DNA from: a virus
Strand: one strand, 5' to 3'
DNA: 48,584 bases
Virus record (IMG/VR): IMGVR_UViG_3300047678_000368
Location: 1-48,584 of that record
The notes beneath the pieces were generated by a model that worked only from the letters and a program-made list of their open reading frames with translations, had not been told where the DNA came from and did not search any database. The position numbers and the translations under genes are program-made. Shown here piece by piece: positions 1 to 48,584 of this stretch (positions are counted from its first letter, which is position 1; each line of letters begins with the position of its first letter).

Positions 1-1098
1 CGCATCGTCTGACGACTCAGGCGTGAGCGGGATGTCGTCCTCTCTGGTCTGCATCGCGAGGCGATCCGCGATGACCAGCTGCGTGGCCTCTACCAATCGG
101 GCACGACCCTTGGCTTTCGCTTGTGCGTGGAGTGACGCCAACTGCGCATCGTCGCACTCGCCGAGCGCGATCTCCCCGCTCGAGAGTTTCACGCGCATGG
201 CTGCGGCGTCGCTGAGCGTCATCGCGGGCGGAGCGTCACCTGTGACCAGCGACTGCAGCTGCGCGAGCAGTGTTTGCGCGGCCTCTTCACTCAATCCGCG
301 CTGTCGCAGCTCTGCGACGCGACGCCGTGCGGCCGCCTGCTTCGCTTCAGGAATACGCAGCAGCGTGTCGTCGATCGCGATCGACGTGGCGGGCTCTGGT
401 CGATCGATCGGGCGGGCGGTGGACAGCCACTGCCGCATCAACGCCGGGACCGTGCCGTCCACCAAATTCCACACCGCGCCAGGCTCGCTCAACAGATTGG
501 TGTTGTCCTTGCTGATCTGCGCGGCGTGCGTGTGCTCCAGATGCAGACTTACCGCAAATTCGTATTCCGTATTTTCGCGAAGCTGCGGCGCCATGCCGAG
601 CTTCACGACCTGTTTGCGCCCGTTCTGCTCAATCTGCTCGTGCGCCATCTTGCTGCGCGCCGTGCAGATCACATGAACCGGCGCCTCCAGAATGAAGCGG
701 ATCAGGTCATCCCACTCGCTTCCGAACAGCGCCCAGTTGGTCCACGGGTTCGACTTCGGATTGGCTTTGTCGTACGCATCCTTGCGCGCGAGAATGTCGA
801 GCCAGCAGTGCGACAGGCTGTCGATGATGACGATTTGCAACCCCGCATCAATCGCCGCTTGCAGCGCTTCTTTGTACTGTCGCGGCTTCGGATCATCGAT
901 GCTGACCGTCTCGAACGGCACCACATCCGCGTAGTAGGACGCGCGATCGTGCTCCGAATCAATGAGGCCGATCTGTCCTGGCGCTAAGCCTTGCGCGACG
1001 TGCAGCGCGCCGTACGTCTTTCCAGAGCCCGAGGGCCCAGTGATGAGAATCTTGAGCTTGACGGCGTTCCGCGTCGCGCGTTTGAACTGCATGGCCAT
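1..1098 (-). CDS. Sak4-like P-loop ATPase, 3' end beyond window
   Basis: Phage recombination/replication ATPase of the AAA_24 (Sak4/RecA-like) type, expected to act on single-stranded DNA during recombination. A Walker A loop GPSGSGKT lies at residues 21-28, followed by a strand ending in the Walker B-like IVIIDSLSH about 75 residues later. The region around WTNWALFGSEWDDLIRFIL and the hydrophobic VHVICTARSKM strand fit this family. Residues after about 230 are a variable, Ala/Glu-rich tail. The frame is open for 366 codons to the window edge, so the stop is not seen. ATG at 1098 is chosen because GAGG sits 8 bases upstream inside the early-gene box TCCCGAGGA; a second ATG two codons later is possible. 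It is the last gene of the early minus-strand set visible here. Confidence 0.85.
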   Translation of the reverse strand, partial: MAMQFKRATRNAVKLKILITGPSGSGKTYGALHVAQGLAPGQIGLIDSEHDRASYYADVVPFETVSIDDPKPRQYKEALQAAIDAGLQIVIIDSLSHCWLDILARKDAYDKANPKSNPWTNWALFGSEWDDLIRFILEAPVHVICTARSKMAHEQIEQNGRKQVVKLGMAPQLRENTEYEFAVSLHLEHTHAAQISKDNTNLLSEPGAVWNLVDGTVPALMRQWLSTARPIDRPEPATSIAIDDTLLRIPEAKQAAARRRVAELRQRGLSEEAAQTLLAQLQSLVTGDAPPAMTLSDAAAMRVKLSSGEIALGECDDAQLASLHAQAKAKGRARLVEATQLVIADRLAMQTREDDIPLTPESSDDA

Positions 1099-1537
1099 CG
1101 AACGGTCCTCGGGATGATTGGTCACGCACGCGCCGCGGTGGTGACGCGACGGTGCAGGGGTGCGCGCCGCGGTCGTGCACGGCGCGAGGTCCTCTTGTCT
1201 CTGTGCTTGTGCTTACACAGATTGCCGATGCGCGTTAGGGGTGAAAGCTCCTCGGGATGCGCACCAAATCCCCGGCTGTGGTGGCTGGGTCGCGGGGCTG
1301 GTGACTTCGGTCGCCAGCCCCGTTTGCGTTGCGGACGCGCACGCGCCGTGTAGCGGGGCGTGCGCCCGCGGTGCATGTTGTCGGGATCACCCCCGCGTGA
1401 AACGGCGTGTAGCGGTTGCGACCGTCCCGCTGTGTCGCGATTCGGGGCGTATCTCTGAGGGTGGAGTGCGAATTGCGGAAGCGTCGCCTGTTCCGTGCAC
1501 CCCATCTTCCTTGCGCGCGAGGCGCCACCACCGCCCT
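1099..1537. other. 439-bp gap without a convincing gene
   Basis: I see no open frame here with normal phage-protein character. It holds a second copy of the CCCGAGG box (plus-strand bases 1250-1256) with no start codon at the usual distance, an inverted pair CTGTG/CACAG around 1201-1220, and a strong hairpin at 1293-1322. It separates the minus-strand ATPase gene from the plus-strand gene starting at 1538, so it probably holds promoters or a short RNA. Confidence 0.5.
1293..1322 (+). terminator. UUCG-capped hairpin, possible terminator or small RNA end
   Basis: Bases 1293-1305 pair with 1310-1322 to form a 13-bp stem (one T-G wobble) around the loop TTCG. On the plus strand it is followed by TTTGCGTT, a weak T tract. 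This fits an intrinsic terminator for plus-strand transcription, although no plus-strand gene ends before it. On the minus strand the loop would be CGAA and no T tract follows. Confidence 0.45.
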
Positions 1538-2011
1538 ATGCCACCAGCCAAGTCCGCTCTCAAAACCGCGACGACGCGGTCCACACCCCGGCGCTCCGCC
1601 GAGACCACCCGCTGCTCGCCGCTGCAGCACGCGATCGCCAACCGAGCGCGCATCGTCTTGAGTCTCTGTGACCAGCGCGCCGATATCCCGCTGTCGCTGC
1701 CGGTGGTCGCGGAGGGAATGAATCGCTATCTCCCGCGCGCCAGCTACCAAGACCACTCGATGATCTCGCGCCTGCTGCGGGCGCGTCGAAATTGGACCGC
1801 TGACCACCTGGCCGCGCTCACCCTGTACGCCAGCGAACACGACGTCAGTGTCGATCCCGGTTGGTTGACGTACGGCGACGCCACTGACGCCAGCGCGCCG
1901 ATGCTTCCCGCCGACTGCGAGCTGCGAGCCGGCACCCAGCTCGAGGCCGTGCAACGGAGTCCGCTGACGCTGCGACAGATCCGCACGCGCGAACGCAAAG
2001 CGCATGGGTAA
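1538..2011 (+). CDS. Putative repressor-like regulator, plus strand
   Basis: Protein of 157 residues on the plus strand, opposite to most of the window. The first 45 residues are low-complexity and basic. The rest (NRARIVLSLCDQR through VDPGWLTYGDA) is helical and ends with a D-P-G-W-L-x-Y-G element that often follows the HTH domain of Cro/CI-type phage repressors. A clear DNA-binding helix pair is not obvious, so this is a family resemblance and not a proven assignment. The stop at 2011 is 2 bp from the stop of the convergent HTH gene at 2014. ATG at 1538 has only a weak GAGG about 13 bases upstream, so the start is uncertain. Confidence 0.5.
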   Translation: MPPAKSALKTATTRSTPRRSAETTRCSPLQHAIANRARIVLSLCDQRADIPLSLPVVAEGMNRYLPRASYQDHSMISRLLRARRNWTADHLAALTLYASEHDVSVDPGWLTYGDATDASAPMLPADCELRAGTQLEAVQRSPLTLRQIRTRERKAHG

Positions 2012-2013
2012 TC

Positions 2014-2274
2014 TCACGCGGCCGTCGGTCGGGTGCCGCGTGGCACGCGCTCGGCGATCTCGCGCTCCTGAGTGGCGATGAAGAGCAACACTTCGCGCAT
2101 GACGGCTGGCGACTGGCGCTTGCCGGCGACCACTTGGCTTACGTGGCTTTCGGTCCATCCGTCGCGTGTGGCCCACTCGGACTGCGAGAGACCGGCATTG
2201 GACAGCGCCGTCTTCCATCGACGCACCAGCGGCGTGCTGTCGGCCGTCGGGTTCTTACGGGGGGGGCGGATCAC
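2014..2274 (-). CDS. Small Cro/CI-type HTH DNA-binding protein
   Basis: An 86-residue protein with an XRE-like helix-turn-helix at about residues 28-68: GLSQSEWATRDGWTESHVSQ, followed by VVAGKRQSPAVMREVLL. Proteins of this size and form act as phage Cro-like repressors that bind operators near their own promoter. It faces away from the plus-strand HTH gene at 2339 across a 64-bp gap that holds an inverted repeat. This is the layout of a genetic switch. Convergent with the gene ending at 2011. The domain reading is firm; the role is inferred from the context. Confidence 0.75.
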   Translation of the reverse strand: MIRPPRKNPTADSTPLVRRWKTALSNAGLSQSEWATRDGWTESHVSQVVAGKRQSPAVMREVLLFIATQEREIAERVPRGTRPTAA

Positions 2275-2298
2275 GGCTAGAGTTCCACGGTTGCGGGG

Positions 2299-2319
2299 AG
2301 CCGCTTACCGAAAGCGGCT
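2299..2319. promoter_or_regulatory. Inverted repeat in divergent promoter gap, putative operator
   Basis: AGCCGCTT (2299-2306) and AAGCGGCT (2312-2319) form a perfect 8-bp inverted repeat with a 5-base spacer. The gap lies between two divergent HTH genes (starts at 2274 and 2339). A CTTAC unit also occurs twice, as CCGCTTACC and CGGCTTACG. It is a natural site for one or both HTH proteins to bind. No perfect -35/-10 pair stands out, so promoter positions are not assigned. Confidence 0.5.
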
Positions 2320-2338
2320 TACGTGGAAGTGAACATAT

Positions 2339-2821
2339 ATGAACGTTCAACAACGCGCAAGAGTGTTCAACGAAGAGCAGATCCGCGGTCGCATTCGCCA
2401 GGAAGTCGACGCGGGCAACGTGCGCCGCATCGCGCGCGAGGCGCGCGTGGCGCCCGGAACTATTTACGCCTTCATTCGCGACGTGGAGCCGGTCTCACCA
2501 CACAACGACACGCTCAAAAAATTTGGCGAGTGGTTGGAGCGTCCGCAGCCGCCGGAGTCGTTCTGGGACGGGGTGGAGTATGCAGCCGAGATGATGTCCG
2601 AGACGGTCACCCGATTATTGAGGGAGCGTCGGCTGGCGAAGGGCGAAGCGATCCCCATTCGACCGGACGCTATCGACGATGCCCCACGACCAACGACGGT
2701 CCGTGAGCGGGCGGGACGACTCGCGGCGGAGGCACAAGCACGGGTCGCGGCGGAACGAGAAAGCGCGCAGCCTCAAAAGCGTCCAGCGGCTCAACGAACC
2801 CAAAAGTCACGAGATCCGTAA
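2339..2821 (+). CDS. HTH regulator, plus strand
   Basis: A 160-residue protein. Residues 26-50 (NVRRIAREARVAPGTIYAFI) read as a helix-turn-helix of the kind that follows a short basic arm. Residues 55-105 are helical (LKKFGEWLERPQPPESFWDG and on), and the last 50 residues are Arg/Ala/Gln-rich and probably disordered. ATG at 2339 is preceded by GGAAGTGA. It is transcribed away from the Cro-like gene at 2274. Its last 152 bases overlap, antisense, the end of the minus-strand gene 2670-3011. It may be an activator or second repressor of the switch; which one cannot be read from the sequence. Confidence 0.65.
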   Translation: MNVQQRARVFNEEQIRGRIRQEVDAGNVRRIAREARVAPGTIYAFIRDVEPVSPHNDTLKKFGEWLERPQPPESFWDGVEYAAEMMSETVTRLLRERRLAKGEAIPIRPDAIDDAPRPTTVRERAGRLAAEAQARVAAERESAQPQKRPAAQRTQKSRDP

Positions 2822-3011
2822 CCGTTTGCCAGATACGATCTTCGCGATACGCGCGCTCGGACAGCACACGATTAAGATCGCGATCAAACACCATCAGGTT
2901 TGGCGTACCGCGGAACACGCCGAGGACTTCGCCAGGACTCGCTGGGAGCGGATAGCGCATGTCAGTCCGCACGCAAAACAGGCAGGTAGGCTCAACGGTG
3001 ATCACAGGCAT
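2670..3011 (-). CDS. Hypothetical protein, antisense 3' overlap with HTH gene
   Basis: Protein of 113 residues. Residues 1-80 look like a real folded domain (MPVITVEPTCLFCVRTDMRY; FRGTPNLMVFDRDLNRVLSE), with a CLFC pair near the N-terminus that might bind metal. The last 30 residues are Pro/Val-rich and coincide with the antisense overlap with the gene ending at 2821, so that part may be constrained by the other strand. A plausible promoter lies at 3048-3077. Not recognised. The start ATG at 3011 has no strong Shine-Dalgarno sequence. It is divergent from the lipoprotein gene at 3153. Confidence 0.5.
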   Translation of the reverse strand: MPVITVEPTCLFCVRTDMRYPLPASPGEVLGVFRGTPNLMVFDRDLNRVLSERAYREDRIWQTVTDLVTFGFVEPLDAFEAARFLVPPRPVLVPPPRVVPPAHGPSLVVGHRR

Positions 3012-3047
3012 TTCAGAGCTCGCAGAAGGCGTTTTTCGATTCGACCG

Positions 3048-3077
3048 AACATATCCCGGCAGTCTGACAATCAGCAA
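3048..3077 (-). promoter_or_regulatory. Putative promoter of gene 2670-3011
   Basis: Read on the minus strand: TTGCTG (3077-3072), an 18-bp spacer, then TATGTT (3053-3048). The start would fall near 3041, 30 bases before the ATG at 3011. This is consensus matching by eye in a divergent gap. Confidence 0.35.
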
Positions 3078-3152
3078 GAGCGAAGCGCGTCGACGTCGGC
3101 GCGACGGTGGAAACCAGTGGAAAACGCCCCGAATCCGCGGCGGAGGAAGGCA

Positions 3153-3581
3153 ATGGGACAAGATGACAAACGATCCAAATATCTGCTTGCGTTTTTGGCG
3201 GCCCTTCTGGTCGCCGGCTGTACCGACCACGAGGTAGAGCGGGCCAAAGCCATGGTTGCGCATGATCAGCGCGATCCTGCCAGCGTACAGTTTCGGGACG
3301 TGCGACGGACGCCGGGCTCTCGTGCGATCTGCGGAGAGGCCAACGGCAAGAACGCCATGGGTGCCTACGTCGGCTATTCACACTTCATAGTTACTGATTC
3401 ACAGCAGTTGATAAGCGATGATGGCAACACCGGAGCGTTCAGTCTCCGATGGAGGCTGTACTGTGATAGCATTGTGGCCTGCTCGCCCACCAAACGGGAC
3501 AGCGTTCGGAAAGTGCTCCACGAATACGACTCGCTTGATGTGTTCCTGGACAGCCTACTCTCAAGGACTAAGCGCCCCTGA
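3153..3581 (+). CDS. Small secreted lipoprotein, probable phage cargo gene
   Basis: A 142-residue protein with a classic lipoprotein signal: MGQDDKRSKYLLAFLAALLV, then lipobox VAGC (Cys at about residue 23), so it should be acylated and membrane-anchored. The mature part begins HEVERAKAMVAHDQRDPASV and contains VQFRDVR and CGEANGKNAMGAYVGY. This matches a recurring family of short proteins with a C-G-E-x-N-x-K-N and G-Y-x-x-F pattern found in bacteria and prophages; its role is not established. ATG at 3153 follows a strong GGAGGAAGG. It is a single plus-strand gene among minus-strand phage genes beside the regulatory switch. That is typical of lysogeny-expressed cargo, for example surface or superinfection-exclusion proteins, although this is inference. 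Confidence 0.75.
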   Translation: MGQDDKRSKYLLAFLAALLVAGCTDHEVERAKAMVAHDQRDPASVQFRDVRRTPGSRAICGEANGKNAMGAYVGYSHFIVTDSQQLISDDGNTGAFSLRWRLYCDSIVACSPTKRDSVRKVLHEYDSLDVFLDSLLSRTKRP

Positions 3582-3599
3582 ACCCCAGTGCAGCGGGTT

Positions 3600-3752
3600 T
3601 CACGTTTCGAACGACGTAGCCGTGATGATCACGGCGGGACGTCCCGTCGTGATCGACACAAACACCCGCGCGAGCAGCAGCGCCTGGCGCGCATCGCGAC
3701 ACGGGATCAGTGGCGAGCCGTCGCCGAGATCGAGATAGCAGGGCAGGGACAT
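3600..3752 (-). CDS. Small hypothetical protein, 50 aa
   Basis: Reads MSLPCYLDLGDGSPLIPCRD and ends ITTGRPAVIITATSFET. The periodic hydrophobic pattern and the fit between the stop at 3600 and the plus-strand lipoprotein stop at 3581 support a real gene. It lies 33 bp downstream of the HTH gene ending at 3786 in the same direction, so the two would be co-transcribed. No strong ribosome-binding site is visible. Not recognised. Confidence 0.4.
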   Translation of the reverse strand: MSLPCYLDLGDGSPLIPCRDARQALLLARVFVSITTGRPAVIITATSFET

Positions 3753-3785
3753 GGGCGGACGATACGCGCGGCCGTCAGCGCGGCG

Positions 3786-4235
3786 TCAGCGCGCGAGCGT
3801 AATCACGAGCTGATCGGGCGTTACGTCGATTTGCGTGATCGCCGTGATCCACTCCGCACGCACCGCCGGAATCGTTTTGACGCCACTGAGCCAGTCGCTG
3901 ACCGTACCGCGATCGACGCCCGCCGCGCGGGCGAGCTGCCCCTGCGAGACGCCGAATTGATCGAGCAGGGCAGAGAGCCGAAGCCGCGCGGGATCGTCGC
4001 GTAGCGCGTCGCCTGGCGCTGCGGACGTGGCACCGGCGAGCGCTTCGACGAGCGCTGCGCGTTCGTCGGGCTCCCACTGCGCCTCGGGGTCGGCCAGCGC
4101 TGTCTCGGCGACACGAGCGACGCGCAGCGGCACGATCGGGGAATCGACACGAATCGCGCGCAGCGCTGCGATCGCGCCGCGCGTGGCCGCCGGGGATTTC
4201 CCGGCGACCAGTTGCATCAGCGCGGCCTTCGTCAC
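3786..4235 (-). CDS. HTH (XRE-type) regulator, 149 aa
   Basis: The C-terminal part holds a clear XRE-type helix-turn-helix at about residues 92-135: FGVSQGQLARAAGVDRGTVS followed by DWLSGVKTIPAVR. The N-terminal 80 residues are helical and Ala-rich, with no family I recognise. It starts with ATGA overlapping the stop of the upstream gene 4232-4534, so the two are translationally coupled and should share the promoter at 4601-4629. That promoter contains a palindrome, which makes autoregulation by this protein plausible. The role (repressor or early regulator) is inferred. Confidence 0.7.
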   Translation of the reverse strand: MTKAALMQLVAGKSPAATRGAIAALRAIRVDSPIVPLRVARVAETALADPEAQWEPDERAALVEALAGATSAAPGDALRDDPARLRLSALLDQFGVSQGQLARAAGVDRGTVSDWLSGVKTIPAVRAEWITAITQIDVTPDQLVITLAR

Positions 4236-4534
4236 TTGGACCGGACGTCCCAGCTACGCACGCTCCCGAGGTACAGCGACCCGTCCACCGCGTCGATCGT
4301 CGCCTGATCCTGCCCGTCGTCGATCGCGAGATCGTCGGCGACTACGTACAGGTGCAGTGACACGTCAACGTCCCGGCGCGAGCAGGATTCAACGGCGTAC
4401 TCACGCGAGCCGTCGGCGTTGTTCAGGATCGCGACCGCGGCTTGGTGGATAGACTCCGCATTGGTGACGCCCCAGACGTAGCCAGAGTGGGCGTCGATTG
4501 CAGCGATACGGTGGGTCGTGGTCTGTGCGGTCAT
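4232..4534 (-). CDS. Hypothetical early protein, 100 aa
   Basis: Reads MTAQTTTHRIAAIDAHSGYV with later segments VESCSRRDVDVSLHLYVVAD and DGSLYLGSVRSWDV. The alternating pattern suggests a small alpha/beta fold; no family recognised. ATG at 4534 carries the early box CCCGAGG 7 bases upstream. The ATG also overlaps (ATGA) the stop of a 17-codon reading frame that begins at 4584, so it may be coupled to a leader peptide. It in turn overlaps the HTH gene by ATGA. First full gene of a regulatory mini-operon. Confidence 0.65.
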   Translation of the reverse strand: MTAQTTTHRIAAIDAHSGYVWGVTNAESIHQAAVAILNNADGSREYAVESCSRRDVDVSLHLYVVADDLAIDDGQDQATIDAVDGSLYLGSVRSWDVRSK

Positions 4535-4584
4535 TTCGGAGCCTCGGGCAGTGCCCAGTAGGTGGTGGCGTCAGCAGGGCTCAT
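4531..4584 (-). CDS. Possible 17-residue leader peptide
   Basis: Reads MSPADATTYWALPEAPK and stops in an ATGA overlap with the start of gene 4232-4534. The start at 4584 lies about 10 bases after the predicted transcription start of the promoter at 4601-4629, so the messenger would be almost leaderless. The exact ATGA junction and the promoter spacing are the support. Length alone gives no statistical strength. Confidence 0.3.
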   Translation of the reverse strand: MSPADATTYWALPEAPK

Positions 4585-4600
4585 CCCGGCCGACCAGAGA

Positions 4601-4629
4601 ATAATACGGGTATATACCCGCAAGCGCAA
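4601..4629 (-). promoter_or_regulatory. Promoter with palindromic operator in the spacer
   Basis: On the minus strand: -35 TTGCGC (4629-4624), a 17-bp spacer, then -10 TATTAT (4606-4601). The spacer contains the perfect 14-bp palindrome CGGGTATATACCCG (4607-4620). This is the best promoter-plus-operator arrangement in the window and precedes the mini-operon holding an HTH protein. Bases 4616-4628 are also a degenerate copy (10 of 13 matches) of the dispersed 13-bp site. Confidence 0.65.
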
Positions 4630-4664
4630 GGGCGCGTATGTAACGAATCTCGTCAGGAAATGCC

Positions 4665-4874
4665 CTACCCGTCCCATCGGAGTATCTCCGCCACGCGTAA
4701 CGCATCCGCGCTCAACAGCGGCGCCGCGTCTGGATCGGCGGCGATCTGTGCCAACAGTTCCTCGTCTGACGGGATTGCCGACGGCAGCGGGGGCAAGGTA
4801 TTCCGCGCGAGGTCTTCGGCACGCTGCGGGCCGTCGGGACGGCCGGCGCGCGTGTTTGGGTGTTCGTGCGACAT
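4665..4874 (-). CDS. Small hypothetical protein, 69 aa
   Basis: Reads MSHEHPNTRAGRPDGPQRAE and ends SADALRVAEILRWDG. Hydrophilic, acidic at the end, probably with one helix. ATG at 4874 chosen; a GTG at 4928 in the same frame would add 18 residues and place the start inside the hairpin at 4909-4943. Unknown function. If that hairpin terminates fully, expression of this gene would be low. Confidence 0.5.
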   Translation of the reverse strand: MSHEHPNTRAGRPDGPQRAEDLARNTLPPLPSAIPSDEELLAQIAADPDAAPLLSADALRVAEILRWDG

Positions 4875-4908
4875 AGCGAATTCCGTGTGAGTGAGTGTGA
4901 ATAAAAGC

Positions 4909-4943
4909 GCGGGGCTGCTCGGCGTCACACCGAACAGCCCCGC
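4909..4943 (-). terminator. Intrinsic terminator after the Gp157 gene
   Basis: GCGGGGCTG (4909-4917) pairs with CAGCCCCGC (4935-4943). A C-A mismatch and four more pairs (TCGG/CCGA) enclose a 7-base loop. On the minus strand it is followed by GCTTTTATT. It lies 66 bp past the stop of the Gp157 gene and before the next gene at 4874. Confidence 0.65.
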
Positions 4944-5009
4944 GGAACTACCCGAGCCTTGCCTCGCCCGGCCTCGCCAAGCCGCGCCTTGCCGCGTGGC
5001 TAGAGGTCG

Positions 5010-5801
5010 CTACGAGATCCGCAGCCGCGTCCCGCGCGTCAGCTGAGCGCCTGGCACATCCGGCGGCAGTTCGTCGTCGTTGAAGGTCGGCGTCGGCAGC
5101 TTCTTCTTCTCTGCGGCCTTGATCACTTTCTCTCGCGCCGCCAGCGCTTTTTCACGCGCCATCAACGCGGCTTTGATCTCGTCTTCCAACACCACCGTGA
5201 CCGTCGTGGCGGGAATCTCTTCCTTGCGCACGAACTGCGGCGGCAGCTGTGTCTTGTCGATGAGCTCCAGCTTCGGCGGGTTGTTTACCACGTCCAAAGA
5301 CTTGAAGTCCCCTTCGATCGACAGCCGATTCATGCGGATCATCTGATTCTTGACGAAGAGCTCGAAGCGCGCGGCGCGATTGTTGAGCGCCTTCCGACGC
5401 ACTGCCAGTCTGTCCTCTTCCGCCTTCAGCACTTTGGCATCCGCTTCCAAGCCTTCGATGTAGGCCGCGACGCCGTCGCCCTTGCGCATGATGACTTCCG
5501 ACAGCCGATCCATGCGCGCCTCGAGCTCGGGCGTCAACTCGCCCTGGGCTTGCTCCAACAGCGCATCGATGATGAGCGATTCCGTCGCGATGTCGCGCAG
5601 CGTCAAGCGCGGTGGCTCGGGGAGCCTGATATCGGCGAGCGCGTCGGCGTCGTCGATCTCCGGCGCCGGCGTTTCACCAACATCCGCGATCGTGTCGCCA
5701 GGATCGGGAATCGTTCCGGCGTTTGCGCCGTTCGTTTCGTCGATCAGCGCATTCGTTTCATCAGCCGCGCGGTGCACTTCAAAACTCAGTGTCGTCTTCA
5801 T
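5010..5801 (-). CDS. Siphovirus Gp157-family protein
   Basis: A 263-residue protein. Residues about 90-255 match the Gp157 family: a long coiled coil with KAEEDRLAVRRKALNNRAAR, then FELFVKNQMIRMNRLSIEGD, then the hallmark NNPPKLELIDKTQLPPQFV and a C-terminal PGAQLTRGTRLRIS. Gp157 proteins are early phage proteins, named from a Streptococcus phage protein linked to phage resistance when expressed in the host; the mechanism is not settled. The N-terminal 80 residues are acidic and probably disordered. ATG at 5801 is preceded by TCCCGAGGATCG, the early-gene ribosome-binding box, and by two adjoining hairpins in the leader. Transcription probably ends at the hairpin 4909-4943. Confidence 0.85.
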   Translation of the reverse strand: MKTTLSFEVHRAADETNALIDETNGANAGTIPDPGDTIADVGETPAPEIDDADALADIRLPEPPRLTLRDIATESLIIDALLEQAQGELTPELEARMDRLSEVIMRKGDGVAAYIEGLEADAKVLKAEEDRLAVRRKALNNRAARFELFVKNQMIRMNRLSIEGDFKSLDVVNNPPKLELIDKTQLPPQFVRKEEIPATTVTVVLEDEIKAALMAREKALAAREKVIKAAEKKKLPTPTFNDDELPPDVPGAQLTRGTRLRIS

Positions 5802-5830
5802 CGTCGATCCTCGGGAGAGTGGTGACCCGC

Positions 5831-5870
5831 CGGCGAGGTGGTGTCTCGCCGACGGATGTGCGGCATCCGT
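5831..5870 (-). promoter_or_regulatory. Two abutting hairpins in the Gp157 leader
   Basis: CGGCGAG (5831-5837) pairs with CTCGCCG (5845-5851), and ACGGATG (5852-5858) pairs with CATCCGT (5864-5870). Each stem is 7 bp, and no base separates the two hairpins. They end about 30 bases before the Gp157 start codon on the minus strand, so they could stabilise the messenger or control ribosome access. Confidence 0.4.
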
Positions 5871-5914
5871 GATGATGCCACAGGGGTCTGACAGTGCGTG
5901 CGGTACCTGGAGGT

Positions 5915-6370
5915 CTACGCTACGCGTGTCGAGAGACTGCGCCGCAGCTCTGGTTGGTCCGCGTCCAATCGATCGCCGAGGAACGCGTCGCAGAACTGCT
6001 GCAGTCGACGCATCAATCCCCGACGGGCCTGCGCGCTGAACCATGGCGACGCCGCGAATCCGGACGGATAGACCAGGCGCCCGATGAAATGGTGCACCGT
6101 GCGCACCGACACCAGCGCGAGCGCAGCGTCAGGCTCGTGCGCCAGAAAGAAATGGCGCCCGCTCAGGACCGCGGGATTCCACGTGCCGCAAACCCGCGCC
6201 GGCACGGGTACCTCGCGACCGTCCGCGAGGCCGAGCAGGTACACTGCCTCGGGTCGGTCACTCGCTTCCACGCCGAACCCCTGCGCATCGCGCACGGGAT
6301 AGCGATGGAGGCGCGGCGCGCGCATCGCATCGCTGATCGGCTCGGGCTCGTTCATCGGTGGTGGATTCAT
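5915..6370 (-). CDS. Hypothetical early protein, 151 aa
   Basis: Reads MNPPPMNEPEPISDAMRAPR, then a beta-rich middle (YLLGLADGREVPVPARVCGT; LSGRHFFLAHEPDAALALVS) and a C-terminal helical segment ending LDADQPELRRSLSTRVA. No family recognised. ATG at 6370 is preferred because the promoter at 6379-6407 would start transcription only 2-4 bases upstream, giving a nearly leaderless message. A start at the second Met (6355) is possible. Followed by the Gp157 gene after 113 bp. Confidence 0.55.
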   Translation of the reverse strand: MNPPPMNEPEPISDAMRAPRLHRYPVRDAQGFGVEASDRPEAVYLLGLADGREVPVPARVCGTWNPAVLSGRHFFLAHEPDAALALVSVRTVHHFIGRLVYPSGFAASPWFSAQARRGLMRRLQQFCDAFLGDRLDADQPELRRSLSTRVA

Positions 6371-6378
6371 GCGCGGCA

Positions 6379-6407
6379 ATATTGCGCGCGCTGTGCCAAA
6401 AGCGCAA
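6379..6407 (-). promoter_or_regulatory. Promoter with dispersed 13-bp site
   Basis: Minus strand -35 TTGCGC (6407-6402), 17-bp spacer, -10 CAATAT (6384-6379). The 13-bp site TGCCAAAAGCGCA occupies plus bases 6394-6406 and overlaps the -35. The ATG at 6370 follows almost at once. Confidence 0.5.
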
Positions 6408-6422
6408 GATTTTGCATAGCGG

Positions 6423-7307
6423 TCATCCCCCGATGCCAACGCCGTGCTCCGGAGCGCGAACCGTCGCCGCATCACTAGCGCCCCGCGTTTCGGCGTAGTC
6501 TTTGGTCGGTGGCGTGCGACGTGTGGTCGCCGCGCGATAGCCAGGGAATGACGGGTGCGTCACGACGCGCGGAGTAGGCCAGAGGCGAATCAGTTCGCCA
6601 TCCAGTCGAATGCCCATCTCGGTGCGTGCCGCAGCCGACTGCTTGAAGAAGAACGCGACGCCGAGTGCGTCGCAGCGATCGCGCATCACGCGCGGCCACG
6701 CGAGATCATGCGGGCGATAGCCAGGTCCAGATTCGCCACCGTAGATCACCCAGTCGATGCCGTCGAGTGCGAGGTCGTCGAGTGGCCCCAGGGCGGGCTC
6801 GTACGAGATGAAGCGCACGACCGCGGGCACGGTGCGCAGCGCGTCCGCGCGCTCCGCGACGCGCATGTCTTCGATTGACGTTCCGAGCCAGACGTGCGGC
6901 CAGCCTTCGCCCCAGTCCGCCGGCAAGCACTGCGCGATGCGTTCGGGACGCTTCGTCAACAACTGCCATGTGAGCGAGGGCGTGGACCGAATGAGGTCCC
7001 ACAACCGCGGGCGCGTTGCCTCCGCGATCGGATGGTCTTCAAAGACATCGCAGAGCGACGCGCAAAACACGAACGTCTCTTCATCGCGCAGCGCCGCTTC
7101 GCGATTCCACGTGATCGGCTTGCGCCAAATCGCGTTGCTCGTGACCTGGCGCGTCGTCGTGCTGGCTGGGCCCCACAGCTTGAGGCCCATGCGATTCGTG
7201 ACGAGCGTGTCGGCGTAACAGTGCTTGCATCCATCGCTGACCTTCATGCAACCCATCCACGGGTTGAGCGTGTGATTGGTCCACGCGATGATCGAGTTGT
7301 CTGCCAT
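6423..7307 (-). CDS. Phage Gp37/Gp68 family protein (DUF5131)
   Basis: A 294-residue member of the DUF5131 family (Gp37 and Gp68 of mycobacteriophages). Diagnostic features are SIIAWTNHTLNPWMGCMKVS near the N-terminus, the Cys-rich DGCKHCYAD (Cys at 27, 30), WQLLTKRPERI near residue 115, WLGTSIED, and VIYGGESGPGYRP near residue 190. The Cys arrangement resembles a metal-binding or Fe-S site, but the activity of the family is not established. ATG at 7307 has CCGAGG nine bases upstream. It lies beside a methyltransferase-like and a ParB-like gene, a pairing that hints at DNA modification. The C-terminal 40 residues are Thr/Arg-rich and variable. Confidence 0.88.
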   Translation of the reverse strand: MADNSIIAWTNHTLNPWMGCMKVSDGCKHCYADTLVTNRMGLKLWGPASTTTRQVTSNAIWRKPITWNREAALRDEETFVFCASLCDVFEDHPIAEATRPRLWDLIRSTPSLTWQLLTKRPERIAQCLPADWGEGWPHVWLGTSIEDMRVAERADALRTVPAVVRFISYEPALGPLDDLALDGIDWVIYGGESGPGYRPHDLAWPRVMRDRCDALGVAFFFKQSAAARTEMGIRLDGELIRLWPTPRVVTHPSFPGYRAATTRRTPPTKDYAETRGASDAATVRAPEHGVGIGG

Positions 7308-7361
7308 GTGAGAAGCCTCGGAAAAGTGTGGAAGGGGATCCGTGTGGTGAACGGGTGTTTG

Positions 7362-7374
7362 TGCGCTTTTGGCA
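7362..7374. promoter_or_regulatory. Dispersed 13-bp site, reverse orientation
   Basis: Plus strand TGCGCTTTTGGCA, so TGCCAAAAGCGCA reads toward the gene at 7307. It lies 55-67 bp upstream of that start. TAGCATC lies just before it on the minus strand, as it also does near the copy at 47185. Confidence 0.55.
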
Positions 7375-7379
7375 CGATG

Positions 7380-7964
7380 CTAGGCGCGAGAGGCGCTCGG
7401 TGTGATGTGCAGGCCGAAGTACCGCGCACTGCGGCCCGCGGGGGCTTCTTGTGCCTCAACCACGTGCCACGAGTGAAGGTAAGTCATTGCGAGACAATAA
7501 TCTACGGCCATTTTGTCGAGTCGGCGCCGCATCGACGTCGGCAGGCGCGATGCAAGCGCGCCGAGCCCGATCGCCCGCAGCGCGGCGTTGTCGGTGGCGC
7601 CGCTGAACATCGTCGAGCCGATGGTGAGGAACACCGTCACCGGTGCACGACCGTTCCGCAGGATCTGCTCCCAGTGCGACCACGGCGCGCCGTACGTGTC
7701 CACGTCGATCACATCGAACGACCATCCAGGCGTCGCCAGCACGCGCACGCTGTCGATCTGCAATCGGCCCGCTGCGGATGTCTTGTCAACGCCGAAGTAT
7801 CGCGCGGGGAATTCCACGCGCAGCGTCTTCCACAGCTGCCCGGTGGCCTGGCACGCATCAAACACGCGGGGCCTCGTCGAGGCATGGTAACGGCGAAGAA
7901 AGTGCCGGCGGAGCGAGAGCTTCGCGCCGAAGTTGTCGTTATCGACCTTGCCCGCGCCGGTCAT
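7380..7964 (-). CDS. SAM-dependent methyltransferase-like protein
   Basis: A 194-residue protein with the outline of a class I methyltransferase: RVFDACQATGQLWKTLR (residues about 33-49, motif I position), YFGVDKTSAAGRLQ (acidic residue after strand 2), and SFDVIDVDTYGAPWSHW (residues about 82-98, motif IV position), followed by a hydrophobic strand VTVFLTIGSTM. The D-V-D-x-Y-G-x-P motif recalls N2-guanine RNA methyltransferases and many unassigned phage enzymes, so the substrate is unknown. The gene overlaps the ParB-like gene by ATGA, which argues for joint function. Confidence 0.6.
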   Translation of the reverse strand: MTGAGKVDNDNFGAKLSLRRHFLRRYHASTRPRVFDACQATGQLWKTLRVEFPARYFGVDKTSAAGRLQIDSVRVLATPGWSFDVIDVDTYGAPWSHWEQILRNGRAPVTVFLTIGSTMFSGATDNAALRAIGLGALASRLPTSMRRRLDKMAVDYCLAMTYLHSWHVVEAQEAPAGRSARYFGLHITPSASRA

Positions 7965-8596
7965 CGTGTGACCTCACGATCGTTCGCCGCGACTTCACAA
8001 AACACGCCCGGCTCGAGCGCGATCGTCTGTACCTGATCCGCGATGTCCGGGTACTGAGCGGACGGCACGCCAATCAGCACCCACACCATCTTCGGCATTG
8101 GGCGCACTTCGACCGGCGTCAGCTCGTCGTCGGCGCTCGTCGTTCCGAGCAGCTTCTCCAGGCTGGCGTCGTCAAACCCCGTGTCGTGCAGCAGATCGTC
8201 GTCTGCCTCGCCCGCGAGCTCTTCAAGCAACGTCGTCAAGGCGGACACCTCCCATTCGCCCTGCGCTTCCTTGTTGTTCAACAACACCGCGAGCGCTTTG
8301 GCTTCCGGATCCGTCAGGCCCTCCACGAAGACCACCGGTACCGTGGTCATGCCGAGCTCTTTGGCGATCGCAAACCGCTGGTGCCCGCCGAGCAGCATAT
8401 GATCCTCGTGACGGGCGACCAGCGGCTGCACCATCCCAAAGCGCTTGATACCGCGCGCGAGTCGCTTGCGCGCGGCCTCCGAGATGCGCCGCGGATTCCA
8501 CGGCGCGACGGTGAGCTCGTCGAGCGCGACATCTACAATGGCGTGAGGCTGTTTGCGTGGTGTGCGTCCGGTGTTGGTGGCGCGTTTCTTGGTCAC
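7961..8596 (-). CDS. ParB/Srx-fold nuclease-like protein
   Basis: A 211-residue protein. Residues 18-110 form a ParB-like domain: VDVALDELTVAPWNPRRISE, then IKRFGMVQPLVARHEDHMLL, then GGHQRFAIAKELG, which holds the G-G-H-x-R nucleotide-binding motif of the ParB/Srx fold. Phages often carry such proteins next to DNA methylases; related domains bind CTP or ATP or cut DNA. The C-terminal 100 residues (DPEAKALAVLLNNKEAQGEW, DELTPVEVRPMPKMVWVLIG) are typical of modification-linked phage ParB proteins. Start is GTG at 8596, overlapping (GTGA) the stop of the small gene upstream. Confidence 0.85.
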   Translation of the reverse strand: MTKKRATNTGRTPRKQPHAIVDVALDELTVAPWNPRRISEAARKRLARGIKRFGMVQPLVARHEDHMLLGGHQRFAIAKELGMTTVPVVFVEGLTDPEAKALAVLLNNKEAQGEWEVSALTTLLEELAGEADDDLLHDTGFDDASLEKLLGTTSADDELTPVEVRPMPKMVWVLIGVPSAQYPDIADQVQTIALEPGVFCEVAANDREVTR

Positions 8597-8766
8597 AGTA
8601 CCCCCAGCGCACGAAGGCGCATGTAAGTAGCGACCGGCACGCCGGCGAGGCGTGCGCGGTCAGCGATCGCGGCCTTTTCCGCGGCCGTCATCTTCACAAG
8701 CACGGCGTCGGCACGTCGTTCGCGAGGTGCCGATGTCGCCGCACGTGGCGGAAGTTGTTCGCTCAT
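8593..8766 (-). CDS. Small ribbon-helix-helix-like protein, 57 aa
   Basis: Reads VLVKMTAAEKAAIADRARLA then GVPVATYMRLRALGVL. A strand followed by two helices with the A-x-x-x-G-V-P-V-x-x-Y-x-R pattern is the layout of MobC/CopG-type ribbon-helix-helix DNA-binding proteins. Overlaps the ParB-like gene by GTGA and the zinc-ribbon gene by ATGA, so it is embedded in one operon. It might regulate or guide the neighbouring ParB/methyltransferase pair. Confidence 0.6.
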   Translation of the reverse strand: MSEQLPPRAATSAPRERRADAVLVKMTAAEKAAIADRARLAGVPVATYMRLRALGVL

Positions 8767-9038
8767 GGCGCAGACTCCGCGGACGTGATGGTTGCGGTGC
8801 GTGCAAGCTCGTGGCCTGCAAGCTCCTGGTTGCAGTCGATGCAGCGGTAGTAGCTCGTGTGTTCCGCCGACCCTTCAACGATGGTCCACGGCGCCGGCTG
8901 GTAGTGCAGCTCGTGATGACCGTCCGCGTCGCTCATCACGGTGACCAGACATTCAACAGTCGCCACTTCCAGCGTCACGAGGCGCAACCCTTGGCAGTGC
9001 GGACAGCACAGCCGGTCAAGCGGGATGACGTCAGACAT
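8763..9038 (-). CDS. Small zinc-ribbon-like protein, 91 aa
   Basis: Two Cys pairs, CCPHC (residues 11-15) and CIDC (about 67-70), stand 50 residues apart with beta-strand-like sequence between (VECLVTVMSDADGHHELHYQ). This fits a zinc ribbon, perhaps for nucleic-acid binding. Unrecognised otherwise. ATG at 9038 lies inside the end of the upstream gene (8-bp overlap). Confidence 0.6.
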   Translation of the reverse strand: MSDVIPLDRLCCPHCQGLRLVTLEVATVECLVTVMSDADGHHELHYQPAPWTIVEGSAEHTSYYRCIDCNQELAGHELARTATITSAESAP

Positions 9039-9321
9039 GGTGGACCCCGTGAATGGCGGAGCGTCGATGGTCCCATGAGGGCACGACGTACGTGCCCTCG
9101 GTCGTCCAGAACGCAATGTCCACGATATCGCACGCGTCTGGTGGCGCGAATCCATAGCGCTCCCGCCACCAGTCGCGAAACTCTTCCAGATGCACCCGTG
9201 CGATGTCAGCGTACTCTGGCTCGCCGTCGGGCGCGTACGACAGCACCGCGCCGGTCTCCGGATCGCAGGAGAGCTCACCGTAGTTCCCGCTGACCACGAA
9301 CCGCCGAGGTTCACGCGGCAT
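9031..9321 (-). CDS. Hypothetical early protein, 96 aa
   Basis: Reads MPREPRRFVVSGNYGELSCD, middle RVHLEEFRDWWRERYGF, end TTEGTYVVPSWDHRRSAIHG. No family recognised. It overlaps the clamp-like gene upstream by 11 bp and the zinc-ribbon gene downstream by 8 bp, so it belongs to the same operon. Confidence 0.6.
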   Translation of the reverse strand: MPREPRRFVVSGNYGELSCDPETGAVLSYAPDGEPEYADIARVHLEEFRDWWRERYGFAPPDACDIVDIAFWTTEGTYVVPSWDHRRSAIHGVHHV

Positions 9322-9913
9322 GAGCCACCGCCCAGTCGGCCACGTGCCCAACGTGTGCGAAGTCGTCGCGGACGCGCATCGGCATGATGAGCCCGAGATA
9401 GCGCGCCGTCGGCATATGCACGAGAATGGCCGCCTCCGGATTGCGTTGCGCGACGCAGAGCACCCGCGCGGTCTGTCCGTAGGAGAATCGCTCCAACAGC
9501 GCGGGATTGATGGGCGGCAGCGGCGCGGTCACCTCAAGCGCGCGCGGAACGACCTGGCGCCACTGTGGGAACGGCCCGGCGAGTTCGTGCACGATGAGCT
9601 CCGCCTGCTTCCCGCGTGCATTGCTGCACGTCGCCACGATCGGCGCGTCGGTGCGCGTCTCGCTCGGTGTGATGTCGATCCACGTGGCCCAGGTCGGAAT
9701 CGCCTTCGCGAAACGCAGGATCATCGCGCGGGGCGGCGTATTGCAATTCACTGCGGGATCGGGTGCGCACGCGAACAATGTGTGCCCATCCGTGGCCGCG
9801 ATCGTGCCATTCTCTTCAACCAACATGCCGCGGATTGGGCCGCGGTGCTCGCTGTCGGACACATGGCGCTGCGCGATGCGCACATCGGCGGCGTCGAGAC
9901 GGAATGCGTACAT
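9311..9913 (-). CDS. Beta-sliding-clamp-like protein, 200 aa
   Basis: Residues 1-60 (MYAFRLDAADVRIAQRHVSD; GMLVEENGTIAATDGHTLFA) closely follow one domain of the DNA polymerase III beta clamp, in which a strand precedes A-T-D-G-H-x-L. The C-terminal part has INPALLERFS and AAILVHMPTARYLGLIMPMR, also clamp-like. At 200 residues it is about half the size of a bacterial DnaN (about 370), so it would hold fewer clamp domains. It could be a phage processivity factor or a decoy of the host clamp. Start chosen at 9913 because CCCGAGGA lies 8 bases upstream. Confidence 0.6.
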   Translation of the reverse strand: MYAFRLDAADVRIAQRHVSDSEHRGPIRGMLVEENGTIAATDGHTLFACAPDPAVNCNTPPRAMILRFAKAIPTWATWIDITPSETRTDAPIVATCSNARGKQAELIVHELAGPFPQWRQVVPRALEVTAPLPPINPALLERFSYGQTARVLCVAQRNPEAAILVHMPTARYLGLIMPMRVRDDFAHVGHVADWAVAHAA

Positions 9914-9973
9914 CGGAAACTCCTCGGGAGATAGGGAACTCCGCGGCGCGTGGTGGACGACGCGAAGCAAGGA

Positions 9974-9997
9974 GCGGGGCGGCGTATGCCGCCCCGC
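9974..9997 (-). terminator. Strong hairpin between DUF932 and clamp-like genes
   Basis: GCGGGGCGGC (9974-9983) pairs perfectly with GCCGCCCCGC (9988-9997) around a 4-base loop. On the minus strand it is followed by TCCTTGCTT, a poor T tract, so it may attenuate, not stop, transcription into the clamp-like gene, or protect the 3' end of the DUF932 message. Confidence 0.4.
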
Positions 9998-10010
9998 GAA
10001 CGGCCACACC

Positions 10011-11066
10011 TTAGACGGTGAGCGCCAACAGCTTGGAAAACACGGTCGCTTTGGTTTGTGCGATGCGTCCCGTCGGGAGCATGGCCGTCAGCTTCTCGCC
10101 CTTCACCGGCAGCACGTCGTAGTGGTCGAGCGCTTCCGTCGCCGCGTTGAACGCATCCCATGAGGTGCACGCGCCGAGCTGGCCCGTGCCGTTCACCCAC
10201 AGCTGCTGAATCGTGAATCGGGTCGCTTCTGCTTTGGCCACACGCGACGGATACAGCGACTTCGCGACCTTCGACGCATCGGCGTCGAGCGCTTCCGGCA
10301 GCGGGCAGAGCGTGTCGAGCACCGCGGCCGCGAACTCCGCTTCGCTCAGTGACGTGCTGCGCATGGTGGCGAACGCCGCGGCCATCGCTTCAGCATCAGC
10401 GACGGTGCCAGTCCACAAGTCCTTCGCGGCCTGATGCCCTTTGCCCGCCGCGTTTGCGCCCACGTGGAGCACGCTGCGCACGGTGGTCCGACCATTCGCC
10501 ATCGCCATCGCCAGGGTATTTGCGCAGACCACCCGCACCGGCGTGGTGGCGACTTGCACACTGGCCTTCCCGTTGTGGTTCGTGCGGACGAGTCCGTAGA
10601 ACTTGATCTCGTCGCCGCCGTTCTCACCGGCGGCGTCGATGCGGTCACCCGTGAACCGAAGCGCCATCCACGCATCGGCGCCCTCGCGCAGCACGCCGGC
10701 GGTTTCGATTACGGCCAGGCCGTCTTCGACCAGCACGTCCACCATCTGCATCGCCTGCCGGTTCGTCACCAGCTCGTAGCGATCAGAGACGACGCCGAGC
10801 ACCGTATTCCGGTCAGCGCGCACCACGGCGCGGTGGTTCGGCACGTCCAATGCGAGCGAATCGATTTCAACGTCGTTCGCGTCAAGCACCGGGATGGTCG
10901 TCGCGATGGGCCGCAGCGCGAGCGGATAGTCCAAGCCGCCGAGGTGCATCGCCTCATCGAACGACAGTTCGTCGGCGACGATCGTGCCGAGCTGATGCCA
11001 TGCCGACTGACGGAGAGAGACGAAGGACGCGGCGCCGTTTTCGCGAGTGTCGAGCTGATGTGCCAT
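10011..11066 (-). CDS. DUF932 family phage/plasmid-like protein
   Basis: A 351-residue protein matching the DUF932 family (TIGR03299-type), common in phages and plasmids and often highly expressed early. Marks: AWHQLGTIVADELSFDEAMH near the N-terminus, ALDVPNHRAVVRADRNTVLG, VVSDRYELVTNRQA, ADAWMALRFTGD, VRVVCANTLAMAMANG near residue 180 and the helical C-terminus with WDAFNAATEALDHY. The biochemical role is unknown. ATG at 11066 with TCCCGAGG 9 bases upstream. A copy of the 13-bp site and a TATAGC box lie 90-110 bp upstream, and a hairpin with a T tract further up isolates it as a separate unit. Confidence 0.88.
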   Translation of the reverse strand: MAHQLDTRENGAASFVSLRQSAWHQLGTIVADELSFDEAMHLGGLDYPLALRPIATTIPVLDANDVEIDSLALDVPNHRAVVRADRNTVLGVVSDRYELVTNRQAMQMVDVLVEDGLAVIETAGVLREGADAWMALRFTGDRIDAAGENGGDEIKFYGLVRTNHNGKASVQVATTPVRVVCANTLAMAMANGRTTVRSVLHVGANAAGKGHQAAKDLWTGTVADAEAMAAAFATMRSTSLSEAEFAAAVLDTLCPLPEALDADASKVAKSLYPSRVAKAEATRFTIQQLWVNGTGQLGACTSWDAFNAATEALDHYDVLPVKGEKLTAMLPTGRIAQTKATVFSKLLALTV

Positions 11067-11159
11067 GAGAGAATGCCTCGGGATGGGGTTGTGGGCCGTC
11101 GGTGCAGCGCGTGGTGGACGCTGCTGGCCACACAAGAAGGATATCCCGAAGCTATACCT

Positions 11160-11172
11160 TGCGCAAGTGGCA
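11160..11172. promoter_or_regulatory. Dispersed 13-bp site upstream of DUF932
   Basis: Plus strand TGCGCAAGTGGCA; on the minus strand TGCCACTTGCGCA followed by AGG and TATAGC, which looks like a -10 box. It lies 94-106 bp before the DUF932 start. No good -35 is seen at the normal spacing. Confidence 0.5.
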
Positions 11173-11215
11173 CGAGCGAGAAAACTGGCAAAAGTCGGTA
11201 AACGATTCAAAAAGT

Positions 11216-11229
11216 GGCGTTTACACGCC
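11216..11229 (-). terminator. Small hairpin with T tract upstream of DUF932
   Basis: GGCGT and ACGCC (plus bases 11216-11220 and 11225-11229) form a 5-bp stem. On the minus strand it is followed by ACTTTTTG, and on the plus strand by TTTTC. It could stop transcription arriving from the gene ending at 11305. The stem is short, so confidence is limited. Confidence 0.4.
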
Positions 11230-11304
11230 TTTTCACCGGCTTCTGCGCTCATATTTGCTCACAAACCTGCTCTTGACGGCCTCCGGCTTGGGCTCAACGC
11301 GACG

Positions 11305-11598
11305 CTACCGGACGACCGCGAGCCCGACCACCTCGCTCGGCGTATATGGATGTCCGAACCCGCCATCGCCCCGGCACATACCGTTCCAGTCGCGCACCGG
11401 CCACTGCCCGCACGTCGCGCACCGCGGAGCGATATCACTGGTGGATCGGCGTCGAATGCCGCGTGCGCGATCCTCGGCGGCGCGCGCCTCGCGGATCGCG
11501 TCTTCGCGATCGAGCGAGCGCTGCAGATACTCGGCGCTGAGTGTGGCGGGATCATTGAACGTGGAAGCACGGCGCGGCGCGCGGGCGCGATCGATCAT
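11305..11598 (-). CDS. Hypothetical protein, 97 aa
   Basis: Reads MIDRARAPRRASTFNDPATL, then a basic helix (REARAAEDRARGIRRR), then CATCGQWPVRDWNGMCRGDG near the C-terminus. The three Cys residues could form a small zinc site. No family recognised. It lies between the 12-bp tandem repeats (upstream) and the hairpin at 11216. The frame is open further upstream through the repeats without a good start codon, so ATG at 11598 is used. Confidence 0.5.
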   Translation of the reverse strand: MIDRARAPRRASTFNDPATLSAEYLQRSLDREDAIREARAAEDRARGIRRRSTSDIAPRCATCGQWPVRDWNGMCRGDGGFGHPYTPSEVVGLAVVR

Positions 11599-11623
11599 GG
11601 GTGGGCTCTGGAGAGTGTGATTA

Positions 11624-11701
11624 TGACGCAGATGGTGACGCAGATGGTGACGCAGATGGTGACGCAGATGGTGACGCAGATGGTGACGCAGGCAGATGGT
11701 G
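11624..11701. repeat. Tandem 12-bp repeats, iteron-like
   Basis: Five exact copies of TGACGCAGATGG run from 11624 to 11683, followed by an interrupted sixth (TGACGCA, then GCAGATGGTGA). They fill most of the gap between the gene starting at 11598 and the stop at 11706. Translated, the minus strand would give a repeated Leu-Arg-His-His. The repeats mark the border between the appendage genes and the early genes. They could be iterons, a regulator array or a recent slippage product. Confidence 0.85.
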
Positions 11702-11705
11702 AGGG

Positions 11706-12071
11706 CTACGGCGCGACCGGCGTTGCCGATGGTGCGACGACCACTCGCGCGCGCAGGCGTACGGGATCCGCGCCGCGCACCTGCACGAGCAGTGTCACCA
11801 GGGCGCCGTCGTACGAGGCGAGACGCAGCCACAACGCGCGCGCGGTGATGGTGAACACGTAGGAGCCATCACCCATCGCGTGCGCGTAGCCGTTGATCGT
11901 GTCGTGAATCGGTGTGCCATCGTATGTGGTCACGGTGATCTCGCAGGTGCGCCCCACCAACGGAGCGCCCTCCGCATCGCGCAGGATCGGCGTGTGCAGC
12001 GTCCACGCGGTGCGCCCGTCAATCGTGATGGGCAGCGGCAATTCACTCGGCGGCGTTTGTGGGCGCGCCAT
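11706..12071 (-). CDS. Beta-rich virion-associated protein, 121 aa
   Basis: Reads MARPQTPPSELPLPITIDGR, then ITVTTYDGTPIHDTINGYAH and YVFTITARALWLRLASYDGA, with strands alternating in the style of an Ig-like or baseplate-upper-protein domain. Likely a minor virion component; no family firmly recognised. Starts one base after the stop of the next gene upstream. Its stop is followed at once by the tandem repeats. Confidence 0.55.
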   Translation of the reverse strand: MARPQTPPSELPLPITIDGRTAWTLHTPILRDAEGAPLVGRTCEITVTTYDGTPIHDTINGYAHAMGDGSYVFTITARALWLRLASYDGALVTLLVQVRGADPVRLRARVVVAPSATPVAP

Positions 12072-12072
12072 G

Positions 12073-12465
12073 CTATTGCGCCGCGCGTTCGTCGGTGATG
12101 ATCGTGCTCGCGACTTCGTGCCAGGTCGTCGAGCCGCCAATGGTGCCCTTCAAGAAATGCACAAAGACCTTCTGGTCCTTGTAGGTCGGCAGCAGTCGGA
12201 GCCGCAACGCGTCACCACTGGGATAGACGTAGTAGCGATTCGTGCCGCTGATGTTGGTCAGGTTGTACGTGAGATCGGCGTGAATCGCGACCGAGCTGCT
12301 CAACTCTTTCGTAGACGAATAGAACGCCCACACGTCGCTCGCGCCCACCACGGGCTGATCCTGGTCGATATCGCCCGTGGTGGCGTTCACGGTGTCTTTG
12401 ACGATCTCGCACCAGAGGATGCCATCGTTCCCGATCGGCGTTTCGGCAGCAATGCTATTGGCCAT
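12073..12465 (-). CDS. Beta-rich virion-associated protein, 130 aa
   Basis: Reads MANSIAAETPIGNDGILWCE, with IHADLTYNLTNISGTNRYYV and YKDQKVFVHFLKGTIGG. It looks like a compact beta domain of the type found in phage tail accessory proteins. Not recognised. It sits between the repetitive fibre gene and gene 11706-12071 in the same direction, so a structural role at the tail is the simplest reading. Confidence 0.55.
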   Translation of the reverse strand: MANSIAAETPIGNDGILWCEIVKDTVNATTGDIDQDQPVVGASDVWAFYSSTKELSSSVAIHADLTYNLTNISGTNRYYVYPSGDALRLRLLPTYKDQKVFVHFLKGTIGGSTTWHEVASTIITDERAAQ

Positions 12466-12499
12466 CGTGGTCTCGGAGTCTGAGGGAGTGGCGCATCAA

Positions 12500-14149
12500 T
12501 TAGGGTTCGCCGGCGTCCAGCGTGATGTTGGCGGAGGTGGTGGCGCTGGTCACATCGCCATCCACTTGCGATCGCGTGGTGAGATCCGCGTGGGTGCGCG
12601 GTGCCGTGGTGGTCGCGCTCTTCGTGCGCGTGCCGATGTGCAGCACGCTGCGGAAGCGCGACCAGCCTTTGAGTGCGCCGTCGAAGTAGGCGTGCAACAC
12701 GGCGCCGAGCGGTGTCCCGATCACCGTGGCGGTTGCCGAGAGCGAGGCCGCGAGACTGCGCGCGGTGCGTTTGGTGACAGCCGCGGTGGACGAGAGCGTC
12801 GCCGCGAGCGCGCGCGACGTGCGCCTGGTGAGTGCGCCGGTCATGGAGAGCGATGCGCTCACGGTGCGCGCAATGCTCCGGGCGAGTGTCGCGGATGCGG
12901 TGAGCGACGCGCTCAGGGTGCGCGCCGGCAGTTTCGTCAGGGTCGCGCTTGGCGTCAGCGACGCCGCGAGGGATCGGGTGAACGCGCGAATGGCCGACAG
13001 CGACGCACTGGCGGTGAGCGACGCGCTCAACGATCGCGCCGTCTGTTTCGTGAGCGTAGCCGTGCTGGTGATCGCGGCGCCGAGCGCACGCGCCGTGCTC
13101 TTGGCGAGCGATGCCGTCGCGGACAGGCTCGCACTCAGAGTGCGCGACGTGATGCGCGAGAGGGTCGCCGATGGCGTCAGGGATGCGGTGAACAGCCGCG
13201 CGAGTGTCTTGATGGCGCCGAGCGTCGCCGTCGCCGTCAGACTGCCAGCCACCGCGCGTGCGGTCTGCTTGAATACATTCGCCGTGGCCGTTAGCGACGC
13301 ACTGAGACTGCGCGCGATCGACCGCGACACCGTCGCCGTCATCGAGAGCGATGCGCTGAGCGCGCGACTGACGACGCGCGCGACCGTCGCCGTCAACGAG
13401 AGCGTGGCGGATAGCGTGCGCGACGTGAGGCGCGACAGCGTGGCCGACGGCGTTAACGATGCCGTCAGCGAGACCGCGGTTGCACGGGCTGCCGCCAGCG
13501 AAGCCGTTGCAGACAGGGAGGCGGTCAGCGCTCGAGCAGTAAGCTTCGTAAGCGTCGCATTGCCCGTGAGCGATGCGGCGAGGCTTCGCGCCGTTTGCTT
13601 CACCAGCGCGCCCGTCGCCGTCAGCGACGCTGCGAGCGATCGCGAGGTCTTGCGAGTCACATTGGCGGACGGCGTCAGACTCGCCGACAGGGTTGTGCTG
13701 TATGTCGAACCGGCCAGCGAGGCCGCGGAGACCGTCATCACCCCGGCCGTGAGCCCGGTGAGCGTTACGCTCTCCAAATCCACGGCCACATTGGAAATAC
13801 CGGAGCCTATACGCCATTCGGTGTCCAAATCGAATGGCGTCGTGGCCGGATCGACCAACAGCGCACACTCAAACGGCGTGAACGTGAAACTGAACGACTG
13901 CTGCGAGCCCGTCAGCCATGAGGCCGGCAGCACTCGCGTGGTGATCGTGACCGTGCCCTGGCGCAGCGTGAGCAGAACTCCACGCCATTGCACGGGCATG
14001 GGCGTGAACTTCGGATCCTCGCTCGGGGCTCGCGTGATCGCGATCGCGTCGGTCTCGCGGCCCCAGAGGAAGTCCTCCTTGTACGACGCAATGCTGCCGC
14101 CGAAGCGGTCTCGCTGGCCGCGCCCGATGCCATAGAACAGGCGCGCCAT
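12500..14149 (-). CDS. Tail fibre-like protein with 18-residue repeats
   Basis: A 549-residue protein in three parts. Residues 1-150 form a unique beta-rich head (PMPVQWRGVLLTLRQGTVTI; FTFTPFECALLVDPATTPFD). Residues 152-476 hold about 18 copies of an 18-residue unit with the pattern T-A-R-S-L-A-A-S-L-T-A-T-A-T-L plus three variable residues. Residues 477-549 form a unique tail (FDGALKGWSRFRSVLHIGTR). Copies with the variant LTPSATL occur at units 1, 5, 10 and 14, and the last three of these follow 20-residue units, so there is a higher-order period of four or five units. This suggests an elongated fibre or spike, likely trimeric, with length set by repeat number. The receptor-binding end is not evident. 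Confidence 0.7.
   Translation of the reverse strand: MARLFYGIGRGQRDRFGGSIASYKEDFLWGRETDAIAITRAPSEDPKFTPMPVQWRGVLLTLRQGTVTITTRVLPASWLTGSQQSFSFTFTPFECALLVDPATTPFDLDTEWRIGSGISNVAVDLESVTLTGLTAGVMTVSAASLAGSTYSTTLSASLTPSANVTRKTSRSLAASLTATGALVKQTARSLAASLTGNATLTKLTARALTASLSATASLAAARATAVSLTASLTPSATLSRLTSRTLSATLSLTATVARVVSRALSASLSMTATVSRSIARSLSASLTATANVFKQTARAVAGSLTATATLGAIKTLARLFTASLTPSATLSRITSRTLSASLSATASLAKSTARALGAAITSTATLTKQTARSLSASLTASASLSAIRAFTRSLAASLTPSATLTKLPARTLSASLTASATLARSIARTVSASLSMTGALTRRTSRALAATLSSTAAVTKRTARSLAASLSATATVIGTPLGAVLHAYFDGALKGWSRFRSVLHIGTRTKSATTTAPRTHADLTTRSQVDGDVTSATTSANITLDAGEP
12722..13696 (-). repeat. 54-bp coding repeat array in fibre gene
   Basis: DNA counterpart of protein residues 152-476: about 18 degenerate units of 54 bp, with three units of 60 bp. 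The units differ at many codons, so the array is old, not a recent expansion. The strong periodicity also keeps a long frame open on the plus strand, which I regard as a by-product. Confidence 0.75.
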
Positions 14150-14158
14150 ACGTGCGCC

Positions 14159-15352
14159 TTACCCTTCGACCGTGCGGATCAGCGACGACATCGTGAGCGC
14201 CGTCGTGCCACCCGAGAACCCGGCCCACGAAATACAGCCGCACACCTGGGACGCATTCGCGAGTTCGACCATGTTCCCGATGTTCAGCGTCGTGTCCTGC
14301 TCGATGTAGCTGGCCGCGGCGATGAACGGCATGAGCAGCAGCGGACGCACGATTTTCGTATCGACCGTGCCATTCGAGACGGTGCCGCCGGAAATCACGA
14401 CTTGCTCGAGCGAGCGCACGCCACTCGAACCGGCGTTCGTGAACGGCATGAACGGCGACGACGCGTTCACCGTCGCGGAGTTCTGCGCGGTGTTGAAGAT
14501 GACGCGATTGACGAGCGGACCCGTCGCCGGCATCACGGACGCGAGTGTTTTGCCGGTGGTGCCTGCTTGGTCGGTATAGGTGACCGTGTTCGTGCCAGCG
14601 CCCGTGTGCGTGAGCGTGGCCGTCAACGTGGTCATCATCATGTTGCCGGCGCTCGCGCTGCCGGTGTAGCGCGTGACGGCGACGTCCGTCGTCGGATTGA
14701 TCGTGGCGTTACTGGTGAGCGAATACGAACCCGCCCACAAGTTGTCCATCAGCATCGCGAGCGAGAGCCCCACCAGCGACGTGATGGTCACGCCGACGCT
14801 CACGATGTACCGCCGATTCGAGCCAGCCGGATTGGAAATCCAGGAGCCATTCGAGGTCGCATCGAGCACTGCGCCGCCCGTGCCCGCGTTGGTGTAGGCG
14901 GTGACGCTCGGTACGGCGCCCGGTGACCACGCCATTTTCCATAAATCGTACCACGACAACGTGACCGGCGTGAATGATGCGGTCAGCGTGAGCCAGTAAT
15001 CTTGATACGTGCCACCGCCGCGCGCATTGATGATGCCGTCGTAGTTCGTGATCGCGCCCGCGAGCAGCGGCAGAATCGTGGCATCCATCTGTGGCTGACG
15101 ATGCAGCGCCGCCGCAATCGCACTGATGGCGAACGACGGCGCCAAGTCCTCCGCCTTGCGCAGAATCGTGACCGTACGCCGCGACGAATCGCGCAGCAGC
15201 GCACGCGTCGAAGCCCAGCGCCGGCGCGGCGGCGTGAAGCCGCGATAGTCCACATGACCGAGCGCGCCGTACTGCGGATGCGCCACCAGCACCGGGGGCG
15301 CGTGGCGCGGCATCGACTGCCCGTGCTGGTCCAGGATGTTGACGAAGTTCAT
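14159..15352 (-). CDS. Virion structural protein, 397 aa
   Basis: Reads MNFVNILDQHGQSMPRHAPP, then a basic region (TPPRRRWASTRALLRDSSRR), then a beta-rich C-terminal two-thirds rich in Thr, Asn and Gly (TATLTHTGAGTNTVTYTDQA). Resembles tail or decoration proteins carried downstream of the lysis genes in siphoviruses. No family recognised. ATG at 15352 is preferred over longer in-frame starts because upstream sequence is low in coding character. Confidence 0.6.
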   Translation of the reverse strand: MNFVNILDQHGQSMPRHAPPVLVAHPQYGALGHVDYRGFTPPRRRWASTRALLRDSSRRTVTILRKAEDLAPSFAISAIAAALHRQPQMDATILPLLAGAITNYDGIINARGGGTYQDYWLTLTASFTPVTLSWYDLWKMAWSPGAVPSVTAYTNAGTGGAVLDATSNGSWISNPAGSNRRYIVSVGVTITSLVGLSLAMLMDNLWAGSYSLTSNATINPTTDVAVTRYTGSASAGNMMMTTLTATLTHTGAGTNTVTYTDQAGTTGKTLASVMPATGPLVNRVIFNTAQNSATVNASSPFMPFTNAGSSGVRSLEQVVISGGTVSNGTVDTKIVRPLLLMPFIAAASYIEQDTTLNIGNMVELANASQVCGCISWAGFSGGTTALTMSSLIRTVEG

Positions 15353-15384
15353 GCGCGCACCAGAGAGGCGAGAGAGTGAAGGAG

Positions 15385-15591
15385 TTAGCCGAGCCGCATC
15401 GACATCACGGCACCATCCGTGTTTGTCGTTGCGTACGTGCCATCGACCGCACCGAGCGCGGCCACGCGTGTTGCATCCGTGGCGGACAGCCAGCCGCTGT
15501 TGCTGTTCGCGGAGACGGGCACGTAGGTGATCGGCGCAACCAACGCGCCGAGGATCGCACCCGCGAGGCCGGGAAGCGCTTGCGGAAACAC
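15385..15591 (-). CDS. Small hypothetical virion or membrane protein, 68 aa
   Basis: GTG start directly after the TAA of gene 15592-15939 (TAAGTG). The N-terminal 22 residues (FPQALPGLAGAILGALVAPI) are hydrophobic, like a signal or membrane segment. The rest is polar (SGWLSATDATRVAALGAVDG). Function unknown. Confidence 0.5.
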   Translation of the reverse strand: MFPQALPGLAGAILGALVAPITYVPVSANSNSGWLSATDATRVAALGAVDGTYATTNTDGAVMSMRLG

Positions 15592-15939
15592 TTAGCCGTC
15601 GAGCCGCTTGAGGGACCACGGGAATGCGCGCCCCGTGCCGCCTTCTTGGCGCAGGATCGCTACCAACTCGTTGCCGTTCTCAATCGCGATGGCGGGCGAG
15701 TCTTTAATGGGATCGCTTTGGATGTGCGCAAACACGCCTTGGTACACTTGGCGCGTCGTGTCCGCAGCGCGGGCGCGGGTTTTGAGTGTGAGGATCAACG
15801 TCTCGCCGTTGACGAGATTCGCGGTATCCACACGCCACAGGTATACGCCACCGTTCGCGGGCGCGCTCAGAGTAGCCACCGTGTGGTCGGTGGCGAGCGT
15901 TGCGGTCTGTGATCCGCTTGAGGCTACAGAAACAGGCAT
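15592..15939 (-). CDS. Hypothetical virion protein, 115 aa
   Basis: Reads MPVSVASSGSQTATLATDHT, then GVYLWRVDTANLVNGETLIL and KDSPAIAIENGNELVAILRQ. It resembles small beta-sandwich phage proteins that accompany tail appendage genes. No named family. Coupled to the next gene by an abutting stop and GTG start. Confidence 0.6.
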   Translation of the reverse strand: MPVSVASSGSQTATLATDHTVATLSAPANGGVYLWRVDTANLVNGETLILTLKTRARAADTTRQVYQGVFAHIQSDPIKDSPAIAIENGNELVAILRQEGGTGRAFPWSLKRLDG

Positions 15940-15945
15940 GAGCGA

Positions 15946-16779
15946 TTACCCGAACAGGATGCAGGAGACGAAACCGCTACCAGAGCTGTAGCTCGGCATC
16001 AGTACGCGCGCTGACACACGCGATCCGGCCGGGATATCGACCGGGATGCAACCACCACCGGCGCCGCCCGCTCCTGCGGGATTCGAATTTTCGGCTTCGT
16101 GATTCAGCGCCGAGAACCACGGCCCAATGGGGAATTCCACGCCGCCCGCTCCCACGAAGAAGCGGAACCACGTTGGCTGATAGCTGCCACCCGTCGAACT
16201 CCACCAGCGCGGCAACAACGCGCGCGCACGAAATGATGTCGCGGCGGTGAGTTGCGTAATCGCGCCGCCATCGGGATACGTGCCGAGCGGGCACGCAGTG
16301 CCTTTGGTGTTTGCGGCATCGAACCCGACGTGATCCACGCGCGCGAAGCCGACCGGCCACAGCACGGATGACCGGACAACGGCCAGATTCACGTAGTAGT
16401 CCTGCGCATACCCTTCCGCGATGCGCGCACGCGCCGCGATGCGGACGCCTGCCGGAATCTGCAGCGGCACATAGTTCTGTTGTCCCGACTGCCGATAAAT
16501 GCCCGTCGCCCCACCATAGCGCAGCGGGATTTCGATCTCACTTCCACTCGCGCCGAAAGCAATCGAAACCGCATAGTGCGCAGAGCCAGCCGCGTACACA
16601 CTGTGATGCGTGCTGAACACCATACCGCACCCACCGGGGTTATCGGCGGCGGCAATAATCTCCGCCCATGATCCATCGGTGTGTGGCGTGGCGCTCGACG
16701 AACAAATGTCGGGCGACTGATAGCCAGATGTGTAGTTCACATGCGCAGCAAGCGCGCTCGCGAGCGGCCAGTTGCTCAC
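15946..16779 (-). CDS. Virion protein with duplicated beta domain, 277 aa
   Basis: Two halves look related. Both carry a surface pattern I-P-A-G-x-R-x-x-A-R: LQIPAGVRIAARARI near residue 108 and VDIPAGSRVSARVLM near residue 252, each followed by a strand (DYYVNLAVV; GFVSCILFG). This points to an internal duplication of a beta domain of about 130 residues. The early Cys residues and Gly-rich stretch GAGGAGGGC are notable. GTG start at 16779 follows the stop of gene 16780-17232. Probably an exposed tail or capsid component. Confidence 0.6.
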   Translation of the reverse strand: MSNWPLASALAAHVNYTSGYQSPDICSSSATPHTDGSWAEIIAAADNPGGCGMVFSTHHSVYAAGSAHYAVSIAFGASGSEIEIPLRYGGATGIYRQSGQQNYVPLQIPAGVRIAARARIAEGYAQDYYVNLAVVRSSVLWPVGFARVDHVGFDAANTKGTACPLGTYPDGGAITQLTAATSFRARALLPRWWSSTGGSYQPTWFRFFVGAGGVEFPIGPWFSALNHEAENSNPAGAGGAGGGCIPVDIPAGSRVSARVLMPSYSSGSGFVSCILFG

Positions 16780-17232
16780 TCAGTCCTCCTCAGGCGTCGG
16801 CAACGCGAGCATCATCGCTGTGAATGCCTCGACGCCCTCGGCGAGTTGCCCGACCGACTGCAGCACTTGCGCCATGACGCCGACACCCTGCTGCGTCACG
16901 TCAAACGTGACGTCCGTGCGTGGCTCGCGCGCGGCCCATTGCGTCAGCGCTTCGAGCACGCCCACCGTATCGCTCGGCGTGGCGGGATTGCGGCGCACGG
17001 CGTGCAACACCGCCTCGCGCTGCAGTCCCAATCGACGCATGAAGTTGCCGGTTTTCATCGACGTGCGCGCAGGCTGGACGAAGCTCGACAGCGTCAACGT
17101 CTCCGCATCCCACGCGAACGGCGCGACGACATCGAACGGCCCCGCGACGCCGAGACCATCCGGCAGCGGATCAGCCACGACCGTGCCGGTCGAGCGCAAC
17201 GCCTTCGTTTGGAGATCGTACACGGCGTACAT
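16780..17232 (-). CDS. Hypothetical tail-associated protein, 150 aa
   Basis: Reads MYAVYDLQTKALRSTGTVVA, with a beta N-terminal half, then KTGNFMRRLGLQREAVLHAV, and a helical C-terminus (VMAQVLQSVGQLAEGVEAFT). The N-terminal Y-D-x-x-T-x-x-L-x-S pattern is common in small phage proteins placed near fibres. Role unknown. Its ATG overlaps the stop of the 39-residue membrane protein upstream by one base. Confidence 0.6.
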   Translation of the reverse strand: MYAVYDLQTKALRSTGTVVADPLPDGLGVAGPFDVVAPFAWDAETLTLSSFVQPARTSMKTGNFMRRLGLQREAVLHAVRRNPATPSDTVGVLEALTQWAAREPRTDVTFDVTQQGVGVMAQVLQSVGQLAEGVEAFTAMMLALPTPEED

Positions 17233-17351
17233 CAGCGTTTCCTCGTCGGTCGAATGAACAGCCAGTAGAACACGACGCACCACGCGCCGAGCCCGAGAAA
17301 CCACAGCAACGCCAGCGCCAGAGCGCTGACGGTGAGCAGGCGCGCGATCAT
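17232..17351 (-). CDS. Tiny single-pass membrane protein, 39 aa
   Basis: Reads MIARLLTVSALALALLWFLG and ends FYWLFIRPTRKR. One strongly hydrophobic stretch of about 28 residues ends in a basic tail, the topology of a small inner-membrane protein with its C-terminus inside. Its ATGA overlap with the DUF1353 gene and TGATG junction with gene 16780-17232 make it very likely real. It could be a lysis accessory or membrane anchor. Confidence 0.65.
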   Translation of the reverse strand: MIARLLTVSALALALLWFLGLGAWCVVFYWLFIRPTRKR

Positions 17352-17776
17352 GCGTCCGTAACCTCCCACCGGTCGCCAAACCACCACACGGCGCGGAACA
17401 TCACTTGCGCCGTGAGCCAGGACACGCCGTCGGCGCGCATCCCGTTGTAGAACCGTCGATGCACGACTGGCCACGGCTCCGTTCGACGCTGGACTCCATC
17501 ATCGTGCATCGCAGCGGCGCGAACCCATGGCCCGTCATAACGGCCACCGATGAGGCTTTCGGCCCAGCGCGGAATTGATGCGCCGTCGGTGATGGATCCT
17601 TTCTCCACCGTCTGCACGGTCCCATCGGGATCCACCCACACGAGCGGCGCCGTCAGTCGCAGAAGCGTGGTGCCGTCATCGTCGGTCTCAAACTCCCCCG
17701 ACAGCGCAGAACGCCACACGCCCCACGGGGTCACCCGTGGAGTGTAGGGCGTCGCTGTCACCGCGGGGAATTGCAC
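17348..17776 (-). CDS. DUF1353 family protein
   Basis: A 142-residue protein matching DUF1353: an early beta part, then VEKGSITDGASIPRW (the T-D-G-A-S-I-P motif), a conserved A-x-x-x-H-D-D near residue 90, HRRFYNGMRADGVSW and a final VMFRAVWWFGDRW. This family is common in phage late regions. Its activity is unknown, although the conserved His-Asp suggests an enzyme. GTG start at 17776. Confidence 0.82.
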   Translation of the reverse strand: MQFPAVTATPYTPRVTPWGVWRSALSGEFETDDDGTTLLRLTAPLVWVDPDGTVQTVEKGSITDGASIPRWAESLIGGRYDGPWVRAAAMHDDGVQRRTEPWPVVHRRFYNGMRADGVSWLTAQVMFRAVWWFGDRWEVTDA

Positions 17777-17779
17777 GGC

Positions 17780-18304
17780 TTATCCGCCGCTTGGCAGCGT
17801 GAGCTCCCAGGTGAATTGGATGCTATCACCGTTTACCACGTTGATCGCCGAGAACACCGAGCGATCGAACAGCGTGCCGGAGGTCGACGCGGTGAAGATC
17901 CCGTGCTCGGTGATGGCGAGCGTGGACGTGAACGAAATCGTCGCGACGCTGCGGTAAATATTTGTCGATCCAGGCGTCGACTGCGTGCCCGCGACGCGCG
18001 AGCCGCCGAACGGCGTACCGAGCGCTGTGTTGCCAATCGCTTCACCACCGACGCCCGTGCCGCAGTCGTGGTAGTTGATCGCTTCCGCTTCGACCGTGTT
18101 CGTGAACGCCGTGGCGAGAAACGCGACGCCGGCCGTAGTGATGACGCGGCGCGACAACACGCCGAAGTCGGTGCGCACGCCGTTCTGGTCGATGTGCACC
18201 GCGCGCAGTTCTGCGAGGATGTTGATCCCCGCGACGCGATAGAACTCTTGCGGCAATCCGCGCAGGCGGTTCCACAAGTTCTTGTACTGATAGGCGAGAC
18301 GCAT
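17780..18304 (-). CDS. Virion/tail appendage protein, 174 aa
   Basis: A recurring phage type: a basic start MRLAYQYKNLWNRLRG, then RRVITTAGVAFLATAFTN, AINYHDCGTGVGGEAIGNTA, VAGTQSTPGSTNIYRSVATI and LAITEHGIFTAS. The N-Y-H-x-x-G-T-G and A-I-T-E-H-G-x-F motifs are seen in many siphovirus tail-region proteins of high-GC hosts. Function unknown, probably structural. Confidence 0.65.
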   Translation of the reverse strand: MRLAYQYKNLWNRLRGLPQEFYRVAGINILAELRAVHIDQNGVRTDFGVLSRRVITTAGVAFLATAFTNTVEAEAINYHDCGTGVGGEAIGNTALGTPFGGSRVAGTQSTPGSTNIYRSVATISFTSTLAITEHGIFTASTSGTLFDRSVFSAINVVNGDSIQFTWELTLPSGG

Positions 18305-18307
18305 GGG

Positions 18308-18535
18308 TTAGCCCTCCGCGAGTGCGGCCGCAAACGCTTTCACGCGCACGGCGAGATTGGCGACAGCGTCTTTCGTCGTGGCGCCGACGCCTGCGATCGC
18401 GTCGCCGTTCGGCGACACCAGGCGCGCGACGATCTGGCCATCCGCGCGCGGCGTGCGCTCGAAGGTCCCGCCGAATTGCGCCTCCAACGCGCGCACGCGG
18501 TCGGCAACCGTTGGGTACTCCGTTTCGTCAGCCAT
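18308..18535 (-). CDS. Small hypothetical protein, 75 aa
   Basis: Reads MADETEYPTVADRVRALEAQ, ends LAVRVKAFAAALAEG. A short helix, a beta-rich middle (GQIVARLVSPNGDAIAGVGA) and a final helix. Unknown. TGATG overlap with the gene upstream. Confidence 0.55.
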   Translation of the reverse strand: MADETEYPTVADRVRALEAQFGGTFERTPRADGQIVARLVSPNGDAIAGVGATTKDAVANLAVRVKAFAAALAEG

Positions 18536-18747
18536 CAGGAGGACTCCTGGAGATCGAGAGTGAGGTCGGTGGCAGCGGCGCCAGCCAAGAGCAGCGGTCG
18601 GAGCGTGGCGCGCCACCATGCGCGCGGCACGACCATGATCGAGAGCGATTCCCCCGTGCTGCCGAGGAATTGCACCGTCACGCGGTGCACGGGATCACGC
18701 CCCTCTTTTGGGGGCGGGAGCGGCGTCGGATTCACGACGACACGCAT
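18535..18747 (-). CDS. Small hypothetical protein, 70 aa
   Basis: Reads MRVVVNPTPLPPPKEGRDPV, then HRVTVQFLGSTGESLSIMVV. It begins 2 bp after the stop of the sigma-factor gene and overlaps the next gene by one base, so it is in the same operon. No family recognised. Confidence 0.5.
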   Translation of the reverse strand: MRVVVNPTPLPPPKEGRDPVHRVTVQFLGSTGESLSIMVVPRAWWRATLRPLLLAGAAATDLTLDLQESS

Positions 18748-18749
18748 CG

Positions 18750-19490
18750 TCAGCGCTCCATGGAGATCAGGACGTCGAACGGACGCGACGTGCCGATATC
18801 GAAGTGGCGCGCAACGCAGGCGTGCACATGCAGTGGACCGTCGGTCGGCAGTGCTGCGCGCCGCACCACGGGACGCGCGGTGCGAACGGATGCCGGACGT
18901 GCGCGACGGAGCGGACGGCGCACGTCGCCCTCCATCAGTTGTGCGAGCACTTTGCGAGCGCGCGTCAGTCGCATGGCCAGCGTGCGCGCGCTGCATCCGA
19001 ACTGCGGCGCGATCTCGTCCAACGGCTGACGGTGAAGCGCGTGCAGCTCGAGCGGCCGGCGCATGTGGTCGGGGAGCGCGCGTAGGGCGACGCGCAAGCG
19101 ATCAGACTCATGGCGCGCGAGTACCCTCCGCAGTGCATCCGGCGCATGGTCCACCGCTCCGTGGTACGCGTCAGCCGCGGCGCGGCTCCGGACACGGCGC
19201 TTGCTGTAGCCCTTTGAGACGTGATCGATCGCCCGATGGCGAGCCATCAGCGTCACGAACGCGGTGGGCTTATCGGGAACGTCGGGGCGTTGCCAGCACG
19301 CAATCACGACGCGCTGCGCGACGTCCTCTGCGTCATCGAGGATCGCGGCGCCGCGCCCGCGAATCGTGTAGCGCGCGGTGTGCGACGCGATCGCGCGAAT
19401 GGCGGGCACCAATGGCTCCCACGCGCCCGCGTGCCACCACGCGCGGAGCGTGGCGTCGTCCAACAGTCGGGGAGCCAATGCGGTCGACAC
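18750..19490 (-). CDS. Phage-encoded sigma-70 family factor (ECF-like)
   Basis: A 246-residue protein with both core sigma regions. Region 2 (about residues 45-100) contains AAILDDAEDVAQRVVIACWQ and TLMARHRAIDHVSKGYSKRR. Region 4 (about 125-190) contains VALRALPDHMRRPLELHALH and the HTH LDEIAPQFGCSARTLAMRLT-R-A-R. There is no region 1.1 or 3 visible, as in ECF factors. A basic C-terminal extension of 55 residues is unusual. GTG start at 19490 abuts the TAA of the lipoprotein-like gene. It would redirect host RNA polymerase to phage or host promoters. Its place downstream of the lysis genes is odd for an early switch and suggests late or post-infection use. Confidence 0.78.
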   Translation of the reverse strand: MSTALAPRLLDDATLRAWWHAGAWEPLVPAIRAIASHTARYTIRGRGAAILDDAEDVAQRVVIACWQRPDVPDKPTAFVTLMARHRAIDHVSKGYSKRRVRSRAAADAYHGAVDHAPDALRRVLARHESDRLRVALRALPDHMRRPLELHALHRQPLDEIAPQFGCSARTLAMRLTRARKVLAQLMEGDVRRPLRRARPASVRTARPVVRRAALPTDGPLHVHACVARHFDIGTSRPFDVLISMER

Positions 19491-20366
19491 TTACGGCTGC
19501 GCACCCGCGCGCGTCTCACGGACCGCATCACGGAAGGGATCGGCCGCGAGCGGCGTCACGGGTTGCCATGTGCCGAGTGCGGTGCGGCGCAGGTAGCGGC
19601 CGCTGCGCACATCGAGCTGCGGCGGACTGCCCGGCGTGCCTCGGCACCCGCAGTCGAGCGCGATAATCACCGCGGTGTCCGCGTGCCAGCCCGGACCAAT
19701 CGGCGTGACGCGCATCGACGCCAACGACGTGCCGGGGTTCGTTGTCCAGGCGATCGTATCGGTCACGCGGCGCGCTTGGTTCGCCTTGAAGAACAGTCGC
19801 GTGACCGCGCGCACGGTATCGTGCTCGGCAATCGTGACGGGCGCCGCATCATGCGAGGATCCCAGCAGGCGGCCCGCGAGCGTGTAGAAGTCCGTGCGCT
19901 GCGAATCGACGCGCGCGGCACTCGGCAGCGTGTCGATCTTGATCGAGTCGACGGGCGGCGGCGGCGCGTCCGCATTCAACAGCCAGTTGCCCGCGGTCTT
20001 CACGCTCGATGCCTTTCCGCGACGAATCGACGTCACCCCAACGGACACAAAGAGCGAGTCGCCGATGGCCGGGTACGGGAACCGGATCGTGTCCGCTGTA
20101 TTCGTGGTGGTCTTGTTCGTGACCTGAGCGCCCACCGTCCACCGCACACCGAACGAATCGGGGCATCCCTTCGCATCGCAGACTTTCGACCACTTCGCGA
20201 TCGCTCGCGCGGAATCGACGGAGAAGCGGTACACCTCCACGCCGACGTTGCCATCGTTCTCCGAGGCATCGGCCTTGCGGCACGACGCGAACGCACCGGC
20301 GGTCATCACGGCCGCGATGATGGATAGTGACGCCAAGAGCAGCGAGCGAAACGGGGAGCGGGTCAT
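19491..20366 (-). CDS. Exported, probably lipid-anchored protein, 291 aa
   Basis: N-terminus MTRSPFRSLLLASLSIIAAV then MTAGAFASC, a signal peptide ending in a near-lipobox F-A-S-C (Phe at -3 is unusual). The mature protein reads as a secreted beta protein (VGVEVYRFSVDSARAIAKWS; SLFVSVGVTSIRRGKASSVK) with a Pro-rich linker DAPPPPVDS. It sits between a spanin-like gene and a sigma factor. It could be an outer-membrane partner in lysis, but it is much larger than typical o-spanins, so that is only a hypothesis. SD GAGGA precedes the ATG. Confidence 0.6.
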   Translation of the reverse strand: MTRSPFRSLLLASLSIIAAVMTAGAFASCRKADASENDGNVGVEVYRFSVDSARAIAKWSKVCDAKGCPDSFGVRWTVGAQVTNKTTTNTADTIRFPYPAIGDSLFVSVGVTSIRRGKASSVKTAGNWLLNADAPPPPVDSIKIDTLPSAARVDSQRTDFYTLAGRLLGSSHDAAPVTIAEHDTVRAVTRLFFKANQARRVTDTIAWTTNPGTSLASMRVTPIGPGWHADTAVIIALDCGCRGTPGSPPQLDVRSGRYLRRTALGTWQPVTPLAADPFRDAVRETRAGAQP

Positions 20367-20373
20367 GAGATCC

Positions 20374-20988
20374 TCAGCGGCAGAAGAAGACACAGAGCAG
20401 GGCCCCAACGACGACGCCGGCACCGCCGGCCTTCGCCGTCGTGCCCCAGGTTGGGCGATGCGCGAGTTGCGCGGTGATGGTGCGCGTGGAGTCCCGAGCG
20501 ACCGCGGCGACCATCGTGAGCGCGGCGACGTGTGTGGAGTCGGCCACGTGCACCGAATCGGAGATCGTGAGCGCGCGTGCGGTCTTCTCGCGATACGTCG
20601 CGCAATCGTCGGTGACCGCCGTGCAGGCGTTCACGACCGCCGCGACATCGGTCTGCACCGCCGCGGGGATGCTGTCGTGATGCTCCACGATGGTGTGTGC
20701 CAGTCGCGCGAGCGCCGCCCGCGCACGCGCATCAGCGGCAGCGGCGAGTGAATCACGCTGCACCAGTTCGGTGCGTAATGAATCAAACCGGTGCGACAGC
20801 GCGGCCCGTTGAATCGCGAGCTGTCCGCGCGTGAACGCCGACGCCTCTTCCGCGAGCTTCGCGCGCGTATCGTCGCGGATCCACGTCACCGTCTCGCGGG
20901 CGGCGTACACCAACGCGACCAACCCGGCCGTGATCAGCAGCGAGATCACGAGCCACGACGGCACGCGCGGACGGTAGTAGCTGGTCAC
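20374..20988 (-). CDS. Spanin-like membrane protein with coiled coil
   Basis: A 204-residue protein. N-terminal basic segment, then a membrane helix (WLVISLLITAGLVALVYAAR, residues about 12-31), then a long helical periplasmic region (IRDDTRAKLAEEASAFTRGQ; RTELVQRDSLAAAADARARA) and a final hydrophobic segment AGGAGVVVGALLCVFFC. The N-terminal anchor plus coiled coil fits an inner-membrane spanin (Rz-like), and its position directly after the endolysin supports that. The second C-terminal hydrophobic segment is atypical. GTG start at 20988 overlaps the endolysin stop (GTGA). Confidence 0.6.
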   Translation of the reverse strand: MTSYYRPRVPSWLVISLLITAGLVALVYAARETVTWIRDDTRAKLAEEASAFTRGQLAIQRAALSHRFDSLRTELVQRDSLAAAADARARAALARLAHTIVEHHDSIPAAVQTDVAAVVNACTAVTDDCATYREKTARALTISDSVHVADSTHVAALTMVAAVARDSTRTITAQLAHRPTWGTTAKAGGAGVVVGALLCVFFCR

Positions 20989-21524
20989 GCGAGGCGTGAC
21001 GCGTTGGGGTCGATCGACGCCGGCACCAGCGCCGCGAACACCGCGGCGTACGGATCGATCGCGCGGTACGACAAGCCGTGCTCCGGCCAGTGCACGCAGC
21101 ACGTCGCCCTCGCGAACCGCGGCGAGGACAGTGCCATGTGCACGAACGACTTCGACGGGTAGTAGATGATCTGCCCAATCGCAGGCAGCTTGCCCGCGCC
21201 AACCATCCCGATCACCGTCAGGTACGCGCCGCGGATGTCCTCACACGCGAAGTCGGCGGCCTCGCCCTGTGTGTGCTGCGACGTCGGCGATCCCCCAACC
21301 GCTTTGTTGAGTTCCGGCGAGCGATAGCCCGAGAGAATGCGCATCGGCCGCGCCAGCGCATCGCGTACCGGCTGCAGGCCATGCGCCGCGAGCTGCTCGA
21401 TGCGCGGGATGAACGCGACGGGCACCGGCTCCACGAGCTCGGGATGCGCCGCAGAAACGGCGAACTCGCGCAACCGAAAGTCGCGCGAGACGAGGTCAGG
21501 CCGAGGCGCCGGTGTCGCGGTCAT
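20985..21524 (-). CDS. Endolysin, M15-type D,D-/L,D-peptidase
   Basis: A 179-residue protein of the Peptidase_M15_3 type, which cuts peptide cross-links of peptidoglycan using zinc. Zinc-site motifs are present: SQHTQGEAADFAC (S-x-H-x-x-G-x-A-x-D, residues about 94-106) and FVHMAL (third His, about residue 145). LSGYRSPELNKAVGG precedes them as expected. No signal peptide, so export needs the holin gene just upstream. The stop of the holin-like gene is one base from its ATG. Confidence 0.85.
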   Translation of the reverse strand: MTATPAPRPDLVSRDFRLREFAVSAAHPELVEPVPVAFIPRIEQLAAHGLQPVRDALARPMRILSGYRSPELNKAVGGSPTSQHTQGEAADFACEDIRGAYLTVIGMVGAGKLPAIGQIIYYPSKSFVHMALSSPRFARATCCVHWPEHGLSYRAIDPYAAVFAALVPASIDPNASRLA

Positions 21525-21525
21525 C

Positions 21526-21945
21526 TTACGCGCCGTCCTTGGTGGCCTTCGCGGTATCACCCGCGTGCACCGCGAACGCGATCGAGGTCGCGATCATCGC
21601 GTTGAGTGCGGACGGATCCCACGGGAACCACGGGTAGTGGCGCGCCAGCGTCGCGCACGCGAGCGACACGATGGACGGAATCACCGACACAACAAGTCGC
21701 TTGGTGACGGCAGGCTGCGCCGCGAGCCAGGACGACAGCGATTCGAGCCCGCGCATGAACACCGGTGTCACCAGCCCGAGCGCCAACGTGATCAGGATGT
21801 TGGCGACATCGTGCCATGTGGCCGGCGGTGTGGGCGCGACCACCGTCGAATCGGTGGCTTGCGCGAACACGAGGGTCGGCGCGAGCGCGGTGAGTGCGAG
21901 CGTGGCGCACAGCACCGTCAGGCGCCACAAGGACCGAAGAGACAC
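21526..21945 (-). CDS. Putative holin, 139 aa
   Basis: Starts with SLRSLWRLTVLCATLALTAL and APTLVFAQA, which reads as a signal peptide with cleavage after V-F-A. It is followed by hydrophobic segments ILITLALGLVTPVF, RLVVSVIPSIVSLACATLA and ALNAMIATSIAFAVHA, so about three membrane spans in the mature protein. Position directly before the endolysin supports a holin. GTG at 21945 is chosen because GGAGG lies five bases upstream. The promoter at 22023-22050 would drive it with a leader of about 70 bases. Confidence 0.6.
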   Translation of the reverse strand: MSLRSLWRLTVLCATLALTALAPTLVFAQATDSTVVAPTPPATWHDVANILITLALGLVTPVFMRGLESLSSWLAAQPAVTKRLVVSVIPSIVSLACATLARHYPWFPWDPSALNAMIATSIAFAVHAGDTAKATKDGA

Positions 21946-22022
21946 GATCACCTCCACAGCGATGGGAGAATGCAGGCGCAATCGCCAACAACAGGGAGCG
22001 CATCGTCGCGCGACGCGTGGAC

Positions 22023-22050
22023 GGTACCGTCAGACGTGCCAAAAGCGCAA
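22023..22050 (-). promoter_or_regulatory. Putative lysis-operon promoter with 13-bp site
   Basis: Minus strand TTGCGC (22050-22045), 16-bp spacer, GGTACC (22028-22023) as a poor -10. The 13-bp site TGCCAAAAGCGCA covers 22037-22049. It lies in the gap between two holin-like genes and would start the holin-endolysin-spanin-sigma transcript. Confidence 0.45.
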
Positions 22051-22058
22051 GGTCGCAT

Positions 22059-22556
22059 TTACGACCCAATGCTCCGAGCGATCAGCATGTCGACCTTTGC
22101 ATCAATGCCGGCGAGCACCTTCCCTTGCTGTTCGGAATCCTGCTTGAGTTTCCGAATGTCGCCGCGCATCCCGTTCGTCTTCTGCGCGCCCCACACTTCC
22201 TGCGCGATCTCGTCGATACGCGTCGTGCTCGCGTGGAGTCGTTCGTCGATGTCAGACTTCATGGTTTCCAGTTGCTCCGTGACCCGTTCCGTGAGTTCGG
22301 TGAGGGCGTGCGTGAAACGCTTCTCGGTCTCGTCCGCATGTTCTTTGTTCGCCTTGTCAGAGCGCCGGATTTTGCGCCCCAAACGCAAAGAACTCCCGAG
22401 CCACCCGAGTGCGCCGGTAATGAGATAGGGCACGGCGGTGGCCGCGACGGTCTTCCACGTGGTCGCAGCGAGCGACGCTTGCGACGCCGTATCGCCAACG
22501 GCAACGACGACCGTGGGAATCACCGCTTGCAGGATCGAGGCGAGAGGCAGGGTCAT
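22059..22556 (-). CDS. Membrane protein with coiled coil, lysis-associated
   Basis: A 165-residue protein: two hydrophobic segments (residues about 6-21 and 37-55, VAATAVPYLITGALGWLGSS) followed by a charged coiled coil (HADETEKRFTHALTELTERV). Together with its place next to the lysis cassette this suggests a second holin-like or antiholin-type protein, or a membrane-tethered tail accessory. No family firmly recognised. Separated from the holin by a promoter gap. Confidence 0.55.
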   Translation of the reverse strand: MTLPLASILQAVIPTVVVAVGDTASQASLAATTWKTVAATAVPYLITGALGWLGSSLRLGRKIRRSDKANKEHADETEKRFTHALTELTERVTEQLETMKSDIDERLHASTTRIDEIAQEVWGAQKTNGMRGDIRKLKQDSEQQGKVLAGIDAKVDMLIARSIGS

Positions 22557-22570
22557 TGTGTGGGTCGGAT

Positions 22571-23311
22571 TCAGAATTGACGCGACAGCGTCGCGTAGTC
22601 AGGAAAGCCAGGCGGCAGCCGGAGCCGCTTGAGCCACTGCGCACTGTAGTTACCGGTTCCGCTCGCGCCAATCCGCAACACCGCACCCGTGCCCCACGCG
22701 CTCGCGAGACTATTCGCACTGCTGCGCGCGGTGTTCGTCGCGGCGGCCCCGTTGATGCTCTGCCAGAGTTGCACCGAGCCATCGAGGTAGAGATAGCCCC
22801 ACAGGACTACGCGATCGCCGTTGGCAGGAGCCGCGGCGAGCGTTGCGTTCACACTGGTGCTGCCGTTGTGATGCACCACGCGCCAGAACGAGCCGCTGCT
22901 GTCGACGATGAGCCGCGCCCCGCTGACCGCATCGTTCGTAATGGACCACAAGGCGATGCCCGACGCCGGGACTGCGCCCACTTGGATGAACTCATGCCAG
23001 AAGGCGAGGGCGCCAGGGCGATACGCCGCGGCATACGACAGCCGGTCACTGGTCCCGAGCAACACCCCCATTTGCTCGCGCACCGTGTCGTTGTCCCAGT
23101 CGCGCGGTTCCCACGCCGGCATGTGCTGCGCGCACGTGAAGCTGACGTTGTTGATGTCCGTCACGGTCGCCGTGGCGGCCCGTGAGAACGTCGGCACTTG
23201 GCTTGTGAGCGGCGTGAGGCTCTGGTCGTCGCCGCGGAAATGGAAGATGCAGCGGCTCGCGATCTCGAGCTCGGCCACGTCGTAGAGCGGCGGGAGTGCG
23301 GGAATCGTCAT
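22571..23311 (-). CDS. LamG/concanavalin-like tail protein, 246 aa
   Basis: Reads as a jelly-roll lectin-type domain: RPGALAFWHEFIQVGAVPAS, GIALWSITNDAVSGARLIVD, DRVVLWGYLYLDGSVQLWQS, and a final GNYSAQWLKRLRLPPGF. The strand order matches the LamG/concanavalin A-like fold that phages use for carbohydrate binding. Likely a tail adhesin. SD TTGAGGA precedes the ATG. Next to the Dit-like and tail-tip genes. Confidence 0.6.
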   Translation of the reverse strand: MTIPALPPLYDVAELEIASRCIFHFRGDDQSLTPLTSQVPTFSRAATATVTDINNVSFTCAQHMPAWEPRDWDNDTVREQMGVLLGTSDRLSYAAAYRPGALAFWHEFIQVGAVPASGIALWSITNDAVSGARLIVDSSGSFWRVVHHNGSTSVNATLAAAPANGDRVVLWGYLYLDGSVQLWQSINGAAATNTARSSANSLASAWGTGAVLRIGASGTGNYSAQWLKRLRLPPGFPDYATLSRQF

Positions 23312-23335
23312 GGGGTCCTCAACGAGGTGCTCATC

Positions 23336-24130
23336 TCACGCCTTCCAGTTCTTGCGATAGGTGTAGAGTGCCGCGCCGGCCGTGACTTCCATCGTCGGCC
23401 ATGCACTGAGCGCAGGATTCCCATCGCGCCGCGCGAGCTTGAAGAAATTCCCGCCGGTCAGCCACGCATCGACATTCGTGGTGGCATTCGCGGTCGACAC
23501 TTTGAGAATCTCCTGGCTATCGAGATCGATCACGCCATGCTCGCCCGATGCGAGCGACGGCAGGATGACCATCTCGCCCAACAGCGCGCCGGAGATGCCA
23601 CGGTACCGGATACGCACCTCGGTGCTAATCGCGCCGGCGGCCGTGCCCGTGAGATAGATCCGGCCGCCATGGGGCAGGGTGCCGCACGGGATCGCGACGG
23701 GCGTCGTGCTCAGCACCAGCGACACGCTCGATGCCTCGTACGCCGCGCCGTTCGTCTCGAACTCCACGACGATCGACGGCTCAACATTCACAAAGCTCGG
23801 CGAGAGCACCGAGGGATCGAACACGCGCACGGTGCCGCGCGTGACGCGGGTTGGCGTATCGCGATCGCGGAGCTCCACTACACCCGTCAGCACGTCCAAG
23901 AGCGTTTCCATCACGGCGTTGCGCGCCGCAGGTGTGGCCGCCTTCCCGGTCCACTTGTAGCGACGCACCGTGCTGTCGGCCGTGCTCAGGGGCGACATCA
24001 GCGGCCCGACGCGTCCGGGCCATGCCTGGCGATCGCGCTGGAGCGCAACGCGCGCCATGATCGGCTGTGCCTCTTCCACGACGAGGCTCAGGTCTTCGAT
24101 CGGGATGTCGTTGAGACAGCTACTGAGCAT
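23336..24130 (-). CDS. Distal-tail-like protein, 264 aa
   Basis: A beta-rich protein directly following the tail-tip gene in transcription order. Segments: VRRYKWTGKAATPAARNAVM, ETLLDVLTGVVELRDRDTPT, PSIVVEFETNGAAYEASSVS, IRYRGISGALLGEMVILPSL. The placement and the receptor-module-like beta pattern suggest a distal tail or baseplate protein. I do not see a decisive family motif, so this is a positional call. Confidence 0.5.
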   Translation of the reverse strand: MLSSCLNDIPIEDLSLVVEEAQPIMARVALQRDRQAWPGRVGPLMSPLSTADSTVRRYKWTGKAATPAARNAVMETLLDVLTGVVELRDRDTPTRVTRGTVRVFDPSVLSPSFVNVEPSIVVEFETNGAAYEASSVSLVLSTTPVAIPCGTLPHGGRIYLTGTAAGAISTEVRIRYRGISGALLGEMVILPSLASGEHGVIDLDSQEILKVSTANATTNVDAWLTGGNFFKLARRDGNPALSAWPTMEVTAGAALYTYRKNWKA

Positions 24131-24139
24131 ATCGCGGCC

Positions 24140-27100
24140 TCACGTGAGAGTGTCGCCCTGCAACACGCGTTCCACGTAGCGCGCCCAGCCGATATCGTGG
24201 ATCAAAAAGTAGCCGGTGGAATCGTAGGCGTGGTGCGATTGCACGAACGCCAGCCAGCGATCCGCGAGATCACGGAATCCGGCCTTTGCGGCCGACGCGG
24301 CGATGATGCCCCACGGATAGAGGTCATACTTGCGGCTCATGAACCACGTCGACGCTTTCGCATTGAGCCAACGGAAGGACTGGTCCAATCGGTCGCGCGA
24401 AATACTGTCAGTGCCGTTGATTGGCACGTCGTACACGAACGCCGGCACGCAGATGGTGAGGTCTGGATAGAACCGCGTGAGCTCATTGGTTAGCTTGGCC
24501 GCGCCGCCGTTGTCGTACGCCACCGACATCCACCCGCTTTCACCGGCGGCATTGGCGCCCGTGCTCCACTGCGAGTAGATGCCGCTCAGCAGGTTGCCCG
24601 GTGTCGTGCTGTACGTACCCGCCCACGTGGCTTGCGCGCCACCGCGCGCGGTCATCAGGTCGAGCGCGTCCTTACAGCCGCGATAGGCTTCGATGTTGTC
24701 GAGCGTTTGGTTGAACGGGTAGACCGCGTTGTCTTGGAACGTGTCGACCATGTAGCCCGCGCCACCATTCACCAAGCGCAGGCGCGTGAGGATGTTGTAG
24801 TACAGCGCATCCTGAATCGCGGCGATGTTGGTGTCCCACCACGTGAGGCCACCGCTCGCGACCGTGGCGTACCGTACGGCCAGGCGAAGGAACGACCCCG
24901 CGTAGGCATCGTGGGAATCGGCGCGCTTGACCGTCGGCGTGCCGCGTGGCGTGCCGACATCGTACGGCCAGCGCAGATAGTTCGGGGAGCCGCCGTACGT
25001 CGTGCCGTGCACACTGTTCCACGTCGGCGCGCTGTTCGCCGTGCCGCCCGAGCCATAGAACTTGGTGATTTGCAGATCCAAGTGCGCCTGCACGATGCTC
25101 GGCAACTCTTCAACGAACGGATAGAGCCCGAGGTTGGCAAAGTACCAATTGATGTCGCCCGTCGCGTTCTGCGCGACCGCGTTAGCCCACGTGCCGCTCG
25201 CCACGACCGCATCACTCACGCGCTGCTTGAGGTAGAGTGGGGCGCGAGGCACGACACGATAGAACGTGCGCGATTCCGCGACCGCGTAGATCCGATTCCC
25301 GTAGGTCGCGACGTCCACGTAGGTGCGGAAGAGCAGGAGCTCCGCCGCGGTGGGCAACGTCTCCGGACTGCCGGCCGCGCGCTGGCGCACGATCCCGGCG
25401 GCATCGACATACACAAACGAATTGACGGCCGCGGTGGTGACGGTGGTCTGTGCCCAGCTCACGAGCTTCCCGCCAATGACGCCAGTCCCGGCCGCGACGG
25501 TGATATCGAAGCTCGGCGCGGTGACGAGGTCGCGCGTCACCCAGTTGCCGCCGGTGATCACTGCATCAACCCCAGTCGGATCGACGGTCGTCGGAATCAG
25601 CACGCGCGCGCCGCCATTGCCGTTCGCGCTCAAGGCGACGCCGAGACCTGAGATCAGCAACCGACTCACGCCGGGGATCTCGTTTCCCGAATCATCGACC
25701 ACGGTGAGGCTCGTCGGCGTCGTGGTGCCGCCGCCAGAGCCAGAGCCCCCCGTGACGCTCGAAGTGGAGCCCGAGCCGCCGCTCACGCTGGCACTGCCGG
25801 TGCCCAGCAACTTGGCCGCCGTGCGGCGCAACGTTTCCAAGAGCATAGACGATTGGTGCGGGTTCAGGTGGACGCGAGTGTAGGCCATCACGCGCAGCGC
25901 TTCGCCAATATCTGCGAGCGTCAGGCGCACGCCACACGCCACGCGCCGCGCCGCGATCTGCGCGCCGACGATGTCCGCGAGCTGCGCCATCGTGCACGAC
26001 ACGCTCCGCACTTCGCGCGCATAAACGTTCAAATAGCGCACCCCCGCCTGCCAACCGACGTTCGCGTGACTGGACGCCGTGAACGGGACGTTCGGGTCGG
26101 TGCCTTCGGTGATCATCGCGTACGAGGCCATCGCATAGCCGTACGCGTTGAGCGAGAAGTTGGCGGTCGATGAGACATCGAGTCGCAGGCGCGTGGTCGC
26201 GGTCAATTCGATCTGCACCTTCACCACGAACGCGATCGGGGTGGGGCGCGTCTGACCGGCGGGCACACTGAGCGTCAGCGTATCGCTCGTGACGGTGCCT
26301 AAGGTCGCATTCGTGGCCGCGTTCTTCACACTGAGCGTGATCGTCGCACTGTACGCGCCGGACGGTGCCTGCGAACTCCAGAGCACTCCGGCGAAGTGCG
26401 CCCATACGGTTCGCGACGATCCGGCCGGTACGATGACCACGGCATCATCAGAGATCCATCCGCCGACAGACGAGCGCAGCAGCGTGGTGCTGCCGCTCCC
26501 CTGGTCGGGCCAGCCGTAGACGTTGCGCACGATGCGCACGACCGCGTTATCGAGAATCGAGGTCGCGACGGAGCCAACATTCACGGTCGCTTGCCCGGCG
26601 GTGTTCGCGTTCACCGTCGCCTGCGCGTAGAGCGTCTGTGGCTGCGATTTGAACACCGCGCCCGAGAGGAGCTGATAGGCGGTGTCGTTCTGGTAGGTGT
26701 GCCCCGTGCCGCTCACGGTGCCCGTGGCCGAGAGCGTCCCGAGCAAGTTGCCCGACGCGTCCAGCCACTCGGTGCGCCAGATGTTCGAGATCGCGAGCGA
26801 GCCGCTCCACGTCACGGCGATCTGTTTGTTGTCTGGCCACTCCGTATCGCTATTGGTGACGCTCTTCGTCACGGTGGCGCTCACCGTGGCAAACACCAAC
26901 GACGCCGGACCGAAGTACATCCACAGCGCATCCCATCCGGCAAAGCTCAGCGCGATCGAGGTGTCATTCGCGTGATAGTCGGCCGTCAGCGTGAACACGC
27001 CGAGGCCGGTCGTGCCGCTGGGCCCGTAGTAATACTGCAGCGTGACCGTTTGCCCGGCGGCGATCGCTGGCGACTGCGGCAGTTGTTCGTTGGCAGTCGT

Positions 27101-28726
27101 CGCGTAGAGCGGCTGGGCGAGGTTCATGGTAAACGACCACGTCTCATCGCCGACGAACACATGCGCGTAGGTGTAGCTGTCACTCACGCCCGCATACGCG
27201 CCTCCCGTGATGAAGCGCAGCTGATCGCCGTTCAACAGCTTGCGCGTGCCATTCGGCGCGGTGAGTGCGAGCGTCGACGCACCGGCCGATTGCGCACCGT
27301 TGGCGGCAAACACCCGGCCCGTGGCGACACCGGCGACATACTCGGTCAGCTGCGCGCCGTTCGCGACATTCTGCGCGAGCGTGCCAGAGAGCGAGGCCGT
27401 GACGTTGAGGCTGGACGGAATCGTCTTCGTGCCGTTCGTCGTGGCCAGCACGACTTCGCCGACTTCCAAGCGCTCGCCCTTCCGAATCGCCTTGCCACTC
27501 GCGAGCCCGTCAATCGGGAGCGTGGTCGATCCGCCAGACGTCGCGCCATTCGCGGCCGCGACGAGATCGGTGACTTCATCGGTGGGGTAGGGTTCCAACC
27601 ACCCGATGCCGGGCGCACTCCACCGCGCGGCGCCCATGGCAAAGTTCGCATTCGCGACGCGGTTGGCTTCGCCGCGCATGGAGCTCACGGACAGCGGCGC
27701 CACGACGCGACCGAATTGCGTCACCGCATCCGGCTTACTCAGCGACGTGACCGGCGAGCCGGCGCTATCCGCCACCAGCGTCACGTTTGCGCCCACCACG
27801 AGGCTGGACGTGTCCGACAGCAACACCGCGCCATCACTCGCGCGGCTGTCGCTGATGGCGCGTCGGATCACCGTGGTCCCGCTGATGAATTGCAGGTACC
27901 ACGTATTCGCCATGTCGTCGAACGCAATCGGCTGCGCGGTCGATGTCGGATCGTTCAGCACGACCCAGCCCGAGGCGATGCTGCCCACGGTGAACACGTG
28001 GTTGCCGATCGACGCGGGTTCCGTGCCGCCGTCGGGCACCGCCCCCGTCGGAATCACGACCGTCGCCAGCCCTTCATCGGTCTTCTTGTCGGCCAGCTTG
28101 AGCAGTGCGCCCGACTGCGCCACACGGATGGCGTTCACATCGCTGCCGCGCTCCGCCAGCATCGCGATGCGATACAAGGCCCCCGGCGACGGCTGATACA
28201 ACACCAACTCGAGACCGGTCGCGTCACACAGCGCGCGCAGCAACTGGCCGCGGCTCCACTGCGCGAACGAGAGCGTCACAAGCTGCGCGCTCTCGATGGG
28301 GCCCAGCACGGTATCGAGCCACGCGAGGCCATCGGCCGACAGATTCGTCAACACGTACGAGGTGATCCACTGCGCAACGCTGAGGGTCGCGGCGATGGTC
28401 GTGTATGTGGTGCCGTTCACCGTCTGCGTGACCCAGCCGGCCGTTGCGAGGTCGAAGTGCGGCGGGGCGCATTCGATATCGAGCCAGTTGCCGAACGGGT
28501 CACCCGAGAGCGTGCTCACGCGATATTCGCGCGTGATGCCATCGGTCCCCAAGAATCGGAGCGGCGTGCGGACGCTGATGGCGACGCGCGTCGGCAACGC
28601 AATACGGAACGACGCGCTGTCCGTGTTGTCGACTTGCTCGGTGGTTGTCGCGCTCAACACCTGGAGCGTGTCGCGTACGGCGCCTGTCGCGAATCCCGCC
28701 GTCACCTGCAGCAATGGCTGGATCAC
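24140..28726 (-). CDS. Tail-tip (Tal-like) protein with C-terminal toroid-like domain
   Basis: A 1528-residue protein. Residues 1-300 look like the tail-hub domain of tail-associated proteins (LRFLGTDGITREYRVSTLSG; QLLRALCDATGLELVLYQPS). Residues 330-950 are beta-rich repeats (VGEVVLATTNGTKTIPSSLN). A Gly/Ser linker (SGGSGSTSSVTGGSGSGGGT) lies near residue 990, followed by a short beta domain. From about residue 1160 the protein becomes helical and aromatic (DSHDAYAGSFLRLAVRYATV; DTFQDNAVYPFNQTLDNIEA; WLNAKASTWFMSRKYDLYPW). This resembles an alpha/alpha-toroid glycosidase or lyase, which would make it a surface-polysaccharide enzyme. It overlaps the tape measure by ATGA. Confidence 0.7.
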   Translation of the reverse strand: MIQPLLQVTAGFATGAVRDTLQVLSATTTEQVDNTDSASFRIALPTRVAISVRTPLRFLGTDGITREYRVSTLSGDPFGNWLDIECAPPHFDLATAGWVTQTVNGTTYTTIAATLSVAQWITSYVLTNLSADGLAWLDTVLGPIESAQLVTLSFAQWSRGQLLRALCDATGLELVLYQPSPGALYRIAMLAERGSDVNAIRVAQSGALLKLADKKTDEGLATVVIPTGAVPDGGTEPASIGNHVFTVGSIASGWVVLNDPTSTAQPIAFDDMANTWYLQFISGTTVIRRAISDSRASDGAVLLSDTSSLVVGANVTLVADSAGSPVTSLSKPDAVTQFGRVVAPLSVSSMRGEANRVANANFAMGAARWSAPGIGWLEPYPTDEVTDLVAAANGATSGGSTTLPIDGLASGKAIRKGERLEVGEVVLATTNGTKTIPSSLNVTASLSGTLAQNVANGAQLTEYVAGVATGRVFAANGAQSAGASTLALTAPNGTRKLLNGDQLRFITGGAYAGVSDSYTYAHVFVGDETWSFTMNLAQPLYATTANEQLPQSPAIAAGQTVTLQYYYGPSGTTGLGVFTLTADYHANDTSIALSFAGWDALWMYFGPASLVFATVSATVTKSVTNSDTEWPDNKQIAVTWSGSLAISNIWRTEWLDASGNLLGTLSATGTVSGTGHTYQNDTAYQLLSGAVFKSQPQTLYAQATVNANTAGQATVNVGSVATSILDNAVVRIVRNVYGWPDQGSGSTTLLRSSVGGWISDDAVVIVPAGSSRTVWAHFAGVLWSSQAPSGAYSATITLSVKNAATNATLGTVTSDTLTLSVPAGQTRPTPIAFVVKVQIELTATTRLRLDVSSTANFSLNAYGYAMASYAMITEGTDPNVPFTASSHANVGWQAGVRYLNVYAREVRSVSCTMAQLADIVGAQIAARRVACGVRLTLADIGEALRVMAYTRVHLNPHQSSMLLETLRRTAAKLLGTGSASVSGGSGSTSSVTGGSGSGGGTTTPTSLTVVDDSGNEIPGVSRLLISGLGVALSANGNGGARVLIPTTVDPTGVDAVITGGNWVTRDLVTAPSFDITVAAGTGVIGGKLVSWAQTTVTTAAVNSFVYVDAAGIVRQRAAGSPETLPTAAELLLFRTYVDVATYGNRIYAVAESRTFYRVVPRAPLYLKQRVSDAVVASGTWANAVAQNATGDINWYFANLGLYPFVEELPSIVQAHLDLQITKFYGSGGTANSAPTWNSVHGTTYGGSPNYLRWPYDVGTPRGTPTVKRADSHDAYAGSFLRLAVRYATVASGGLTWWDTNIAAIQDALYYNILTRLRLVNGGAGYMVDTFQDNAVYPFNQTLDNIEAYRGCKDALDLMTARGGAQATWAGTYSTTPGNLLSGIYSQWSTGANAAGESGWMSVAYDNGGAAKLTNELTRFYPDLTICVPAFVYDVPINGTDSISRDRLDQSFRWLNAKASTWFMSRKYDLYPWGIIAASAAKAGFRDLADRWLAFVQSHHAYDSTGYFLIHDIGWARYVERVLQGDTLT

Positions 28727-31700
28727 GACAGCGTCTTCCCGGCGACCTTCGCCTGAATGCCGGCGGCGCGCGCCAGATACGCATCGAGCGCTGGGCCCGC
28801 CTGCTGGACGAACTGGTCCGCGGCTTCTGCGGGCGTGATCCCGGTCAGTGGGCCGTTGAAGTTGACGATCAGGACGATACCGCCGCTGGACCCACCCGGC
28901 GCATTGCCACCTGTGATGCCAGGCGGCAACGCCGGAATGTTGACGGGGGGCAAGCCCGCCAATGCGCCGCCGCCCAACAACGCCACCATCCGTTCAATCC
29001 CGATGCGCGCGCCACGCTGTTCCACGAGCGCGGACGCGAGATAGTCGGTGATGGTGAGCGCCTGCTGTCCCGAAATCTGCGTCACCGCGCTGGCGATAAA
29101 CTCCGACTTCTTGGTGTCGGGAACCGCTGACGACGTGGTGTCATACGCTTTGAGAGCGTCCTGCACCGCTTGCTGATCGTATTTGTCGTTCAGCGCTTTG
29201 AGCTTGATCTTGCCCGTCGCGATGATCTGCTGGATGATCGCGTCGGAAAGATTGAGTTCTTTGGCGCGCGCGATCTTGGTTTCGATGTCGCGCTGCAACG
29301 CGGCGATATCGGCTTCGCGATTCTTGCCCGTAGTACGGAGATAGTCATCCGTCACCGAATCTGTGAAATCCTTCTGCGCGGCCGCGGCTTCGAGGAGCGC
29401 CTTCGCGGCATCCTGCGCGTTCTGGCCCAGCCCATCGAGTGAGCTATCCAATTCGAGAATCGCGGCGATCACTTCATCCTGCGTCATGCCCGCAAACGCG
29501 GAGAGATCGACGGTCCCGTCACGCACGCCCTGCAGCAACGTCTTGAGCGCCCCAGTCGCGCCCTCGACGCCGTCCAGTGTCGTCACGTCGAAGCTGCCGA
29601 GCAGCTTCTGAAACGCGTCGCCGTATCCCTCCAGCGTGCGCTTAAAGGCATCGGCGCCGGTCGAGTCGTTAAGCGCGATGTCTTGCGACGCCGTATCGCG
29701 GAGTCGCTGACGTGCCTTCTCGCTGTTGGATGTGGCTTCGTCCACCACATCGCCTATGCTGCCCAGTATCTGCCGAATCAGATCGACGATCGGCTGTTCG
29801 CTCTCGCTGATTCCGTCAGCGGCCAACGACACATAGAGATCGCGCAGCTTCTGCTTTGCGGCATCGACGCCGGCCGCGCTCGTGAGATCGATCCCGGAGA
29901 GGATGCCCGCGAGATCATCACTCAATCCAGACGCAACTTTCTTCAACCGACCAAACTTCTCCGCGGCGTTACCGCCCAGGATGTCGTTGTCGGTGTTGAG
30001 CGCGTTGAGTGCCTTGCTGGTGCGCGTAGCGAACGTTTCCAGACCGCTCGCGGCGCTTTCCGCCGCGCCCAGGATGGCCATCAGCGCGTCGATGATCTGC
30101 TGCTCATCGGCGGTGATGCCATCCGCCGAGAGCGATTCAAAGATCCCGCGGATGCGCGTCTTCAGCGCATCAAGCCCGCCCTCGGCCGTGACATCGATGC
30201 CGTCGAGCAATCCGCCGAGCTGCGTGAATTGCGTGGTGTACGCATCGACCAACGCCTTGAGCGCCTCGTTGCCTTGGAGCCCGAGAATCGCGATGCGATC
30301 GTTCGTTTCTTTGAGCGACTTGGATAGCGCAGCGGCAGCCACCGCAGCGGCTTCCTCTGCGGCCTGCACTTCACGCAGCGCGCGCAAGTACTCCACCAGC
30401 CCTTCTGTACCGGTAAACTGGTCCTCAGCGTCTTTGATCTCTTTCTGGTATTGCAAATGACGCTGCGCTGCGTCCGCTTCCGCCGTGTACCCCTGCGCGC
30501 GCAAGCGCCGGACGTTCAGATCGTCCGTCAGCGCCGCGAGTTTCTCCTCTCGCTCTTTCCGGAGCGCCGCCTCGGCTTCTTCGGCAATTGGCGCAATGGC
30601 CTTCAGGCCATCTACCAGGCGGCGCAGTGGTTCGACGAACAGGACCGCCTTCGCGAACTCCAAGCCATCACCCGTCGCAGCCGCATTCTGCAAGGTATCA
30701 GCGATCTGTTTGTCGAGTTGCCGAATCCACTCGTTGAGGCCCGCCGCGCTCATCGTGAGCCCGTTGGCGTACTCGTATCCCGCCGCTTTGCCCGCCGCTT
30801 GGATGAGGCGCCCGATCTCCTCCGCTACCGCATCACGCTCGCGCTGCCACTGGGGCTTCGCATCATCGGCGATCCCTTGTCCGAACTTGCGAAGGGATTC
30901 GTTGAACTGGTCCGCGAGCGCCGCCAGCTCTTTCGCTCGCTTTCTGGCCTTCGTACCAAACGCGTCAACGGCATCACCAGCCAGGCTGACCACGCCAACG
31001 AGAATGCCAATCACGGGCACCATCTGTCCAATACCGGAGGCGATGGAGCTCAGCCCACTCCCGGCGTTGCTGCCGCTGCCGGAGTTCCCTGACTTACTCA
31101 GCTGTGCAAGGACGCTAGAGATGTCCGCAAGCGATTTGCCCAGCGCGGCGACCTTGCCCAGCATGGAGCCCAGTTTGTCGCTACCAAAGCCGAACGCGTT
31201 GGCCAGGGTGATCGCGTTGAGCGCGGCCGCTTGCAAACCCGAACCGATCTGCGCGACGACCGAGACGTCTTCGCGCGGCACCGTGGAGCCTGAAGCGTTG
31301 CCATCGCCCTCGGCCTTTTTGCGCCGCTCGATCGCTTCTTTGAGCGCCCGCTCCGCATCAGCGCGCGTGTTCGTGGAGAGCGTGATGTCATCGACGATCG
31401 CCTGCAAGAGGCGCTCATCTTCCTTCATGCGCGCGATCGCGAAGCGGTAATCCGCCACCGACACGGCCGCGCCCGTGAAGCTAGCGTCGGCCGTCTTGCC
31501 GAAGGTTTCGACCGTCTGGATCTGACTCGCGTAGTCCTTGTTCAGATCCTCGATCGTAAGCAACGCAGTGCGTTGCTTCTCGAGCGCCGGCAACAGCGAT
31601 TTCTCCAGCGCATCGGCTTGCTTCGCCGTGGCCGCGGCTCCGCTCGGGTCCGTCTCACGCTGCGCATCCGCCAGCGCGCGTAGCGTGGCGATCTTCTTGC

Positions 31701-33567
31701 GCGCATCACGCTCGAATGCGTCGTACTGCGCATTGATTCTCGCGATCGCGCCGCCCGTCGATTCAACGATCGTCGCCTGTAACGACTGCACGAGCTCTTC
31801 GATTTTCTTCGCGCGCAGACGGTCGCCCGCCTCGGCGATCGCATCGAGTTCCGCCGCAAAGCCCGCCCGTGCCGCGGCTTGGTCGGCGGGTTTGAGGCTC
31901 GCCACCAGTTTGTTGACGGCTTCCCGGAGCGAGCGCGCGCGATCCTCAAACCCCTTCATGGGATCGTCTGCTTCGTCGACGGTGGCCACGAAGTCCTGCA
32001 TTTGCTGGTGCAGCTCGGCGAGCTTCTGCTTGAGCTCAGCGCCCTTTGCGCCAGTGTTGGTAAACGCTTCTCCAGCCTTTTGGACGCTGGTGCCAGACTT
32101 CGCCGCTGCGCTGTCCATGCGCTCGAAGCCTTCCTTCGCGAGCGCCTGCATGGCCGCCGTGATTTCCTTCAGCTTGCCAGGGTTGAAGATCTTGTTCGAG
32201 TCAACCGCTTGCAGTTGCTTTGCGAGCGCCGCATACGCTTGGTTGAGTTGATCCGGAGAGAACGACTTCACCAATTCCGGATTGTCCGCGATGCGGCCCG
32301 CTTGGCTCTTGGCGAAGTTAAGGATCTTCTGCTGGGCCTGCGTGCGCTTGTCGATTTCGGCCGCGTCATAGTTCGTGAGCGCGTCTCCGAGACCGCTGAA
32401 CTCGCGCTGCGCGTCACGCGCGGCGCGCTTCGTGGACGACAGCAACAACTCGAAGCCCTTCAACACCGTGATGACCGTTGGCAGGATCGTGTTGCCGAGA
32501 TCGATCAGTACGGCGGAGAGTTCATTCTTGATCACGGCCGCCAGCGCGCCCGCCGACTCCCGATTGAGCTTCGCAGAGATCGTCAGCTTCCGTAGCGAGT
32601 CTTCGTACGAATCCGCCTCGGACTTCGCGTCTTTCGTGCTCGCCGCCGCCGCCTTCTGGGCGACCTGATAGTCATTGGCGCTTAAGCCAGCTTGGTCGAA
32701 GAGCGCGCGGTTGCCGTTAAACGCCCGGTAGAGATCCCCGAGCGCGCCAATGAGACCACGGGATTGCACCGTCGTCGCATTAACCGTGTTGGCGAAGATG
32801 TTCAGCGCCCTAGCATCGCCCTCCGAATTGCTGTCCGCTGCCTTCAGGGCGGCACGGCGCGCCTCTGACGCCTTGACGAGGATTTCGACGACGCCGGTGG
32901 TAATCTGCCGCGAATTGATGCCCGCATCGATCAGCGTGGCCATGGCGTGCGCAGCCTGCACGGCGTCCACGTTGAATGAGGCCAGCTTGGTGCCGGCCTT
33001 CCCGAGCGTCGCCGCAAGATCGTCGAACTGAATCTTGCCCTTCGTGATCGCGACGATCTGCACGAACGCCTTACGTGCTTCCGACGCGGTCAGCCCAAAT
33101 CCGTCTTGGATCTGATCCAATCCATCGGCGAGAGGCTTCACGTCGGTTTTGCCGAGCGCATCGGCCGCCAGCGTGAGCACCTTCATGTCCTCGCCAATCT
33201 GGCGCGGATCATGCTCACCCAGGCTAGCTATGGTATCGGCCAACTCAGCCAGCTCTACCTGAGAGCGCGGCGTGATCACGGAGAGTTGCGCAATCTCGGT
33301 GCGCAACGCGGTGAGATCGGTCGTCGGATCGGCGATCGACGCTCGCAATCGACGCATGGCGGTATCCACGTCGGACGCCATACGCGTGGCCACCGCCGCG
33401 AGCGAGACCATCGCGGCCGCGAACGCCCCAACCGCCACCACCGGCTTCTTTTCGATGAAGCTCGCGAAGTCGCTGACGGTCTTCTTACCCTTCTCTATCT
33501 TGTCTTCAAAGCCCGTGGTGCGAGCATCGATTTCGTAATAGAGCCGGTCGAGGCGCGTGTCGCCCAT
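28723..33567 (-). CDS. Tail tape measure protein, 1614 aa
   Basis: Sets tail length and is ejected at infection. Long, helical, low-Cys protein with N-terminal YYEIDARTTGFEDKIEKGKK and hydrophobic PVVAVGAFAAAMVSLAAVAT (residues about 36-56). A TP901-type tape-measure segment (IAQLSVITPRSQVELAELAD; AHAMATLIDAGINSRQITTG) covers residues 90-230, followed by very long coiled coils. A second hydrophobic stretch GIGQMVPVIGILVGVVSLAG lies near residue 850. The central part holds related segments of about 100 residues (LQGNEALKALVDAYTTQFTQ; LSDDLAGILSGIDLTSAAGV; GLSDIDVT-like G-x-D-x-T-x-x-x-G), so part arose by duplication. Its length implies a long flexible tail. Confidence 0.92.
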   Translation of the reverse strand: MGDTRLDRLYYEIDARTTGFEDKIEKGKKTVSDFASFIEKKPVVAVGAFAAAMVSLAAVATRMASDVDTAMRRLRASIADPTTDLTALRTEIAQLSVITPRSQVELAELADTIASLGEHDPRQIGEDMKVLTLAADALGKTDVKPLADGLDQIQDGFGLTASEARKAFVQIVAITKGKIQFDDLAATLGKAGTKLASFNVDAVQAAHAMATLIDAGINSRQITTGVVEILVKASEARRAALKAADSNSEGDARALNIFANTVNATTVQSRGLIGALGDLYRAFNGNRALFDQAGLSANDYQVAQKAAAASTKDAKSEADSYEDSLRKLTISAKLNRESAGALAAVIKNELSAVLIDLGNTILPTVITVLKGFELLLSSTKRAARDAQREFSGLGDALTNYDAAEIDKRTQAQQKILNFAKSQAGRIADNPELVKSFSPDQLNQAYAALAKQLQAVDSNKIFNPGKLKEITAAMQALAKEGFERMDSAAAKSGTSVQKAGEAFTNTGAKGAELKQKLAELHQQMQDFVATVDEADDPMKGFEDRARSLREAVNKLVASLKPADQAAARAGFAAELDAIAEAGDRLRAKKIEELVQSLQATIVESTGGAIARINAQYDAFERDARKKIATLRALADAQRETDPSGAAATAKQADALEKSLLPALEKQRTALLTIEDLNKDYASQIQTVETFGKTADASFTGAAVSVADYRFAIARMKEDERLLQAIVDDITLSTNTRADAERALKEAIERRKKAEGDGNASGSTVPREDVSVVAQIGSGLQAAALNAITLANAFGFGSDKLGSMLGKVAALGKSLADISSVLAQLSKSGNSGSGSNAGSGLSSIASGIGQMVPVIGILVGVVSLAGDAVDAFGTKARKRAKELAALADQFNESLRKFGQGIADDAKPQWQRERDAVAEEIGRLIQAAGKAAGYEYANGLTMSAAGLNEWIRQLDKQIADTLQNAAATGDGLEFAKAVLFVEPLRRLVDGLKAIAPIAEEAEAALRKEREEKLAALTDDLNVRRLRAQGYTAEADAAQRHLQYQKEIKDAEDQFTGTEGLVEYLRALREVQAAEEAAAVAAAALSKSLKETNDRIAILGLQGNEALKALVDAYTTQFTQLGGLLDGIDVTAEGGLDALKTRIRGIFESLSADGITADEQQIIDALMAILGAAESAASGLETFATRTSKALNALNTDNDILGGNAAEKFGRLKKVASGLSDDLAGILSGIDLTSAAGVDAAKQKLRDLYVSLAADGISESEQPIVDLIRQILGSIGDVVDEATSNSEKARQRLRDTASQDIALNDSTGADAFKRTLEGYGDAFQKLLGSFDVTTLDGVEGATGALKTLLQGVRDGTVDLSAFAGMTQDEVIAAILELDSSLDGLGQNAQDAAKALLEAAAAQKDFTDSVTDDYLRTTGKNREADIAALQRDIETKIARAKELNLSDAIIQQIIATGKIKLKALNDKYDQQAVQDALKAYDTTSSAVPDTKKSEFIASAVTQISGQQALTITDYLASALVEQRGARIGIERMVALLGGGALAGLPPVNIPALPPGITGGNAPGGSSGGIVLIVNFNGPLTGITPAEAADQFVQQAGPALDAYLARAAGIQAKVAGKTLS

Positions 33568-33572
33568 GGAGG

Positions 33573-34493
33573 CTACTTCCGCTCAGCCGCGTCGACCGCG
33601 CGCTGATGCGCATCGGCCTTGAGCAGCGCCTGCACAAACAACTCGCCGCGCGACCACTTGCGCACGAGCTCTCGCGGCTGGACGGCCAGCTCGTTCGCCA
33701 TGAGACCGGTGAACGCTTCCATCGGCATGGAGTCTTCCGTCTTTGCCAGATGGCGGAGGCGCGCGGAGCACGCTTCGGCACGACTGGAGTTCACCTCCCG
33801 GTGCGCGCGTTGCACCGCGATGAAGTCGAAGGTCGTCGCGGCGCGGGTCCACTTCGGCGGCTGATGCTCCCACTCGCCATTGTCCGCCCACGGGACATCG
33901 GCACCGGGATGCGTCAGAATCCAGATGAACTCACGCGACAATTGCGCAATCGCCTCGTCACAGAGGCGGATGGCTTCCAGCGCGGCCGGCGTTGCGTTCT
34001 CTTCCAGCTCGTATTCAGCGGCCACCCGACGCACCGCGAGCCACCCGAGGGCATGGTCAATTTCTTCCAGTCGGCGGATCGCGAACTCGCCCTTCGGGAA
34101 GACCGACTTATCCGGCGCGCACTCCAACGGGACGGGAATCGGCGTCGCGGCCAACGCGTCTTGAATGTCGCGAATCTCTGACGGTGACCAGCGCATGGAC
34201 GCTTTGCCGTGCGGCTGCTGCGGCCCTTGCGCGTGCCACCGCGAGAGGGCGCCAAAGAAGAACAACGCGCCCATCGCGGAGCGGTCGAGATTCTCCGCAC
34301 CGCCAGGGCGCACCGCGTCAATCTGCGCGGCGGTAGCCACGCCCGATTGCCGCACGCTTTGCTCCAAGATCGCGCAGCGCGCGTCCAACACGTCGCGCCC
34401 GACCACATCGGCTTGCACCGATGGGCCGGGCGACGACGCGCGGCGACGTCGACGCGGTTCCCCCGAATCACGCGACGTCACAAGTCGCTCCAC
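33573..34493 (-). CDS. Tail protein upstream of tape measure, chaperone position
   Basis: A 306-residue protein in the position of the tail assembly chaperone. Residues 1-95 are Arg-rich then helical (AILEQSVRQSGVATAAQIDA). Residues 98-306 begin MRWSPSEIRDIQDALAATPI and are helical with W-rich segments (FIWILTHPGADVPWADNGEW; LVRKWSRGELFVQALLKADA). The usual -1 frameshift pair (G/GT) is not evident; the frame is continuous. GTG start at 34493; an internal ATG near residue 98 could give a shorter product. Not matched to a family with certainty. Confidence 0.55.
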   Translation of the reverse strand: MERLVTSRDSGEPRRRRRASSPGPSVQADVVGRDVLDARCAILEQSVRQSGVATAAQIDAVRPGGAENLDRSAMGALFFFGALSRWHAQGPQQPHGKASMRWSPSEIRDIQDALAATPIPVPLECAPDKSVFPKGEFAIRRLEEIDHALGWLAVRRVAAEYELEENATPAALEAIRLCDEAIAQLSREFIWILTHPGADVPWADNGEWEHQPPKWTRAATTFDFIAVQRAHREVNSSRAEACSARLRHLAKTEDSMPMEAFTGLMANELAVQPRELVRKWSRGELFVQALLKADAHQRAVDAAERK

Positions 34494-34510
34494 TCATTCG
34501 CGACGCGCAC

Positions 34511-35962
34511 TCAGGTGTTGACGAACACCTGGAGCGTCGTCGGCTTGTAGCCGATGGACGCCTGCAGCTCGGCCGCCTGCGTCATGTTGAGTTCCGTGTT
34601 GATTTGCGCGGCGCCGTTCCAGCCGCACATGGTGATCGTCTTGCCGCCCTGCGTCAGCCCTTGGAACAGGAGCGTGGCGCGCAAGCTCGTCGCGATCTTG
34701 TTGCCGAGCGGCAGCACGCTATTGGCGTACGCCGACGACGGCATCCCGAGCGCCAACTGCATGATCTCGGGGCGGAGGTTGTTCGTCTTGAACGCGAACG
34801 ACGGCGCCGCGTTGGAGAGGCGCGTGCGCAGCGTGACGCGCGAGGTTTCCACGCGCTGGTTCGTGGCTGAGCCGCTGACCGCGAACGTGAAGCCACCGGT
34901 CACACCGGCGATGCTCGTGACCGTCTGCAACACGACAGCCGCACCGCTCGCCTGCGCGGCCTGCACTTGCGTGCGGAAGTTGAGTGTCGTGGACACGACA
35001 CTGTGAATCAGGTGCCATTCGTTGTTCACGCGCACCCAGTTGCCCGCGACGATGCCAGCCGCCGACACGACCGACACGGAGTACGCGCCGGCAGAGACGG
35101 CGCCACTCAGCGTCGTGGCCGTGCCGGAGTCCGTCAGCGTCGAGACGCCCGTGATCTCGGAAAAGAGATCCGCGGAACTCGAGGCGTTGGTGACCACGAT
35201 GCTCGCCGGGGTAAACGCCGTGTTGGTGAAGTCGAGCGTACCACTGGACGCCATCAGCTTCACCGGAACCGTCGCGAGCTGGCCGCGCGAGAGCGTCGTG
35301 GTGAGCCCGGTCGGGTCGAACGACACGTTTTGCATAGTCGCCTTCACCACACTGCCATCCTGCAGCGCGCCCGTGACGATCACGCTCGTGTTGAGCAGCG
35401 TGTTCATGAGCAGACCGTCGGTCGTGAAGAGGCGCGGGCCGACCGTGCCCGTCTGAATCGCGGCCGTGCCATCGCCGAGCACCGCGGAGCGCGGCAAGCC
35501 CAGCGCATACGCGATGATGTCGGCCGTGATCGCCATGAAGCGCCACGAGATGCCCAGATCCACATAGCCCACGAGCGTGCCGTACGCCGTGCGCTGAATC
35601 GCGTTGAACGCGTCCGAGAGTTCGGCCGGGATGTTCAACTTGACGCCATCCGCTTCCGGCACGCCCAGGCTGATCGCCGACCGCTCCACGACCGCTTCAC
35701 CGCTCGCGTGATCGAACTGCAAGGGCTTGAGCGGCGTGACCGTGGTGGACACCAGATTGGAGATGCGCACCTCTTCCAGCGTTTCACCGGTGCCGACGCG
35801 AATGTCATCGCCAATCGCGAAGTTGGTCGCCGACGTGATCGAGAACGACGACGCATTCGCCGCGGCCGCGGCCGACAGCGTGGTGCTACCACCGCCACTC
35901 GGCGTGTCCATCATCAGATGGAGGCCGGTGACTACATCAAAGGCTTTGTCGAGAACGCCCAT
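34511..35962 (-). CDS. Major tail tube protein, 483 aa
   Basis: Forms the tail tube. Reads MGVLDKAFDVVTGLHLMMDT, then PAELSDAFNAIQRTAYGTLV and RPEIMQLALGMPSSAYANSV, ending NMTQAAELQASIGYKPTTLQ. The repeated structure R-A-T-L-L-F-Q-G with a final beta hairpin is typical of siphovirus tube proteins. A middle insertion (residues about 230-350, ASIVVTNASSSADLFSEITG) looks like an added beta domain on the tube surface. SD AGGAGA precedes the ATG. Position between tail terminator and tape-measure genes fits. Confidence 0.78.
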   Translation of the reverse strand: MGVLDKAFDVVTGLHLMMDTPSGGGSTTLSAAAAANASSFSITSATNFAIGDDIRVGTGETLEEVRISNLVSTTVTPLKPLQFDHASGEAVVERSAISLGVPEADGVKLNIPAELSDAFNAIQRTAYGTLVGYVDLGISWRFMAITADIIAYALGLPRSAVLGDGTAAIQTGTVGPRLFTTDGLLMNTLLNTSVIVTGALQDGSVVKATMQNVSFDPTGLTTTLSRGQLATVPVKLMASSGTLDFTNTAFTPASIVVTNASSSADLFSEITGVSTLTDSGTATTLSGAVSAGAYSVSVVSAAGIVAGNWVRVNNEWHLIHSVVSTTLNFRTQVQAAQASGAAVVLQTVTSIAGVTGGFTFAVSGSATNQRVETSRVTLRTRLSNAAPSFAFKTNNLRPEIMQLALGMPSSAYANSVLPLGNKIATSLRATLLFQGLTQGGKTITMCGWNGAAQINTELNMTQAAELQASIGYKPTTLQVFVNT

Positions 35963-35983
35963 TGCAGTCTCCTAGGAACCGGC

Positions 35984-36409
35984 TCAGCCGGCGATGAGGA
36001 ACGTGATGTCGATGTCAGCGCGAGCGACCGCTGCATCGTCCTGCCGAGGATCGGCGCCAGGCCATTGCCGATCGGGTGGGGACGCGCCGTCGCGTCCGAC
36101 GTCCAATCCGCGCGCGGTGTACGCGGGATTGCGGAGCAGCTTTTCCAAGCGTGCGCAAATCGTGTTGCACGTCGCTTCGAGCGGACCAAACACGCTGAAC
36201 TGCGCGCGAATGCGATCGACGAAATAGCTCTGCGGGCCCGACGCGACAGCCTGATACGCGATCACCGGGAGATCGCCGTCCAAGTCGAGGTTGTCCCAGG
36301 GCACGATGAGCAGAGACGTGCGTCCGCAGAGCGTGCGGAGCTCGCTATCCGCATTCACGATGTAGACCGTGGCTTCGCGCCACTGTTGCACGCGATCTAC
36401 CGTCGTCAC
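35984..36409 (-). CDS. Tail terminator/completion protein, 141 aa
   Basis: Reads VDRVQQWREATVYIVNADSE, LPVIAYQAVASGPQSYFVDR and RIRAQFSVFGPLEATCNTIC, then RLEKLLRN. The layout (domain near 140 residues, strand R-x-Q-F-S-V-F-G followed by a helix ending A-R-L-E-K-L-L) matches DUF3168-like tail terminators that cap the tail tube. GTG start at 36409 overlaps the gene upstream by GTGA. Confidence 0.68.
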   Translation of the reverse strand: MTTVDRVQQWREATVYIVNADSELRTLCGRTSLLIVPWDNLDLDGDLPVIAYQAVASGPQSYFVDRIRAQFSVFGPLEATCNTICARLEKLLRNPAYTARGLDVGRDGASPPDRQWPGADPRQDDAAVARADIDITFLIAG

Positions 36410-37023
36410 GCGCCGCTCCCACGCGAGACAGACAGGCTGTGCACGAAAACGGGGCCGAGCGCGCTCCGCACGGACGCGAGTGCGGGCCGCATGAACGGAC
36501 GCGGGAGGATCACGACCTTGCGGGACTTGCCTGCCTGGGTCGTGCCAAACTCCAACGCCGGCGCATACGCGACCGCGACCCCGACGCGCACACCATGTTC
36601 GATGCGTTCGATGAATGCCGACCGTTTGAGCGTGCCGGTATCCTGCGACGGTGGATCGCCCGGCTTGGACGCACGGTGCAGCCCCGTGATGATGTTCTTG
36701 CGTTTGATGTCGCCGAACTTGATGGAGCCGCTATTCAGATTGCGCGCGAACGCCAAGCGCGTCGCATTCAGCCGCCGGTTCTTCGCCCGCCGACGCCGAT
36801 GGGCATCGCTTTGGGCGGAGGTGTGCGGTCCCATCTCGCCGGCCGTCTGCGCCATCTTCGCGTAGTAGCGACCCAACCCCGGTTGTGAGAGCTTGGTCTG
36901 AATCGCGTTCTTGAGCATGACGGCGGTGCCGTAAATGGCCTTGGGCGCGCGCGAGCGCACGCTGTTCGCGAACTCGGCGAGGGCGCGCTCAGGCGGGCGA
37001 CCGGACTCAGAGCGCAGGCTCAT
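36406..37023 (-). CDS. HK97-gp10-like neck protein, 205 aa
   Basis: Reads EFANSVRSRAPKAIYGTAVM, a basic insert (SDAHRRRRAKNRRLNATRLA), then TGTLKRSAFIERIEHGVRVG, VAVAYAPALEFGTTQAG and PRPFMRPALASVRSAL. The Y-A-x-x-x-E-F-G-T and R-P-F-M-R-P-A motifs are hallmarks of the gp10-like head-tail family. The Arg-rich insert is larger than usual. ATGA overlap with the gene upstream. Confidence 0.8.
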   Translation of the reverse strand: MSLRSESGRPPERALAEFANSVRSRAPKAIYGTAVMLKNAIQTKLSQPGLGRYYAKMAQTAGEMGPHTSAQSDAHRRRRAKNRRLNATRLAFARNLNSGSIKFGDIKRKNIITGLHRASKPGDPPSQDTGTLKRSAFIERIEHGVRVGVAVAYAPALEFGTTQAGKSRKVVILPRPFMRPALASVRSALGPVFVHSLSVSRGSGA

Positions 37024-37457
37024 GAAATATTCCCCGCCGGCGCCGCAATCACCGTCACGGCCATGGTGGCGCCGACGGGATCGATCACGCCATCCGCTTC
37101 CGCAAGCCACGTAAAGCCCGCGTACGGGCCATCCAGGATCTTGAATCCATCGTGCGTCACGATGGTCGGGAGCCCGGCCGCCGTTCGCAGAAAGGTGATC
37201 GTGGACTTGGCACTCGAGCGGACACCGAATGGCTTCGCGATGGCAACGGTCGCATTGGCGCCCGCGTCGTTCGTGACCGGCACAAAGATCACCGACACGT
37301 TCGACCACGCCCCATCTGCGGCGTACGCGCGCGTGGTACTCGCATCGAGGCCGGTGCTCGCCGTGGGGCGATACACCGTGCACCGACATCCCAAGTCTTT
37401 GACGATGGGCGTCAGTGCGGTTTGGAGCGCCAGCGCGAGACTATCGCGGAGCGTCAT
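37020..37457 (-). CDS. Head-tail joining protein, 145 aa
   Basis: Reads MTLRDSLALALQTALTPIVK, then VYRPTASTGLDASTTRAYAA and THDGFKILDGPYAGFTWLAE. A beta-rich protein placed between the DnaT-like connector and the gp10-like protein, where head-closure proteins normally lie. Family not certain; the call is positional plus size. Confidence 0.58.
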   Translation of the reverse strand: MTLRDSLALALQTALTPIVKDLGCRCTVYRPTASTGLDASTTRAYAADGAWSNVSVIFVPVTNDAGANATVAIAKPFGVRSSAKSTITFLRTAAGLPTIVTHDGFKILDGPYAGFTWLAEADGVIDPVGATMAVTVIAAPAGNIS

Positions 37458-37459
37458 CC

Positions 37460-37963
37460 TCAGCCCCGATCGAAGGCAGACGAGGACTGGAGATATGGCT
37501 CCAGCATCTCCCACACGATCGCACGACGTTCGTTCGCGGTCCGCGGTGCCGTCTCGCGCAGCGCCAGCGCGATCGGGCCGACCTTGAGACTCGCAAAGTT
37601 GGCGAGCGCATCGACGGCGCCAGGATCGCTGCCCTTGGCAAGCAAGTCGAGCGCCTCTTCACAGCACGCGAGGCGCACATCTTCCGGGATCGCGTTGAAG
37701 GCGATGGCATAGCCATCACGGTCCATGCACCCACTGCGCGGCCACTGGAGCCGCTGCGCACTGGTGCTGCGATAGCCGTCCCACGGCAGCGACTCCAGCC
37801 GCTGCGTGGCCATGATGAGCGCGCGCCGACGCACCTCATCATCTGCAGCGTTTGTCCACGCGTCGACATAGAGACGCGTCGCGAAGTACGCCACGGCCTC
37901 TTCAAGCGAGACGTAGCTATTCGCCGCAGCATCGCCGGGCGTGGACGTGAGTGTGACGGGCAT
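37460..37963 (-). CDS. Head-tail connector (DnaT-like family), 167 aa
   Basis: Reads NSYVSLEEAVAYFATRLYVD, EVRRRALIMATQRLESLPWD, GYRSTSAQRLQWPRSGCMDR, and a final helical part (LALRETAPRTANERRAIVWE). These match the phage family often annotated as DnaT-like ssDNA-binding protein, which in practice sits at the head-tail connector position. The structural role is inferred from context. Confidence 0.75.
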   Translation of the reverse strand: MPVTLTSTPGDAAANSYVSLEEAVAYFATRLYVDAWTNAADDEVRRRALIMATQRLESLPWDGYRSTSAQRLQWPRSGCMDRDGYAIAFNAIPEDVRLACCEEALDLLAKGSDPGAVDALANFASLKVGPIALALRETAPRTANERRAIVWEMLEPYLQSSSAFDRG

Positions 37964-37978
37964 CGGCGCGCTGTGGGC

Positions 37979-38269
37979 TTACACGGTCGCGTTGGACACG
38001 GTCGCGTCAGCGGCGGGCGCGTCGCTCACCGTCGTGGTGGTGGCGGGCGCATCACCACTGGTGGTGTCGGTCGTTTCAACCACGGGCGTCTCGTTCTTCT
38101 TGAACGGATTGCCCTTCGGCTTTGTCGACTTCGGCGGGTTCAGATACGCCGCTTCATCGATCGCGTTGTACTGCGCGCGAAACATCTCCGCGTCATCCGC
38201 GTTGACATCGCACACCTGATTGAACTTCGGGATCCAGAGCCGAATAGTGGGCTTCGTGGCTTCAGCCAT
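37979..38269 (-). CDS. Small hypothetical head protein, 96 aa
   Basis: Reads MAEATKPTIRLWIPKFNQVC, then AQYNAIDEAAYLNPPKSTKP and a Thr/Ala/Val-rich tail ending in a run like TVSDAPAADATVSNATV. The first 60 residues may fold and the tail is disordered. Placed right after the coat-protein block. Unknown. Confidence 0.55.
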   Translation of the reverse strand: MAEATKPTIRLWIPKFNQVCDVNADDAEMFRAQYNAIDEAAYLNPPKSTKPKGNPFKKNETPVVETTDTTSGDAPATTTTVSDAPAADATVSNATV

Positions 38270-38378
38270 CGGTCAACTCCAAGAGGGGGGAGGCACCACC
38301 CGCCGACACGGCCACGCCATGCACATCGAGGTTCCGGGCTCGATGGACGACGTGACCGCGCGGGGCGGTGCAGAGCAG
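38262..38378 (-). CDS. Possible small protein with non-standard start
   Basis: The frame reads LCTAPRGHVVHRARNLDVHG then VAVSAGGASPLLELTDG, ending 8 bp inside the next gene. It looks protein-like and resembles short post-coat proteins of other phages. A TAG lies at 38390-38388 and no ATG, GTG or TTG follows in the first 20 codons; CTG at 38378 is the earliest candidate start. It could instead be a remnant of a longer gene or reflect a sequence error. Confidence 0.3.
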   Translation of the reverse strand: MLCTAPRGHVVHRARNLDVHGVAVSAGGASPLLELTDG

Positions 38379-38400
38379 CGCGACGCGCTATCCGTTCGCC

Positions 38401-39534
38401 TTAGTTGGCGTAGACGCGCGTGGCCATGTTCGGATCGAGCAGCTGGTAGCCGTACAGGCAGTCCAGCGCGACGAACATCTTGGAGTTGTTGCCCTCGTAG
38501 AAGATGCGGGCACGCACCGAGATGCCGAGATCCGGATCGCTGATCGTGCTCACGTTCACGCCCGGCATGTCATCCGGCAGTGGCGCGAACTTGAGCGCGG
38601 CGAAGTTGCGATGGAACACGACGTTCGCGGCCTTGGCGGCAGCGAGCGTGTGGAATGTCACCACCGCACCCGAGAGCACTGCGGCCGGCAGCGCCGGTTC
38701 AAACGTCAGTGCCGCGATCGCACCACCCGACGCCGTGGCGTTGGCGGTGACGGTGAAGCGCTGCGTCAGGCCCGCGATGCTGAACGTGTCACCTTTGACG
38801 ACCGTACCGGTCGCATCGATCGACCCGATAGCGATGGTCGTGGCATTGATCGCCGCGTTGGCCGTCAGCGCACCGACACCGTCCGACAACGTGTTCGACG
38901 TGAACGTCGGCGTGTTCTGGTTCGCAAACCAGTTGACGCCCATCAGCTCAGACAGCGCGCCGCGACGGAAGGTCTCGACATGCGAGCCGGTGATGTTCTT
39001 ACCGGCCATGTAGGCGAGGATTTCCGTCTTCAAGTTGCCGTCCACCATGCCGTGGACCATCGACGTGTCGTCAAGCGGCACACCGTTCTGGAACAGCACC
39101 TGGGTGGCCTTCGCCAAGTCCTTGATGTCGAAGGTGCCGCTCAGCTGGGTGTACCACGGCACGCGCGTGATGAGCGTCGCGAGCTTCTGGTCCACTTTGT
39201 TCGCCAGTGCGTAGGCCGCGGGGCGGATGTGGTCCGAGATGATCTTGTCGCTCGTGAGCGCGCGATCCTTGTCAGTGATCTCGAACTTCACTTCATCCCA
39301 CTCACTCATGACGAGCGCGACCTTGCTCGTATTCAGATCCTGCGCGTTGCTCGGCGCGGACTGCGCCGTGAAGACGCTGGGCTTCCGAATCGTGGTCGTA
39401 TCGCCCTGTTCCTTCGTGTCCTTCTCAAACTCGCGGTAGACGCGACCCGCGAGACCGAGGGCGTTCTCCAACAGGGGCAACGCCTCCTGCGCAAAGAACG
39501 TCTCGTTGTACGAGCCGTAGGTATTCGTAGCCAT
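38401..39534 (-). CDS. Major capsid protein, P22 coat-like, 377 aa
   Basis: Forms the head shell. Reads NETFFAQEALPLLENALGLA, then EVKFEITDKDRALTSDKIIS, RPAAYALANKVDQKLATLIT, GALSELMGVNWFANQNTPTF and a late beta insert (GSIDATGTVVKGDTFSIAGL). It closes with NVVFHRNFAALKFAPLPDDM and GVNVSTISDPDLGISVRARI. This order matches the P22 coat family, including the inserted I-domain-like segment. P22 itself is short-tailed, while this phage has a long tail. The start at 39534 has TGAGGA upstream. A structured 259-bp leader precedes it. Confidence 0.85.
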   Translation of the reverse strand: MATNTYGSYNETFFAQEALPLLENALGLAGRVYREFEKDTKEQGDTTTIRKPSVFTAQSAPSNAQDLNTSKVALVMSEWDEVKFEITDKDRALTSDKIISDHIRPAAYALANKVDQKLATLITRVPWYTQLSGTFDIKDLAKATQVLFQNGVPLDDTSMVHGMVDGNLKTEILAYMAGKNITGSHVETFRRGALSELMGVNWFANQNTPTFTSNTLSDGVGALTANAAINATTIAIGSIDATGTVVKGDTFSIAGLTQRFTVTANATASGGAIAALTFEPALPAAVLSGAVVTFHTLAAAKAANVVFHRNFAALKFAPLPDDMPGVNVSTISDPDLGISVRARIFYEGNNSKMFVALDCLYGYQLLDPNMATRVYAN

Positions 39535-39793
39535 CGCTGGCGATCCTCACAGAAGTGGTGAGGTGCGCTGGCCCGAACACACGAAGGGGCGCGCACCGAT
39601 CGGGGCCGCCGAGCGAGGCTCGGACAGCCGGGAACTGGTGCGCGCCCCACGCGCAGCACGCGGAGCATGATCTCCGACGTGGCGATCGTGTGCATCCCGC
39701 AACACGATCGATAGGAACAGCCTGCCAACACTGCGGTCCTGCGACTGCGTGCGACGCCTACACTCTATGCCTGCATGACCACCCGACTCGTTA
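39535..39793 (-). promoter_or_regulatory. Structured 259-bp leader of the coat gene
   Basis: No gene is seen. Two large inverted repeats fill it. GGGGCGCGCACC (39586-39597) pairs with GGTGCGCGCCCC (39637-39648) and encloses a smaller hairpin CCGAG/CTCGG (39609-39613, 39619-39623). CGATCGTGT (39683-39691) pairs with ACACGATCG (39702-39710). Neither is followed by a T tract on the minus strand, so they may act as RNA structure that processes or stabilises the coat messenger and sets coat above scaffold level. Confidence 0.55.
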
Positions 39794-40597
39794 CTAGATG
39801 ATGCGACGCCCGTTGGCGTCCATCACGCCGTCAATCTCGCCCTTCGCCTTCTGCTCCTTGAGTTGGCGATACCGCGCCGGATCTTTCGCCTCCTCCGCTG
39901 TCAGCTTAACGATGCGCGGCTGTCCGATCCCGAACCGCGTGCCCGAGCCACCACTGCCGCTCGTGGGCTTCGCCTCAAACAACTTCGACAGCACGGGATG
40001 CTCGCGCGTCTCCAGCACCAAGTCTTCGATCGTCATCGGTTGGCCTTTCGGCCCGATCCGCTCTTTCGTCGGATCTTTCGGATCGACCACCGCAATCGTG
40101 AACTCGCCCGGCTTGTTCGGATCTTCCACCGCGACCACCTTCGGCAACACGTGCGGGAGTAGCCCTTCCACATTCCCGCCAGCCGCGTTGATCGCGAGCG
40201 TGACGGCATTGGAGCGAAGCGAGTTGGTGAGCGTGGTCTGCAACGTGTTGATGCGATCCTCGCGCGCCTTGATCTCCGCCTGGTGCTTCTCGGCGTTCTT
40301 CGTGATGAGCGTCTGATACTCACCCTTCCGTTCCGCCTCGCGCTGTTCCACCTCTTCCAGCTTCTTCAGGCGATCTTGCACATCGGATGGCAAATCCTTG
40401 TACTTGCCGAGCTGATCGCGCAGTTCACGCAACGTCTTCCGCTCGCCATCGAGTGCGCCCTTGAGCCCACCCACATCCTCAATCTTGATCGGCTTCGACA
40501 GCACGAACTTGCCGTCACGTTCCTCGTAGTTGTCGCGAAACGGTTCCGGCACCGCGTCGATCGTGTCGACGACGGGATTCAGGACGATGTCTGGCAT
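39794..40597 (-). CDS. Scaffolding protein, 267 aa
   Basis: Guides capsid assembly. Reads MPDIVLNPVVDTIDAVPEPF, then a long charged coiled coil (residues about 45-125, LKKLEEVEQREAERKGEYQT; KHQAEIKAREDRINTLQTTL), then a compact C-terminal part (NAAGGNVEGLLPHVLPKVVA; AEEAKDPARYRQLKEQKAKG). The size, composition and place directly before the coat gene are typical of phage scaffolds. ATG at 40597 with GGAG upstream. Confidence 0.8.
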   Translation of the reverse strand: MPDIVLNPVVDTIDAVPEPFRDNYEERDGKFVLSKPIKIEDVGGLKGALDGERKTLRELRDQLGKYKDLPSDVQDRLKKLEEVEQREAERKGEYQTLITKNAEKHQAEIKAREDRINTLQTTLTNSLRSNAVTLAINAAGGNVEGLLPHVLPKVVAVEDPNKPGEFTIAVVDPKDPTKERIGPKGQPMTIEDLVLETREHPVLSKLFEAKPTSGSGGSGTRFGIGQPRIVKLTAEEAKDPARYRQLKEQKAKGEIDGVMDANGRRII

Positions 40598-40681
40598 ACA
40601 CTCCGACGTGTTGGGGGACGACCGGGCACGCATCCCGCGTGCACAATCGATTCCGGGCATCCCGCCGCGGAACGGCAATAC

Positions 40682-40709
40682 GGTATAGGCGAACGTGCCA
40701 CAAGCGCAA
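40682..40709 (-). promoter_or_regulatory. Promoter of scaffold-coat genes with 13-bp site
   Basis: Minus strand -35 TTGCGC (40709-40704), 16-bp spacer, -10 TATACC (40687-40682). The 13-bp site TGCCACAAGCGCA lies at 40696-40708. It is the clearest late promoter in the window and would start about 80 bases before the scaffold ATG. Confidence 0.6.
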
Positions 40710-40727
40710 GGGCAGCGGACACGACGG

Positions 40728-41978
40728 TCAGTCCGTCGTGGTCACCACACCCGCCCGCGCGGACGCGGCGAGCAAATCCGCGAGCGGGGCCGCGCCACTC
40801 CGAAACCGTGTCGCCAGCGCTTTCCCGAGCACTGCATTCTGCGCAGCATCGGGCAATGATCCGATCCACGCGGCGTAACTCGCGGGGTCGGCACTGTGGA
40901 GCGCGCGCCGCAGCTGCGCGAGCGAGAGCGGACGTCGATCGACTGAGAGCAGATCACTCAGCGTCGTCTTGCCAGCGCGGTAGTGCTCCGCGATGCCGTT
41001 GCCGAGAATCGCGTTCTGTGTCGCCGGCGACTGTTGGCGGAGCCAGGCGTCGTACGTAGTGCGTGGTGAGCCCGTGCTGTCGATGCCCGGAATATCCGGG
41101 ATGGGCACCAGCGCGGATCGGCAATGCGGATGAAGCGGGGGCACGGGCATCTTGGGATCGCCTGGACGATATCGCGTGCCGTCGAGCGGCCGACAGATGT
41201 CGGATGTGCGGCTATCGATCACGGCTTGGAATTCATACCAGCCGATCACATCGCGGAACGATTGCTCCGCGGTGAGCGCCGCCTCGCTCTGCACCGCCGT
41301 GACCACGGTTCGCACCGCCGTTGAGAGCACGGTCCGCGATTGACGCCACGCGTTCGGGCCTCCAAGATTGCGCTGCGACCAAATGGTACTCGCGATCTGC
41401 GTCGGGTTGAGTCCGCGCACGATGCCGGTCTGAATCATGCGGCGGACGCGCAGAATCCCATCATCGCGCGCGCGATCCCACCACGCGCCAAAGCCGATGC
41501 CGCCCACGTCGATCTGTTCGACGATCTCCGCAAGGCGCGCACTCGAGACCACCAGTTGCCGCGGAACGCCTTGGATCACGGCGCTGACGCCACCGGCCGC
41601 GCCGCCGATGGTCGTGGCGAGTTCGGTGGTGGACGTGGCACGCATCGCCGCGGTGACCGCGCGCATCGCCTCAGCCTGGCGCGCTGAGAGCTCCGCTTCG
41701 AGTGCGGCATAGTCTCGCAGCACTGGCGAGACGCGACCGTGCGCGGTGCCGTACGCTTCGGCCAGGAGTTTCCGAATCTCCAGAAATCGATCTTCGATCG
41801 CGCGGCGCTCGGTGCGCGACAATGGCGGACCCCGGCGGATATCTTCCGCGATCTGCCGATACGCGTCTTCGAGAATGCCGATGACTTCACGCTCCAGTGA
41901 GAGCGCGAAGCGATAGCGGGCAATGAGCGCGGCGAGTTGCCAGCCGGGGCCGAGCGGGGGGATGGTATAGGTGGCCAT
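40728..41978 (-). CDS. MuF-type head morphogenesis protein, 416 aa
   Basis: Minor head protein placed after the portal. The MuF domain (residues about 235-300) contains AEQSFRDVIGWYEFQAVIDS, R-T-S-D-I-C-R-P-L-D-G and PPLHPHCRSALVPI, which are family hallmarks. The N-terminus is helical (LSLEREVIGILEDAYRQIAE). After residue 310 there are two tandem copies of a 37-residue helical unit (TYDAWLRQQSPATQNAILGN; SYAAWIGSLPDAAQNAVLGK), a motif often attached to MuF proteins. Confidence 0.85.
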   Translation of the reverse strand: MATYTIPPLGPGWQLAALIARYRFALSLEREVIGILEDAYRQIAEDIRRGPPLSRTERRAIEDRFLEIRKLLAEAYGTAHGRVSPVLRDYAALEAELSARQAEAMRAVTAAMRATSTTELATTIGGAAGGVSAVIQGVPRQLVVSSARLAEIVEQIDVGGIGFGAWWDRARDDGILRVRRMIQTGIVRGLNPTQIASTIWSQRNLGGPNAWRQSRTVLSTAVRTVVTAVQSEAALTAEQSFRDVIGWYEFQAVIDSRTSDICRPLDGTRYRPGDPKMPVPPLHPHCRSALVPIPDIPGIDSTGSPRTTYDAWLRQQSPATQNAILGNGIAEHYRAGKTTLSDLLSVDRRPLSLAQLRRALHSADPASYAAWIGSLPDAAQNAVLGKALATRFRSGAAPLADLLAASARAGVVTTTD

Positions 41979-42013
41979 AGCGGCGCGCTACGATGCCTCG
42001 CTACGCCGCCGCG

Positions 42014-43771
42014 TTACGCGGCGGCTCGTGTGGCGTCGCGTGGCGGTCCGTCGCCTTGTGTGGTTCCCGCGCCTTGTGTGTTTGGCGCGCCTTGTGTGTT
42101 TGGCGCGCCTTGTGTGCCATCCGCGCCTGCCGATCCATCACCCGTACCGTCTTGCCGCATCGGGTCCGCACCGGCTGTCAGATCTGGCGCGAGGCTCGCG
42201 CGATCGGTGGCCAGCAGCGTCAATTGGCGAATCTCTTCTTCGGCGTCGAACCCATCCGGCAGCACGCGGCCCCGCTCCATGATCTGATAGAGCGTTTCGA
42301 GCGTGAGCTGATCTTGCAGGACCATGTCGCTGTAGACCTTGAGCATGTCGGCGCCGAGCACCATGCGCTCAAAGTCGCGATTGGTGGAGAAGCTTCCGCC
42401 GGACTTCTCGTCATTCTGCTCGACGTCGACGCCTTCATACTCGGCGTGCAGGATGAGCCCTTCCTCGATGCCGCTGTCGATCACGGTCATGGTCGACGAC
42501 AGCGAGGCATTCTCAATGCGCTGATCTAGGCGGCGGGCGTCGGCCGTTTCGGCGGCGCGTGTGGACGGTGCCAAGAACGACAATCCGAGCGCCCCCATCT
42601 CGGACTTGATCTTCTCGAGCTCGTCCTTCGTTGGCCCGAACGCGCTCCCAGTGATTTCCGCCCACTTGAAGTCCACGCCACTCAGCTGCGGCGTGTCGGC
42701 GGGAAGATCCATCAGCACGTTCGACGCCGCGACGGCCGCCGGCTGCGCTTTGCCGTCGATCACCGGAGGCTTGTAGCCCTTCCGCACGGGGATCGGCACG
42801 CAGCCCAAGTGCATCAAATGCGTGCGATCGCTGTCGATGCGAAACCCTTTCAGCATCAGGTCCAACAGATCTTTGAGCGGCGGGCGGCCGGTCAGCGGCG
42901 ACGTCTTGCGCCCGACGACGAGCGGCACGTACGGGATGCGCGAGAAGTTGGTCCCCTTCGCGTTGACGAGCGTGCCCTCTTCGATCATCACGATCGTTTC
43001 TTTCTTCCTGTCCGCGCCGGTGACGCGCTTCTCCCAAACTTCGTACAGCACCGGCGCGTTGAGGCCGAGCGTCTCCAAATCCTGCGTGAACACCCGGTAG
43101 CGTGTGACATTCTTGATGCCAAAGCGCCCAGCGCGTGCGCGCACGACTTCCTGAAACACGAGTTGACTCAATCGCTCCTGCGCGCCCACCTGCGTGAACT
43201 GCCAGGACAGCACGTCTTCGATGCGGAGCGACACCCAGTAGGGCCGCAGCACGCCGTCCAGCTCATCGCGCGCGGTGGCGCCTTCGGGGCGTGGCGGATA
43301 GAGCACGCAAAAGCCGGTCGCACCGACGGTCAGTCCGTCTTCGGTGAGATCGCGGGCGAACACCGCGAGCGGTGTGCCGCGCCCGTCGATGTTCTCCGCG
43401 TGGTCGCGCAGCTTCTGCGGCACATCGGCGCCGAGCGTCGGCGGTTTGGCGTACGCCAGTCCCACTAATCCGCCAATCGTCGCCCCATACGCATTGAAGA
43501 CGGCGCTGTTCTCGCACCGAATGCGATAGTCTTCGGGCTTTTCCTTCTTGTGCTTCGGGAGGTACTTGGGCGCGTTCGCCAAGAGCGCATCGGTCCCCTC
43601 GAACGCGTCGCGACACTTTTCCCAGAGTGATAGGTGCGCCCGGCTAAGCGGGTCGCGCCAGTTCGGAAGGTCGCTGTCGCTTGCGTCGCGCGATGCGCCG
43701 CCACGCAGGATCGCGTCGGCGGCGGTGGATTGCTGCGGAGAGGTCTGCGCCGTGGCTGGCGGAGTCGGCAT
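42014..43771 (-). CDS. Portal protein, DUF4055-type, 585 aa
   Basis: Forms the head vertex for DNA entry. Reads YLPKHKKEKPEDYRIRCENS, AVFNAYGATIGGLVGLAYAK, GTPLAVFARDLTEDGLTVGA, IRIEDVL-like SLRIEDVLSWQFTQVG and a long wing-clip and helical part (RIDSDRTHLMHLGCVPIPVR). This matches the DUF4055 portal family. The C-terminal 60 residues carry short repeats (GAPNTQGAPNTQGAGTTQG) coded by 18-bp DNA repeats around 42063-42117. Start ATG at 43771 lies only about 8 bases past the promoter -10 box. Confidence 0.8.
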   Translation of the reverse strand: MPTPPATAQTSPQQSTAADAILRGGASRDASDSDLPNWRDPLSRAHLSLWEKCRDAFEGTDALLANAPKYLPKHKKEKPEDYRIRCENSAVFNAYGATIGGLVGLAYAKPPTLGADVPQKLRDHAENIDGRGTPLAVFARDLTEDGLTVGATGFCVLYPPRPEGATARDELDGVLRPYWVSLRIEDVLSWQFTQVGAQERLSQLVFQEVVRARAGRFGIKNVTRYRVFTQDLETLGLNAPVLYEVWEKRVTGADRKKETIVMIEEGTLVNAKGTNFSRIPYVPLVVGRKTSPLTGRPPLKDLLDLMLKGFRIDSDRTHLMHLGCVPIPVRKGYKPPVIDGKAQPAAVAASNVLMDLPADTPQLSGVDFKWAEITGSAFGPTKDELEKIKSEMGALGLSFLAPSTRAAETADARRLDQRIENASLSSTMTVIDSGIEEGLILHAEYEGVDVEQNDEKSGGSFSTNRDFERMVLGADMLKVYSDMVLQDQLTLETLYQIMERGRVLPDGFDAEEEIRQLTLLATDRASLAPDLTAGADPMRQDGTGDGSAGADGTQGAPNTQGAPNTQGAGTTQGDGPPRDATRAAA

Positions 43772-43778
43772 GGGAAAC

Positions 43779-43806
43779 GGTATCGGAGGCCGTGCCGAAA
43801 GCGCAA
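43779..43806 (-). promoter_or_regulatory. Promoter of portal operon with 13-bp site
   Basis: Minus strand -35 TTGCGC (43806-43801), 16-bp spacer, -10 GATACC (43784-43779). The 13-bp site TGCCGAAAGCGCA lies at 43793-43805. With the ATG at 43771 the transcript would be leaderless or nearly so. Confidence 0.5.
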
Positions 43807-43814
43807 GGGCACGA

Positions 43815-46409
43815 TTACACGACCGAGAAATCTTCCTCGCCCCACGACTGCAGTTCGGGCGCTTGCGTCAGGTGCTTGAATGCCTTGGTCGTGGCGTCGA
43901 CATCGTCGTCGGGCACGGATGCGGTTGGGAAGGCATCCATCTGCGCGAGATACTGTTCCACCTCGTCAGGGTCCCACACAAACACATCGACGTTGCCCGC
44001 GGACACCTGGACAGAGAACGGCTTCCCGCGCGTCACCTTGCTGCCCGTGTCGAGATACGCCACCACGGTGTAGCCGGCGAGTCCGCGAATCGTGTGGAAC
44101 ACGACGTCTTTGCCGGAGGACCCCGGCTCCTGTGCGATCGCAATCTCCGTCGCGTAGCCATCGAGCATCGCCAGCTGATGCATCATGTCTTCGCGATCGG
44201 CCGTATTCACGCGATCGCGCCAGCGGTGCATGATGATGAATCGGCCGTTGGATCGTTGCCCGAGTTTGACCGCGCTCGAGAAGTCGCCACCACCTTTTGT
44301 GGCGGCATTGTCCCAGCCGCGCACCGTGCGGATGATATCCGTCGGCATCGTCTCCAGCAGCATGAACTTGCCTCGCGGGAACACTTTCCCGGCGCTCGGC
44401 GCGATCTTGAAGTTGCTGCGCAGGAGGCGTTCCTGCTCCACGATGGGCAGCGCGAGCAGCTTTGCGCGATACCCTGGGTCGAGCGTTTGCAGGATCTTGT
44501 TGTCTTCGAGCCCGGCGCGAATGAAGGTCACCGACAGCGGTTCCGTCTCCGGACCGAAGCGGTCCGTGAGTTCGCTGGCCGACGCGCCCCAATGGATCTC
44601 ACCATTGATGCGCGCGATGTAGCGAATCACGCCATCGCGTTCGGGGATGGGATAGCCAGTTTTCGCATCCCACCACCACTGCAGGAAATCGGAGAGCCAA
44701 CCGGGTTCCGGATTGAACGTCGCGCGGATGTACGGTCGGACACCGCACGTCGAGCGATTGCGCGATAGCAGATACCAGAACTGATGTGCTGTGAACGTCT
44801 CCAGCTGGTCAAAGCAGATGAGCGCGAGCTGCGCAGACTTCCACTTCTCGACATCCGCCTCGGTCTGCGCATGGGCAAACACCACACGCCCGCCCGCCGG
44901 CGTCACCCATTCGAGATCACCGAGGCGCATCGTCCAGCCTAAACGGCCATAGACTTTCTTGGCTTCATCCCAAATGCCCTTCGGCGCGAGGATCTCGGGA
45001 TAGCTGCGACGAAAGAACGCGGCCGTGAATCCCTTCACGTGTTGATGCCGCGCGCCCTCCATCACGAGCCCGGTGGTGTTGTGCGTCGGGATCATCGCGT
45101 TACCGCACAGATAGAGCCGTGATGGGCTATCGACGGTGAGGCATCGCATCGGAACCGGTGGCACTTCCACGGCGTCCACGATGTAGCGGAACCGCACGAC
45201 GCGCCGCACCGTCTTGCGGATGCGCTCGAGTTTGCGGGAGAGCGAGAACACACGGCACGTGGGCGTGAACGTGACGCGGTAGCTAGGGCCGCAATCGCGC
45301 CCGTAAAGCTTCGCGCGACGCTCGCCCCACTGCGGCTGCATTCCGAGCGAGGCGACCAGATGGAACACCGACTCGGCGAGCTGGCGGTTGGTGTTGTCGA
45401 AGGTGCAGCCACCGTCCTCTTGAATCGTGCCATCGGTGTCCATCAGCCCCTGCAACAGGGCGAGGCGCTGAGGGATCGATGCCCACAGATAGTCGTCCGG
45501 GACGTGCTTGTTGTTGCGCACGTTGAGCAACCGCAGGAAGCGATAGAGCCCCAGAATCCCGAACGTCTGCGCGGATGTATTGCGCGCGCGCACGGGGAAC
45601 CCCGCCCGCCGAATGCGATCCAGAATCTCGGGATCGGTCGTGGTGATCTCACCGCCGTCCGCCGTCCCATCACCGAGCCAGGCACCCAACACGTATGGAT
45701 CCAATGCCAGCGTGCGCGTTGGCAGACGCAGTCGCTTCGCTACCGGAATCGCGTGGTTGGTGCGACCGCGCGACGTGCGGAGCGTGTCGACGATTGCCTG
45801 CGTCGTGCGGACCGCTCCCGCGGGGCCCGGCTTTGTGAGGCGTGATGCAAGCGCCGTATTGCGCGCGTTGATCATCGCGCGAAACGCTTCAGACGAATTC
45901 CCGAGGGACCGTGACGGACGCGACTCCCGGCGCCGGGCCCTCCATGCGGGATCGCTGCGCGTCATGCGTGAGAGATCCTTCGCCGTGTACGTGTGCCACA
46001 AATGCTCCGCACACGCGACCACCTCGGAGCCGTCGCTGAACGTCAGCCGGTACGCCTTCGCATCGTTGACGATCGGCGAGAACGCCACCGCGCGACACGG
46101 TCGCCCCTGCTCGTCGAACACGTGATCGGATTCGTTGAGAGTGCCCATGGTGCGCCACCCGCGTGTCGTCGGGATGGGCGTGTCGATCGCGAGCAGCTTG
46201 CCGCCGCCCGCTGATCCTCCATACAGCACGATGTCTGCCGGACACGAGAGGAACCGCGTCTGCGGCCCGGCCTGTGGTGCGAGCGGCGCGCTCTCGTCGT
46301 AGGCGTTTGGTGGCGGCGGCGCATCGGTGACGACCGGCGCGTGCACGACCTTGGTTTCCCCGTGGCGCATCGCGCGACCGAGCACGCCGCGCGCATAACC
46401 GCGCGCCAT
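43815..46409 (-). CDS. terL: Terminase large subunit interrupted by an intein
   Basis: DNA-packaging ATPase and nuclease. The coding frame of 864 residues contains an intein at residues 72-444; the spliced protein would be 491 residues. Exteins: DIVLYGGSAGGGK (Walker A) is split by the intein and would rejoin as GGSAGGGKTTG. Walker B-like ALICFDQLETF follows. The nuclease part has TVRGWDNAATKGGGDFSSAV and EIAIAQEPGSSGKDVVFHTI. The N-terminal 50 residues are variable. It lies downstream of the small subunit (34-bp gap). Packaging depends on splicing, because the ATP site is broken without it. Confidence 0.92.
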   Translation of the reverse strand: MARGYARGVLGRAMRHGETKVVHAPVVTDAPPPPNAYDESAPLAPQAGPQTRFLSCPADIVLYGGSAGGGKLLAIDTPIPTTRGWRTMGTLNESDHVFDEQGRPCRAVAFSPIVNDAKAYRLTFSDGSEVVACAEHLWHTYTAKDLSRMTRSDPAWRARRRESRPSRSLGNSSEAFRAMINARNTALASRLTKPGPAGAVRTTQAIVDTLRTSRGRTNHAIPVAKRLRLPTRTLALDPYVLGAWLGDGTADGGEITTTDPEILDRIRRAGFPVRARNTSAQTFGILGLYRFLRLLNVRNNKHVPDDYLWASIPQRLALLQGLMDTDGTIQEDGGCTFDNTNRQLAESVFHLVASLGMQPQWGERRAKLYGRDCGPSYRVTFTPTCRVFSLSRKLERIRKTVRRVVRFRYIVDAVEVPPVPMRCLTVDSPSRLYLCGNAMIPTHNTTGLVMEGARHQHVKGFTAAFFRRSYPEILAPKGIWDEAKKVYGRLGWTMRLGDLEWVTPAGGRVVFAHAQTEADVEKWKSAQLALICFDQLETFTAHQFWYLLSRNRSTCGVRPYIRATFNPEPGWLSDFLQWWWDAKTGYPIPERDGVIRYIARINGEIHWGASASELTDRFGPETEPLSVTFIRAGLEDNKILQTLDPGYRAKLLALPIVEQERLLRSNFKIAPSAGKVFPRGKFMLLETMPTDIIRTVRGWDNAATKGGGDFSSAVKLGQRSNGRFIIMHRWRDRVNTADREDMMHQLAMLDGYATEIAIAQEPGSSGKDVVFHTIRGLAGYTVVAYLDTGSKVTRGKPFSVQVSAGNVDVFVWDPDEVEQYLAQMDAFPTASVPDDDVDATTKAFKHLTQAPELQSWGEEDFSVV
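45078..46196 (-). other. Class 3 intein with LAGLIDADG endonuclease in TerL
   Basis: Intein of 373 residues (precursor residues 72-444). It begins Leu-Leu-Ala-Ile-Asp-Thr-Pro-Ile-Pro and ends MIPTHN, with Thr445 as the +1 residue. Block B reads CAEHLWH, with His136 and Trp138. Block F reads PMRCLTVDSP, with Cys423. Block G has Thr442-His443-Asn444. Position 1 is Leu, so the usual Cys/Ser nucleophile is missing; the Trp-Cys-Thr set at B:12, F:4 and G:5 is the hallmark of class 3 inteins, in which the block F Cys starts splicing. Two homing-endonuclease motifs, LGAWLGDG (around 241-248) and LLQGLMDTDG (around 318-327), keep their Asp residues. Confidence 0.9.
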
Positions 46410-46443
46410 CAGCGAAGGCCCGACCGTGGTTCAGCGATCACGC

Positions 46444-47151
46444 TCACGCTGTCGGTTCTTCGCGCGCGTTGGACGGCAGCATCAACGCACCTGGCAAGGT
46501 CTGCCCGGCCGCGGGGACGTCGCGTCCGTTCGGTGGCAGGAAGAGGCCAATCGCAACGGCTCCCGAGTGGTGAACGTGAGACTCCACCGGACCGCCCTCC
46601 GGATTCGACACGATGGTGTGCACCTTCTCCGTGCGTCCAAAGCGCGTCTTCTCCACCCAGATGTTTGCGGTCATGTTGCCGGCGCGAATCTGCTTGATGA
46701 GCGAGCGCCCAACCTCGAACTCGAGATCGGCTTCCCCCTTTTCGATCGCGGGGCCGAAATATTCCGCTTCGTACTTACGGAATGTCTCTTCGTCGATTTG
46801 TAGCCGCGCACACATCTTCTTCTGCGACATGCCAATCATGGCCATCAGTTGGACCAGCTTGAGCTGGTCCTCGGTGGGCGTTTTGGGCGGGCGCCCGCGT
46901 CCGCGCTGCGCTGTTGCGGGCGCGCCTGAAGCGGCAGCTTTCGACACTTTGCGTTTCCGCGATGACCGCTTGGTGCTCGTCTGCTTCTTCGCCTTCTTGC
47001 GCTTCGGGCGCACTTTCCGCGCACCATCCGCCTTTGCTTGCTCGCGTGACAGCTTGCGCGGTGATGCACCTTGTGTCGCACCCGGCGTCGGTGCAGACGC
47101 GGGCGGGCTAGGTGATGTCTCGGGCGGCTCCGGCGTGTCGGCGTCCGTCAC
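46444..47151 (-). CDS. Terminase small subunit, 235 aa
   Basis: Recognises phage DNA for packaging. The N-terminal 90 residues are Pro/Ala then strongly basic (KVRPKRKKAKKQTSTKRSSR), ending in an AT-hook-like RGRGRPPK. A helix-turn-helix follows (residues about 93-135: TEDQLKLVQLMAMIGMSQKK, then MCARLQIDEETFRKYEAEYF), then an oligomerisation-type region ADLEFEVGRSLIKQIRAGNM and WVEKTRFGRTEKV. This is the usual TerS layout with an unusually long basic arm. GTG start at 47151. A palindrome and a 13-bp site lie just upstream. Confidence 0.83.
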   Translation of the reverse strand: MTDADTPEPPETSPSPPASAPTPGATQGASPRKLSREQAKADGARKVRPKRKKAKKQTSTKRSSRKRKVSKAAASGAPATAQRGRGRPPKTPTEDQLKLVQLMAMIGMSQKKMCARLQIDEETFRKYEAEYFGPAIEKGEADLEFEVGRSLIKQIRAGNMTANIWVEKTRFGRTEKVHTIVSNPEGGPVESHVHHSGAVAIGLFLPPNGRDVPAAGQTLPGALMLPSNAREEPTA

Positions 47152-47166
47152 TAGGCGTCACTCGCC

Positions 47167-47182
47167 ATACGGTGCACCGTAT
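47167..47182. promoter_or_regulatory. 16-bp perfect palindrome upstream of TerS
   Basis: ATACGGTGCACCGTAT is a perfect 16-bp dyad, 16-31 bp before the TerS start codon. On the minus strand a CATTAT/TTATAC -10-like box overlaps its edge, and TTAGCA lies 18 bp upstream of CATTAT. A dimeric regulator bound here would block the packaging transcript. Confidence 0.6.
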
Positions 47183-47184
47183 AA

Positions 47185-47197
47185 TGCGCTTTTGGCA
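47185..47197. promoter_or_regulatory. Dispersed 13-bp site upstream of TerS
   Basis: Plus strand TGCGCTTTTGGCA; on the minus strand TGCCAAAAGCGCA runs directly into TTATAC, so the site sits in the promoter spacer. It is 34-46 bp before the start of TerS and 3 bp from the palindrome. Confidence 0.55.
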
Positions 47198-47206
47198 CAC
47201 CGGATG

Positions 47207-47617
47207 CTAAAGCGATGAGGGACGCGCGCCAATAGACCGACGCGCGTACGGGTGCACCCATGGGGTGGTCGCCGATGCGCGTGGCGTGGCCGGCTGTGTG
47301 CGCGCGGAACGCCGGCGCTTGGGTTGCGCGGCCAGCCGGTCTGCGGGTGCGTGCTTGTCGAGATAGCAGCACGCGGTCGGATGCCAGCGCAGCTGATGAT
47401 CGGACCTCGGCGCTTTGGTGGGGTGCCGATAGTCGCAAAACTCCGCAATGCGCGTGACCTCGTCGAACGGGATCAGCGTGCGCGCACGCGAGTTCACCAA
47501 GAATGCCATGGCGGTCTCGTCCCATGTCGTGCTCATGATGACGGCACCGGCCGCGCACACGATGCGGTAGCGGGCGCCATGGTGGAGATAGAGACGCGCG
47601 GTCGGTTGGTCAGGCAT
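47207..47617 (-). CDS. Hypothetical protein, 136 aa
   Basis: Reads MPDQPTARLYLHHGARYRIV, then DETAMAFLVNSRARTLIPFD and HQLRWHPTACCYLDKHAPAD; the last 40 residues are basic and probably disordered. Four His and several Cys in the middle could bind metal. Not recognised. Start ATG at 47617 overlaps the tiny membrane protein by 8 bp. Last gene before the packaging promoter region. Confidence 0.5.
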   Translation of the reverse strand: MPDQPTARLYLHHGARYRIVCAAGAVIMSTTWDETAMAFLVNSRARTLIPFDEVTRIAEFCDYRHPTKAPRSDHQLRWHPTACCYLDKHAPADRLAAQPKRRRSARTQPATPRASATTPWVHPYARRSIGARPSSL

Positions 47618-47744
47618 GGAACCACCGCCAGAGGTTGAAGATCGCGAGGGCGATAACACCCCAGAGCAGCGCGAGCAGCGCAAGGGCGGTGAGACAGGCG
47701 CCGGCGGCGAGTGGTTGCGAGCGGGAGAAGCGCGGAGCGGTCAC
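47610..47744 (-). CDS. Tiny single-pass membrane protein, 44 aa
   Basis: GTG start. After a short basic N-terminus (TAPRFSRSQPL) comes a hydrophobic helix of about 24 residues (ACLTALALLALLWGVIALAI) and FNLWRWFHA. Its GTGA overlap with the gene ending at 47741 and its 8-bp overlap with the next gene make a chance frame unlikely. Function unknown. Confidence 0.55.
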   Translation of the reverse strand: MTAPRFSRSQPLAAGACLTALALLALLWGVIALAIFNLWRWFHA

Positions 47745-47983
47745 AACTGCCTCCCGCAGTCACGCTCTTCCTGTAACCGGACTATTGCTTCGGTCAGCAG
47801 TGCCTTGGCCATACCGCGCCACACGCGGCACGCGAAGCAGCGGCAGTCGCGAAAACAGCGAGGGCGATAGTCTTGTGCTGTCCGGACCGATTCATCGTGC
47901 GCGTGATTGTACCGATCGACACCAGACAGCCGCAGTGCCGCGATCATCAGCTTTTCGATATCGATGGGGGTCGGATCTGCCAC
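47741..47983 (-). CDS. Cys-rich small protein, 80 aa
   Basis: Reads ADPTPIDIEKLMIAALRLSG, then QDYRPRCFRDCRCFACRVWR and GMAKALLTEAIVRLQEERDC. Four Cys within 10 residues (C-F-R-D-C-R-C-F-A-C) suggest a metal-binding knuckle between two helices. GTG at 47983 chosen because GGAGG lies 10 bases upstream. Coupled to both neighbours. Not recognised. Confidence 0.55.
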   Translation of the reverse strand: MADPTPIDIEKLMIAALRLSGVDRYNHAHDESVRTAQDYRPRCFRDCRCFACRVWRGMAKALLTEAIVRLQEERDCGRQL

Positions 47984-47985
47984 GA

Positions 47986-48237
47986 CTATCGATCCTCCCG
48001 CATCGCGCTGAGCGCGCGCGCCGTGGCCTGCAGGATGGTGCCGATGTAGTGGAGCACCGAAAAGAATGCCAACCACCCCAGCACGACGGGCCAAAATATG
48101 AGGTAGCAGCACATCAGCACGCCGAGCATCATTGGACACTCGTGGTCGACGATGGCGTTGCGCACCCGGCGCACCAGCAGCGCGCAAATGAGCGTGAACA
48201 GGCCGCACGCGAGATAGATGAATGGATCGGGCGTCAT
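47986..48237 (-). CDS. Two- or three-pass membrane protein, 83 aa
   Basis: Hydrophobic segments at residues about 5-22 (FIYLACGLFTLICALLVRRV) and 36-68 (MMLGVLMCCYLIFWPVVLGW, LAFFSVLHYIGTIL), then a short polar tail. Begins with ATGA overlapping the gene upstream. Small multi-pass proteins of this kind occur near phage packaging genes; function unknown. Confidence 0.6.
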   Translation of the reverse strand: MTPDPFIYLACGLFTLICALLVRRVRNAIVDHECPMMLGVLMCCYLIFWPVVLGWLAFFSVLHYIGTILQATARALSAMREDR

Positions 48238-48521
48238 GTCGCGCCCTCCGTCGTCGCCAGCGCGGCGGTGAGTTGATGGGCGCGTTCGCGTGCGGCGAGG
48301 CAGTCGTCACAGAAAGTGAAGTCAGGCGACGTGCGGCAGTTGGGACAGTCCATGCGCTCGTACAGATCCCGCACCGTCTCCGCCACCCGCGCGAGTTCGG
48401 CGCGCAGCGCGTATATGCAATGCGACCAGTGATGCACCTGCGGCTCGCGCGCGTCAGAAGGATACTCGCGGCTAAACTGCAAACCACACATCGTGCATCC
48501 CTGCGTCGGCTCACTCGCCAC
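48234..48521 (-). CDS. Zinc-finger-like small protein, 95 aa
   Basis: GTG start with GGAGG six bases upstream; an ATG at 48539 in frame is possible. Contains CTMCGLQFSREYPS near the N-terminus, a helical middle (LRAELARVAETVRDLYERMD) and CPNCRTSPDFTFCDDC near the C-terminus, so two Cys-pair sites. Likely zinc binding. Overlaps the next gene by ATGA and the partial gene at the window edge by 11 bp. Confidence 0.6.
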   Translation of the reverse strand: MASEPTQGCTMCGLQFSREYPSDAREPQVHHWSHCIYALRAELARVAETVRDLYERMDCPNCRTSPDFTFCDDCLAARERAHQLTAALATTEGAT

Positions 48522-48584
48522 GGGGCACCTCCGCCGCATCAAGTCCGAGCGCGGCGCGCTGGGCGTACGTTGCCCGCTTCTCCC
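48511..48584 (-). CDS. Partial gene at window edge (3' end only)
   Basis: Only the last 23 codons and the stop are visible (EKRATYAQRAALGLDAAEV, then PRGE). The frame overlaps the GTG start of the next gene, as for most neighbours, which suggests the small-gene operon continues beyond the window. Confidence 0.4.
   Translation of the reverse strand, partial: EKRATYAQRAALGLDAAEVPRGE

Follow-up and report, generated by a model that had tools for sequence, protein, structure and literature searches.

The terminase large subunit (TerL) gene of this virus encodes a P-loop that is cut in two, which raises the question of what the inserted segment is and how a working packaging ATPase could arise from such a gene. 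The window, that is, the whole stretch of DNA analyzed, is a complete IMG/VR virus record of 48584 bases. An open reading frame on its minus strand (43815–46409) runs for 864 codons with zero internal stops and encodes an 864-residue precursor that matches Pfam Terminase_6N (E = 1.4e-10 on the whole frame) and TIGR01630. The translation, and an alignment to the intact P-loops of Rhizobium phages RHph_N28_2 and RHph_TM3_3_3, show that the N-extein (residues 1–71; 46197–46409, minus strand) stops partway through Walker A, at GGSAGGGK. The C-extein (residues 445–864 plus the stop; 43815–45077, minus strand) matches Terminase_6N, Terminase_6C and phrog_979 (E 1.9e-104) and comprises the remaining ATPase domain and an RNase H-like nuclease. 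Genes for a small terminase, portal, Mu-F-like head morphogenesis, P22-like coat and tail tape-measure proteins lie around it, and TerL therefore belongs to an ordinary packaging, head and tail module. Elsewhere in the window, a DUF5131 protein is encoded in the phage early region (6423–7307, minus strand; Pfam E 3.9e-68) and a DUF932 protein at 10011–11252.

The Walker A loop is split as GGSAGGGK/...THN/TT by a 373-residue insert (precursor residues 72–444, Leu1 to Asn373 of the insert; 45078–46196, minus strand). TerLs that have no intein were found in the two Rhizobium phages (45–46% identical to the window TerL over 450 columns) and in other viruses. When residues 72–444 were deleted, the junction aligned without a gap with that of an intein-less TerL (window, ADIVLYGGSAGGGKTTGLVMEG; Rhizobium phage, ADIAIYGGSAGGGKTWALLMEP), and both splice sites are therefore fixed between the P-loop Lys and Thr. 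The predicted spliced product of 491 residues reads VLYGGSAGGGKTTGLVME and contains Walker A, Walker B and the RNase H-like nuclease. The match to intein and terminase families, with junctions at the uninterrupted P-loop of the relatives, is far beyond chance. We hold with high confidence that the insert is a class 3 intein placed in the TerL P-loop, that its splicing, which we infer, restores Walker A, and that the intein family is mobile.

The best PDB sequence matches of the intein by phmmer were the DnaB inteins MsmDnaB1 (6bs8, E 4e-21) and MchDnaB1 (6rix, E 5e-20), both of which are experimentally proven class 3 inteins. Matches to the class 1 intein gp41-1 were much weaker, at 8e-4 for a variant engineered with the class 3 motif and 0.02 for the native form. 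We then read the insert against the published class 3 signatures (PMC5222942, PMC7664689). His B:10 (His136, intein residue 65; 46002–46004, minus strand) and Trp B:12 (Trp138, intein residue 67; 45996–45998, minus strand), the Trp of the WCT signature, were invariant in a 41-member family alignment. Cys F:4 (Cys423, intein residue 352; 45141–45143, minus strand) is the predicted initiating nucleophile; it aligns with the block F Cys of MsmDnaB1 and MchDnaB1, as Trp138 does with their WCT Trp. Block G reads Thr-His-Asn (442–444; 45078–45086, minus strand) and is followed by Thr445 (45075–45077, minus strand), the presumed +1 nucleophile, which in the mature protein is the Thr of Walker A.

The signature was also followed in 174 distinct related inteins from viral contigs, genomes, phages and plasmids; as a best-matching sample gathered by similarity to the window intein, they yield counts that are not prevalences and cannot prove the signature universal, but they do show that the window protein has it intact. 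Among these matches listed, Cys F:4, Thr G:5 and Asn G:7 occurred in 174 of 174, His G:6 in 170, and the +1 residue was Ser (112) or Thr (62) throughout. Trp B:12 was present in all but one of the 174 listed, the exception (L005) being without the whole segment. Apparent losses of this Trp from L011, L012 and L013 in an automatic table proved to be alignment slips, the residues being there when read by eye.

Residue 1 of the window intein is Leu, and thus no Cys, Ser or Thr nucleophile stands at this position. The initial annotation had singled out Leu1 for comparison with known members. Among the 174 matches listed, residue 1 was Ala in 113, Leu in 19, Gly in 10, Met in 8, Gln in 7 and other residues in the rest; Leu1 is ordinary because 19 related inteins of this sample share it, and as the second commonest residue there it is not a rarity. 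It also occurred in 14 of the 67 members listed with a strict GxxxxGK/ junction. The intein as a whole has no close relative, the nearest among the matches listed being 52% identical. A class 3-type intein in Mycobacterium phage Ghost gp214 has Ser at residue 1 yet a complete His-Trp-Cys-Thr-His-Asn set.

An AlphaFold2 model of the intein built from the 41 aligned family members reached a pLDDT of 94.6 and a pTM of 0.90, and superseded a poor model from four sequences (pLDDT 73). A Foldseek search of the PDB with this model returned PI-SceI over its full length (TM about 0.70), then the class 3 DnaB inteins (target TM 0.81–0.85) and then I-DmoI. In the modeled architecture, a LAGLIDADG domain is inserted into a Hint domain, and the phmmer and Foldseek matches together point to common ancestry with the proven class 3 inteins. 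Two LAGLIDADG motifs lie between blocks B and F with their acidic residues kept: Asp247 in LGAWLGDG (45669–45671, minus strand) is Asp in 40 of 41 aligned members, and Asp326 in LLQGLMDTDG (45432–45434, minus strand) in 41 of 41. Pfam LAGLIDADG_3 (PF14528) matched the frame with E = 4e-8, and the window copy is predicted to be an active endonuclease at present. The initial annotation had described a class 3 intein with intact LAGLIDADG Asp residues in the P-loop of a phage terminase. Its intein coordinates and residue positions (K71, L72, H136, W138, C423, T442-H443-N444 and T445) were exact in the precursor, Trp138, Cys423 and Thr442 do fall at B:12, F:4 and G:5, and the class, the intact Asp residues, the P-loop placement and the terminase host were all confirmed by the searches and alignments above.

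From the class 3 chemistry described previously (PMC5222942, PMC7664689), a splicing pathway can be proposed. Cys423, aided by His B:10, Trp B:12 and Thr G:5, would attack the Lys71–Leu72 peptide bond to form the branched thioester at block F that is characteristic of class 3. The N-extein would then be transferred from Cys423 to Thr445, Asn444 would cyclize after the acyl transfer, and an O-to-N shift would link Lys71 with Thr445, rebuilding GGSAGGGKTT in the 491-residue TerL. Both splicing of the window intein and its block F intermediate are our inferences. As residue 1 has no nucleophile, as in class 2 inteins, splicing by a class 2 or class 1 route, in which Thr445 attacks directly or the first step differs from the usual one, might be considered; we regard it as scarcely credible in view of the complete WCT set and the direct homology to proven class 3 inteins, and class 2 is stated to be known in KlbA only (PMC3196547).

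In the class 3 pathway, Thr445 would have a double role as +1 nucleophile and Walker A Thr, by analogy with the +1 Ser of MsmDnaBi1, which is both nucleophile and Walker A residue (PMC6195587). A Walker A mutation in HK97 TerL abolishes packaging (PMC9410871). Because TerL ATPases need Walker A (PMC9410871), splicing would be needed before packaging; the precursor should be unable to bind ATP normally, and packaging would therefore be lost without splicing.

Another possibility is that the intein has decayed and no longer splices, the record coming from a defective prophage or from a phage with a dead terminase. In one relative, L005 (6001–6930), decay is seen: in-frame loss has removed the His/Trp segment of block B and the first of the two LAGLIDADG motifs from its P-loop TerL intein, which still has Cys F:4 and Thr-His-Asn and is predicted to be unable to splice. 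Likewise, inactivity has been published for a class 3 intein in which His B:10 and Cys F:4 are missing (PMC3196547). In the window intein, by contrast, every catalytic and signature residue is intact, the 864-codon frame is open with a GC3 of 0.81 in the intein versus 0.79 and 0.78 in the exteins, and the genes around the terminase encode small terminase, portal, head morphogenesis and coat proteins. Decay is thus very improbable.

The Walker B of the window TerL (44799–44813, minus strand; residues 533–537) reads FDQLETF, compared with FDELTHF in most relatives, and is thus of the type DQ-x-E instead of DE-x-T. Gln at this position is common to seven TerLs that form one clade (SH-aLRT 99). 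Glu follows two residues later in seven of these seven, versus none of the 82 TerLs that have Glu in Walker B, and it is possibly a relocated catalytic carboxylate. Because the change occurs in seven TerLs of one supported clade, always with the later Glu, we do not favor a sequencing error or a dead terminase as its explanation. With Walker B changed, it is likely, though not certain, that the spliced TerL is a normal ATPase.

We then analyzed the distribution of the intein family. Searching viral sequences with just the C-extein brought up no more than three distant TerLs, and a profile scan was needed. From a best-matching sample, 42 proteins (the window included) were picked for a GG-type P-loop junction. 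The TerL family phrog_979 was matched by 39 of their 42 C-exteins; the window and 38 others thus have an intein of the same family in the same P-loop. The case is less exceptional than it may seem: among the matches listed, dozens of terminases from phages and prophages show the same arrangement, and class 3 TerL inteins and the Lys/Thr P-loop site have been published (PMC5050341). In two of the 42 C-exteins scanned, a further Pfam Intein_splicing domain was found; the C-exteins of L043 and L044 are unusually long (about 720–755 residues), which suggests two inteins in each of these TerLs.

Identity to the window among the matches listed was 38–52% for most inteins and 22–33% for C-exteins, with an intein 51% identical where C-exteins were 22–31% identical. 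Intein and C-extein identities to the window did not correlate (Spearman 0.18, p 0.26), and the intein and C-extein trees were discordant. L044 (2493 upstream) and L091 (4647 upstream) have C-exteins that are 96% identical and inteins that are 44% identical at the same P-loop site, a natural intein replacement. Between L041 and L037, C-exteins are 51% and inteins 74% identical. The TerLs of L024 and L025 are 98–99% identical; the P-loop is uninterrupted in L024, and L025 has a 409-residue class 3-like insert. The P-loop inserts of L025 and L026 (frame 2573–5287 of L025) carry class 3-like residues, and in them GSGK is separated from block A by some 35 additional residues. In the window's own TerL family, only four of 89 collected members have an intein, and on the tree this takes three changes or more. 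The uncorrelated identities, together with near-identical TerLs that are empty and occupied or carry swapped inteins, therefore indicate that the intein family is mobile, and its distribution is that of a mobile element which keeps to one insertion site. The endonuclease would cut the intein-less P-loop codons of co-infecting phages, and the intein would be copied in.

Rather than a neutral parasite, the intein could hold packaging back as a regulated switch, for instance under redox control. MsmDnaBi1, a related class 3 P-loop intein, is blocked under oxidation by a Cys48–Cys118 disulfide (PMC6195587). However, the equivalent of Cys48 is Ala in the window intein, which rules out a redox switch through this cysteine pair; Cys62 does lie in the block B active-site loop, but it appears in 14 of 41 aligned relatives, and the patchy occupancy and the exchanges of inteins are in keeping with a selfish element. 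A regulated switch is therefore most unlikely, and we give equally little credence to the intein acting as a conditional timer of DNA packaging, with splicing held until a late-infection cue. If such a timer did exist, TerL ATPase activity would appear only after that cue. The mobile class 3 intein thus remains the preferred reading.

Comparison with known systems places the window intein among relatives. The DnaB inteins of Mycobacterium smegmatis (DnaBi1; 6bs8, 6own) and M. chimaera (DnaB1; 6rix, 6riy) share with it the WCT residues, His B:10, Thr-His-Asn, the Hint fold and, as a further likeness, insertion in a P-loop, there at Lys/Ser. They are mini-inteins without an endonuclease, in a bacterial helicase, with Ala1 and Ser+1, whereas the window intein has a LAGLIDADG domain, a phage terminase host, Leu1 and Thr+1, and is without the redox Cys48. 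PI-SceI, the yeast VMA1 intein, is a class 1 intein; its full-length Hint plus LAGLIDADG layout resembles that of the window model (TM about 0.70), whereas sequence identity in the alignment is only 13–15%.

Closer in host are the mycobacteriophage TerL inteins TerL1-a to -e and TerL6-f, which lie in the TerL ATPase domain; TerL1-a interrupts the P-loop at Lys/Thr, three of them (TerL1-c, -d and -e) cluster with class 3 inteins, five representatives splice, and BAKA TerL1-b and Bethlehem TerL1-c cut DNA (PMC5050341). These belong to a TerL lineage other than that of the window; the TerL intein of NelitzaMV, a WCT intein at Lys/Thr, is about 35% identical to the window intein. TerLs of Acinetobacter phage TaPaz and Rhodobacter phage RcDurkin likewise have an insert after the P-loop GK with block B His-x-Trp, block F Cys and Thr-His-Asn, although these inteins are divergent (about 30–37% identity). 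TaPaz TerL has been reported as intein-containing with the class unstated (PMC8228797), and its residues at the P-loop appear to be those of class 3; the RcDurkin record is annotated as a terminase only. In the literature, which was covered in part, we found no paper calling class 3 inteins common at the TerL P-loop. Class 3 TerL inteins and P-loop TerL inteins were both already known, and the window intein is another member: a clean, full-length Leu1 addition to class 3 that is ordinary as an individual object. Within the sample compared, the TerL P-loop Lys/Ser-Thr junction is a recurrent address of class 3 inteins in unrelated phages and bacterial phyla, and naturally occurring pairs have an empty and an occupied site or exchanged inteins. 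This agrees with the proposal that class 3 inteins arose in phages and spread from them.
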